Both the position numbers and the translations under genes were made by a program. DNA of 36,273 nt. It comes from Candidatus Erwinia dacicola (GTDB taxonomy: Bacteria > Pseudomonadota > Gammaproteobacteria > Enterobacterales > Enterobacteriaceae). Under the pieces are notes generated by a model. The model made no database searches and was not told the origin of the DNA. It worked only from the letters and a program-made list of their open reading frames with translations. The stretch's first letter is position 1. The number at the start of each line of letters is the position of its first letter. Below are positions 1-36,273 of the stretch, piece after piece. Location: NCBI RefSeq assembly GCF_001756855.1, contig NZ_MAYS01000108.1, positions 1 to 36,273 on the forward strand, written 5' to 3'.

Positions 1-37
1 CGTACCGATAAAAACATGGATGCATTACGGGTGAATC

Positions 38-1291
38 GTGCTTACCGATACCAAACTGAAAAACCTCAAGCCGCAGGAGAAACTGTATAAGGTTTCCGAT
101 CGTGACGGGCTGTATGTCGCGGTACTCACGTCAGGCTCTGTCTCGTTCCGCTACGACTACCGCATTAACGACCGCCGGGAAACGCTGGTGATCGGCCAGT
201 ATGGTCGTGACGGTATCAGCCTTGCGGAAGCGCGCGAGGAACTCATTGCCGCCAAAAAGCTGCTGAAGTCAGGCCAATCGCCTGCTGCGGCGAAACGTGA
301 CGGTATCAGGCAGATCGCCGGAGCCGAAACATTCACGGTATATACCGACACCTACATGAAACACGTCACCCTGGCCGACAGCACCCGCGCCATGAAGCAG
401 GCAGTGATCGACAGGGATATCCTTCCCGCCCTCGGAAACAAGATGATGACTGAGATACCCACCAGAGTGGTGCGCGAACTTTGCGATCGTATCGTCGAGC
501 GTGGCGGCCGGGCGACGGCGATTCAGGTCAGGGAGATAATCAGCAGCGTATACCGGTATGCCAACGACCGCAGGCACGGTCTGTTCAATCCGGCGGCCGA
601 CATTAAGCCATCATCCATTGCCATGTTTAAGCCGCGCGAGCGCACGCTGTCGCCTGAGGAGATCAGGATATTTTTCCGCGCGCTAGATGACGTCGGTGCT
701 ATGGGCACCATGAAGATGGCGCTGAAGCTGGTGCTGCTGACGCTGGTTCGCAAAAACGAATTTATCTCTACGACATGGGCAGAGATCGATTTCAAGAATT
801 GGACATGGACGATCCCCGCCGACCGAATGAAGGCCAGGCGCGCGCATGTGATTTATCTTCCGAAGCAGGCGCAGGATCTGCTGGTTGGGTTGCAGATGTG
901 CGCTGGTGGCAGTGAATACCTGGTGCCAGGGCGCTACAACTTCCGCAAGCCATTATCGAACGCCGCGCTGAACTCCCTTATCGACAGGACCGTGGAGACT
1001 ATAACTAAAGACGGCGAGAAAATTCAGGACTTCACGGTGCATGACCTGCGCCGGACGGCAAGCACGCTGCTGCATGAAGCTGACTATCCCTCAGACTGGA
1101 TAGAGAAGGCACAGGCGCACGAGCAGAAAGGAGTCCGGGCGGTTTACAACAAAGCAGAGTATGCCCGGCAGCGCTCCTATATGTTGCAGCAGTGGGCAGA
1201 TATGGTTGATGCCTGGATTAACGGGGAGCACACCGATCTGGTGCCGTTCTCCCCGTCGAAGTTTGAGAGGTGGATGGAAGGAAAGGATTAA
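38..1291 (+). CDS. int: P4-type tyrosine recombinase (phage integrase)
   Basis: Site-specific recombinase that would integrate and excise the phage genome. The 417-residue product has the family layout: an N-terminal DUF4102-like arm-binding domain (about 1-90), a core-binding helical domain (about 95-190) and a C-terminal catalytic domain. The catalytic set is visible as R238 in LVRKNE, K265 in RMKARR, H335 and R338 in HDLRRT, H361, and the nucleophile Y370 in AVYNKAEY. It starts with GTG; an in-frame TGA at 32-34 excludes the ATG at 20. It reads away from the left edge of the window, as in elements where attL lies just upstream of int, so att is probably outside the window. Its stop overlaps the convergent methyltransferase stop by four bases. 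Length is normal and no key residue is missing. Confidence 0.96.
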   Translation: MLTDTKLKNLKPQEKLYKVSDRDGLYVAVLTSGSVSFRYDYRINDRRETLVIGQYGRDGISLAEAREELIAAKKLLKSGQSPAAAKRDGIRQIAGAETFTVYTDTYMKHVTLADSTRAMKQAVIDRDILPALGNKMMTEIPTRVVRELCDRIVERGGRATAIQVREIISSVYRYANDRRHGLFNPAADIKPSSIAMFKPRERTLSPEEIRIFFRALDDVGAMGTMKMALKLVLLTLVRKNEFISTTWAEIDFKNWTWTIPADRMKARRAHVIYLPKQAQDLLVGLQMCAGGSEYLVPGRYNFRKPLSNAALNSLIDRTVETITKDGEKIQDFTVHDLRRTASTLLHEADYPSDWIEKAQAHEQKGVRAVYNKAEYARQRSYMLQQWADMVDAWINGEHTDLVPFSPSKFERWMEGKD

Positions 1292-1839
1292 GCTGCCTCC
1301 CGTCTTGCCAGGCGGGAATTTCCATACGCCATAAGAGTATCGCGATCTACCGTCGTAAACTCGCAATGCGTTCTCGGGTATGGTTTCCAGATAAGCAGTA
1401 AGGAACCTTTGTTGTTACCGCTTACTGGCTTACCTGTTACCGGATTGATGAACGCCAAACGCCCGGCGGTGATGAATCGCACCACGCTGGCGGTCTGGAT
1501 TGCCTCCCAGAACCAGCCAACCGATGTGTCTGCCGGTACCAGCATAACCGTGCCGATTCGATTGGCGCTCTCGGCGGCGGCCTTCTTAACGAATGGCGTA
1601 ATGTCGCTGTACGGCGGATTCATCCAGACGTAGCCTGGCACATTCAGGTAATCAGCCCATGGCGTTTCCAGTGTGTTCTGCGCGGCAGTGATGAACTTGC
1701 GGCACAGCGCGTTATGAAGCGCTGCGGCGGCATCCAACTGGAAGCAGAACTCGGCATCCAGTGCGAAGAAGATAGCTGGTGGGGTTCGCCATAAATCACG
1801 CTGATCAGCTGGCGTATTACTTCCGGTGCAATCTGTCAT
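1288..1839 (-). CDS. Phage N-6-adenine DNA methyltransferase (Dam-like)
   Basis: Predicted SAM-dependent adenine-N6 methyltransferase that would modify phage or host DNA, probably for protection from restriction or to alter regulation. The 183-residue protein matches the phage N6A-MT family: an N-terminal segment with DLWRTPPAIFFALDAEF, the catalytic NPPY motif at 74-77 (VWMNPPYSDI), then a Rossmann-like stretch with VMLVPADTSVGWFW. The length is normal for this stand-alone family, which lacks a separate target-recognition domain. The ATG overlaps the stop of the upstream 52-aa gene by four bases (ATGA), so translation is coupled. It is the last gene of the leftward early operon and converges with int. 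Substrate sequence and biological role are not visible. Confidence 0.9.
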   Translation of the reverse strand: MTDCTGSNTPADQRDLWRTPPAIFFALDAEFCFQLDAAAALHNALCRKFITAAQNTLETPWADYLNVPGYVWMNPPYSDITPFVKKAAAESANRIGTVMLVPADTSVGWFWEAIQTASVVRFITAGRLAFINPVTGKPVSGNNKGSLLLIWKPYPRTHCEFTTVDRDTLMAYGNSRLARREAA

Positions 1840-1994
1840 ACCGCCACCTTCTTGCTGTTCATCAGCTCAACCAGGCGCTGAGCCTTTAATGGGTTTCTGA
1901 TAACGTCGCCGCTTGGTGCTACCCATCCGCGGCGGATGATGGAATAGGGCAGGGTGACACTGCCCACGGTAATTCCGTCGTGCGGGTTAGTCAT
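1836..1994 (-). CDS. Small conserved phage protein (52 aa), unknown function
   Basis: A 52-residue protein beginning MTNPHDGITVGSVTLPY and ending in a basic tail. A longer reading starting at 2114 is possible, but its first 40 residues lie antisense-frame inside the PerC-like gene and have no helpful ribosome site. The ATG at 1994 has a G-rich Shine-Dalgarno-like GGGGTGG upstream and overlaps the preceding gene by only 8 bases. The motif IRRGWV with basic spacing suggests a compact nucleic-acid- or protein-binding fold, but I do not recognise a domain. Its position between the PerC-like gene and the methyltransferase, with overlaps on both sides, makes it a genuine member of the leftward early operon. 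Confidence 0.6.
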   Translation of the reverse strand: MTNPHDGITVGSVTLPYSIIRRGWVAPSGDVIRNPLKAQRLVELMNSKKVAV

Positions 1995-2283
1995 ACACCA
2001 CCCCGCGACATCCGATTCCGCTGTAATCAAGGTGCTGGGTGCGGTTTCCTTTGGTGATGCACTGTTGCCGGCGCACCGCAATACGGGCGCGCTCCACTTC
2101 ACCAATAGCAGCATCCAGGCACTGAAGCCACAGGCGGGCCGCTATGCGGTAATGCCCGCGGCGCTCGCGCTCGATGGCTCGGCTTTCGATCTCCATCGCT
2201 TCCGGCGTTACTGCCACCACTCTTTCGACACGGCGCTGCGACACGTAATCTTCGTGGTAGCGCTCAATCTTCGTCTTTTTCAT
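1987..2283 (-). CDS. PerC-like small regulator (98 aa)
   Basis: Small protein resembling the PerC family, which includes phage-borne transcription regulators in enterobacteria. The visible signature is AIERERRGHYRIAARLW, followed by LQCLDAAIGEVERARIA and VRRQQCI (residues about 36-76), matching the family pattern of a paired helix ending in R-R-x-x-C. The start at 2283 (MKKTKIERYHEDYV) is preceded by GAGAGG and avoids a poor 28-residue extension. A C-terminal tail of about 20 residues runs past the recognisable domain and overlaps the next gene. PerC relatives can act on host genes, including virulence genes in E. coli, but nothing here shows a target. It could equally serve a phage-specific role in the early operon. 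Confidence 0.7.
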   Translation of the reverse strand: MKKTKIERYHEDYVSQRRVERVVAVTPEAMEIESRAIERERRGHYRIAARLWLQCLDAAIGEVERARIAVRRQQCITKGNRTQHLDYSGIGCRGVVYD

Positions 2284-2382
2284 TTGATCCAGACCTCTCA
2301 ACTGATTACCGCCGCCAGCCACATCAGGTAGGCGACTACGGCCAGATACAGGTACACATCTGACCATCTGCCGATATGCTTC

Positions 2383-2631
2383 TCATGCTGCTGCACTCAC
2401 AGGGCGATACACGCGGCGGTCAACTGGCGGCTTTTTTCCGGTGAACGTCGCCGGGCTCGCCGCCTTACGTTTATCCAGCCAAGCTTCAACTTCGCTCTGG
2501 TCCCACGCGCAGCGGCGGTCGGTGATCCAGAAACGGGACGGGAATTCGCCAGCCTGTTCCAGGCGGTCAATCGTGCTCCATGACAGTGGCACCACCGCCA
2601 GGAGTTCCTTCTTACCAAATGCACCTTTCAT
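2383..2631 (-). CDS. AlpA-like DNA-binding protein, candidate excisionase
   Basis: An 82-residue protein with a winged-helix/AlpA (MerR-like) layout: KKELLAVVPLSWSTIDRLEQ forms the HTH-type helices (about 7-27), followed by the wing GEFPSRFWITDRRCAWDQSEV and WLDKRKAA. AlpA-type proteins act as excisionases or activators of integrase genes in prophage-like elements. Because an integrase is present and no other excisionase is visible, I infer this is the directionality factor. The start at 2631 is favoured over the codon at 2661 because AGAGG lies eight bases upstream of it. It follows recT in the leftward operon, separated by a strong hairpin. A plain transcriptional regulator remains possible. 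Confidence 0.72.
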   Translation of the reverse strand: MKGAFGKKELLAVVPLSWSTIDRLEQAGEFPSRFWITDRRCAWDQSEVEAWLDKRKAASPATFTGKKPPVDRRVYRPVSAAA

Positions 2632-2654
2632 AAATACCTCTCTTGGTTGCAGGT

Positions 2655-2672
2655 GTGGCACCGCGGTGCCAC
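2655..2672. repeat. Perfect 8-bp inverted repeat between recT and the AlpA-like gene
   Basis: GTGGCACC-GC-GGTGCCAC forms an uninterrupted 8-bp stem. It lies between the recT stop (2680) and the next gene start (2631) and has no U-tract on the minus strand, so it is more likely an RNA stability, processing or attenuation element, or a protein site, than an intrinsic terminator. Confidence 0.5.
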
Positions 2673-2679
2673 GGTGGTG

Positions 2680-3702
2680 TTATTCGAATTCAGGACGCAT
2701 ATCGTTAAGCGTCGTCATGAATCCCTGGTGGTATTCTTCACCGAGCTTTTCAGCCATGGCGTTGATCTCATCTTCGGCACGCTTAAACATCGCCTTGGCA
2801 TCTGCTGCGGATGAATCCAGGCTGTTCAGAATTGCGCTAACGTATTCCCGTGCTTCTTCGCGTTCAGAGTCAGAAACCACCGTCAGGCTCTGCTGCTCAT
2901 CATCAACTACTGAATACTCGCCGGTGATAACTGCTGCGTTATCCTGGCTCAGGCCAGCTTCCGCGCGTTCATCCATCACAACAGCTTTTTGCAGTTCGAT
3001 AGAGACAGGCAGGTATTTGAACAGGCGGCGGATCACCGTCTTTTTTGCCATTTCGTCGAAGTGGTCAACCCACGGTCCGCTGCTGCCGGCTTTGCTCAGG
3101 GCACGTACTTTTTCAACGTCTGCCCGGCTCATCACTTCGAACTGGACGCCGCCATCTTTCAGGCGGGCCACTGCGTATACATGGGTCAGTTCGCCGCGGT
3201 CACCGGTTTCGCAAGGTGAGTGCTCGAGCGTTTCTTCCAGGCCGTATGAATAGCTGAATTTGTCGTTTACATGGACGGTGCGCGCTGAGATGCTCAGGAT
3301 CTGCCCGGAGCGGCGCGCAAGGTCAATCATCCCGCGATAGCCGATGATCAGCTGAGCTTCTGTCGATACCGTTTCCCAGCGGCCATTAATTTTCTGGCGC
3401 TTGTCGAACGGAATCAGGTACGCGTGTCCCAGTGCGCCCCCCGGTTCCAGTCCGAGCTGAGCGCATTGCATAATTGCACCGAGGAAACTGGCCTGGTCAC
3501 ATGCTGCCAGTTTTGGAACTTTGCGGATCTCGGTAGTGGCGATGCGCGCCAGGCGGTCGGCTGTCATGTGCTTTGGAAGAGCCAGCGCCATCTGAGCCTT
3601 GATTCTTGGATCCGCGAGCAACCCGGCCAGCGTGCTAGGTTTCTCGTTATGCTTTGCAACCTGGTTTCCGGTTGCTGCTGCCTTAAGTGCAGTGGTAGAC
3701 AT
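2680..3702 (-). CDS. recT: RecT-family single-strand annealing protein
   Basis: Recombinase that coats single-stranded DNA and anneals complementary strands, working with the adjacent exonuclease in phage recombination and replication. The 340-residue protein has the RecT core at about 25-255, with family signatures such as ALPKHMTADRLARIATTEIR, QCAQLGLEPGGALGHAYLIPF, IIGYRGMIDLARRSG and the W-x-D-x-F-D-E-M-A-K-K-T-V-x-R-R-L-F-K-Y segment near 210. An acidic, variable C-terminal tail (260-340) is typical and may contact single-strand-binding protein. The start has a strong AAGGAG site. It lies 9 bases downstream of the YqaJ-type exonuclease gene, the usual two-gene recombination module. All features look intact. 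Confidence 0.96.
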   Translation of the reverse strand: MSTTALKAAATGNQVAKHNEKPSTLAGLLADPRIKAQMALALPKHMTADRLARIATTEIRKVPKLAACDQASFLGAIMQCAQLGLEPGGALGHAYLIPFDKRQKINGRWETVSTEAQLIIGYRGMIDLARRSGQILSISARTVHVNDKFSYSYGLEETLEHSPCETGDRGELTHVYAVARLKDGGVQFEVMSRADVEKVRALSKAGSSGPWVDHFDEMAKKTVIRRLFKYLPVSIELQKAVVMDERAEAGLSQDNAAVITGEYSVVDDEQQSLTVVSDSEREEAREYVSAILNSLDSSAADAKAMFKRAEDEINAMAEKLGEEYHQGFMTTLNDMRPEFE

Positions 3703-3711
3703 TTTTTCTCC

Positions 3712-4611
3712 TTACTTCATTCTGAAAACGCGTGATGTCGTTGCTGTTTTGAATTTTTCGTACAGGTCCGGGTACTCAACCTGGAATAATTTCTGATCGA
3801 ACCGGTTGCTTACCTGAGATTTCCATGTGCAAATCGGTTTCCCGTCGATCGTCAGGATTGAGTGCTCCTGCATGTACAGCTTCAGCTTCTCCTCCGATAC
3901 GGCGATTTCTTCTTCCAGTGACTTGCAACGTGATTTCATGTCGCGGAGGTCGTTGAAGAGCGCCAGGGCTTTACCGTCTGCCTCAATGCTTGAGCCGGAA
4001 TCCTTCTCAAACATCAGAGAAATATCGCTGACTGTTGTCGCCTCCGGTGGGTTCAGGTTTATCACCCGATCCCAGAAGGAAACTTCTTTCTCCAGGATGG
4101 CTTGAATGGTTTCCTCATCACGCTCAACGCGATAAATACGGAAATCATCACCGCCGATCAGGACACCGAATACGCATACCTGCTTTCCTGTTACCATCAG
4201 CCCATGCATGGCCTGCGCCGTGTAATGCACAGGGATCGCATCTGTCTGAACTTCTCCCCATTCCTTAGCTTTGAATGGGCTAATCGTTTTGATCTCGATG
4301 TTCTCGCCGGTAGCTGCTTCTGCATCGATCTCTGCTGCGATAAAGCCGTAATCACGATGGATATACCGGTTGCCGCGATGAATAATTTCAAGGCCTGTCT
4401 CTTCAGAAAGCAGGTCAATTACGTATGGCTCCATACGCTGGCCACGTGTGAAAACTTTTTGCTTTGAAGGATCTACTGGCTTGATGCGTGGCTGCACCTT
4501 ATCCAGGTACACCTCAAGCGGAGTACGCCACGGGCTAATCCCGAGAATACCGGCGACATCACTGCCGCCGAGGTATTTGGTCCTGTCCATGCTGCCGACG
4601 TTATGCATCAT
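3712..4611 (-). CDS. YqaJ/lambda-type phage exonuclease
   Basis: Predicted 5'-3' exonuclease that resects double-strand ends to make single-stranded substrate for the neighbouring RecT. The 299-residue protein belongs to the PD-(D/E)XK superfamily (YqaJ viral recombinase). Visible motifs are YLGGSDVAGILG at 13-24, the RGQRMEP helix with E61, the catalytic D96 in AAEIDAEA, E106 and K108 in IEIKT, and the downstream Y130-x-x-Q133 helix. The C-terminal third (about 215-265) is a predicted coiled coil. The start overlaps the preceding stop (ATGA); an internal Met at residue 8 just before DRTKYLGG is an alternative. It functions as a unit with recT, and together they replace a lambda Red or RecE system. 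Confidence 0.92.
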   Translation of the reverse strand: MMHNVGSMDRTKYLGGSDVAGILGISPWRTPLEVYLDKVQPRIKPVDPSKQKVFTRGQRMEPYVIDLLSEETGLEIIHRGNRYIHRDYGFIAAEIDAEAATGENIEIKTISPFKAKEWGEVQTDAIPVHYTAQAMHGLMVTGKQVCVFGVLIGGDDFRIYRVERDEETIQAILEKEVSFWDRVINLNPPEATTVSDISLMFEKDSGSSIEADGKALALFNDLRDMKSRCKSLEEEIAVSEEKLKLYMQEHSILTIDGKPICTWKSQVSNRFDQKLFQVEYPDLYEKFKTATTSRVFRMK

Positions 4612-4907
4612 GCCGCAGTCCTCGCCGTGTCCAGCTGGTCAGCCAGATCCCACTTCGCGATGATGCTGGTCATCGCGGCCTGGTATGCTGCGAGAGCCTC
4701 TTCGAATTCAGTGCTCATCATCAGCTCTTCCAGAATCTCGGTGCGGACACCCTTGCGACCAAACTCGTAAAACGGCGCCTGCAACTGGTGGTGCGGAATT
4801 GCGTCGATCAGCTCTACCTGTCGGTCGTAGTGCATCTGGCTCAGCTGGTAGTTGCTGTCGATGCTGGTCATGATTTTTTTCAGGTTATTAACCTGCTGGA
4901 TGTTCAC
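4608..4907 (-). CDS. Early-operon protein of unknown function (99 aa)
   Basis: A 99-residue protein starting with GTG (MNIQQVNNLKKIMTSIDS). It is mostly helical and acidic, with segments such as HYDRQVELIDAIPHHQ and EELMMSTEFEEALAAYQAA. It has no cysteine cluster, membrane segment or recognised domain. It is tightly coupled: its GTG overlaps the stop of the 49-aa gene (GTGA) and its own stop overlaps the exonuclease start (ATGA). Proteins in this position next to exonuclease and RecT genes often modulate recombination or host nucleases, but no sequence feature here proves that. The reading frame is well supported by the operon architecture. Confidence 0.72.
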   Translation of the reverse strand: MNIQQVNNLKKIMTSIDSNYQLSQMHYDRQVELIDAIPHHQLQAPFYEFGRKGVRTEILEELMMSTEFEEALAAYQAAMTSIIAKWDLADQLDTARTAA

Positions 4908-5053
4908 TTGCTCACCCCCATATCCATTTCAGTTTTGACTGCCATCTTGGTGACAAACGCCCAGTTGATGACCTCATGCAGAGTGCGGCACTTGGTGCTC
5001 ATTAGCCCGCACGCCGTAACGCAGTACCAACCGTTGATGATTTTCCACTGCAT
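4904..5053 (-). CDS. First gene of the leftward early operon, 49-aa protein of unknown function
   Basis: A 49-residue protein (MQWKIINGWYCVTACGLMST and so on, ending VKTEMDMGVSK). GAGG lies nine bases upstream of the ATG, and its stop overlaps the GTG start of the next gene. The N-terminal W-x-I-x-N-G-W-Y-x-V pattern looks like a small beta hairpin followed by a helix (TLHEVINWAFVTKMA). I do not recognise a family. It is the first gene behind the PL-like promoter, a place where phages often put host-takeover or anti-nuclease peptides. That role is inferred from position only. Confidence 0.65.
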   Translation of the reverse strand: MQWKIINGWYCVTACGLMSTKCRTLHEVINWAFVTKMAVKTEMDMGVSK

Positions 5054-5070
5054 AATTCGTTACCTCAGTG

Positions 5071-5085
5071 TTACCTTTTAAGTAA
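5071..5085. promoter_or_regulatory. Predicted repressor operator at PL start site (one mismatch)
   Basis: TTACC-tttta-AGTAA matches the 15-bp TTACC-N5-GGTAA palindrome with one mismatch. It sits just downstream of the candidate PL -10 and would overlap the transcription start of the leftward early operon. Confidence 0.6.
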
Positions 5086-5113
5086 TGATTATCCTTATAC
5101 GGTTTAAAGTCAA
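5086..5113 (-). promoter_or_regulatory. Candidate PL promoter for the leftward early operon
   Basis: On the minus strand TTGACT (5113-5108) is followed after 16 bases by TAATCA (5091-5086). It lies 33 bases upstream of the first gene and is bracketed by two predicted repressor operators, as expected for an early promoter shut off in the lysogen. Confidence 0.55.
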
Positions 5114-5132
5114 TAGGTATGATTATAAAAAA

Positions 5133-5147
5133 TTACCCGAAAGGTAA
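5133..5147. promoter_or_regulatory. Predicted repressor operator (perfect) upstream of PL
   Basis: TTACC-cgaaa-GGTAA is a perfect copy, extended to a 17-bp palindrome by flanking A and T. It lies between the repressor terminator and the candidate PL promoter. Confidence 0.75.
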
Positions 5148-5160
5148 TAGTAAGGGCAAT

Positions 5161-5184
5161 AAAAAAGCCGCTCGATGGCGGCTT
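5161..5184 (-). terminator. Intrinsic terminator of the repressor gene
   Basis: On the minus strand AAGCCGC, a six-base loop and GCGGCTT are followed by a run of T (5166-5161). It lies 20 bases past the repressor stop codon. Confidence 0.8.
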
Positions 5185-5204
5185 AGTATCTGAAATGTAT
5201 GGTT

Positions 5205-5795
5205 TTATTCTTGCGTTTTACCGTTCTGAACAATCACAAAATCGACGTAGCTCTCAATCTTGCTCTTCTCGCTCTCAGGTAACAATGCGTAGCGGGCCCG
5301 GTCGTAATGGATGGTCGACGGGTCCCGGGGATGGATGAGCAGTTCATAGCCCCGGTGCCCGAACGCGCTGGCGATCGCCTCCAGGGTGGAGATAGAAACG
5401 CTAACCTCATTGTTCAGCATGCGGTTGATTGTCGCCTGGGCAACGCCGGACGCTTTCGACAACTTACCCTGAGATGACAGGTCGCGGTTGTTCTGCATCC
5501 ATGCTTCGAGATTATGTGCCGCCAGCTGTCCGGTATCGGAAGGGGTGATCTCCTCCTGCGGAATGGCAACAGCGGATAATGAGTGGTCGACGTCCAGCCA
5601 GTTCGAAGGCTTGTTAGCCGCCTTCTCAATCTTGCGCGCTACCGTGTCGCCGACAACCTTCTGCCCGCGGGCCCAGCGGTTCACCAGGTTTGCCTGAGTT
5701 CCCAGTTTTTCCGCCAGACGAGTCTGCACCCCGTTAAAGTCACAGTCGATGATATCGTTAATATTCTGCCTGCGGATATCCTGAATACTTTTCAT
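5205..5795 (-). CDS. Prophage repressor (CI-like) with two HTH domains and no protease domain
   Basis: Predicted lysogeny repressor. The 196-residue protein carries two helix-turn-helix units of XRE type: one at about 24-45 (TRLAEKLGTQANLVNRWARG) and one at about 109-129 (GKLSKASGVAQATINRMLNN). The first resembles CI-type N-terminal domains, the second an HTH_3 antitoxin/regulator domain. No LexA-type S24 peptidase is present: there is no Ala-Gly cleavage site and no Ser-Lys dyad, so classical RecA-assisted self-cleavage is not expected. It is divergent from the Cro-like gene across a 154-base region with three operator-like palindromes, the standard immunity arrangement. I infer that it binds TTACC-N5-GGTAA throughout the phage. 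The start has only a weak ribosome site, which fits low-level expression. Confidence 0.85.
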   Translation of the reverse strand: MKSIQDIRRQNINDIIDCDFNGVQTRLAEKLGTQANLVNRWARGQKVVGDTVARKIEKAANKPSNWLDVDHSLSAVAIPQEEITPSDTGQLAAHNLEAWMQNNRDLSSQGKLSKASGVAQATINRMLNNEVSVSISTLEAIASAFGHRGYELLIHPRDPSTIHYDRARYALLPESEKSKIESYVDFVIVQNGKTQE

Positions 5796-5850
5796 GCTCT
5801 GGTGAATCGCCTCATATATGAATTAGTTAGTGGTTCAATTAAAAGCGAAT

Positions 5851-5865
5851 TTACCACACAGGTAA
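5851..5865. promoter_or_regulatory. Predicted operator, immunity region (perfect)
   Basis: TTACC-acaca-GGTAA is a perfect copy of the palindrome. It is the site closest to the repressor gene and would overlap its own promoter (a candidate TTTACC...TTTAAT lies here on the minus strand), suggesting autoregulation. Confidence 0.75.
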
Positions 5866-5867
5866 AT

Positions 5868-5882
5868 GTACCTCACGGGTAA
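5868..5882. promoter_or_regulatory. Predicted operator, immunity region (one mismatch)
   Basis: GTACC-tcacg-GGTAA matches with one mismatch. Its centre is 17 bp from the previous site, compatible with cooperative binding of adjacent dimers. Confidence 0.65.
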
Positions 5883-5888
5883 CAAACC

Positions 5889-5917
5889 TTGATTTTTATT
5901 ACCTTCTCGGTGAATAT
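5889..5917 (+). promoter_or_regulatory. Candidate PR promoter for the cro-like gene, with an operator in its spacer
   Basis: TTGATT (5889-5894), a 17-base spacer and GAATAT (5912-5917) form a plausible rightward promoter. The operator copy TTACC-ttctc-GGTGA (5899-5913, one mismatch) fills the spacer, so bound repressor would exclude RNA polymerase. Confidence 0.5.
5899..5913. promoter_or_regulatory. Predicted operator within PR (one mismatch)
   Basis: TTACC-ttctc-GGTGA differs from the consensus at one base. It lies between the PR -35 and -10 elements and 36 bases upstream of the Cro-like start codon. Confidence 0.62.
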
Positions 5918-5949
5918 TTGTTATCTGAAATTAATATCAGGCAATAGCT

Positions 5950-6180
5950 ATGAGCGAGAACGAAAAATTCGACTTCAAAAAACACTGGTTGCAACTCACT
6001 CCTGATGAGCGAAATGCCTTTGCTGACGAGGCCGGAACGACCAGCAACTACATCCAGACGCATCTGACAGGTCGCCGAAAAATTCCCGGTAAGACATTGA
6101 TGAATGGGCTGTTTAAAGCATGTAAACAGCGCGACTGGGTAAAAACAAAGCCGGAACTGGCTATCTTCTTCTACGAATAA
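5950..6180 (+). CDS. Cro-like small DNA-binding protein
   Basis: A 76-residue protein, divergent from the repressor gene. The central part (TPDERNAFADEAGTTSNYIQ and THLTGRRKIPGKTLMNG, about 17-53) reads as a compact HTH with the recognition helix around TTSNYIQTHLTG. The position and size fit a Cro-type regulator that shuts off the repressor promoter and commits to lytic growth by binding the same three operators. The C-terminus, ending AIFFYE, may form a dimerisation strand as in Cro. An intrinsic terminator follows 22 bases after the stop, so downstream replication genes would need read-through, antitermination or another promoter. Exact family assignment is uncertain; the functional call rests mainly on context. 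Confidence 0.75.
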   Translation: MSENEKFDFKKHWLQLTPDERNAFADEAGTTSNYIQTHLTGRRKIPGKTLMNGLFKACKQRDWVKTKPELAIFFYE

Positions 6181-6202
6181 AACCTATTTCAAACCCCCAT
6201 CA

Positions 6203-6224
6203 GGCCGCCTTCTGGCGGTCTTTT
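6203..6224 (+). terminator. Intrinsic terminator after the cro-like gene
   Basis: GGCCGCC-TTCT-GGCGGTC followed by TTTT. Its position immediately after cro resembles lambda tR1. Confidence 0.75.
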
Positions 6225-6252
6225 CATATCTATTCAACTCCCCAAGGTAATA

Positions 6253-6321
6253 ATGATCCGAATATGGTTGATATTTTTTCGGACATCGCACAAAATCATC
6301 GTAACCATAACCAGAATCTGA
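6253..6321 (+). CDS. Possible 22-aa leader peptide upstream of the Cys-His protein
   Basis: A short frame (MIRIWLIFFRTSHKIIVTIT, then R-I and stop) with AAGG seven bases upstream of its ATG. The stop codon lies inside the ribosome site of the next gene. It is hydrophobic and basic. It could be a translation-coupling leader, but nothing beyond the start signal and spacing supports it. Confidence 0.3.
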   Translation: MIRIWLIFFRTSHKIIVTITRI

Positions 6322-6329
6322 GGTGAAGT

Positions 6330-6539
6330 GTGGAGATTATCACTCGTATGTCCGCTGCGAAGGCTGGACTGAAGCGTTATTACTCCGGGAAGCAGTGTAA
6401 GCGAGGCCATGACAGTGAGCGCTGGGTTTACAACGGCCATTGTGTGGAATGCACCATGGAGTCAAACCGCAGGCGCCAGGCTGAGATTAAAAGGATTATG
6501 GATGAAGCTGCGAAAGGCAACGTGCCGGAGGTGATCTGA
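6330..6539 (+). CDS. Small Cys-His (zinc-knuckle-like) phage protein
   Basis: A 69-residue basic protein with C23, H27, C38 and C41 (GKQCKRGHDSERW, then NGHCVECTME), the pattern of a small zinc-binding treble-clef or HNH-like knuckle seen in many phage early proteins. No complete HNH active site is present, so I do not call it a nuclease. The listed start is GTG behind AGGTGA; an internal Met at residue 7 (position 6348) is an alternative. The stop overlaps the replication gene start (TGATG). The position at the head of the replication genes suggests a role in DNA metabolism or nucleic acid binding, but this is inferred. Confidence 0.65.
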   Translation: MEIITRMSAAKAGLKRYYSGKQCKRGHDSERWVYNGHCVECTMESNRRRQAEIKRIMDEAAKGNVPEVI

Positions 6540-7299
6540 TGGCGCGCATCCGCACAATTAAGCCTGAGTTCTGGACAGACGAGGATATGGCTGAGCTTTC
6601 AGAACCGGCATGCCTTTTAGCGATTGGCTTGCTGAATTATGCCGACGATGAAGGGTACTTCAACGCCAACCCGAAACTGATAAAAGCGGCTGTTTTTCCA
6701 ATCCGTGAACCGTCCGTTCCTATTCCGGTACTGATACAGGAGCTTTCCAACTGTGGTTATTTGTCCATGTTTTCCACCTCAGATGGCAAGCAATTTGGGG
6801 CAATTACAAACTTCCTCAAACATCAGGTCGTAAACAAGCCAAAAGAAAGCAAAATCAGATGTTTACCTCTAATACCGTATGAGTACGGTACTGATACTGG
6901 ACAAGTACCATTAGGAATGGATCAGGGATCAGGGAAAGTAAAACCCCTCTCTCTGCGCGCGAAGAAATTCAAATCCCTCCAGTTGTCATTCCAGGTATCG
7001 GAGAGCCAATCGGCAAATTTACCATGCATGAAAACTGGCAGCCGTCAGATGACTTTGTCATGCGCGCCAGAATGTGGGGCCATGCACTACCTGCTGACGG
7101 GTACAAGAAATCAGACCTGATTGAATTCATCACCTACTGGATGGCGGAAGGCAATGTTATGCAACACGTGCAGTGGGAGCAGAAGTTTGCCCGGCTGCTG
7201 ATGAACAGGAAAAAAAGAGCGGCAGGAAAGCGCGGTGACAGCTCTGACGATGACGTACCACACTGGAACAGCCCTGAGGGCTGGAAGGATTTCTTATGA
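6539..7299 (+). pseudogene. Replication initiator (O-like N-terminus plus DnaT-like C-terminus), frameshifted
   Basis: Two consecutive frames encode one protein. The first (from 6539) begins MARIRTIKPEFWTDEDMAEL, the conserved N-terminus of phage replication proteins. The second supplies a DnaT-like domain from about 7021 (FTMHENWQPSDDFV, then IEFITYWMAEGN and WEQKFARLLMNRKK), which in relatives loads helicase machinery on single-stranded DNA. Frame 1 is open only after a stop at 6892-6894, so the switch must lie between 6895 and about 7020. A single missing base would restore a 253-residue protein; the AAAACCCC stretch near 6937-6947 is a good candidate. If the lesion is real, the first frame would give a 193-residue product lacking the DnaT-like domain. 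The stop overlaps the P-like gene (ATGA). Confidence 0.75.
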
Positions 7300-8081
7300 G
7301 TAACGTATTCGCAGCAATTCAGAATCGTGATGCTGGTGCTCTGGCTCGCATGATGGGCCCTGACAATCACCATGACCAGCAGGACAACGTCGTTAACATC
7401 AGCGCAGAGCGTCTCGTCGATGCCCTGTTCAAGCAGCTTAAGCAACTCTTCCCAGCGGCTAAGCAGACCAACCTGAAGACCGTGCAGCAGGAAACCGACG
7501 CGAAGCGCCAGTGGATCGCCGCATTTGCCGAAGGTGGGATCCGTACCCGCGAGCAGGTATCGGCAGGAATGCGCCATGCCCGAGCCAGTGAATCACCGTT
7601 CTGGCCGTCGCCAGGGCAGTTCATCAAGTGGTGCAAAGACAGCAAGATGGTGCTGGGCGTGAGCATCGAGGACGTAATGGGAGAGTTCCACCGTTACGCC
7701 AAAGAGAAAAGCCTTCAGCCTAGCGGGCCAGAGCGATTCCCGTGGCACCACCCGGTCATGTACTGGATTGTGTGCGATACACGCCGGGCGATGTATCAGC
7801 GTCAGCTGAGCGAGGTGGAAGTCGAGAAGCATGCGCGCAAACTGCTGGATGAATGGGCTGCAAAAGTGGCCGCCGGTCACCAGATTCCGGATCCGGTTCT
7901 GAGCATCCAGGCGAAGCAAGAGCCGATACAAACGCCAGCGGACACAGGGGGGAGTGCTTACCACCCTCCCGGCAAAAGCTTCGGATGCATGCCGAATGCC
8001 GCCATTCTGGGAGGACTGACACCGGCCCAGTGGCTGATGGAGGAATACCGGCGAGGGAAAGCGGCAGGACTCATCAGGTAG
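7296..8081 (+). CDS. Replication protein P-like helicase loader
   Basis: A 261-residue protein of the lambda P family, which captures host DnaB helicase and delivers it to the origin complex. Supporting features are VDALFKQLKQLFPAAKQTNL near 40-60, KRQWIAAFAEGGIRTREQV, GMRHARASESPFWPSPGQFI and the following KWCKD (about 66-120), matching the family pattern of P-x-x-P-x-x-F-x-x-W-C. The C-terminal part is proline-rich and variable, ending in a helical segment (TPAQWLMEEYRRGKAAGLIR). The start overlaps the upstream replication gene by four bases, so the two act as an O/P-type pair. No DnaC-type ATPase motif is present, consistent with P rather than DnaC. Confidence 0.85.
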   Translation: MSNVFAAIQNRDAGALARMMGPDNHHDQQDNVVNISAERLVDALFKQLKQLFPAAKQTNLKTVQQETDAKRQWIAAFAEGGIRTREQVSAGMRHARASESPFWPSPGQFIKWCKDSKMVLGVSIEDVMGEFHRYAKEKSLQPSGPERFPWHHPVMYWIVCDTRRAMYQRQLSEVEVEKHARKLLDEWAAKVAAGHQIPDPVLSIQAKQEPIQTPADTGGSAYHPPGKSFGCMPNAAILGGLTPAQWLMEEYRRGKAAGLIR

Positions 8082-8118
8082 CACCAGCGCGGCAGCGCAT
8101 TTTTTTACGCCAGCATAA

Positions 8119-8133
8119 TTACCTTGCAGGTAA
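8119..8133. promoter_or_regulatory. Predicted repressor operator (perfect) upstream of the resolvase gene
   Basis: TTACC-ttgca-GGTAA, followed immediately by TACAAT. It is one of two perfect copies in the 117-base gap between the P-like and RuvC-like genes. Confidence 0.72.
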
Positions 8134-8152
8134 TACAATATGCGCATAGCTA

Positions 8153-8181
8153 TTGATTTTAATTCTAATGTGGATTTAAAT
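8153..8181 (+). promoter_or_regulatory. Candidate promoter for the resolvase gene and downstream small genes
   Basis: TTGATT (8153-8158), a 17-base spacer and TTAAAT (8176-8181). The adjoining operator begins at the last base of the -10, so repressor would cover the start site. Confidence 0.5.
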
Positions 8182-8195
8182 TACCTGAGAGGTAA
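8181..8195. promoter_or_regulatory. Predicted repressor operator (perfect) at the resolvase start
   Basis: TTACC-tgaga-GGTAA ends 4 bases before the RuvC-like ATG. Its right half (GAGAGGTAA) also serves as the Shine-Dalgarno region, so the same bases would control both transcription and translation initiation. Confidence 0.72.
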
Positions 8196-8198
8196 GCC

Positions 8199-8663
8199 AT
8201 GATAGCAATTTTAGGGATTGACCCGGGATGCAGCGGGGCACTGGTTCTCGTCACGGAACAGGGCGGCTACATCGACCATCTGCCAATGCCAACCATCAAG
8301 GTCGGAACAAAGTCCAGGGTGAACGGCGCAGCGGTAGCTGCATGGGTTCGGCAGTACGGAATCACTCATGCGTACCTTGAGCAGGTCGGTGCAATGTCAG
8401 GGCAGGGAACGGCGAGCATGTTCACGTTCGGGCATGCAGCTGGCGTAGCGGAGGGGATCCTCCAGGGACTCAACATTCCGTACACGCTGGTAACGCCGCA
8501 GGCCTGGAAGAAGTCAGCCGGGCTTATCGGCAGCGACAAGGACGCAGCGCGCAGCCGGGCCATTCAGCTTTACCCGGAACTCAGGGCGCTGGATGCCAAA
8601 GCGAAAGGCCAGGCCATCGCGGATGCGCTGTTAATCGCAAGGTTCGGGATCGGCGTTAAATAA
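8199..8663 (+). CDS. RuvC-like Holliday junction resolvase
   Basis: Predicted structure-selective endonuclease that would resolve branched phage DNA before packaging. The 154-residue protein has the RNase H-like RuvC fold: IDPGCSGAL with D8, E61 after THAYLEQVGAM, a central helix (GTASMFTFGHAAGVAEGIL), K104-K105, then KGQAIADALLIARFG carrying D142. These match the acidic residues of the RuvC active site. The ATG follows a GAGAGGTAA ribosome site that is also half of an operator. It lies behind its own repressor-controlled promoter, downstream of the replication genes, a common position for a phage resolvase that functionally replaces Rus or RusA. Length is typical. Confidence 0.9.
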   Translation: MIAILGIDPGCSGALVLVTEQGGYIDHLPMPTIKVGTKSRVNGAAVAAWVRQYGITHAYLEQVGAMSGQGTASMFTFGHAAGVAEGILQGLNIPYTLVTPQAWKKSAGLIGSDKDAARSRAIQLYPELRALDAKAKGQAIADALLIARFGIGVK

Positions 8664-8719
8664 CGATCCTTTTTGATATCAACGTAATCAATAACTTATA
8701 CGGGTAAGCGGGGGTAAAG

Positions 8720-9319
8720 ATGGAATGCAATGTGAGTGAACAGGTAAAGCGCGGACATGAGCAGGCCGCAGATCTGAAGGCATCATGCGGCGCCGTCGAT
8801 GTGCGCACTGTGGCGCAATTGATTAGCGATCTGGCTACGCAGCTAGATGTGCAACTGGCTCGCAGTAATACGCTGGCTGCGGAGAATGCGGGGCTGAAAA
8901 ATGCAATCACCGCAGTAAGCAAAACATTAGAAGAGTGTGAGATTAACGGTGACGAATTGAAATATGTCGTCGAGCCTTCCGAATTTGATGCGTTGACTGA
9001 TTTGCTGGACGAAACACCAGCGACCGACGCTTTCCTGGCTGAAGTGCGGGCCAGCGCAATCCCTGAAGGTTACGTACTCGTGCCTCAACAAATCTTCCTT
9101 GACCCATCCGACATTGAGTCTATTTGCTCGCAATGTGGTGATGGCCATGAATCAGGGTACGGCGATTTTACTGACGGGCTGCTGTGGGTTGGCAACATTC
9201 AACGTGACGACGGAAGTATTGTCCACGGCATGCATATCTCATCAGCCGATTACTCAGAGGAAGGTGGTGTGACAGTTTGCGAGTTCGCCGCCCAACTTCG
9301 CCAGGAGGCTGCCCAATGA
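8720..9319 (+). CDS. Coiled-coil early protein (Ead/Ea22-like), 199 aa
   Basis: A 199-residue protein of the mosaic, highly variable 'Ead/Ea22-like' class found in lambdoid early regions. It contains a helical segment with coiled-coil character (about 28-75: VRTVAQLISDLATQLDVQLA then NTLAAENAGLKNAITAVSKT), the linker ATDAFLAEVRA common in this class, and IPEGYVLVPQQIFLDPSDIE. Two cysteines (CSQCGDGHE) might bind metal. A G-rich site (GGGGG) lies upstream of the ATG and the stop overlaps the next gene by four bases. Its role is unknown; relatives are non-essential accessory early genes. Confidence 0.65.
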   Translation: MECNVSEQVKRGHEQAADLKASCGAVDVRTVAQLISDLATQLDVQLARSNTLAAENAGLKNAITAVSKTLEECEINGDELKYVVEPSEFDALTDLLDETPATDAFLAEVRASAIPEGYVLVPQQIFLDPSDIESICSQCGDGHESGYGDFTDGLLWVGNIQRDDGSIVHGMHISSADYSEEGGVTVCEFAAQLRQEAAQ

Positions 9320-9780
9320 GCAACATCGACAAACAGGTTGTGCAAGCAGTTGCAGATTTGAAAGCTGGTTACACCCTCGGTCACGCTGATGTTGAAATCA
9401 TACAGCAGATGGCTCTTGACGCGGTGGCGCTGCTGGATGAGCTGGAAGCCACAGAGAAGAGGATTGCTGAGCTGGAGAGTGAGAATGCATACATCAGAAA
9501 CCGTCACAAAGAACTGGACCTGTTAATCGGGAAAAACATTCTGGTAATGCAGGCCGCAATCATCGAATGGCAGGGAACTGGCGACGCCAAAAAGGGGCTG
9601 GCATGGATTTACAACACGCTGTTTGGTCCAGGTGAATTGCCGGACGAGGCGGAGAAAGATGCCCAAGCCTACTTTGACAGAAAATATGCTCCTCTCGACG
9701 AAGAACTCTTGAACCTTCACCGGTGGTTCTGGGAGCAGAGTGAGGCTGAGCGCGCCGCCGTAGCAGGTAAAGGAGAGTGA
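9316..9780 (+). CDS. Coiled-coil early protein, 154 aa, unknown function
   Basis: A 154-residue protein starting MSNIDKQVVQAVADLKAGYT. The start at 9316 (ATGA overlap with the upstream stop) is preferred to a codon at 9277 lying well inside the upstream gene. It has a helical/coiled-coil stretch at about 35-62 (LLDELEATEKRIAELESENA) resembling the Ea22-like group, then a Trp-rich part (IIEWQGTGDAKKGLAWIYNT) and an acidic C-terminus. There is no enzyme motif. It is part of a chain of overlapping small genes likely translated from one messenger and probably accessory. Confidence 0.62.
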   Translation: MSNIDKQVVQAVADLKAGYTLGHADVEIIQQMALDAVALLDELEATEKRIAELESENAYIRNRHKELDLLIGKNILVMQAAIIEWQGTGDAKKGLAWIYNTLFGPGELPDEAEKDAQAYFDRKYAPLDEELLNLHRWFWEQSEAERAAVAGKGE

Positions 9781-9782
9781 TC

Positions 9783-10223
9783 ATGGTTAAGTTGACCAAA
9801 AAAGAACAGGCATGGATCGATGAATTGCAAGAGGTGCTCGACCGTTGCCCATCACCGAAAAAAATCGGTTTTTACACCATCGGCAATCCAAATATTCACC
9901 TGTATGACCTGCGCAAATACAAAGAAGTTGAAAAGGCATTAGACATGGGCAAAGCGTCCGACTGGTCTCCGGCGTGCCGTGTAGCAGGGGCGCACATTGA
10001 AGGGACGATCGATTTCCCATCGCCCGTTGAAAGCACCGCAGGATGCGGACTAACCCATGAGCGAACTAACCAAAGAATGGCTCCAGCAGACAATCGCGGA
10101 GCTCGAAGAAGAGCGAGATGCGACTCCAGGCGCAGTAAACGAAGATGCGGCCAATGCTCTGGCGGCGATGAAGTTAGCGCTGGCATCGCTCGAAGCAAGG
10201 AGCCGCAAACTTTTTACCTGTAG
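9783..10223 (+). CDS. Small early protein with an overrun C-terminus
   Basis: The frame begins MVKLTKKEQAWIDELQEVLD with AGGAG seven bases upstream; an in-frame GTG six bases earlier is less likely. Residues 1 to about 90 look like a genuine early protein (VLDRCPSPKKIGFYTIGNPN, HLYDLRKYKEVEKALDMG). The last 50 or so residues are unlike coding sequence, rich in Arg and Cys (GARRRARCDSRR), and overlap the next gene by 167 bases in another frame. One base fewer near 10040 would bring the frame onto the TAA just before the next ATG. I infer a small indel has extended the protein. Function is unknown. Confidence 0.5.
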   Translation: MVKLTKKEQAWIDELQEVLDRCPSPKKIGFYTIGNPNIHLYDLRKYKEVEKALDMGKASDWSPACRVAGAHIEGTIDFPSPVESTAGCGLTHERTNQRMAPADNRGARRRARCDSRRSKRRCGQCSGGDEVSAGIARSKEPQTFYL

Positions 10224-10614
10224 CGCGTGTGGCTCCGAGGGTTTGGACGAGCCATTAGAGTCGAAGTGCCATTGCCATGAAGATGGCGCGCACTGGATTG
10301 AAAGTGTTGTTTACACCGCCCCGCCAGCTCCGTTTGTTCTTCCAGTCCAGCACTGGGAGGAATTGTGTCGTCAGAACCCCGACATGAGTATTGGTGATGC
10401 CATCATGCGAGCTGCTTGGTGGAACCACTGCGCCGCCATGCTTCAGGGTGCCGGTGGCAACTCTCCGGTGATTCCGGATGGCTGGGTGCTAGTGCCGGTT
10501 GAGCTTACCGGGGAAATGACCAATGCGATGACCGATGCGATTCTTGATGATCTTCATAACGTCGATGTGTGGCGCAGTGTACTCGCAGCAGCACCACAGC
10601 GGGAGGTGAAGTGA
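10057..10614 (+). CDS. Early protein with a Cys/His cluster (185 aa), unknown function
   Basis: A 185-residue protein opening MSELTKEWLQQTIAELEEER, an N-terminal helix frequent in enterobacterial phage early proteins. A possible metal-binding segment follows at about 54-75 (FTCSACGSEGLDE, then KCHCHEDGAHW). Its C-terminal half includes VIPDGWVLVPVELTGEMTNA, a linker also found in other Ea-type accessory proteins. No catalytic motif is visible. The stop overlaps the ATG of a 24-residue membrane peptide gene (TGATG). It is likely accessory and co-expressed with its neighbours. Confidence 0.62.
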   Translation: MSELTKEWLQQTIAELEEERDATPGAVNEDAANALAAMKLALASLEARSRKLFTCSACGSEGLDEPLESKCHCHEDGAHWIESVVYTAPPAPFVLPVQHWEELCRQNPDMSIGDAIMRAAWWNHCAAMLQGAGGNSPVIPDGWVLVPVELTGEMTNAMTDAILDDLHNVDVWRSVLAAAPQREVK

Positions 10615-10688
10615 TGGCTAATTCATTCTACATAGTGATATTGGCTCTGCTTTGTATGGGCGTGATTTACGGGTGGCTACCATGGTGA
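10614..10688 (+). CDS. 24-aa hydrophobic membrane peptide
   Basis: The frame encodes MANSFYIVILALLCMGVIYG followed by W-L-P-W and stop. It is a single predicted transmembrane helix with a very short N-terminus. GGAGG lies eight bases upstream; its ATG overlaps the preceding stop (TGATG) and its end overlaps the next gene start by seven bases. This tight coupling on both sides argues that it is translated. It may act at the inner membrane, but there is no evidence for toxicity or lysis function. It is too short for automated gene callers. Confidence 0.5.
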   Translation: MANSFYIVILALLCMGVIYGWLPW

Positions 10689-10954
10689 GCAAACTCAAAC
10701 AGCGGCACCTGCGCCGCCTTAAAGCCGACGTGGCATGGTGGAAAGGCGAAGCCTCGGACCTGTACGCCAGAGTCATGGAGCAGGCCGACGAAATAGCCGA
10801 ACTCCGCAGGCTGGTTATCCGCGTTCCGATGCCGGTGGTGGTCCCGGCGGATATCATCCAGGGAATTAACGTGAAGGGAGCATTTGCGATGGGGATCGAA
10901 CGCTATGGTGATGCGATGCTGAAGTTGGCGAAAAAGGAGGATGGCAATGGCTAA
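10682..10954 (+). CDS. Small helical early protein (90 aa), unknown function
   Basis: A 90-residue protein starting MVSKLKQRHLRRLKADVAWW. The ATG at 10682 lies at the end of the 24-aa peptide gene, whose translation probably delivers ribosomes. The N-terminal half is a basic amphipathic helix with coiled-coil potential (KLKQRHLRRLKADVAWW through DEIAELRRLV). The centre is VIRVPMPVVVPADIIQG. Similar proteins occur in lambdoid early regions without a known role. The stop overlaps the next gene's start region. There is no sign of enzyme activity or membrane insertion. Confidence 0.58.
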   Translation: MVSKLKQRHLRRLKADVAWWKGEASDLYARVMEQADEIAELRRLVIRVPMPVVVPADIIQGINVKGAFAMGIERYGDAMLKLAKKEDGNG

Positions 10955-11294
10955 GACAGCAGCAGAACGCAAAGCAGCGCAGCGCGCCCGCCAGGCTGAG
11001 GCAGGTGAACGCAAACTGGAGCTGGTGCTCGACGAGCAGGAAATGGAGATGCTGGTGCGGAACTGCGCCGGGCGCCGCCCTGGCCGTGAGCCATACGAGC
11101 TGAGCGAGTACATTGCTCTGCTGATCCGCCAGGATGATGCCCGAGTGCGCGGTCGCATTAAAGCTATCAGCGCCAACCAGTGCGGCAAGTGCGGCGACAG
11201 CCTGCCGGTGGATTCCTGCCCGTGCCAGGGAGATTCGCAGTGCTGGGTAACGCAGGGATGGCATGAAACGAAACTGGAGGTTATATGTCCGTAA
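10947..11294 (+). CDS. Basic DNA-binding-like protein with a Cys cluster (115 aa)
   Basis: A 115-residue protein starting MAKTAAERKAAQRARQAEAG. The ATG at 10947 is chosen because AGGAGG ends six bases before it; an ATG at 10941 abuts that site. Residues 25-60 (KLELVLDEQEMEMLVRNCAG, then YELSEYIALLIR) resemble a short strand followed by two helices, as in ribbon-helix-helix regulators. The C-terminus has C-x-x-C and C-x-C clusters (QCGKCGDSLPVDSCPC) that could hold zinc. I infer a small nucleic-acid-binding protein. It is the penultimate gene of this rightward early group, where lambdoid phages place regulators, but no antiterminator identity is evident. Confidence 0.62.
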   Translation: MAKTAAERKAAQRARQAEAGERKLELVLDEQEMEMLVRNCAGRRPGREPYELSEYIALLIRQDDARVRGRIKAISANQCGKCGDSLPVDSCPCQGDSQCWVTQGWHETKLEVICP

Positions 11295-11485
11295 CGGATC
11301 TTCACAGCCTGCAATGCAGGATTAAAAAACAAGTCCAAAGTATTCACTCAAAAACAGCGCGAGTGGTGGCCACAAAGCGAGACCCATATCAGGTTGTCAT
11401 TCTGCATCAAGCTTATTACCGCCTGAGAAACAAAGTGGCACCACGGGGTAAAGCATTCTGGCGATTAATGAGAATGGATTATTAA
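11285..11485 (+). CDS. Small basic protein (66 aa), unknown function
   Basis: A 66-residue, strongly basic protein (MSVTDLHSLQCRIKKQVQSI, then YRLRNKVAPRGKAFWRLMRM). GGAGG ends five bases upstream of the ATG, and the gene overlaps its predecessor by ten bases. There is no recognised domain; size and charge would suit a nucleic-acid-binding factor. It is the last gene before the LexA-controlled promoter and the terminase genes, the position where lambdoid phages carry late regulators, but nothing in the protein shows that role. Confidence 0.6.
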   Translation: MSVTDLHSLQCRIKKQVQSIHSKTARVVATKRDPYQVVILHQAYYRLRNKVAPRGKAFWRLMRMDY

Positions 11486-11486
11486 C

Positions 11487-11498
11487 GTGACCTGTCAC
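11487..11498. repeat. Dispersed palindrome, copy 1 of 3 (GTGACcTGTCAC)
   Basis: GTGACCTGTCAC begins one base after a stop codon. Related copies lie at 14050-14061 and 32154-32165. The shared context CACGGCGT follows copies 1 and 2. Confidence 0.55.
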
Positions 11499-11504
11499 GG
11501 CGTA

Positions 11505-11545
11505 TTGACTAAATCCTCACATGATTATACTGTTTAAATGTACAG
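11505..11545 (+). promoter_or_regulatory. LexA-regulated promoter of the UmuD'-like gene
   Basis: TTGACT (11505-11510) and TATACT (11526-11531, 15-base spacer) form a sigma-70-like promoter. A consensus SOS box CTGT-TTAAATGT-ACAG occupies 11530-11545, within the fuller palindrome TACTGTTTAAATGTACAGTA, overlapping the -10 and the expected start site. Confidence 0.85.
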
Positions 11546-11567
11546 TATTTTTATGTGAGGTTCCATT

Positions 11568-11897
11568 ATGGGCTTTCCATCTCCGGCAAAAGACTACGCA
11601 GAATCCCGCCTTACCATCACCAGCATGTGCGGCTACGACGGCAACTGTCGAACCGTTGAGACGTCGGCTGGGTACGCAATCATCAACGTCGCAAATAAAC
11701 CACATCCGGGTGACACCGTGCTTATTTCCTATTGCGGCCGCACGGAGTTCGCCATCGTGCAGGGGCGGGCGCTTATTGTTCCGGAGGGTGAGTCCATCGA
11801 AGGTGAAGAGCTGGACGACACTACAGTGCTGGGAGTCGTTACACATTTCCTCAACCGTGCCGGTAGCCAGGAAGACGATCCGATACCAGTCATGTAA
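11568..11897 (+). CDS. SOS-controlled UmuD'-like protein (HumD type), catalytic residues not evident
   Basis: A 109-residue protein whose start, MGFPSPAKDYAESRLTI, matches the N-terminus of processed E. coli UmuD' (G-F-P-S-P-A-x-D-Y), as in phage P1 HumD. It therefore encodes the already processed form. The C-terminal half (GDTVLISYCGRTEFAIV, then VLGVVTHFLN) aligns with the UmuD strands GDIVIAAVDGEFTV and VFGVVIHVV. The segment with the UmuD nucleophile (S-G-D-S-M) is shortened to TSAGYAI, and the general-base Lys appears replaced, so autoprotease activity is unlikely. A LexA box lies in its promoter, and GAGG lies eight bases upstream of the ATG. It might modulate translesion polymerase or the SOS state during induction; this is inference. 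Confidence 0.75.
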   Translation: MGFPSPAKDYAESRLTITSMCGYDGNCRTVETSAGYAIINVANKPHPGDTVLISYCGRTEFAIVQGRALIVPEGESIEGEELDDTTVLGVVTHFLNRAGSQEDDPIPVM

Positions 11898-11919
11898 CAT
11901 CTGCGCGGGCGTGATAGTA

Positions 11920-11934
11920 TTACCTTCATAGTAA
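11920..11934. promoter_or_regulatory. Predicted repressor operator upstream of terminase (one mismatch)
   Basis: TTACC-ttcat-AGTAA. A possible -10 (TAGTAT, 11915-11920) touches its left end. Centre-to-centre distance to the next site is 20 bp. Confidence 0.6.
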
Positions 11935-11939
11935 TAAAA

Positions 11940-11954
11940 TTACTAATGTGGTAA
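11940..11954. promoter_or_regulatory. Predicted repressor operator overlapping the terminase start (one mismatch)
   Basis: TTACT-aatgt-GGTAA ends on the first base of the small terminase ATG at 11954. Together with the preceding site it places repressor directly at the head of the packaging genes. Confidence 0.6.
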
Positions 11955-12550
11955 TGATGCCCGCGACACCAAAAACCCACAAACGCAGATCAACGCAATA
12001 TAAGCCTCTTACAGCGATGCAAGAGGCTTACTGCCAGTCCTACATTAAGACACCCGAAAACCAGTCTCAGGCGGCGATTGACGCAGGATTTTCGCCTAAT
12101 ACGGCAGCCGTCAAAGCCAGCGTGATGATGCGAGACGAAAGAATCCAGAAACGAATCGCTGAATTGATGGAGGAGCGCAACAAGCGAAACCGCGTCAGCG
12201 CTGATTACGTCCTCATGCGCCTGGTGGAGATCGACCAGATGGATGTGCTGGATATCCTGAACGACGACGGCAGCCTGAAACCGATCCGCGAGTGGCCGAA
12301 AATCTGGCGTACCACGCTCAGCGGGTTCGACCTGTCCTCAACCATCATGAACATGAACGAGGATTCGATAGAGACCATCCTCAAAAAAATCAAATGGCCG
12401 GACAAGGTGAAGAACCTCGAGCTGATTGGTAAGCACGTCGACGTCAACGCGTTCAAAGAGCGCCTGGAGGTTTCCGGCACTGTCACCATCGCCGAACGCA
12501 TGGCAGCCGCGCGCCGCCGCGTCAAAGAGCAGGCTGGTGGTGAAGAATGA
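11954..12550 (+). CDS. Terminase small subunit
   Basis: DNA-recognition subunit of the packaging motor. The 198-residue protein has the terminase_2 pattern: a basic N-terminus, then TAMQEAYCQSYIKTPENQSQ with AIDAGFSPNTAAVKASVMMR forming the helix-turn-helix (about 18-70), a helical central region (RVSADYVLMRLVEIDQMDVL) and a C-terminal helix for oligomerisation and contact with the large subunit. ATG codons at 11954 and 11957 are the likely starts; a GTG at 11948 is also in frame. The operator covers the region where a ribosome site would be, and the site itself is weak. Its stop overlaps the large-subunit start (ATGA), the usual coupling. Confidence 0.9.
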   Translation: MMPATPKTHKRRSTQYKPLTAMQEAYCQSYIKTPENQSQAAIDAGFSPNTAAVKASVMMRDERIQKRIAELMEERNKRNRVSADYVLMRLVEIDQMDVLDILNDDGSLKPIREWPKIWRTTLSGFDLSSTIMNMNEDSIETILKKIKWPDKVKNLELIGKHVDVNAFKERLEVSGTVTIAERMAAARRRVKEQAGGEE

Positions 12551-14022
12551 CAGCCGCAGCCATGTCACCGGAAGAGCAGCTCGTCGAGGATATTGCTTCG
12601 TTCACGTATGACCCGCTGGGCTATGCGCTGTATGCGTTCCCGTGGGGCGAGGAAGGAACAGAGTTGGCACACGCCACCGGGCCGAGAAATTGGCAGGCTG
12701 ACGCATTCCGCGAGATACGCGATCACCTACAGAACCCCGTGACGCGTCACCAGCCGCTGATGCTGGCCCGCGCATCCGGACACGGTATAGGCAAATCCGC
12801 TTTCATTTCGATGCTGATCAACTGGGGCATGTCCACCTGTGAGGACTGCAAGGTGGTGGTGACCGCCAACACCGACAACCAGCTGCGCACCAAGACCTGG
12901 CCAGAAATCATCAAATGGTCGAACCTGGCCATAACGAAAGAGTGGTTCACCTGCACCGCCACGGCGATGTACAGCAACGATCCTGGGCACGACAAACGCT
13001 GGCGCGCTGACGCAATCCCGTGGTCTGAGCACAACACAGAGGCGTTCGCCGGGCTGCACAACGAGCGCAAGCGCATCATCGTGGTATTCGACGAAGCCTC
13101 CAACATTGCAGATCTGGTGTGGGAGGTTGCCGAAGGTGCGCTGACGGACGAAGACACTGAAATCATCTGGGTGGCGTTCGGGAACCCGACGCGCAACACC
13201 GGGCGTTTCCGCGAATTTTTCCGTAAGTACAAACACCGCTGGAAGTGCGCGCAGATTGATTCACGCACCGTGGAAGGCACGAACAAACAGCAACTCCAGA
13301 AATGGGTGGACGACTACGGCGAGGACAGCGACTTCGTTAAAGTCCGTGTGCGGGGGATCTTCCCTGACGCGTCTGAACTCCAGTTTATCCCGACCGGGCT
13401 CACTGACGAGGCGATGAAGCGCGTAGTGACCGCCGGGCAGGTGGCGCACGCACCGGTGATTATCGGCGTCGACCCGGCATATTCCGGCGTGGATGACGCG
13501 GTGATATACCTGCGGCAGGGGCTGCACAGCAAAGTACTCTGGACCGGAAATAAGACCACCGACGATCTGATTATGGCGAAGCGCATCGCTGACTTTGAGG
13601 ATCAGTACCAGGCTGACGCGGTGTTTATCGACTTTGGCTACGGTACCGGGCTGAAGTCCATCGGTGATGGCTGGGGCCGGACGTGGCAGCTAATTCCGTT
13701 TGGTGGAGGCTCGACCGATCCGCAGATGCTCAACAAGCGCGGCGAGATGTTCAACAGTTGCAAAACGTGGCTGAAGCTCGGCGGCGCGCTGGACGATCAG
13801 GAGACAGCTGATGACCTTTCGGCAGCAGAGTACAAAGTCAGGGTGGACGGCAAGATCGTCATTGAGCCGAAGGAAGATATCAAAGAGCGGTTAGGCCGCT
13901 CGCCGGGCAAGGGTGACGCGCTGCTACTGACTTTTTCTTTCCCGGTTACGAAGCGCCTGCGCATCCCTGGGCAGGAGAGTCAGCAGGGTAAGGCGGTCAC
14001 AGAGTATGACCCGTGGAAATAA
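12547..14022 (+). CDS. Terminase large subunit (ATPase and nuclease)
   Basis: Packaging motor: an N-terminal ATPase drives DNA into the prohead and a C-terminal nuclease cuts it. In this 491-residue protein the Walker A is SGHGIGKS (77-84), Walker B is IIVVFDE (177-183, with D182 and catalytic E183) and the coupling motif is AFGNPT (210-215). The RNase H-like nuclease carries D309 in IIGVDPAYSG, D362 in FIDFGYGTG and D457 in GKGDALLLTF. All motifs are intact. It follows the small subunit with a four-base overlap. The stop is followed by a bidirectional hairpin and a 1.4-kb interval without plus-strand genes before the portal operon, which is unusual because terminase and portal are normally adjacent. 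Confidence 0.96.
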   Translation: MTAAAMSPEEQLVEDIASFTYDPLGYALYAFPWGEEGTELAHATGPRNWQADAFREIRDHLQNPVTRHQPLMLARASGHGIGKSAFISMLINWGMSTCEDCKVVVTANTDNQLRTKTWPEIIKWSNLAITKEWFTCTATAMYSNDPGHDKRWRADAIPWSEHNTEAFAGLHNERKRIIVVFDEASNIADLVWEVAEGALTDEDTEIIWVAFGNPTRNTGRFREFFRKYKHRWKCAQIDSRTVEGTNKQQLQKWVDDYGEDSDFVKVRVRGIFPDASELQFIPTGLTDEAMKRVVTAGQVAHAPVIIGVDPAYSGVDDAVIYLRQGLHSKVLWTGNKTTDDLIMAKRIADFEDQYQADAVFIDFGYGTGLKSIGDGWGRTWQLIPFGGGSTDPQMLNKRGEMFNSCKTWLKLGGALDDQETADDLSAAEYKVRVDGKIVIEPKEDIKERLGRSPGKGDALLLTFSFPVTKRLRIPGQESQQGKAVTEYDPWK

Positions 14023-14025
14023 CAA

Positions 14026-14045
14026 AGCCCGCGCATCGGCGGGCT
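14026..14045. terminator. Hairpin between terminase and the SPFH-tail gene, possibly a bidirectional terminator
   Basis: AGCCCGC-GCATCG-GCGGGCT. On the minus strand it is followed by TTGTTATTT and could terminate the leftward gene. On the plus strand the following bases (GATTG) make a poor U-tract. Confidence 0.5.
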
Positions 14046-14049
14046 GATT

Positions 14050-14061
14050 GTGACATGTCAC
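14050..14061. repeat. Dispersed palindrome, copy 2 of 3 (GTGACATGTCAC)
   Basis: A perfect 12-bp palindrome just beyond the terminase terminator and eight bases from the end of the leftward SPFH-tail gene. Identical to the copy at 32154. Confidence 0.55.
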
Positions 14062-14068
14062 GGCGTTA

Positions 14069-14482
14069 TTAGCGTTTTCCCGCTTCAAGTATTGGCAGGT
14101 TTGCTTCGGTTGGAACATAAATAACCTGGCTCTTATTCTGTTGTAACCCGTCAATCCACAGATAGCGAAGGTATTCTTCGTTGTTGCGGAGGCTATCACC
14201 AATAATCTGGTTTGCCTTCGCTACTCCTTTGGCACGCTCAATTTCAGCGTCAGCTAACATGCGTGCAGATTCTTTTTTTGCGAGCGCTTCTTGTACAGCG
14301 ATCTGCCTGTCTTACGTTGCTCGAGCCAAGGAAGCCTTCCCGGCAAGATTGCTGCTCCATACGTTGTAATATGGGCATCCTGCCATGCAAAGAGATATGA
14401 GAACTGTAAAGAAAAATACGACATGAAGAACGATCGTTCCCCATTTAATTTCGCGAGCATTATCGTCGTAATATCGACTCAT
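14069..14482 (-). pseudogene. Small membrane protein with SPFH/prohibitin-type tail, interrupted by one stop codon
   Basis: One frame of 138 codons runs from MSRYYDDNAREIKWGTIVLH to the end LPILEAGKR with a single internal TAA at 14314-14312. The first part has a transmembrane segment (TIVLHVVFFFTVLISLCMAG) followed directly by C-P-Y-Y-N, which might be a lipid-modification site. The part after the stop (DRQIAVQEALAKKESARMLA, AEIERAKGVAKANQIIG, YLRYLWIDGLQQN, VIYVPTEANLPILEAG) has the coiled-coil pattern of SPFH-domain C-termini. A CAA (Gln) to TAA change would explain the stop. AAGGTG lies upstream of the ATG. Relatives are common in enterobacterial prophages with unknown role. Unless the stop is read through, only a 56-residue membrane stub is made. 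Confidence 0.75.
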
Positions 14483-14494
14483 GATTATCACCTT

Positions 14495-14519
14495 AAAAAA
14501 ATGCCCGGACGAACCGGGC
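14495..14519 (-). terminator. Strong intrinsic terminator at the 3' end of the candidate noncoding RNA
   Basis: On the minus strand GCCCGG-TTCGT-CCGGGC is followed by A and seven T. It has no coding gene upstream on that strand for about 0.8 kb, so it most likely ends the structured RNA described here. Confidence 0.85.
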
Positions 14520-14606
14520 GAATGGAAGCAAGGGTCTACGGAGTGCCTTCCTTGGCGGGTGATGCAGGGTTTACAGCGCAACGTCATCGGAATGGCGCTC
14601 TGCTGT

Positions 14607-14647
14607 AAAAAGGGCGGTGGTCAGAAGTGGGAGCAACTGCCACCGCC
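14607..14647 (-). terminator. Possible internal terminator within the candidate noncoding RNA
   Basis: An 8-bp stem GGCGGTGG/CCACCGCC (minus strand) with an internal AGT/ACT extension is followed by CTTTTT. It could produce a shorter RNA of about 0.7 kb ending near 14607, or be a structural domain with partial termination. Confidence 0.5.
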
Positions 14648-15312
14648 AAAGCTACACGCATTGCCTGGTACTGCCGTATCACGGTCCTAAGGCGTGATTG
14701 GGTTGTGGTGGCCGGTGCGCCGGCGATAGCGTTTGTCGCGTGCTAATAGCAACTTTCACCACAACGGAAAGAGCACTCATGACTCGCATCATGTGGCGCA
14801 ACCCCATGGCAGGGAGTCGAACCCTACAAATGCTCTTACCTGTTGTGTGCCTGTCTTTCCAGGCTGTCAGCAATTCGGTAACACGGCTTGCTTGCCGTGG
14901 CGTCTGGGCTGTTTAGACCCTTCAGCAATACGGGATATACCCGTTCAAGGTTATCGCCCACCCCCGCTAGGGTGTGGTGTTGTGTTTCCACAACATTGAG
15001 AGCACTGCTGCCGGCGTTCACAGTTTTCGGGCAGTCGACGACCTACACCCTAAGTACTCTCATCGTTATGGCCTCGTCTCTTCCGAGGTGTCACACCGTA
15101 TCGCCACGATGGTGAATCGTCATGTCCGTGCATACCGAGAGTGACTTGCACATTCCGGCTACCTGCTCAGGGGAAGTTGTCAAGGACCCTGCCAGACCGC
15201 TACGACACATGTGCCATATGCCGTACTGCTCACACCTGGAAGCGCACTCACCAGTTTTGATTTAGCGACAAGACCTCACCGAACCGATATCAAAGTGCGC
15301 TTTCATGTTGTG

Positions 15313-15327
15313 TTACCTGAAGGGTAA
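15313..15327. promoter_or_regulatory. Predicted repressor operator (perfect) at the noncoding RNA promoter
   Basis: TTACC-tgaag-GGTAA. It overlaps the whole -10 (15326-15321) and the expected start of the minus-strand promoter, so repressor would silence the RNA in the lysogen. Confidence 0.75.
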
Positions 15328-15349
15328 TAATTACAGTTAATTATGTCAA
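15321..15349 (-). promoter_or_regulatory. Sigma-70-like promoter for the candidate noncoding RNA
   Basis: Minus strand: perfect -35 TTGACA (15349-15344), 17-base spacer, -10 TACCCT (15326-15321). The expected start is near 15314, just before the 5'-most stem. Confidence 0.68.
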
Positions 15350-15417
15350 TACACTACGTTAAATAATCCGTATATGGTTAAATTGGTAATAATTTAATCG
15401 TGTGTGAGGTTATCGCT

Positions 15418-15624
15418 ATGTGTATCGGCAGCAAGCCATCAGTGCCAGCGGCACCAGAAGTTCAGGCCGCACCTCAGGAGCAGGACGCCGCTGTGGTCAG
15501 TGCGCGCGATGACGAAGAGCGCCGCCGCCGTGCTGCTGCCGGTCGTAACTCGACCATGCTCACCGGTGCCCAGGGCGACACTTCCGCCGCAAATACCAGC
15601 GGTAAAACGCTGCTCGGTCAGTAA
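15418..15624 (+). CDS. Small conserved protein preceding the portal gene (68 aa)
   Basis: A 68-residue protein (MCIGSKPSVPAAPEVQAAPQ, then DDEERRRRAAAGRNSTMLTG and KTLLGQ). A proline/alanine-rich N-terminus, basic R-rich middle and TLLGQ end are characteristic of the small protein encoded just before head-tail connector genes in many podoviruses; its function is not established. The ATG at 15418 with GAGG upstream is preferred over a codon at 15400. It is the first gene of the rightward morphogenesis operon after the noncoding interval. The MC start could suggest lipid modification, but there is no signal sequence. Confidence 0.72.
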   Translation: MCIGSKPSVPAAPEVQAAPQEQDAAVVSARDDEERRRRAAAGRNSTMLTGAQGDTSAANTSGKTLLGQ

Positions 15625-15638
15625 CGGAGCGCGCAGAG

Positions 15639-17312
15639 ATGGCGGAAACCGAAAAAGAGCGGCTGCTGAAGCAGCTCGCACAGCTGAAGAATGAGCGCAC
15701 ATCGTTCGAGCCGCACTGGCGCGACCTGAGCGACTTTATCAATCCGCGCGGTTCCCGCTTCCTGACGTCTGACGTTAACCGTGACGATCGCCGCAACACC
15801 AAAATTGTTGACCCTACCGGTTCACTCGCTCAGCGCATTCTCGCCAGCGGCATGATGTCCGGCATCACCAGTCCTGCGCGCCCGTGGTTCAAGCTGGCAA
15901 CGCCTGACCCTGACATGATGGATTACGGCCCGGTGAAGGTCTGGCTGGAAGTCGTGCAGCGCCGCATGAACGAAGTGTTCAACAAGTCGAACCTGTATCA
16001 GTCTCTGCCTGTCATGTACGCCAGCCTGGGCACTTTCGGCACTGCCGCCATGGCTGTGCTGGAAGATGACCAGGACGTGATTCGCACAATGCCATTCCCG
16101 ATTGGCAGCTACTACCTGGCGAACAGCCCGCGAGGCAGCGTCGACACCTCATTCAGGCAGTTCTCCATGACCGTGCGCCAGCTCGTGCAAGAGTTTGGCC
16201 TGGACAATGTCAGCGCGTCCGTGAAGAGCCAGTGGGAAAGTGGATCGTATGAAAACTGGATCGAAGTAAACCACTGCATCACGCCAAACATCAACCGCGA
16301 CAGCGGGAAGTTGGACAGCAAGAACAAGCCGTATCGCTCTGTCTATTTCGAGACTGGCGGCGACTCCGACAAGTTGCTGCGTGAATCTGGTTTCGATGAA
16401 TTCCCGATTCTGGCACCGCGCTGGGAAGTTAACGGCGAGGACGTATACGCGTCTTCCTGTCCAGGAATGCTGGCGCTCGGGCAGGTTAAGGCGCTTCAGG
16501 TTGAGCAGAAACGTAAAGCTCAGCTCATCGACAAAGCTACAAACCCGCCGATGGTTGCGCCAACTTCACTGAAGAATCAGCGCGTTTCTCTGCTGCCTGG
16601 TGACGTGACGTATCTCGACGTGCTGAGCGGCCAGGACGGTTTCAAACCTGCGTACCTGGTAAACCCGAATACCGCCGACCTGCTGGCTGACATTCAGGAC
16701 ACCCGCCAGACCATCAACAGCGCCTACTTTGTCGACCTCTTCATGATGCTGCAAAACATCAACACCCGCTCAATGCCGGTGGAGGCGGTGATCGAGATGA
16801 AGGAAGAGAAGCTGCTGATGCTCGGCCCGGTGCTGGAACGCCTGAACGACGAAGCGCTCAATCCGCTTATCGACCGCGTGTTCTCCATCATGGCGCGCAA
16901 GAACATGCTGCCGCCACCGCCAGACGTTATGCAGGGAATGCCGCTGCGCATCGAGTACATCTCCGTTATGGCGCAGGCGCAGAAATCTATCGGCCTCACC
17001 AGTCTGTCGCAGACCGTTGGCTTCATCGCTCAACTGGCTTCAGTCGGTAAAACGGAAGCGCTCGACAAGCTCGACGCGGATCAGGCTATCGACGCGTTCT
17101 CCGAAATGTCCGGCGTATCGCCAACAGTCATCGTTCCGCAGGAGCAGGTGCAGCAGATTCGAGAAGACCGCGCCAAACAGCAGCAGGCAGCTCAGGCTCT
17201 GGCAATGGGTCAGGCCGTAGCGCAGGGCGCTAAGACGCTCAGCGATACGCAAACCGCAGATCCAAGCGCGCTGACAGCAATCACTAACGCAGTTGGAGCG
17301 ACGCAGCAATGA
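15639..17312 (+). CDS. Portal (head-tail connector) protein
   Basis: Forms the dodecameric ring at one capsid vertex through which DNA passes and to which terminase and tail dock. The 557-residue protein matches T7-type head-tail connectors: LKQLAQLKNERTSFEPHWRD and LSDFINPRGSRFL near the N-terminus, RILASGMMSGITSPARPWFK, PVMYASLGTFGTAAMAVLED, the wing/stem core FPILAPRWEVNGEDVYASS, and the C-terminal helix with VEAVIEMKEEKLLMLGPVLE. The Gln/Ala-rich C-terminal tail (about 500-557) is typical of the variable barrel. GGAG lies upstream of the ATG. Its stop overlaps the next gene by four bases. Length is normal and no lesion is visible. Confidence 0.95.
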   Translation: MAETEKERLLKQLAQLKNERTSFEPHWRDLSDFINPRGSRFLTSDVNRDDRRNTKIVDPTGSLAQRILASGMMSGITSPARPWFKLATPDPDMMDYGPVKVWLEVVQRRMNEVFNKSNLYQSLPVMYASLGTFGTAAMAVLEDDQDVIRTMPFPIGSYYLANSPRGSVDTSFRQFSMTVRQLVQEFGLDNVSASVKSQWESGSYENWIEVNHCITPNINRDSGKLDSKNKPYRSVYFETGGDSDKLLRESGFDEFPILAPRWEVNGEDVYASSCPGMLALGQVKALQVEQKRKAQLIDKATNPPMVAPTSLKNQRVSLLPGDVTYLDVLSGQDGFKPAYLVNPNTADLLADIQDTRQTINSAYFVDLFMMLQNINTRSMPVEAVIEMKEEKLLMLGPVLERLNDEALNPLIDRVFSIMARKNMLPPPPDVMQGMPLRIEYISVMAQAQKSIGLTSLSQTVGFIAQLASVGKTEALDKLDADQAIDAFSEMSGVSPTVIVPQEQVQQIREDRAKQQQAAQALAMGQAVAQGAKTLSDTQTADPSALTAITNAVGATQQ

Positions 17313-17608
17313 CGTATATCGACGACGAAGAACGCAAATCCGAGCTGGAAGCTGAACAGCAGATCCTCGCTCAGCGCGATATCGAAGACATCCAGTTCGT
17401 CATGGGCAGCGAGCAGGGCCGCCGCGTTATCTGGTCACTGCTGGAGAAAGGAAAGGTATTCGCACCGTGCTTCGCCGGTGATTCGCATTTAACCGCATTC
17501 AATGAAGGGCAGCGCAACCTGGCTCTGGTTCTGTTTCAGCGCGTCATGGCGCACTGCCCTGATCAGTATCTGAAGATGGCCGCAGAGGCCGGTGAGGACA
17601 ATGTATGA
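17309..17608 (+). CDS. Bbp19-like structural protein (99 aa)
   Basis: A 99-residue protein of the family named after Bordetella phage BPP-1 Bbp19, encoded directly after the portal gene in epsilon15/BPP-1-like phages. Family features are DIEDIQFVMGSEQGRRVIWS with LLEKGKVF, then LTAFNEGQRNLALVLFQRVM and the C-terminal YLKMAAE. It is helical, without membrane segments or enzyme motifs. The ATG overlaps the portal stop and its own stop overlaps the next ATG, so it is made in step with the portal. A role in head assembly or as a minor virion component is likely but not shown. Confidence 0.82.
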   Translation: MTYIDDEERKSELEAEQQILAQRDIEDIQFVMGSEQGRRVIWSLLEKGKVFAPCFAGDSHLTAFNEGQRNLALVLFQRVMAHCPDQYLKMAAEAGEDNV

Positions 17609-17928
17609 CACAGGTACAAACCCAGCGCGTCGTGCGCTTTGATGGCGCAAATCAGGTGGTAGAGGTTCCGGATCCTGCCCCGGCAACAATTGGCGCCCCG
17701 ACCGCTACAGATTACGGCGGCGTGAAGTTGGGGGCAGCCATTGCAGCACCGGCAGCAATGACAGCTACCGATGACACCAACTCTTCCGCATCAGACGTTG
17801 CCGGGCTTGTTACTGACCACAACGATCTGGTCGCCAAATACAACGCGCTGCTGACAGATACCGCTGCACTGCGCACCACTCTTTCCGCTGTTCTGGCGCA
17901 ACTCAAAGCCAAAACGATCCCGGTTTAA
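17605..17928 (+). CDS. Head fiber-like protein
   Basis: A 107-residue protein with a short basic N-terminus (MTQVQTQRVVRFDGANQVVE), a low-complexity Pro/Ala linker, the motif ATDYGGVKLGAAIA, and a C-terminal coiled coil (VAGLVTDHNDLVAKYNALLT, then LRTTLSAVLAQLKAK). This arrangement is typical of phage head-fiber proteins that trimerise through the coiled coil and decorate the capsid. It overlaps the Bbp19-like gene by four bases and precedes the scaffold gene. The assignment rests on motif order and location. A small tail or assembly factor is an alternative. Confidence 0.72.
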   Translation: MTQVQTQRVVRFDGANQVVEVPDPAPATIGAPTATDYGGVKLGAAIAAPAAMTATDDTNSSASDVAGLVTDHNDLVAKYNALLTDTAALRTTLSAVLAQLKAKTIPV

Positions 17929-17939
17929 GGAGATAACCA

Positions 17940-18638
17940 ATGAACTTATTTGATCGTCTGCTGCATCGCCGTCTTTGCAATGAGCAGCCTGCTGATGGTG
18001 GCGCTGCGCCGGCATCGTCTGAGCCAGCTGCACCTGCTGCCGATGCTCCTGCACCTGATGCTGACCCGGCTAAACCACAAGGCGATAAGCCACATCCTGG
18101 CACTGAAGGTGATAAGCCTCAGGAAGACAAACCAGCTGATGGTGATAAGTCAGCAGATAAGTCGGAAGACGAAGAGCAGAAGCAGGAAGGTGCGCCGGAG
18201 AAATACGAATTTACCGCTGGCGAAGGCGTAGAGCTGGATGCCGAAGCGCTGAAGGACTTCGAGCCCGTTGCCCGTGAGCTGAACCTGACCAACGAGCAGG
18301 CGCAGAAGCTGGTGGACGCATATCCAAAAATTCTGGCCGGTGTGCAGCAGCGTCAGGCAGAAGCCTGGCAGAAGCAGACCGAAGGCTGGGCAGAGACCGT
18401 GAAGGCAGACAAGGAGATCGGCGGCGACAAACTGACCGCAAACCTCAGCGCTGCACAGCGTGCACTGGACCAGTTCGGCACGCCGGAACTGAAAGAATAT
18501 CTGAACGCTACCGGGCTTGGTAACCATCCAGACCTTGTTAAAACGTTCGTGAAAATCGGTAAAGCCATGTCGGAAGACGGCATGGTCGATGGCAGTAATC
18601 AAGGCCAGCGTAGTGCGGCCGAAGTGCTTTATGGCTAA
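17940..18638 (+). CDS. Capsid scaffolding protein
   Basis: Internal scaffold directing capsid protein into a prohead and released before maturation. The 232-residue protein is very acidic, with an extended Pro/Ala/Asp/Lys-rich N-terminal half (DADPAKPQGDKPHPGTEGDK and repeats of the GDK/ADK type), then a helical half: VARELNLTNEQAQKLVDAYP, QRQAEAWQKQTEGWAETVKA, KEIGGDKLTANLSAAQRAL. The C-terminal basic/helical segment (NHPDLVKTFVKIGKAMSEDG) is where scaffolds usually grip the coat protein. Location immediately upstream of the major capsid gene and composition both fit. No protease motif is seen. Confidence 0.86.
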   Translation: MNLFDRLLHRRLCNEQPADGGAAPASSEPAAPAADAPAPDADPAKPQGDKPHPGTEGDKPQEDKPADGDKSADKSEDEEQKQEGAPEKYEFTAGEGVELDAEALKDFEPVARELNLTNEQAQKLVDAYPKILAGVQQRQAEAWQKQTEGWAETVKADKEIGGDKLTANLSAAQRALDQFGTPELKEYLNATGLGNHPDLVKTFVKIGKAMSEDGMVDGSNQGQRSAAEVLYG

Positions 18639-18655
18639 TAAGAGAGGATATAACC

Positions 18656-19642
18656 ATGGCTGTTAAAGGCGTAAATGCGCTGACGCTGGCTGACTGGGCT
18701 AAGCGTACTGATCCAAACGGAAAGGTCGATAAGATTGTCGAACTTCTTTCCCAGACCAACGAAATCCTGACGGATATGATGTTCGTAGAGGGTAACCTTC
18801 CAACTGGTCACCGTACCACCGTTCGCTCGGGGCTCCCGCAGCCTACCTGGCGTTTGCTGAACTACGGTGTGCAACCGACAAAATCAACTACCGTACAGGT
18901 CACTGACACTGTCGGCATGCTGGAGGCTTATGCGGAAGTAGATAAGTCACTGGCAGATCTTAACGGTAACACTGCTGAATTCCGCCTGTCTGAAGATCGT
19001 GCATTCCTCGAAGGCATGAACCAGCAGATGGCTCAGACCCTGTTCTACGGCGACACCAGTGTGAATCCGCAGCAGTTCATGGGCCTGTCATCCCGCTACT
19101 CCACCAAATCCGCAGGCAACGGCCAGAACATTATTGATGCTGGCGGCACCGGCACAGATAACACCTCTATCTGGCTGGTGGTCTGGGGTGAAAATACTGT
19201 GCACGGCATCTTCCCTAAAGGGCAGAAGGCTGGTTTGCAGACTCAGAACCTCGGCGAGCAGACTCTTACCGATGCCAATGGTGGCAAATACCAGGGTTAC
19301 CGCACCCATTATAAGTGGGATAACGGCCTGGCTCTCCGTGACTGGCGCTACGTTGTGCGCATCGCCAACATCGATGTGAGCGATCTGTCAGTGCCTGGTT
19401 CAGCTGCAAATATCGTCAGCCTGATGGTTAAAGCGCTGCACCGCGTCCCTAACCTGAAAATGGGCCGCGCGGTGTTCTACATGAACCGTACCGTTGCCCA
19501 GGTGCTGGATCTGCAATCTCTGGATAAAGCATCTCTGGCTCTGTCCGTAAAAGAGACTGAAGGCGAATTCTGGACCACGTTCCGTGGCATCCCAATCCGT
19601 GAAACCGATGCGATTCTGGAAACAGAAGCGCGCGTTGTTTAA
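18656..19642 (+). CDS. Major capsid protein (HK97 fold, epsilon15/BPP-1 type)
   Basis: Builds the icosahedral shell. The 328-residue protein is similar in length to epsilon15 gp7 and has the family pattern: N-arm MAVKGVNALTLADWAKRTDP, then VELLSQTNEILTDMMFVEGN, RTTVRSGLPQPTWRLLNYGV and the spine-helix stretch FRLSEDRAFLEGMNQQMAQT. Later segments include FYGDTSVNPQQFMGLSSRYS, WGENTVHGIFPKGQKAGL and the C-terminal GEFWTTFRGIPIRETDAI. It lacks the N-terminal delta domain of HK97 and so needs the separate scaffold encoded upstream. A good ribosome site (AGAGG) precedes it. The gene is followed by a strong hairpin, probably adjusting expression relative to downstream genes. Confidence 0.93.
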   Translation: MAVKGVNALTLADWAKRTDPNGKVDKIVELLSQTNEILTDMMFVEGNLPTGHRTTVRSGLPQPTWRLLNYGVQPTKSTTVQVTDTVGMLEAYAEVDKSLADLNGNTAEFRLSEDRAFLEGMNQQMAQTLFYGDTSVNPQQFMGLSSRYSTKSAGNGQNIIDAGGTGTDNTSIWLVVWGENTVHGIFPKGQKAGLQTQNLGEQTLTDANGGKYQGYRTHYKWDNGLALRDWRYVVRIANIDVSDLSVPGSAANIVSLMVKALHRVPNLKMGRAVFYMNRTVAQVLDLQSLDKASLALSVKETEGEFWTTFRGIPIRETDAILETEARVV

Positions 19643-19658
19643 CGCCTGTCATTAACTG

Positions 19659-19678
19659 ATGGGCCTTAACCGGCCCAT
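19659..19678. repeat. Hairpin after the major capsid gene
   Basis: ATGGGCC-TTAACC-GGCCCAT, a 7-bp stem with no U-tract, 17 bases after the capsid stop and just before the next ribosome site. It is probably a messenger stabiliser or partial attenuator that raises capsid levels relative to downstream genes. Confidence 0.5.
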
Positions 19679-19693
19679 AAATGGAGAAAGAAA

Positions 19694-20134
19694 ATGATCC
19701 TCGACAAACTGTTGATGTTCTCCGAGAAGCAGGCGGTTACAGCTTCCGCTGCTTCTACGGACGTAATTGACCTCGGACCTATCGATGGCACCCGCCGCGA
19801 TATCGGCGTTGGTTATCCGCTGGAGTTCTGGGCAACCGTTGACACCACTGCAACCGCTGCTGGTGCCGCGACCCTCAACGTTCAGTTGCAGACCAGCCCG
19901 GACAACTCCACCTGGACCACTATCTACGACAGCGATGCTCTGGCGCTGTCTGCCCTGACAGTTGGTAAACGATTGTTTTCTAACAAGGTTCCGGCGGGCG
20001 TCCAGCGCTATCTCCGCGTCAACTATTCAGTCGGCACCGGTCCGCTGACGGCTGGTGCGTTCACCTCGGGCATTAATTTGGATGTTGACAACAACACTCC
20101 TTATTACCCGATCCGTTCTAAAGTGACTGGCTAA
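19694..20134 (+). CDS. Bbp16-like capsid cement protein
   Basis: A 146-residue, beta-rich protein (MILDKLLMFSEKQAVTASAA, VIDLGPIDGTRRDIGVGYPL, TLNVQLQTSPDNSTWTTIYD, VQRYLRVNYSV). It resembles the Bbp16 family of capsid cement/decoration proteins of BPP-1-like phages: a jelly-roll-like sandwich bound outside the capsid at symmetry positions. The pattern with S-x-D-N-S-x-W is common in such folds. It follows the major capsid gene with a good ribosome site (GGAG), as expected for a high-copy virion protein. No signal peptide or enzyme motif is present. Confidence 0.8.
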   Translation: MILDKLLMFSEKQAVTASAASTDVIDLGPIDGTRRDIGVGYPLEFWATVDTTATAAGAATLNVQLQTSPDNSTWTTIYDSDALALSALTVGKRLFSNKVPAGVQRYLRVNYSVGTGPLTAGAFTSGINLDVDNNTPYYPIRSKVTG

Positions 20135-20144
20135 GGTGATGGCA

Positions 20145-20513
20145 ATGGAAAAAGCAAAATACCGCGTCCTGCGCTTATCCCATATTCATAACAACCTCTG
20201 GCCTGAAGGCTCAGAGATTGAATATGACGGTGAACCAGGATCGGCTCTGGAGCCGATCAACGCAGCGGCGAAGGCGGCTAAGAAAAAGGCAGACCAGAAG
20301 CGCGGAATCGTGCCTGTTGATTCTCAGTCTGAACCAGAGGCTGAAGATGATGGCCAGGAAGATACCGGCGGTAACGATGCCAATACCTTCAGTGAAGATG
20401 AAGCCGCGCTACGCCAGCAGTACGAAGAACTTTTCAACAAGAAACCTGGCAACATGAATGTTGAAACGATCAAAGAGCGTATCGCGGAAGAACGGCAAAA
20501 ACTGGGCGTCTAA
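20145..20513 (+). CDS. Acidic structural-operon protein (122 aa), unknown function
   Basis: A 122-residue acidic protein starting MEKAKYRVLRLSHIHNNLWP. The ATG at 20145 lies six bases after AAGGTG; earlier in-frame starts at 20136 and 20139 sit inside that site. The N-terminal 40 residues (VLRLSHIHNNLWPEGSEIEY) look like a small beta domain, the centre is a disordered acidic linker (SEPEAEDDGQEDTGGNDAN), and the C-terminus is helical (DEAALRQQYEELFNKKPGNM, TIKERIAEERQKLG). Similar proteins lie between cement and tail-tube genes in related phages. The helical end resembles small helix-extension-helix units in head-completion proteins, but no firm role can be given. Confidence 0.65.
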   Translation: MEKAKYRVLRLSHIHNNLWPEGSEIEYDGEPGSALEPINAAAKAAKKKADQKRGIVPVDSQSEPEAEDDGQEDTGGNDANTFSEDEAALRQQYEELFNKKPGNMNVETIKERIAEERQKLGV

Positions 20514-20528
20514 GCCTCGCTAATCCAA

Positions 20529-20550
20529 AAGGGGGCTTCGGCCCCTTTCT
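20529..20550 (+). terminator. Intrinsic terminator/attenuator in the morphogenesis operon
   Basis: AAGGGG-GCTTCGG-CCCCTT followed by TCT. The loop contains a stable TTCG tetraloop. It would partially terminate transcription between the capsid and tail genes. Confidence 0.65.
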
Positions 20551-20564
20551 TGCAGGAGTCCACT

Positions 20565-20888
20565 ATGGAACTGGTAAACCTCAAAACTGGCACCGATACC
20601 TATCAGGATGAGGATGGTAAAACCCAGACTCGCGATGATTATCCATGGGGCCTTTTCATTGAGCTGAACAACGAGACGCTCGCCAAGCTCAAGGCAACGC
20701 CACAATCCGCAGGTACTGAAGTGATGATCACCGCGAAAGCCATAATTCGTTCCACCTCTACCCGAGAAACGGAAGATGGCATGCAGCATAACGCCAGCTT
20801 GCAGATTACTGACATGGCACTCAGCCCGGTATCTGGTGAACAGCCCAAAACTGCCGCCCAAACTCTCTACGGCGGGGAGGATGATTAA
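20565..20888 (+). CDS. Capsid staple-like protein (epsilon15 gp10 type)
   Basis: A 107-residue protein (MELVNLKTGTDTYQDEDGKT, DDYPWGLFIELNNETLAKLK, GTEVMITAKAIIRSTSTRET, MQHNASLQITDMALSP). It is beta-rich with one helix. Size and position match the roughly 111-residue gp10 staple protein of epsilon15, which clamps neighbouring capsomers from outside. The ATG at 20565 is chosen because AGGAG lies seven bases upstream; a codon at 20550 overlaps that site. The C-terminal AAQTLYGGEDD is reminiscent of tails used for docking. The next gene begins at the stop codon (TAATG). Confidence 0.75.
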   Translation: MELVNLKTGTDTYQDEDGKTQTRDDYPWGLFIELNNETLAKLKATPQSAGTEVMITAKAIIRSTSTRETEDGMQHNASLQITDMALSPVSGEQPKTAAQTLYGGEDD

Positions 20889-21493
20889 TGGCCTCCGTTA
20901 TCGAGATCTGCAACCGCGCGCTGAGCAATATCGGGAACAGCCGCAGCATTAACAGCCTGACCGAGGCCAGCAAAGAAGCCGGGCAGTGCTCCCTGCATTT
21001 CGATTCCTGCCGCGATGCTGCGCTGGCGGACTTCGACTGGAACTTTGCCACCAAACGCCTGGCGCTGGCCGATACCAACAATCCGCCGCCGGACTGGGCT
21101 TATTCCTACCAGTATCCGACTGACTGCCTGCGCATCACCGAAATTATGGTGCCCGGTATCCGTAATCCGACGGCTGCCATGCGCATTAACTATGAAGTTG
21201 GGGCTGATGCCGACGGCACCGGAAAGCTGATCTACACCGATCAGCCTCAGGCATGGCTGAAGTACATCGCGCGAGTCACCGACGTGAACATGTTCGATGC
21301 AATCTTCATGGAGGCGCTGTCATGGCGTCTGGCCGCCGCTATCAATATGCCACTTACCGGAAGCGCAGATCTCGGTAACAACGCACTGACTATGTACCGC
21401 AGCGTCATCCTGAGCGCTGGCTCGCACAGCCAGAACGAATCCCAGGAGCCGCAGCCTCCAGTTGATGAGTTCACCGCAGCGAGGTTGTCATAA
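20888..21493 (+). CDS. Tail tubular protein A-like (T7 gp11-type adaptor)
   Basis: A 201-residue head-tail adaptor, equivalent to the T7 gp11 ring beneath the portal. Family features: SVIEICNRALSNIGNSRSIN at the N-terminus, EASKEAGQCSLHFDSCRDAA, LADFDWNFATKRLALA, YSYQYPTDCLRITEIMVPG, then YTDQPQAWLKYIARVTDVNM and FMEALSWRLAAAINMPLTG. The order and spacing of these segments are typical. It overlaps both neighbours by one to two bases at TAATG junctions, implying coupled translation with the nozzle gene. It forms a dodecamer linking portal and tail nozzle in homologous virions. Confidence 0.9.
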   Translation: MASVIEICNRALSNIGNSRSINSLTEASKEAGQCSLHFDSCRDAALADFDWNFATKRLALADTNNPPPDWAYSYQYPTDCLRITEIMVPGIRNPTAAMRINYEVGADADGTGKLIYTDQPQAWLKYIARVTDVNMFDAIFMEALSWRLAAAINMPLTGSADLGNNALTMYRSVILSAGSHSQNESQEPQPPVDEFTAARLS

Positions 21494-23970
21494 TGGCTTT
21501 CAGTTGGATCCAGCCGAGTTTTGCCGGCGGTGAAATTGGCCCGTCGCTGTACGGGCGCATCGATATGTCAAAGTATCAGGTGGCGCTGCGCAAGTGCGAT
21601 AACTTCATTGTGCGGCAGTATGGCGGGGTGGAGAATCGCCCTGGAACGCGCTTCGTCGGCGAAGCCAAATATCCGGCGCGAAAATGCCGCCTTATCCCTT
21701 TCCAGTTCTCGACCGTCCAGACTTATGCGCTGGAGTTCGGGCACAACTATATGCGCGTTATCAAAGACGGTGCGTATGTGCTGAACAGCAGCAATGTGAT
21801 CTACGAACTGGCTATGCCGTATGCAGAGGCCGACCTGTTCCGCATTAAATTCACGCAGAGCGCCGACGTGCTTACGCTGGTTCACTCGGCCTACCCGCCG
21901 AAGGAGCTGCGCCGTTACGCGCACGACAACTGGCAGATCGTCGATGTCACCACAAAAAACGGACCGTTCGAAGATATCAACGTTGACGAGTCAGTGAAGG
22001 TATACGCCAGCGCCAGCACCGGGACTATTACGCTGACGGCAAGTTCCGCCATATTCGGATCTGAGCAGGTAGGGAAACTCTTTTATCTCGAACAGCCGGC
22101 GGTTGATTCCGTTCCCGTATGGGAGACCAGCAAGACCACCGCTATCAATGATGTGCGCCGCGCCTACAGCAACTACTACCGTGCCAATACTTCCGGTAAG
22201 ACCGGTACCCTGCGACCATCTCACACCGAAGGCATGTCATGGGATGGGTGGGGCGGCACAGGTGATGATGATACCGGCATCCAGTGGGAGTACCTGCACA
22301 GCGGTTTCGGCATCGCACGCATTACAGCCGTAGCCAGCGACGGCCTGACAGCCACTGCTACGGTGGTGAGCTATATCCCGTCGCAGGTTGTCGGATCTGC
22401 GAATGGCAGCTACAAGTGGGCACGGTATGCATGGAACAGCGTCAACGGCTACCCGAGCACGGTTGTTTACTATCAGCAACGCCTGTATTTCGCCGCGTCC
22501 ACCGCGTACCCACAAACGATATGGGCGAGCCGGACCGGCGACTATAAGGACTTCGGCAAGAATAACCCTATTCAGGATGACGATCGCATCATATACACCT
22601 ACGCCGGGCGACAGGTGAATGAGATCCGCCACCTTATCGACGTCGGAAACCTGGTCGCGCTGACGTCTGGCGGGGAATATACGATATCCGGAGACCAGAA
22701 TAAGGTCCTTACGCCGTCGGCGTTCTCGTTCAGCTCGCAGGGAAACAACGGCTCCAGCAATGTGCCGCCGATCGCGGTGGCAAACATCGCACTGTTCATC
22801 CAGGAGAAGGGGAGTGTGGTGCGTGATCTGGCCTACTCCTTCGACGTCGACGGGTACCAGGGTACGGACCTGACCATACTGGCAAACCACCTTTTCCAGA
22901 AGCGCAGCATTGTCGACTGGTCATTCTGCATCGTGCCGTACAGCAGCGCGTTCTGCATCCGCGACGACGGAAAACTGCTGGTGCTGACCTATCTGCGCGA
23001 TCAGCAGGTATTCGCCTGGGCACCGCAGTCCAGCACCGGAAAGTACGAAAGCACCTGCTCCATCAGCGAAGGCAGCGAGGACGCTGTTTACTTCGTGGTT
23101 AACCGCACCATCAACGGCCAGACGAAACGTTACATAGAGCGCCTGTCCAGCCGTCTGTTTACCAGTGATGAAGATGCATTCTTTGTCGATTGCGGTCTGA
23201 GCTATGACGGACGCAATACATCATCACGCACCATGACCATCAGCGGCGGCAGTGGTGAATGGAGCTATCAGGTTGACTACCCGGTGACGATAAGTGGCGG
23301 AGCGTATTTCGTGGGCACTGATGTTGGCGCTCAGATCCAGTTCCCGTACTCAGAAACGGATCCTGATACCGGCGAAGTGGTGGCGAAAGAATTGCGTGGC
23401 GACATTATCTCCGTAACGAGTAATACCGCCGTGGTTGTGCGCTTCAACCGTAACGTTCCCGCGGTACTGCGCACTGCGGCCACAACTAACTGGCAGATGG
23501 CCCGCCAGACTTTCAGCGGCTTGGCGCACCTAGAAGGACAGACAGTAAACATCCTCTCAGACGCCAGCGTTGAGCCACAGAAAACCGTAACTGGTGGTGC
23601 TGTCACGCTCGAATCTCCGGGCGCGGTAGTGCATATCGGACTGCCGATCACCGCTGAATTCGAAACGCTGGACATCAACATCAACGGGCAGGAAACACTG
23701 CTGGATAAAAAGCAGGTGATCTCCACTGTCACGATGGTGGTCAACGCCAGCCGCGGCATCTGGGCAACCACACCAGGTGGTGAGTGGTACGAGTATCCGC
23801 AGCGGGAATTCGAGTTCTACGACGATCCGGATGATGACGCTACCGGGAAGGTGGAAGTGAAGCTCGACAGCAACTGGGATAAGAACGGACGCGTTAAGGT
23901 GCGCCAGCTCGACCCACTGCCGCTTTCTGTTCTGGCGGTCCTGCCGCGCATGACGGTCGGGGGATTCTGA
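21493..23970 (+). CDS. Tail tubular protein B-like nozzle/stabilisation protein
   Basis: An 825-residue tail nozzle protein, the counterpart of T7 gp12, which forms the hexameric end of the short tail and closes it until infection. The start MAFSWIQPSFAGGEIGPSLY and following YQVALRKCDNFIVRQYGGVE with NRPGTRFVGEAKYP are diagnostic of this family, as are VYYQQRLYFAASTAYPQTIW, SLTSGGEYTISG-like LVALTSGGEYTISGDQNK, and GSVVRDLAYSFDVDGYQGTD. It is rich in beta strands and lacks membrane segments. It follows gp11-like and precedes the internal virion genes in the canonical order. Length is typical and no lesion is visible. Confidence 0.92.
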   Translation: MAFSWIQPSFAGGEIGPSLYGRIDMSKYQVALRKCDNFIVRQYGGVENRPGTRFVGEAKYPARKCRLIPFQFSTVQTYALEFGHNYMRVIKDGAYVLNSSNVIYELAMPYAEADLFRIKFTQSADVLTLVHSAYPPKELRRYAHDNWQIVDVTTKNGPFEDINVDESVKVYASASTGTITLTASSAIFGSEQVGKLFYLEQPAVDSVPVWETSKTTAINDVRRAYSNYYRANTSGKTGTLRPSHTEGMSWDGWGGTGDDDTGIQWEYLHSGFGIARITAVASDGLTATATVVSYIPSQVVGSANGSYKWARYAWNSVNGYPSTVVYYQQRLYFAASTAYPQTIWASRTGDYKDFGKNNPIQDDDRIIYTYAGRQVNEIRHLIDVGNLVALTSGGEYTISGDQNKVLTPSAFSFSSQGNNGSSNVPPIAVANIALFIQEKGSVVRDLAYSFDVDGYQGTDLTILANHLFQKRSIVDWSFCIVPYSSAFCIRDDGKLLVLTYLRDQQVFAWAPQSSTGKYESTCSISEGSEDAVYFVVNRTINGQTKRYIERLSSRLFTSDEDAFFVDCGLSYDGRNTSSRTMTISGGSGEWSYQVDYPVTISGGAYFVGTDVGAQIQFPYSETDPDTGEVVAKELRGDIISVTSNTAVVVRFNRNVPAVLRTAATTNWQMARQTFSGLAHLEGQTVNILSDASVEPQKTVTGGAVTLESPGAVVHIGLPITAEFETLDININGQETLLDKKQVISTVTMVVNASRGIWATTPGGEWYEYPQREFEFYDDPDDDATGKVEVKLDSNWDKNGRVKVRQLDPLPLSVLAVLPRMTVGGF

Positions 23971-24434
23971 TGATTAAAGCTCAGATCGTACCGGCCACCG
24001 CAGCGCATATTGAAGCCATGCTGCCACATGTCCGCCAGGCTGACGTTGATGAATTTATGGCGACAAACGGATGGAGCCCGCGCCGCGTTCTGGAAACCGG
24101 TCTGCGCACGTCAACTTTCGCCTGCGCCGGGCTTATCAACGGGGAAGTGGTGACCATCTTCGGCGTGGCCCCGGCATCAATGATCGGCGGCAACGGTATC
24201 CCGTGGCTGGTGGGCACCGATGCGCTGGAGATATACCAGCGCACTTTCCTGCGCCGCTGCGGGAAAGTGGTCAATGCAATGCTGGCTGTTTACCCGTATC
24301 TTGAAAACTATGTTGATGCCCGCAACCACACAGCGCGTATCTGGCTGCACTGGCTGGGATTCACCATTGAAGAACCACAGCCGTACGGCGCTCACGGTCT
24401 TCTGTTTCATCGCTTCCACATGGAGAGAAAATAA
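23970..24434 (+). CDS. Acetyltransferase-like internal virion/assembly protein (T7 gp13-like)
   Basis: A 154-residue protein with a GNAT-like fold, similar to T7 gp13 and relatives. Features: QIVPATAAHIEAMLPHVRQA, RVLETGLRTSTFACAGLING followed by the strand EVVTIFGVAPASMIGG, GIPWLVGTDALEIYQRTFLR and VDARNHTARIWLHWLGFTI. The last stretch matches the GNAT alpha4/beta5 pattern (N-x-x-x-x-x-W-L-x-x-x-G-F). T7 gp13 is needed for proper virion assembly but is scarcely incorporated, so enzymatic activity may be lost. It lies between the nozzle and the gp14-like gene with TGATG/TAATG-type overlaps. No evidence for a substrate. Confidence 0.82.
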   Translation: MIKAQIVPATAAHIEAMLPHVRQADVDEFMATNGWSPRRVLETGLRTSTFACAGLINGEVVTIFGVAPASMIGGNGIPWLVGTDALEIYQRTFLRRCGKVVNAMLAVYPYLENYVDARNHTARIWLHWLGFTIEEPQPYGAHGLLFHRFHMERK

Positions 24435-24973
24435 TGTGCGAACCCACCACAATTTTAGCCGGTGCGACGCTCGCGGCAGGCGCATTGTCAGCTTACAACC
24501 AGTATGAGACAGGCAAATATTCTGCTGCTGTTGCTGAGCAGAATGCGGATGTGGCAGAGGCACAGGCGCAGGACTCGATTAACCGTGGCAATGCCCAGGC
24601 CGAGGAAGTGCGCCGCCGTAATCGTCAGGCTGCCGGGACACAGGCGGCGACAATGGGTGCTACCGGCGCTGACCTCTCAACCGGTAACGCTCTGGATATC
24701 TTCGGAGATACTGCTCAGTTCGGCACGCTGGATGCTCTGACGACCGTTAACAACGCCCAGCGCGAGGCTTACGGCTATCAGGTGCAGTCCGCCAACTATG
24801 ACGCCCAGGCGGTATCCGCGCGTAAGCAGGGAAATATGGGGGCGATGACAACGCTGCTCACAACGCCGCTACAGGCTTACGGAGCCTATCAAATGGCTGG
24901 CGGGACGTGGTCGCCATTCTCCCAGAAGGCAGCACCTATCAGCGCAGCCGTCGGCACGCCAACCGGTCGATAA
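24434..24973 (+). CDS. Internal virion protein, T7 gp14-like
   Basis: A 179-residue protein expected inside the capsid and ejected first to form a channel in the outer membrane. It begins MCEPTTILAGATLAAGALSA, a hydrophobic segment typical of this family, then has a long Ala/Gln-rich helical region (YSAAVAEQNADVAEAQAQDS, RRRNRQAAGTQAATMGATGA) and a second weakly hydrophobic stretch (AMTTLLTTPLQAYGAYQMAG). The order gp13-like, gp14-like, gp15-like, gp16-like matches T7-type ejection proteins. A Cys after Met is seen in relatives but there is no real lipoprotein signal. The call is strong by context and moderate by sequence. Confidence 0.85.
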   Translation: MCEPTTILAGATLAAGALSAYNQYETGKYSAAVAEQNADVAEAQAQDSINRGNAQAEEVRRRNRQAAGTQAATMGATGADLSTGNALDIFGDTAQFGTLDALTTVNNAQREAYGYQVQSANYDAQAVSARKQGNMGAMTTLLTTPLQAYGAYQMAGGTWSPFSQKAAPISAAVGTPTGR

Positions 24974-24985
24974 GGAGATATCGAA

Positions 24986-27514
24986 ATGCCAACAGTACCA
25001 ACAGTCAGCGGGCGCCAGGTTGAAAGCCGCGGATTCCAGTCTCCGGGTTTTCAGGCGTTCGAACAGCCGAATGTCGGCGACGTCATTTCTCAGGTCGCGC
25101 CAAAGGCGATCGACATGTTCGCGCAGGCCAAGCAGCGGGCAGATGTCGCCCAGGCGCAGGATGCATCGCTGCAACTGAGTCAGGTATCGAGTGATCTGCT
25201 GACGAACCCCGATACCGGTCTGCTGAATCTTCAGGGGAAAAACGCGCTCGGCAAGGGGCAGGAGTATACTCAGCAGTTTGATTCTCAGGCAGAGCAGATC
25301 GCCATGACCCTGCCTGAAGGGGCCCGTGCCGGTTTCATGCAGCAGGTGCAACAGCAGCGTATCCAGTTCACGACGCAGGCCGGGCGCCACGAAATCAACC
25401 AGCTTAACGCCTATGAAGAAGGGCAGTTCCAGGCGACGCTGGCGAACAACGGGAAACTGGCAGCATCTGCTTACGGCGATAACGCCAACTACGTGCTGTA
25501 CAACCAGCAGACCTTTCAACAGATCGAAACCTATGGCGCCGCGCATGGCTGGAGCGCCGAGCAGATTCAGGCGAAAAAGACCGAATTTAAAGAGAAGGTC
25601 GCTGATACGGCTCTCTCTCAGTGGTCGGCTAACAACTCTATCGAGTTTATCCAGAGCAATGGCGAGTTGAGCGACACGGCTGTTGGATCACGCCGTGCGG
25701 TATCTGAAGGTGGTTCAGGCAATAGCGCTCGCGGCATTCGCAATAACAACCCAGGAAACCTCGAATACAGCAAAACTAATCCATGGGTTGGTCAGACCGG
25801 TGATGATGGGCGATTTGCTAAATTCGAAACTCCGGAGCATGGCATTCGCGCGCTGGGCCGCAACCTGCTGTCTTACCAGCGCCAGGGTATCGATACCGTC
25901 AGTGACATTATCAACCGCTGGGCACCGCCGTCTGACAATAACAACACCGATGCTTACATTCAGGCAGTATGTGCTCAGCTCGGCGTAACTGCGGATCAGC
26001 AGCTTGACGCATCAAACCCTGACACGCTGAAGGCCCTGTGTGCTGCAATCATCCAGCATGAGAACGGTAGCCAGCCATACAGCGACCAGCAGCTCGCCAC
26101 CGGTGTCAGTGCAGCTATTGGCCTGTCACAACTTCCGACCAGCACCAAGCGATATACCGGCAATGCTGCATTCGACGCTGCATCTCCTGAAGCGCAGGCA
26201 ACCTTCCTCCGTCAGGCTGACCAAATTCGCAAGCAGCAGCAGGCGGAGTATCGCACCAGTATCGACAGTCGGGTTCGCGATGCCAGCGCGGCATACATGC
26301 GCGGTGTTGATTTCCCTGATGCACCAACGCAGACCGACTTCCTGGCGGCCTATGGGGTGCGGGAAGGTAATCTCCGCTATACCGAGTTTCGGAATACGCA
26401 GATCGCCGGGCAGTACATTGGCTCATTCCGCAACATGCCGACGAGCAGCATCACAGCCTACGTCAATCAACTGAAGCCAGGAACTGAAGAAACAGGCGAG
26501 GGATATGCATCCCGCGCTGAATTATTCGATCAGGTATCGGCGGCGGCCTCAAAGGTGATAAGCCAGCGGCAGAATAATCCGTTCAATGCTGCGGTGGAGA
26601 TTGGAGCCTATAAGCCGATCGCCAGCAACAACCCTAACGACATCACAGCTGAGGTGGCTAACCGTTTCTCTTCACAGGAAAGCCTGCGCGCGCTGGGCAT
26701 CAATGCGCCTATCCTGTCCAGTGAGGAGGCTGCGGCTCTGTCCGAACAGGTGCGCGGTACCAAAGACGTAAACCAGACAATCAGCCTGTTACAGAGCATG
26801 GGTGAGACGTTGTCCGCTCCGGCAATGCGGCAGGTAGCATCTGCCATTGCGCCGAACAATGCCGCCACCGCCTATTCTGCGCTGCTGCTGGGCACGCCGG
26901 ATAACCAGTACGACAATACCAAGCCGTCTATCGCCTACAGTCAGTTCATCGGCTACAAGCCGACCATGAACAAGTACGACGTATCGAAGGTGATTCTGGC
27001 CGGTGACCAGTTACTGAACCCGACGAAGGCAATGAAAGATGCTGGCATTACTCCGGTCCAGTTGCCGAGCGAGGATAAGCTTAAACGAGCATTCGATGAT
27101 CGGGTGGGTAACGCATTCGCCAATAACGCGCAGGCGCGCCAGCTCAGTTACAACCTTTTCAAGGCAGCTTACGCCGGGATCGCTTATCAGTCAGGTGATG
27201 CCTCCATGACGCGCACTGATGCAGCCAACTCAGACGTAGTGGAAAAGGCGGCGCAATACGCCACAGGCGGCGTGTACAAGGGCTTTAATGGTGGCGATGT
27301 GGTAATGCCGTTCGGCATGGATAAATCCACCTTCAAGGACCGCTACACCGCATCCGCACAGCAGGCGTTGAAAGATGCCGGTCTCAACGTAAACGCCGCA
27401 TCAAACTTCACGCCAGTCAACATTGGCAACAACCAGTATCGGCTGGTAAGCGGCAGCGGGCGCTGGGCAACGGACCCGAAAACCAATGAAGCTATCGTCG
27501 TGAGGGTAGAATAA
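24986..27514 (+). CDS. Internal virion protein with peptidoglycan hydrolase-like domain (gp15-like position)
   Basis: An 842-residue ejection protein. The N-terminal part (1-240) is helical and Gln-rich. Residues about 248-380 form a distinct domain (RGIRNNNPGNLEYSKTNPWV, GRFAKFETPEHGIRALGRNL, TVSDIINRWAPPSDNNNTDA, LCAAIIQHENGSQPYS), the pattern of phage virion-associated muralytic domains that open a local hole in the cell wall during DNA entry. The rest (380-842) is helical and probably forms the periplasmic tunnel with the neighbouring protein. In T7 the transglycosylase lies in gp16, so here it sits in the preceding gene. A good GGAG site precedes the ATG; the stop overlaps the next gene. 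Confidence 0.85.
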   Translation: MPTVPTVSGRQVESRGFQSPGFQAFEQPNVGDVISQVAPKAIDMFAQAKQRADVAQAQDASLQLSQVSSDLLTNPDTGLLNLQGKNALGKGQEYTQQFDSQAEQIAMTLPEGARAGFMQQVQQQRIQFTTQAGRHEINQLNAYEEGQFQATLANNGKLAASAYGDNANYVLYNQQTFQQIETYGAAHGWSAEQIQAKKTEFKEKVADTALSQWSANNSIEFIQSNGELSDTAVGSRRAVSEGGSGNSARGIRNNNPGNLEYSKTNPWVGQTGDDGRFAKFETPEHGIRALGRNLLSYQRQGIDTVSDIINRWAPPSDNNNTDAYIQAVCAQLGVTADQQLDASNPDTLKALCAAIIQHENGSQPYSDQQLATGVSAAIGLSQLPTSTKRYTGNAAFDAASPEAQATFLRQADQIRKQQQAEYRTSIDSRVRDASAAYMRGVDFPDAPTQTDFLAAYGVREGNLRYTEFRNTQIAGQYIGSFRNMPTSSITAYVNQLKPGTEETGEGYASRAELFDQVSAAASKVISQRQNNPFNAAVEIGAYKPIASNNPNDITAEVANRFSSQESLRALGINAPILSSEEAAALSEQVRGTKDVNQTISLLQSMGETLSAPAMRQVASAIAPNNAATAYSALLLGTPDNQYDNTKPSIAYSQFIGYKPTMNKYDVSKVILAGDQLLNPTKAMKDAGITPVQLPSEDKLKRAFDDRVGNAFANNAQARQLSYNLFKAAYAGIAYQSGDASMTRTDAANSDVVEKAAQYATGGVYKGFNGGDVVMPFGMDKSTFKDRYTASAQQALKDAGLNVNAASNFTPVNIGNNQYRLVSGSGRWATDPKTNEAIVVRVE

Positions 27515-29079
27515 TGTCTGATGTATTTTCTCTGGCTCCGGAAGGCCAGGCGTGGACCGACGATAAAGCAGCAGCCAATCCGGCACGACCAGAAGACTAT
27601 GAGCCGACCTTCTTTCAGGGTTCTATTGCCGCACCGGTGCGCGGCGTGGCGGAAGGAACGCTCGGCCTAGCTCAGTCTGCCGTCGGATTCAGTAAGCGCC
27701 TGATAAGCGATCCGGCATTCACCGCAGACGTGGCGCCAACGGTTAATATTTTCCGCGTGATGTTTCCTGATGCCGACAAAGCGCTGAATGAAACATACGA
27801 CACGATCGGCAAGCAGTTGCAGGATGCGCGCGGGTATGTGAAGCCGGATGCGGGTAGCCAGGGCACTGCTGCCGAGGTTCTTTATGGCCTAGGTCAGTTC
27901 GTTCCGGCCATTGGTGCGACAATTGTCGGCGGCCCTGCGGTCGGTGCTGCTACGGCATTCAGCTCGACATATGAGCAGTCCTATCAGGATTTCAAAGGAA
28001 AGGGAGTAGACGAATCGACGGCGCGCAACCTGGCAACTCAGCAGAGCCTTTTCAACGCAGCGGGCATGGCATTACCTGCTGCCATCGGCACCACTCTGGC
28101 AACGCGCATTGCCTCAGGTGTGGCAATAAACACCGGGTTCGGTGGCCTGAACCGTTACTCCGTTGGCGAAACGTTGGAGGAGAAAGGCTACACCGAGATG
28201 GCGAAACAGTACCGGGTATTCGACGGCCAGGCCATGCTGGTCGACGCGGTTCTGGGCGGTGCCTTTGGTGGTGCCCATCACCTTGCCGCACGAAATGCTG
28301 ACGTGCCGCCACCGCCAGATTCTGAAGCACCGATCCCAGCGGCAGAGGTACGGAGTGTTCCTGACGCAACCGCAGAATCATCCACATTAACTGAGTCAGC
28401 ACCAGTGACTGATGCGCCTGGCGCACCGGTTCGCTCGGATTCTCAAGCACCAGTAACAGAGCCTGCCGCAGCGCCAGATATTCCTGCCATCAAACCGAGC
28501 GACATTGATGCAGCCCACACGCTGAATGAGGGTCTCTATTATGATCTGGAATCCTCCCCGGTACTGCATGCCAGCAACGAGAGCATTAACAGCCATGTGG
28601 CAGCCATGGACGAAGCGTATCGACAGCTGAATGACGGCCAACCTGTTAACGTCGGGATGATGGCGCGCGGGCTGGATGGTCCGGCCAGGCCCGGCATGCT
28701 GGAGTCTGCAAACGAGCAGTACCATGCAATGCAGCAGGTTTTCGAAGAGAATGGTGTCAGGTATGAAACGCCGGCAGAACTGGCTGGAGAAGCTCCGGCT
28801 CCGCGAGCAGAAAGCGCCTTTGTTGCAGCAGATGAAGCAGGTGGCCAGGTCAGTGTGGATCCCGACACTGGACAGGCTATTTCATCCAACAGTTACGACC
28901 TGATGGCGGCGCGCGATATGGCGACCACCAATCCGGATCTGACAATTACGCATCCCGACACCGGGCAGCCTGCGAAACTCTCCGATGTTCTGGCTGAATT
29001 TGATGAGCAAATCCAGACAGTGCAGAACGAATCGAAAGTTTATTCAGTCGCCGCCGCGTGCTTCCTGAGGAATCCATAA
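27514..29079 (+). CDS. Internal virion protein (521 aa) with hydrophobic segments
   Basis: A 521-residue protein beginning MSDVFSLAPEGQAWTDDKAA. An N-terminal part includes a hydrophobic, Gly/Ala-rich region (about 120-160: LYGLGQFVPAIGATIVGGPA, then AVGAATAFSSTYEQSYQDF) and a second one near 180-210 (AAGMALPAAIGTTLATRIAS), suggesting membrane insertion during ejection. The middle (270-340) is a proline/alanine-rich linker, and the C-terminus contains VSVDPDTGQAISSNSYDLMA and THPDTGQPAKLSDVLAEFDE. It overlaps both flanking genes. I infer it co-operates with its neighbours in the ejection apparatus. No enzyme motif recognised. Confidence 0.75.
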   Translation: MSDVFSLAPEGQAWTDDKAAANPARPEDYEPTFFQGSIAAPVRGVAEGTLGLAQSAVGFSKRLISDPAFTADVAPTVNIFRVMFPDADKALNETYDTIGKQLQDARGYVKPDAGSQGTAAEVLYGLGQFVPAIGATIVGGPAVGAATAFSSTYEQSYQDFKGKGVDESTARNLATQQSLFNAAGMALPAAIGTTLATRIASGVAINTGFGGLNRYSVGETLEEKGYTEMAKQYRVFDGQAMLVDAVLGGAFGGAHHLAARNADVPPPPDSEAPIPAAEVRSVPDATAESSTLTESAPVTDAPGAPVRSDSQAPVTEPAAAPDIPAIKPSDIDAAHTLNEGLYYDLESSPVLHASNESINSHVAAMDEAYRQLNDGQPVNVGMMARGLDGPARPGMLESANEQYHAMQQVFEENGVRYETPAELAGEAPAPRAESAFVAADEAGGQVSVDPDTGQAISSNSYDLMAARDMATTNPDLTITHPDTGQPAKLSDVLAEFDEQIQTVQNESKVYSVAAACFLRNP

Positions 29080-31843
29080 TGAAACAGGCATGTGTTGAAG
29101 CCATTGCGCAGACACTGGGCCGCCAGCCAAAGGCTGACGAGCTGAAAGGTATTGAGGACCGTATCAAAGAGGCTGTGCGCCAGGTACATAAAAAAATGCC
29201 AGGGAAGGCAAGACTGGCATCCCTGATGCGCAGACGTACATGGAGGCAGCCGATCTTGTGCGCCAGCGCGTTGTGCATGACGTTTATAAGAAGCGCCAGC
29301 GCGTCGCTCAGAACGCGATCGCCATTAGCAGGGTGACTGACACCCTCGACGCCAATATCCCGCCAGAGCAGCAAACACCTGCCAATTTGCAGCAGTTTAT
29401 CTTCGCAGGGCGACGCACGAAGGTTTTCGGCAATGATCCAGATATCAACGTGACGTCTGCCGAGGAACTGGCGACCGGAGCATATCAGGACTGGTCACGC
29501 CAGCTGAGTGCTGAACTGCTCAAAGCCGGTGATGATGTACGCAAATTCTTCGAGCAGAGCAAAGCGCTCGGCGAGCAGCGATTCCGCAGCCTGTTCGACC
29601 AGCAGGCTGCGAAGTCCGCACAGTTTCAGATCCTTAAAGAGCTATACGGCGAAGACACCGGGAACCCGCAGGCGAAGAAAATCGCACAGGTCTGGAATGA
29701 CGTAACCAGCCGGGCCCGCCAGGAGATGAACGACAACGGTTTTGATATCGGCCTGCGCGACGACTGGCATCTTCCGTATGTCGACGACGCTGATTTTATT
29801 CGCAACGCCGGGCGTGATGAATGGCTGGCATCGCTGCCGGTGGCAGAACAGGCCAAAGCGCGACTGTCAGGCCGCCAGCCGCCGATAGAGTTTGCCCGCC
29901 AGGCGTGGGTGGACGACGTTTACAACACGCAGGATCGCAGCAACTACGTTAATCCGGACGGCAGCCCGATGAATGACATCGAGTATCGCCAGGCGCTGGA
30001 AGCGATCTTTGAAACGAAGGCCACCGACGGCGCCAACAAAATCGACCCGGGCGCGTTCATGGGCACCGGCGGGATAAAAAACCGTGGCTCACAGAGCAGG
30101 GTGATGGCGTTCAAGGATGCACAATCACACTTCGCCTACATGGAGCGCTATACGCAGCAGCCTGTGGTGGGCGTGATGATGTCCCACCTGCAATCCTCCT
30201 CTCGTGATCTGGGTGTCGTTAAAGCCTTCGGACCGGATGCTGCGCGCAACATTTCCCTGGTGCTTGATCGGGTGTATCAGCGTGCTGTCACTGGTGGAAA
30301 GCCCGTGGGGCACATGAACGAAGAACGCAAGATGGTCGAGCGGATGTTTAACTCCATGGCCGGGCTTAACGGTGTGGCCACATCGAGCGTGTTCACTTCT
30401 GCTGTTGGCGGTCTGCGTAACCTTATGACCAGCGCGATGCTCGGTACCAGCGTACTGACGGCAACCAGCGACCAGGCCATTATGCGCGCCAATGCCCAGG
30501 CGCTGGGTTTCACCCGAGACGGCATGCGCCTATCAGCCAACACCATTAAGAACCTATTTAGTGGTGACGCGAAAAGGGCGAATGCTGAGCTGGGCCTGCT
30601 GGTGGATTCGCACGCTGCTGTAGTCTCGAAGATGGGCGGCTTTGATCTGTCACGTGGCATAACTGGCTGGTTCGCAGAGAAGACACTGAAGTGGTCCGGT
30701 CTGATCGCCATGGACCGCGCCAACAAGGCTGCTTTCGGCCTTCTGATGTATAAAAACATTGGCGAACTGACCCGCAAATTTAAGACGCTGGATGACGTTA
30801 AAGGGTCAGATAAAACCATCCTGGCTAACAAAGGCTGGAGCAACGAAGACTGGGCGATCATGGCAGCGGCAGACCTACAGCCAATGACCACCTCCGGTCA
30901 CATGGGTATGACTCCTGATGCGATCTACGCTGTTCCCGATGACGTGATCATCGGCATCATGGCAGACCGTATTGCACAGGTTCGTGCCGGTAGCGAAGCA
31001 GCACTGGCGGCGCTTGGGGAACTACCATCTGAACGTCTAAAGCGGATGAAAGAAGCATTCGACGCAGAAGCGGAGCAGACCATCACTCGTATGGTTCGCA
31101 ATGCCCGCGCCGAAGCCGCTCAGAAATTGCTGGGTATCACACACGGTGAAATGACCAGCGCAGTCACCACCGCTACCGGGCTGGACACGTACGCCCGCGA
31201 CGATGCCGGACAGTTGATCAAGAGTTTCATGCTCTTTAAAACAACGCCATTCGCCGGGTTCCGCCAGCTGGTAAACCGCTCTAAGGATCTGGACACGGTG
31301 CCCGCCATCAAGTTCCTGGCATCCTATATTGCTGGCACGACACTGGCAGGGATGTTCGCTAACCAGATGAATAGCATGCTGACCGGCAATGACCCGCTGG
31401 ATATGTCAAAGCCAACAACATGGGTACAGGCTCTACTGAAAGGTGGATCATTCGGTATCTACGGCGATTTCCTCTTCCAGGACCATACACAATATGGCTC
31501 AAGTATCGCGGCCACCATCGGCGGGCCGGTGCTCAGTTTTGCAGAGCAGTTAACTAAGCTGCTGATCACGAACCCGCAGAAGGCATTGCAGGGTGAGGAA
31601 ACTTCATTCGGGGCCGATGCTCTGAAGACGGCCCGCATGATCACCCCATTCGCAAACCTCTGGTATGCTAAAGCCATCACCAATCACCTGATCCTGCAAC
31701 AACTTCAGGAGATGGCAAACCCAGGATACAACGACCGGGTAAGAGACCGCGCGCAGCGGGAATTCAATACAACGAGCTGGTGGGAGCCTGGCGAGACAAT
31801 GCCGCGCAGAGCACCAGATTTAGGGAAAGCGGTGGGAAACTAA
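29079..31843 (+). CDS. Largest internal virion/ejection protein, carrying a -1 frameshift
   Basis: Two frames form one gene. The first starts at 29079 (MKQACVEAIAQTLGRQPKAD, coupled TAATG) and runs through RIKEAVRQVHKK. The second continues from an A-tract at 29190-29196 as NAREGKTGIPDAQTYMEAAD and extends 870 residues to 31843. With one more A the product would be 921 residues. The codons CAT-AAA-AAA-ATG do not make a canonical X-XXY-YYZ slippery site, so a one-base loss or homopolymer miscall is more likely than programmed shifting. The protein is helical with a hydrophobic patch near AIKFLASYIAGTTLAGMFA, in the gp16-like position, and probably forms the channel for DNA transfer. Initiation at the internal ATG 29240 would give 867 residues. 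Confidence 0.8.
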
Positions 31844-32157
31844 TGACGAGAGATAAAATTGAATATATTGCTTCTCTTCAATATGAAGCCGAGAGGTGGA
31901 GAAGGATTGGCGGGTGGGGATCTTTAATAGCGTTCGCTGCTTTACTTATCGACCTCTGGTTCAGGCATATTGGTGCGGCATCACTACTTTTTGAATCAGC
32001 AATACTTGGTGGATTCATCTGCTGTTGGGGTGGTAATTTCGATAGGTCATCCAAGCATAAGAGAGAACTCGACACGATATGTTTTGCTCTGTTCGGTAAA
32101 AGTTATGAAAGCTCTCACCTTGATATTATTAGACTAGATAAAACCAAATCAACGTGA
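31843..32157 (+). CDS. Two-helix membrane protein (104 aa), candidate moron
   Basis: A 104-residue protein starting at the TAATG junction (MTRDKIEYIASLQYEAERWR). It has two predicted transmembrane segments separated by a short loop (about 23-39, GGWGSLIAFAALLIDLW, and 45-63, AASLLFESAILGGFICCW), with basic residues on both flanks, then a cytoplasmic basic tail (NFDRSSKHKRELDTICFALF). Base composition is more AT-rich than the virion genes, and it sits at the end of the morphogenesis operon just before a terminator, a usual site for lysogenic-conversion or superinfection-exclusion genes. The same overlap could also mean late expression. No family is recognised, so the function is unknown. Confidence 0.7.
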   Translation: MTRDKIEYIASLQYEAERWRRIGGWGSLIAFAALLIDLWFRHIGAASLLFESAILGGFICCWGGNFDRSSKHKRELDTICFALFGKSYESSHLDIIRLDKTKST

Positions 32158-32165
32158 CATGTCAC
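32154..32165. repeat. Dispersed palindrome, copy 3 of 3 (GTGACATGTCAC)
   Basis: Perfect 12-bp palindrome identical to copy 2. Here it contains the stop codon of the two-helix membrane protein and abuts the operon terminator. Confidence 0.55.
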
Positions 32166-32189
32166 AAAGGCCGCCGAAGCGGCCTTTTT
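32166..32189 (+). terminator. Intrinsic terminator of the morphogenesis operon
   Basis: AAAGGCCGC-CGAA-GCGGCCTTT with two further T. The uninterrupted 9-bp stem would stop rightward transcription before the convergent bro gene. Confidence 0.88.
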
Positions 32190-32193
32190 CATA

Positions 32194-32899
32194 TCAGAAC
32201 GCAGCTGTGTTTTTCGTGATGTACTGCGCGTGGGAGCGGATGTCGTTCAGGCATTTGCTGACGGCGACGATGTAGCTCACCATGGTTGTAAACTCTGCCG
32301 CCGCGCCGGAAACATCATGTCCGTCATCCTGCATGCGGTTGAGCAGGTTCATCAGCAGTGAATGCTCAGCCAGGCCGAGAACGCCTTCAGGTGAATGGAT
32401 GTGCTCGCGGTAGCCTGGCTTCAGCGGAACGTCATAACTTTTTTGCTCAACCTGCATCGCCTGCATTACAGCTGATGCCGTTGCCGTTGCCACCTGATCT
32501 GCAACCATCTTAATGCGGTCTTCCTGAGGGATTGCATTTTTGATATAGCTGCCAGTTTTACGGATCTGCGGCAACACTTCACCGGTTACCCATTTGCGGA
32601 ACCGGTAGGGGATAGTGCCAGGCGTAACCGCGTCGCGGCAGCGGAGGATCAGAGTGTAGAGGCCGGACTCGTTGATGACACTAACATTCTGTGCACCTTT
32701 AACGGTGTAAGTTGAACTTACTCCCTTCTCATCATCGTCTAAGGCTTTTAGAGACATACGTGAGTTCGTGAGTCCAAGAGCTTTGCAGACGTCTGAGGCC
32801 GCAAACCACGGATTGCCGTCGATGTTGAACATACGTACTGGGGTAGCTGACTCGAATTTGAATACTGCGTCTGGGGTAGGTTTTTTTTTGAGCTGTCAT
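32194..32899 (-). CDS. Bro-N family antirepressor, frameshifted at a 9-A tract
   Basis: The Bro-N domain is clear: AVFKFESATPVRMFNIDGNP followed by WFAASDVCKALGLTNSRMSL, then VSVINESGLYTLILRCR and the RKWVTGEVLPQIRKTGSY end (about 11-118). The start should be ATG at 32899 with AAGGTG upstream (MTAQKK), but nine A (32889-32881) put that ATG out of frame with the domain; eight A would give 234 residues. The first downstream in-frame ATG (32832) would cut the first strand. Transcriptional slippage on the A run, a mutation or a base-call error could each explain it. The C-terminal 75 residues (PLKPGYREHIHSPEGVLGLA onward) resemble the separate protein at 33219. Bro/Ant proteins bind phage repressors or DNA. 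A C4-type RNA lies upstream. Confidence 0.85.
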
Positions 32900-33059
32900 A
32901 GCGATCACCTTTGTAGTCAGGATAATCACCACTTCCGACGCCAATCGGGATGGTGGTGAACTGTGCAGGGTTGGCGTAACCGGCTACAAAGGACCCGGCG
33001 CACCTTTCGGTGCCCCCACACAGCCCACCATAGAAACTGGTTTGCTATGTAGCACGCAT
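32897..33059 (-). promoter_or_regulatory. Antirepressor leader with an Icd-like coding remnant and C4-complementary segments
   Basis: This stretch between the C4-type RNA terminator and the bro start holds no intact gene. One segment (32968-32996, minus CCTTTGTAG and ACGCCAA) is complementary both to the C4 loop/tail and to the copy of those motifs at the bro ribosome site (TTGGCGT and CTACAAAGG). Broken frames resemble Icd/Ash-type phage proteins (SMVGCVGAPKGAPGP, then in another frame VAGYANPAQFTTIPIGVGSG and GDYPDYKGDRYD). The order C4, icd-like, antirepressor matches the phage P1 immI arrangement. The icd-like part appears degraded by a one-base loss at CCTTTG. Confidence 0.6.
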
Positions 33060-33150
33060 AAAAAAACCGCTCGCGCGGTATATGCGCCTTTGTAGTAATC
33101 CGGGACGCCAATCCCGGCACTGGATTTTGCCAGTGCCTGATTACTATGGC
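33060..33150 (-). ncRNA. C4-type antisense RNA upstream of the antirepressor
   Basis: Minus strand: AGTAATC (33145-33139) pairs with GATTACT (33100-33094), enclosing two hairpins, GGCACTGG-CAAAAT-CCAGTGCC and CGGGA-TTGGCG-TCCCG shape. A single-stranded ACAAAGG tail follows, then the terminator ACCGC-GCGA-GCGGT with seven T. Layout, size (about 90 nt) and position ahead of an icd-like/antirepressor leader match C4 RNA of phage P1, which represses antirepressor synthesis. The loop TTGGCG and the CTACAAAGG tail are complementary to the downstream leader at 32968-32996. Confidence 0.8.
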
Positions 33151-33172
33151 ACAAGATTTATGCAATGTAAAT

Positions 33173-33215
33173 TTACCGTAAAGGTAATTGTTACATGAAT
33201 TTTAGGTAATTACAA
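33173..33215 (-). promoter_or_regulatory. C4/antirepressor promoter region with a perfect repressor operator
   Basis: The operator TTACC-gtaaa-GGTAA at 33173-33187 is perfect. On the minus strand TTGTAA (33215-33210), 17 bases, then AACAAT (33192-33187) is a plausible promoter whose start site the operator would cover. Repressor would thus silence C4 RNA and the antirepressor together. Confidence 0.62.
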
Positions 33216-33218
33216 ACC

Positions 33219-33479
33219 CTATCTGGTTTGCTTCTTCAGCTGCTCAGCGCAGTAATCTAGATGCATTTGCAGATCCTTCATAGACATCTGCGAGCTGGTG
33301 ACATAGTTAACCAGAGCAGTCAGCTCAACCATCGGACCATCAACGTTAAACCCATCTTCACCAAGCTGGCGCAGCAACGTCATCAGGTGAGAATCTTCAA
33401 CAAGGGAGCGGACGCCTCCCGGCGTGTGTATTCGTTCGGCAAATCCTTTTTCCAGCGGGTGATGATACTGACGTTGCAT
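33219..33479 (-). CDS. LexA-controlled small antirepressor candidate (Bro C-terminal domain paralogue)
   Basis: An 86-residue protein (92 if translation starts at 33497). It aligns with the C-terminal domain of the Bro-N protein over its whole length: HPLEKGFAERIHTPGGVRSL versus VPLKPGYREHIHSPEGVLGL, then E-x-S-x-L-M-x-L-L, D-G-x-x-V-x-G, E-x-T-x-x-V-x-Y. A consensus SOS box lies directly upstream, overlapping the likely -10, so transcription would begin near 33490; this favours the ATG at 33479 with GGAAA upstream. Small LexA-controlled antirepressors that inactivate non-cleavable repressors are known from the Salmonella Gifsy prophages. I infer the same role here against the 196-aa repressor. 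Confidence 0.75.
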   Translation of the reverse strand: MQRQYHHPLEKGFAERIHTPGGVRSLVEDSHLMTLLRQLGEDGFNVDGPMVELTALVNYVTSSQMSMKDLQMHLDYCAEQLKKQTR

Positions 33480-33500
33480 CTGATAATTTCCATGCATTCA

Positions 33501-33516
33501 CTGTATAAATGTACAG
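33501..33516 (-). promoter_or_regulatory. LexA box at the antirepressor promoter
   Basis: CTGT-ATAAATGT-ACAG, a perfect match to CTGT-N8-ACAG with A/T-rich centre. On the minus strand a candidate -10 (TATACA) lies inside it and a weak -35 (TCGAAC) 17 bases upstream. It shares AAATGTACAG with the box at 11530. Confidence 0.85.
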
Positions 33517-33555
33517 TAGCAAAAGTTCGAAATATTATCCAGCACGAATTGCTAT

Positions 33556-33570
33556 TTACCTAAAAGGTAA
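33556..33570. promoter_or_regulatory. Predicted repressor operator (perfect) between antirepressor and tailspike
   Basis: TTACC-taaaa-GGTAA lies in the divergent region between the LexA-controlled gene and the tailspike gene, about 105 bases upstream of the tailspike start. It may control either promoter. Confidence 0.72.
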
Positions 33571-33674
33571 TAACTTCTGTGATTGTTATTCATTCAATTC
33601 ATATAAGGATTGGCAGGTAATAAACTGTCCTGATGATGCACGCGCGCCGGGCGCTGCTTTACTGGAGACAGGCC

Positions 33675-35858
33675 ATGACGGTATCAACCGTAGTTGACCA
33701 TAACGATTACACCGGGAACGGCGTTACGACATCCTTCCCGTATACCTTCCGTATTTTCAAGAAAACAGATCTCGCTGTATCAGTTGTCGACCTGAGCGAA
33801 AACATCACGGTGCTGGTCCTGGACACGGACTACACAGTTACGAACGCAGGAGGTTACAACGGCGGTAGTGTGGTGCTCACCGCGCCGCTTGCGAATGGTT
33901 GGCAGATCTTAATTTCTCGTGAACTTGAGCCAACACAGGAAACCGACCTGCGCAACCAGGGGAAGTTCTTTGCTGAAGTGCATGAGGATGCATTCGACAA
34001 ACTGACGATGCTGATCCAGCAGGTTGCCAGCATGTTCCGTCTGGCGCTACGTAAGCCTTCCAGTATCGCGAACTGGTACGACGCGCTGAATAACTACATC
34101 CGCAACCTGAAGGACCCCAGAGACCCGCAGGATGCGGCCACCAAGAATTATGTCGATACGCTGGCAAACAGCAACCTTAGCCGTACGCTGCGGGTTCCTG
34201 AGCCGATACCACAACTGCCAGACGCCGCGACGCGCGCGAACAAGATTCCTGCCTTCGACAGCGCTGGTAATCCGATTGTCGTTCTACCTCCTTCAGGATC
34301 AGCTTCAGACGTTCTGATTGAGCTGGCCAAACCCACCGGCGCTCAGCAGATCGGCACTAACCACCGCGGTACACTTCAGCAAGACCTGGACGTAATCGAT
34401 ATCAGAACTTCAGGGCAGGATATAAGTGCACTGCTGTCTGCTGGTAGCGATGTAGATATCGACACCACAATTTCCTCAGCACTGTCTATTGCAAGCTCCA
34501 AGAACATCTCAGGCAGAGATGACGGGAAGATTGTTGTCGCAAAAGGTAGTTACGGCTTAACTAACTCATCTTCAAACTCATCAATCAGCAACCTCTCAGT
34601 TGAAGGAGATGGGTCAGTTACTACTACGGATACCGTAGTTACAGGAAACATTAAGATTGAGGCTGACGATACTACCGTAACTGCATCAAAGCTGTCCAAA
34701 ACCATGATTGGGTTTTACGTTAAAGGAAATAGAGCAAAACTGATAGGCAATAAAACTGACAGTATGGTTTTAAGCACCGCTCAAGGTGTTGGTGGAGGAG
34801 GGGCTGGCGGGTATGGGGTGCTTTGCGAAGGTGTATCTGATATCCTGATTGCAGGGCACAGCGCTGTTGCAACATCAGAAAACGACAGGCATTTCGCTTA
34901 TCTTTCCAACACTACTGGTGGTGGCGCTGCGAACAGAGATATCAGATTAATAGGGAATAGGGCTGAATGGAGCGCGGTTAACGCAGGGGATAACGACCTC
35001 ACAAGAACTGCGGTAATGATTAATATTCGCGGTAATTCTGGTGTTGTTATTATTGGTAATCAGCTTAGGGGAGGTGGTTCAGGGATCGGCATAACCAATG
35101 AACTGGTTGATGTTGAATATATCAACATCACAGGAAATCAGTTGCTTGGAATTACAAAGGCTAAACCTGACGATGCTTGTGTCGGGATAGGCATCTCTGG
35201 AGTAAATGGTAAACCTGAGGTTCCAGGGTTTAACATATCGGATAACCATATTCAGATATCACGTAAGTCTGGAGTTACTGATGGCGTAAGGGTTCCCTAT
35301 CCAATTTATATCACTCGCGGTCGGCATGGGATAATATCCGGCAACGTTATAGCATCCCCTGGTAGTTCAGCTGCTATATATTTGGTGGAGAGCCGAGATA
35401 TTACTATTAGTAATATTATCGGATTAAGTAACGATGGCACTCAAACGGAAGGGTTTATACGGTTCGCCACTGGGTGCAGAAATATATCTGTCAGCAATGT
35501 TCAGCATGATAGGGTTACTACGTTTTCTGGACTTGATGCTGTTACAGATCTAACTGTTGATTTTCCTCGCATGTGCGAAGTTTATTACAATGCGGGGGTT
35601 TTAAGCACAGTTGACCCTCATGGGCTAATTGGGTCCGTAACGATTAGCGGTAATAATGTCGTGGTAACAATGAGGAGTCATGTAACTCAAGCTGCATGTG
35701 ACACAGTGCAAACGCGAGCCATGTTCTCAGCCTCGCCCATAAATATGATAGTGGGGTCCGCATCAAAAGTGTTGACGGTAGCTGCGTTCACAGGAGCGAA
35801 CACAGCCGTATCCCCATCAACGGGTCAAGTAAGATTTAAACTTATTTTCAACTGCTAG
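33675..35858 (+). CDS. Tailspike protein with an N-terminal adaptor and beta-helix-like body
   Basis: A 727-residue receptor-binding protein that probably binds and may cleave surface polysaccharide. Residues 1 to about 110 form the conserved podoviral adaptor that plugs into the tail (DYTGNGVTTSFPYTFRIFKK, NAGGYNGGSVVLTAPLANGW, ISRELEPTQETDLRNQGKFF). A linker with a coiled-coil part (HEDAFDKLTMLIQQVASMFR, QDAATKNYVDTLANS) follows. From about 240 the protein has repeating I-x-N-I/G-N-x turns (SGVVIIGNQLRGGGSGIGIT, YINITGNQLLGI, FNISDNHIQI), typical of a parallel beta-helix. This second half is more AT-rich, suggesting a separately acquired specificity domain. The start at 33675 (GGAG upstream) is preferred to 33633. 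Catalytic residues cannot be assigned. Confidence 0.88.
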   Translation: MTVSTVVDHNDYTGNGVTTSFPYTFRIFKKTDLAVSVVDLSENITVLVLDTDYTVTNAGGYNGGSVVLTAPLANGWQILISRELEPTQETDLRNQGKFFAEVHEDAFDKLTMLIQQVASMFRLALRKPSSIANWYDALNNYIRNLKDPRDPQDAATKNYVDTLANSNLSRTLRVPEPIPQLPDAATRANKIPAFDSAGNPIVVLPPSGSASDVLIELAKPTGAQQIGTNHRGTLQQDLDVIDIRTSGQDISALLSAGSDVDIDTTISSALSIASSKNISGRDDGKIVVAKGSYGLTNSSSNSSISNLSVEGDGSVTTTDTVVTGNIKIEADDTTVTASKLSKTMIGFYVKGNRAKLIGNKTDSMVLSTAQGVGGGGAGGYGVLCEGVSDILIAGHSAVATSENDRHFAYLSNTTGGGAANRDIRLIGNRAEWSAVNAGDNDLTRTAVMINIRGNSGVVIIGNQLRGGGSGIGITNELVDVEYINITGNQLLGITKAKPDDACVGIGISGVNGKPEVPGFNISDNHIQISRKSGVTDGVRVPYPIYITRGRHGIISGNVIASPGSSAAIYLVESRDITISNIIGLSNDGTQTEGFIRFATGCRNISVSNVQHDRVTTFSGLDAVTDLTVDFPRMCEVYYNAGVLSTVDPHGLIGSVTISGNNVVVTMRSHVTQAACDTVQTRAMFSASPINMIVGSASKVLTVAAFTGANTAVSPSTGQVRFKLIFNC

Positions 35859-36252
35859 TATTTAATCTGCATTCTTTAGGTGCTTCTCCAATAACAATGT
35901 ATGCATCCTTGCTATGCGAAAAAATATTGTATAGCGGGGTGCTTACTTCATGCTTACCATAAGAGCATGCTGCAATAAGCTTTTTGATGGTTGATTTTCT
36001 GTCAAAACTGAAATCAATGTTTTTGGCTCCAAGACCATTAAGTTGTGTGGCCAGAGTCCAGTCGTAAAGCCTTGCGTTTATAACTCGAGCAATCGGGTAT
36101 GATTCTGAAACCATCCTTGAGTATATTGATTCACTAACCCTTCCGTATGTATGAAACGTTAATCCCTTAAGTCTATCGTTGCTTTCTATTATTGTTTTTA
36201 TCTGTGCTGTAAGAAATAGATCTGACTCATACTGTTTTTTTGTTGCAGACAT
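35848..36252 (-). CDS. AT-rich accessory protein of unknown function (134 aa)
   Basis: A 134-residue protein (MSATKKQYESDLFLTAQIKT to ECRLNTSS), convergent with the tailspike; the two reading frames overlap by 11 bases. It is a mixed, mostly helical soluble protein with basic residues (FSFDRKSTIKKLIAACSYGK) and no signal peptide, membrane segment or recognised motif. Low GC, codon use unlike the virion genes and position next to the tailspike suggest a moron or a gene acquired with the tailspike specificity domain. The ribosome site is weak. It could be a tailspike-linked assembly or lysogenic-conversion factor, but nothing in the sequence shows which. Confidence 0.6.
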   Translation of the reverse strand: MSATKKQYESDLFLTAQIKTIIESNDRLKGLTFHTYGRVSESIYSRMVSESYPIARVINARLYDWTLATQLNGLGAKNIDFSFDRKSTIKKLIAACSYGKHEVSTPLYNIFSHSKDAYIVIGEAPKECRLNTSS

Positions 36253-36273
36253 AACAGCATAAGAAGAGCATAT

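Follow-up and report, generated by a model that had tools for sequence, protein, structure and literature searches.

The question addressed here is what kind of molecule is encoded between the terminase and portal genes of a prophage of Candidatus Erwinia dacicola. The window, i.e. the whole stretch of DNA analyzed (36,273 nucleotides; contig NZ_MAYS01000108.1), represents an epsilon15-like (Uetakevirus) prophage. Pfam recognized the terminase small subunit (11948-12550), a head-tail connecting protein or portal (15639-17312) and a GP7-type capsid protein (18656-19642). The frame at 12547-14022 showed no Pfam match and was named large terminase from the annotation of relatives. On the minus strand between terminase and gp3 lies the unit 14495-15349, which was described in a first-pass annotation as lacking credible genes. 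Its long frames were indeed found to be overlapping mechanical ORFs, and the core lengths of 44 relatives occupy all three remainders modulo 3 (17/14/13). On these grounds a protein-coding reading of the interval was ruled out. Some public records annotate small hypothetical ORFs within the array. A DNA-level packaging element between terminase and portal was rejected as well, because the modules are found at unrelated sites. It was confirmed that 14495-15349 is a noncoding minus-strand unit with a promoter, an operator, an RNA structure of about 0.8 kb and two intrinsic terminators. That a structured, modular RNA is encoded here on the minus strand is regarded as nearly certain.

Promoter, operator and terminators

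The promoter (15321-15349, minus strand) consists of a perfect TTGACA -35 element at 15344-15349, a 17-nt spacer and a weak -10 element, TACCCT, at 15321-15326. A consensus promoter scanner reported no promoter in 13500-16500; the -10 hexamer is poor. The -10 element is covered by a perfect copy of the phage operator TTACCN5GGTAA (15313-15327). Both the -35 element and the operator had been noted before and both are present, the operator being one of seven perfect copies in the window (5133, 5851, 8119, 8181, 15313, 33173 and 33556), where simple arithmetic predicts about 0.03. The copies at 5133 and 5851 flank an HTH repressor gene (5205-5795, minus strand). All 13 relatives that were taken from the same slot have a perfect operator at a constant distance (plus or minus one base) after the -35 element, which reads TTGACA in nine and TTGACC in four. 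Elsewhere in the window, the operators at 8119 and 8181, 62 bp apart, are located directly upstream of an ORF starting at 8199. A C4 antisense RNA and isrK were detected at 32949-33136 (minus strand; Rfam, above gathering), with the perfect operators at 33173 and 33556 nearby.

The RNA was thought to end at strong intrinsic terminators. Both terminators are real. The internal one is a DicF-like hairpin followed by U5 (14607-14660, minus strand; Rfam DicF 22.3 bits, E 0.034), and the final one (14495-14519, minus strand) is formed by a hairpin at 14503-14519 and U7 at 14495-14501. The claim holds only in part, however, since a gene starts at 14482, 12 nt past the last U, which implies that the RNA doubles as the leader of a frameshifted cargo gene. 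The DicF-like hairpin also raises the possibility of RNA-based immunity or antisense regulation like that of P4/P1 C4 and DicF, in which processed pieces would pair with phage or host transcripts. The hairpin score is below the gathering score of 48 bits, but the array of phage P1 sits in the ban operon, where C1 operators and a 'dicF-like region' are annotated. Operator control agrees with such a function and the variable inserts described below could confer specificity. Against this, the strongest conservation seen is structural, and an immunity or antisense function is considered improbable.

A conserved core domain

The core domain (core-1; 15069-15228, minus strand, 160 nt) could be aligned across Uetakevirus, lambdoid phages, P1-like phages and Klebsiella phage KB2. 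The proposed structure comprises a hairpin (P1), a long imperfect stem (P2), a second hairpin, a third hairpin (P6) and two pseudoknots. A check for covariation among homologues had been proposed and covariation was found in the core: 13 of the 33 pairs changed on both sides among 20 core sequences, and 15 of 33 among 44 sequences, with 77 double-changed cells versus 18.9 in shuffled data (0/500). In these 44 sequences 96.2% of the core cells are paired, compared to 24.8-44.1% after sliding the partner. The second pseudoknot is the clearest, UCACC/GGUG being replaced by UAACC/GGUU in L010 while three of its four pairs are altered at once in KB2. The first pseudoknot, GCACAU/AUGUGC, is nearly invariant and was proposed from sequence alone, as five of its six pairs never vary. 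Unguided RNAalifold recovered the helix of the first pseudoknot together with hairpin two and a portion of the long stem; it found neither the P1 hairpin nor the second pseudoknot and placed other pairs there.

The strand of the RNA is indicated by folding and by base substitutions. The minus strand folds better than shuffled sequences (z -3.31) and the excess is smaller for the plus strand (z -1.42), each with only 20 shuffles. In the 44 core sequences read on the minus strand, 193 cells are G-U versus 29 A-C, a bias which argues for selection at the RNA level. The first-pass annotation had suggested that the minus strand encodes an ornate noncoding RNA under operator control, and the covarying core helices support this.

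At gathering thresholds no Rfam family matched the core, and lax thresholds gave only unrelated or sub-threshold families. A model of the core (R1) scored 153 bits on the core itself and 9.8 bits on the next best match in the window. An exact core-pattern scan of a collection of 84,980 species yielded 16 stretches, in genera that we take to belong to the Enterobacteriaceae without exception, and at least 120 stretches were obtained from IMG/VR. With model R1, matches were found in 3 of 394 Enterobacterales genomes and in 1 of 369 genomes of the class (the window's own genome counted in each); these counts are lower bounds because few candidates per genome were scored. By blastn the whole unit matched 13 of 295 genomes of the family, its own genome included, and 82 of 50,697 phage records, none over more than 80% of its length. 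Matches were also found in 2162 of 5426 E. coli genomes; among the 40 matches listed, 31 cover 9-16% of the query. Neither core-1 nor the second core type described below (core-2) was found in Qin and e14 of E. coli K-12 (L038, L179).

The module array

Around the core a series of modules was recognized, all on the minus strand. A leader hairpin module (15231-15310; AAAGCGCAC...GTGCGCTTCC) lies next to the promoter, and modules of the same kind are found downstream of the core in L006 and L008. On the other side of the core is hairpin-frame module A (14992-15067), recognized by its fold and holding a variable insert. The stretch 14991-15068 has no match in the phage collection other than KB2 (81.8%; one phage under two accessions). 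A stem at 14998/15061 had been described here as containing a G-U pair on the minus strand only. The stem is real: 14998/15061 is its outer pair, and one of its nine pairs, 15056/15003, is a U-G that reads A-C on the plus strand. The previously noted GAAA tetraloop (14985-14988) belongs to the adjoining hairpin GUUGUG-GAAA-CACAAC at 14979-14994. Then follows a module common to phages P1, P7 and D6 (14849-14943), where it is located upstream of tRNA genes; it ends in a hairpin with a GGAAAGAC loop. A BLAST search of 50,697 phage records with 14848-14985 (138-nt query) gave 20 matches, all named as P1 or its relatives, with 74-77% identity over 54-62% of the query, and the P1 copy of this stretch is directly upstream of tRNA-Asn. 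Hairpin-frame module B (14762-14845) contains a T-arm (14809-14827), also seen at first reading. It is 96.4% identical to a module of CobraSix located between tRNA-Arg and the holin gene, and also matches one E. coli phage at 73.0%. The array continues with a tRNA-like slot (slot 4; 14702-14765, GUUGUGGUG...CACCACAAC), present in a reduced 64-nt form, and with the hairpin AUCACG...CGUGAU (14678-14698).

Three window modules thus match three unrelated phages, KB2, CobraSix and P1. The idea of one giant fold confined to this slot had to be replaced by that of a mosaic of modules spread over many unrelated phages. Among 136 distinct sequences downstream of the core, the first element is the hairpin frame CAAC..AGAGC in 82 and a different recurrent module in 13. 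The 170 core-anchored regions contain 77 distinct hairpin modules, at least one being present in 113 of the regions. Their inserts (33-105 nt) form 42 unrelated families, 23 of which are singletons. The same scan found 2-9 modules in shuffled sequence; a narrower scan gave 38 modules in 20 families, and a looser one 721 matches, many of them false. The count on the opposite strand (71 versus 77 on the core strand) is no control, because the hairpin arms read alike on both strands. The arms covary, as seen in GAGAGCAT/GTGCTCTC, GAGAACAC/GTGTTCTC and AAGGGCGT/GCGCCCTT. A T-arm is present in 10 of the 77 inserts, against a shuffled mean of 0.02, but in only 5 of the 42 insert families. In 91 arrays, 63 combinations of 29 core, 40 slot-3 and 33 slot-4 types were counted, with 21 arrays lacking a parsed slot 4. 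Comparison shows that the unit is, as far as can be read from its sequence, a swappable array in which a conserved core is accompanied by a tRNA-like slot and by hairpin frames whose inserts are hypervariable.

A mosaic make-up, together with the reduced slot 4 and the frameshifted cargo gene, would also suit a functionless graveyard of tRNA and mobile fragments, or an element acting at the DNA level. However, helices are kept by compensatory changes in core-1 as well as in core-2, the excess of G-U over A-C reflects selection as RNA, and the operator is kept in 13 of 13 relatives. An RNA without function, or a DNA-level role, is held to be very unlikely.

tRNA-like modules and sister arrays

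In relatives, slot 4 has the form GTTGTGG...CCACAAC and comprises 57 distinct modules in 30 families. In some of these relatives it is occupied by a true tRNA-Arg(TCT). Many slot-4 modules contain hairpins with complementary loops, such as GCUGAU/AUCAGC, or GUCGA/UCGAC in KB2; parsing succeeded for 25 of the 56 modules on the core strand, and five complementary loop bases were present in 19 of the 25. Six loci were run against the Rfam tRNA model (cut-off 29 bits). The slot-4 module of L081 (1077-1203, minus strand) scored 43.9 bits and has 64 nt at the anticodon where the model has 13, and that of L143 (1309-1433, minus strand) scored 29.7 bits with 60 nt in place of 7. The ordinary-sized module of L041 also matched, and those of L096, L126 and L138 did not reach the cut-off. 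Within -1000 to +2000 of the core, ARAGORN called tRNAs at 21 of 169 loci, near-duplicates included; all 21 share the strand of the core, and the opposite strand has none. The L081 and L143 modules are absent from these ARAGORN tRNAs. For slot 4 of the window no tRNA was called by either ARAGORN or Rfam RF00005. A strict T-arm was present in only 5 of the 57 modules, and both arms in three, so that the link with tRNA is clear for some slot-4 modules and a mere resemblance for most. C73 was found in 44 and an encoded CCA in 22 of the 56 core-strand modules, many of which are close relatives. A charged 3' end resembling that of tRNA-His (G-1:C73 plus CCA) may be considered as a weak lead.

In P1, Bas78, Magnus, a Vibrio phage and, among the matches listed, many IMG/VR contigs, array modules of the kind described above are preceded by a different core, core-2. 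Examples are L175 (about 2870-3000, the P1 ban leader), L184, L185 and L186, and 69 distinct sequences occur among the matches listed. Following a hairpin, core-2 reads GCA AAC GA., and all 69 listed sequences have exactly ten codons plus a stop. These tags represent 14 peptides, including ANDDVVLMAA (16), ANDDLMMVAA (15), ANDEQFLAVA (12) and ANDDLMLMAA (8). One peptide ends in P and all others in A; the search pattern itself specified codons one and two and part of codon three, the remainder being free. In the pseudoknots after the tag, changes on both sides affect 12 of 21 pairs (58 cells versus 15.3 in shuffled data), although by one measure, further pair types, they do not surpass shuffled data (263/500), and only 71.6% of the cells of the last helix are paired. 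An arm of a hairpin module lies within 420 nt after core-2 in 46 of 78 cases. Both cores are present in 39 of 309 loci, and P1 has them at the two ends of one leader. With the Rfam tmRNA models, the best scores on sister arrays were 27.3 bits versus a cut-off of 47 (tmRNA_permuted) and 24.7 versus 50 (alpha_tmRNA). In the window no core-2, no tag reading frame and no Rfam tmRNA match was found. The core-2 tag domain may be a more striking lead than the core-1 unit itself.

Genomic setting and possible function

Arrays and modules occur in a variety of settings. They are found in operator-controlled units of epsilon15-like phages, directly after CI-like or HTH repressor genes in lambdoid phages (L005, L006, L008, L010, mEp460 and 2H10) and between Q and the lysis genes (HK629, CobraSix). 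In Magnus a tRNA cluster is nearby, and in a Vibrio phage tRNA-Arg and tRNA-Met are the neighbours. The stretch around the modules of Bas78 and ep3 has no annotated tRNA. At E<=0.01, a 41-nt module junction alone has matches in 200 of the 50,697 phage records. Other small RNAs were seen in the same neighbourhoods. STnc100 was detected near the Magnus tRNA cluster (L185, 4569-4783; 52.9 bits, gathering 47), with a weaker match in the P1 ban operon (L175, 4060-4179; 33.4 bits). An RprA-like match lies right after the core in a Stenotrophomonas phage record (L006, 3188-3307; 50.2 bits, gathering 70).

Release of the repressor would allow transcription from the leftward promoter, giving an RNA of about 0.85 kb that would fold into independent domains and end mostly at the intrinsic terminators. 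Judged by the position of the gene, part of the transcription may read through into the swappable cargo gene. The RNA itself could act in trans by imitating tRNA or tmRNA, with ribosomes, tRNA-processing enzymes or tRNA-directed defences as candidate targets, and its inserts may vary under an arms race. Action in trans on translation or on tRNA enzymes is suggested by the tRNA- and tmRNA-like modules of sister arrays, by embedded tRNAs, by control through the operator and by the hypervariability of the inserts. We consider the chance that a derepression-induced RNA acts in this way to be a little short of even. Against it, the window has core-1 rather than the tag-bearing core-2, and its slot 4 is reduced.

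The abutting cargo genes and the leader position, on the other hand, would fit a cis-acting antiterminator or attenuator. The put RNA of phage HK022 by itself makes RNA polymerase pass terminators, and core or modules might similarly modify the polymerase or switch structures, leading to terminator bypass into the cargo operon. The cargo gene of the window (14069-14482, minus strand) is frameshifted compared to its intact relative in L012, which encodes a protein of 138 amino acids without Pfam match. Of 125 regions, 67 have a strict same-strand terminator after the core (34 have one on the opposite strand, and 3 after a single shuffle of each region). Both a terminator and an RBS-linked ORF are present in 59 regions, and in 47 of these the terminator comes before the first such ORF. 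When RBS-linked starts were sought up to 45 nt after the U-tract, 46 of the 48 tallied were located 9-16 nt after it, leaving no room for a promoter. Genes right after the U-tract fit a cis-acting leader equally well, and arrays directly after repressor genes also favour one. The 47 distinct cargo proteins fall into 10 clusters, one of them a one-residue fragment. Pfam matches were obtained for three of eight representatives (Phage_gp49_66, Tad2-like of Thoeris anti-defence, HNH) but not for the other five; PADLOC matches among the cargo proteins were weak. However, modules are also present in the Magnus tRNA island, beside the tRNAs of the Vibrio phage and after Q. Furthermore, epsilon15 has lost most of the core and retained terminator and cargo, which is evidence against a requirement for the core in cis. 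A fixed cis function is hard to reconcile with hypervariable inserts and embedded tRNAs, and put, in the part of the source cited here, has only 73 modelled nucleotides in two stem-loops (PMC9378689). A cis-acting leader, the strongest competitor of action in trans, is rated as rather unlikely.

Returning to action in trans, it is tentatively proposed that the arrays belong to a new class of combinatorial phage RNAs, although we would not expect this wider proposal to hold in full. In such RNAs, tRNA or tmRNA scaffolds would carry hypervariable anticodon or insert payloads, shuffled among temperate and lytic phages, and would divert ribosomes or bait tRNA-directed defences at takeover; the sister arrays would be phage tmRNAs with their own degradation tags. 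No description of these modules or tags was found in Rfam 15 or among the open-licence papers that the searches listed. If the proposal is correct, enterobacterial phages, including P1, share a widespread RNA system that so far has no name in these sources. It would combine tRNA mimicry, tmRNA-like tagging and shuffled inserts, and would offer a direct handle on the carriage of tRNAs by phages and on the roles of giant phage RNAs. The modules are defined sharply enough for deletion and testing in phages such as P1.

Comparison with known phage RNAs

The size and prophage setting of the unit had suggested kinship with the giant RNAs GOLLD and ROOL. These RNAs are, according to the portion of PMC12286853 cited here, large, structured, encoded by phages or prophages and often located near tRNAs or holding them. 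The array is likewise large, structured and phage-encoded, with tRNAs nearby or embedded. However, the covariance-model check that was run showed no Rfam match to either RNA in the window, at gathering or at E<=5, and none at E<=1 in 10 related loci, by which membership was excluded. Furthermore, the array has another core, many swappable modules and hypervariable inserts in several frames, and it is reshuffled rather than kept as one conserved fold. Kinship in a looser sense, as a similar self-assembling scaffold, is also regarded as very unlikely.

DicF and P4/P1 C4 resemble the array in that a DicF-like terminator hairpin is present in an operator-controlled phage operon, but the hairpin of the window stays below the Rfam gathering score and the array is far larger. 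Like HK022 put, it is a structured RNA that precedes terminators in early leaders of phages; HK022 is absent among the phage matches listed. Compared to put, described as a short two-stem element of an early operon, the leader position in lambdoid phages fits, the core is larger (160 nt) and has proposed pseudoknots, and the settings outside early leaders do not fit.

The likeness to tmRNA (ssrA) lies in the sister arrays, with a 10-codon tag between a hairpin and pseudoknots, and in some tRNA-like modules without a normal anticodon arm. The window differs from tmRNA by having no tag domain, and the sister arrays stay below Rfam tmRNA gathering; an Ala-type acceptor domain was not recognized. 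The list of phage tmRNAs in the cited part of PMC4131195 names only mycobacteriophages and Bacillus phage G, and no enterobacterial phages. Phage tRNA genes, finally, are approached by slot 4, which is a real tRNA-Arg(TCT) in some relatives and passes the Rfam tRNA cut-off in two enlarged modules. Slot 4 differs from them in that the anticodon loop is replaced by variable RNA, or the arms by two hairpins with complementary loops.
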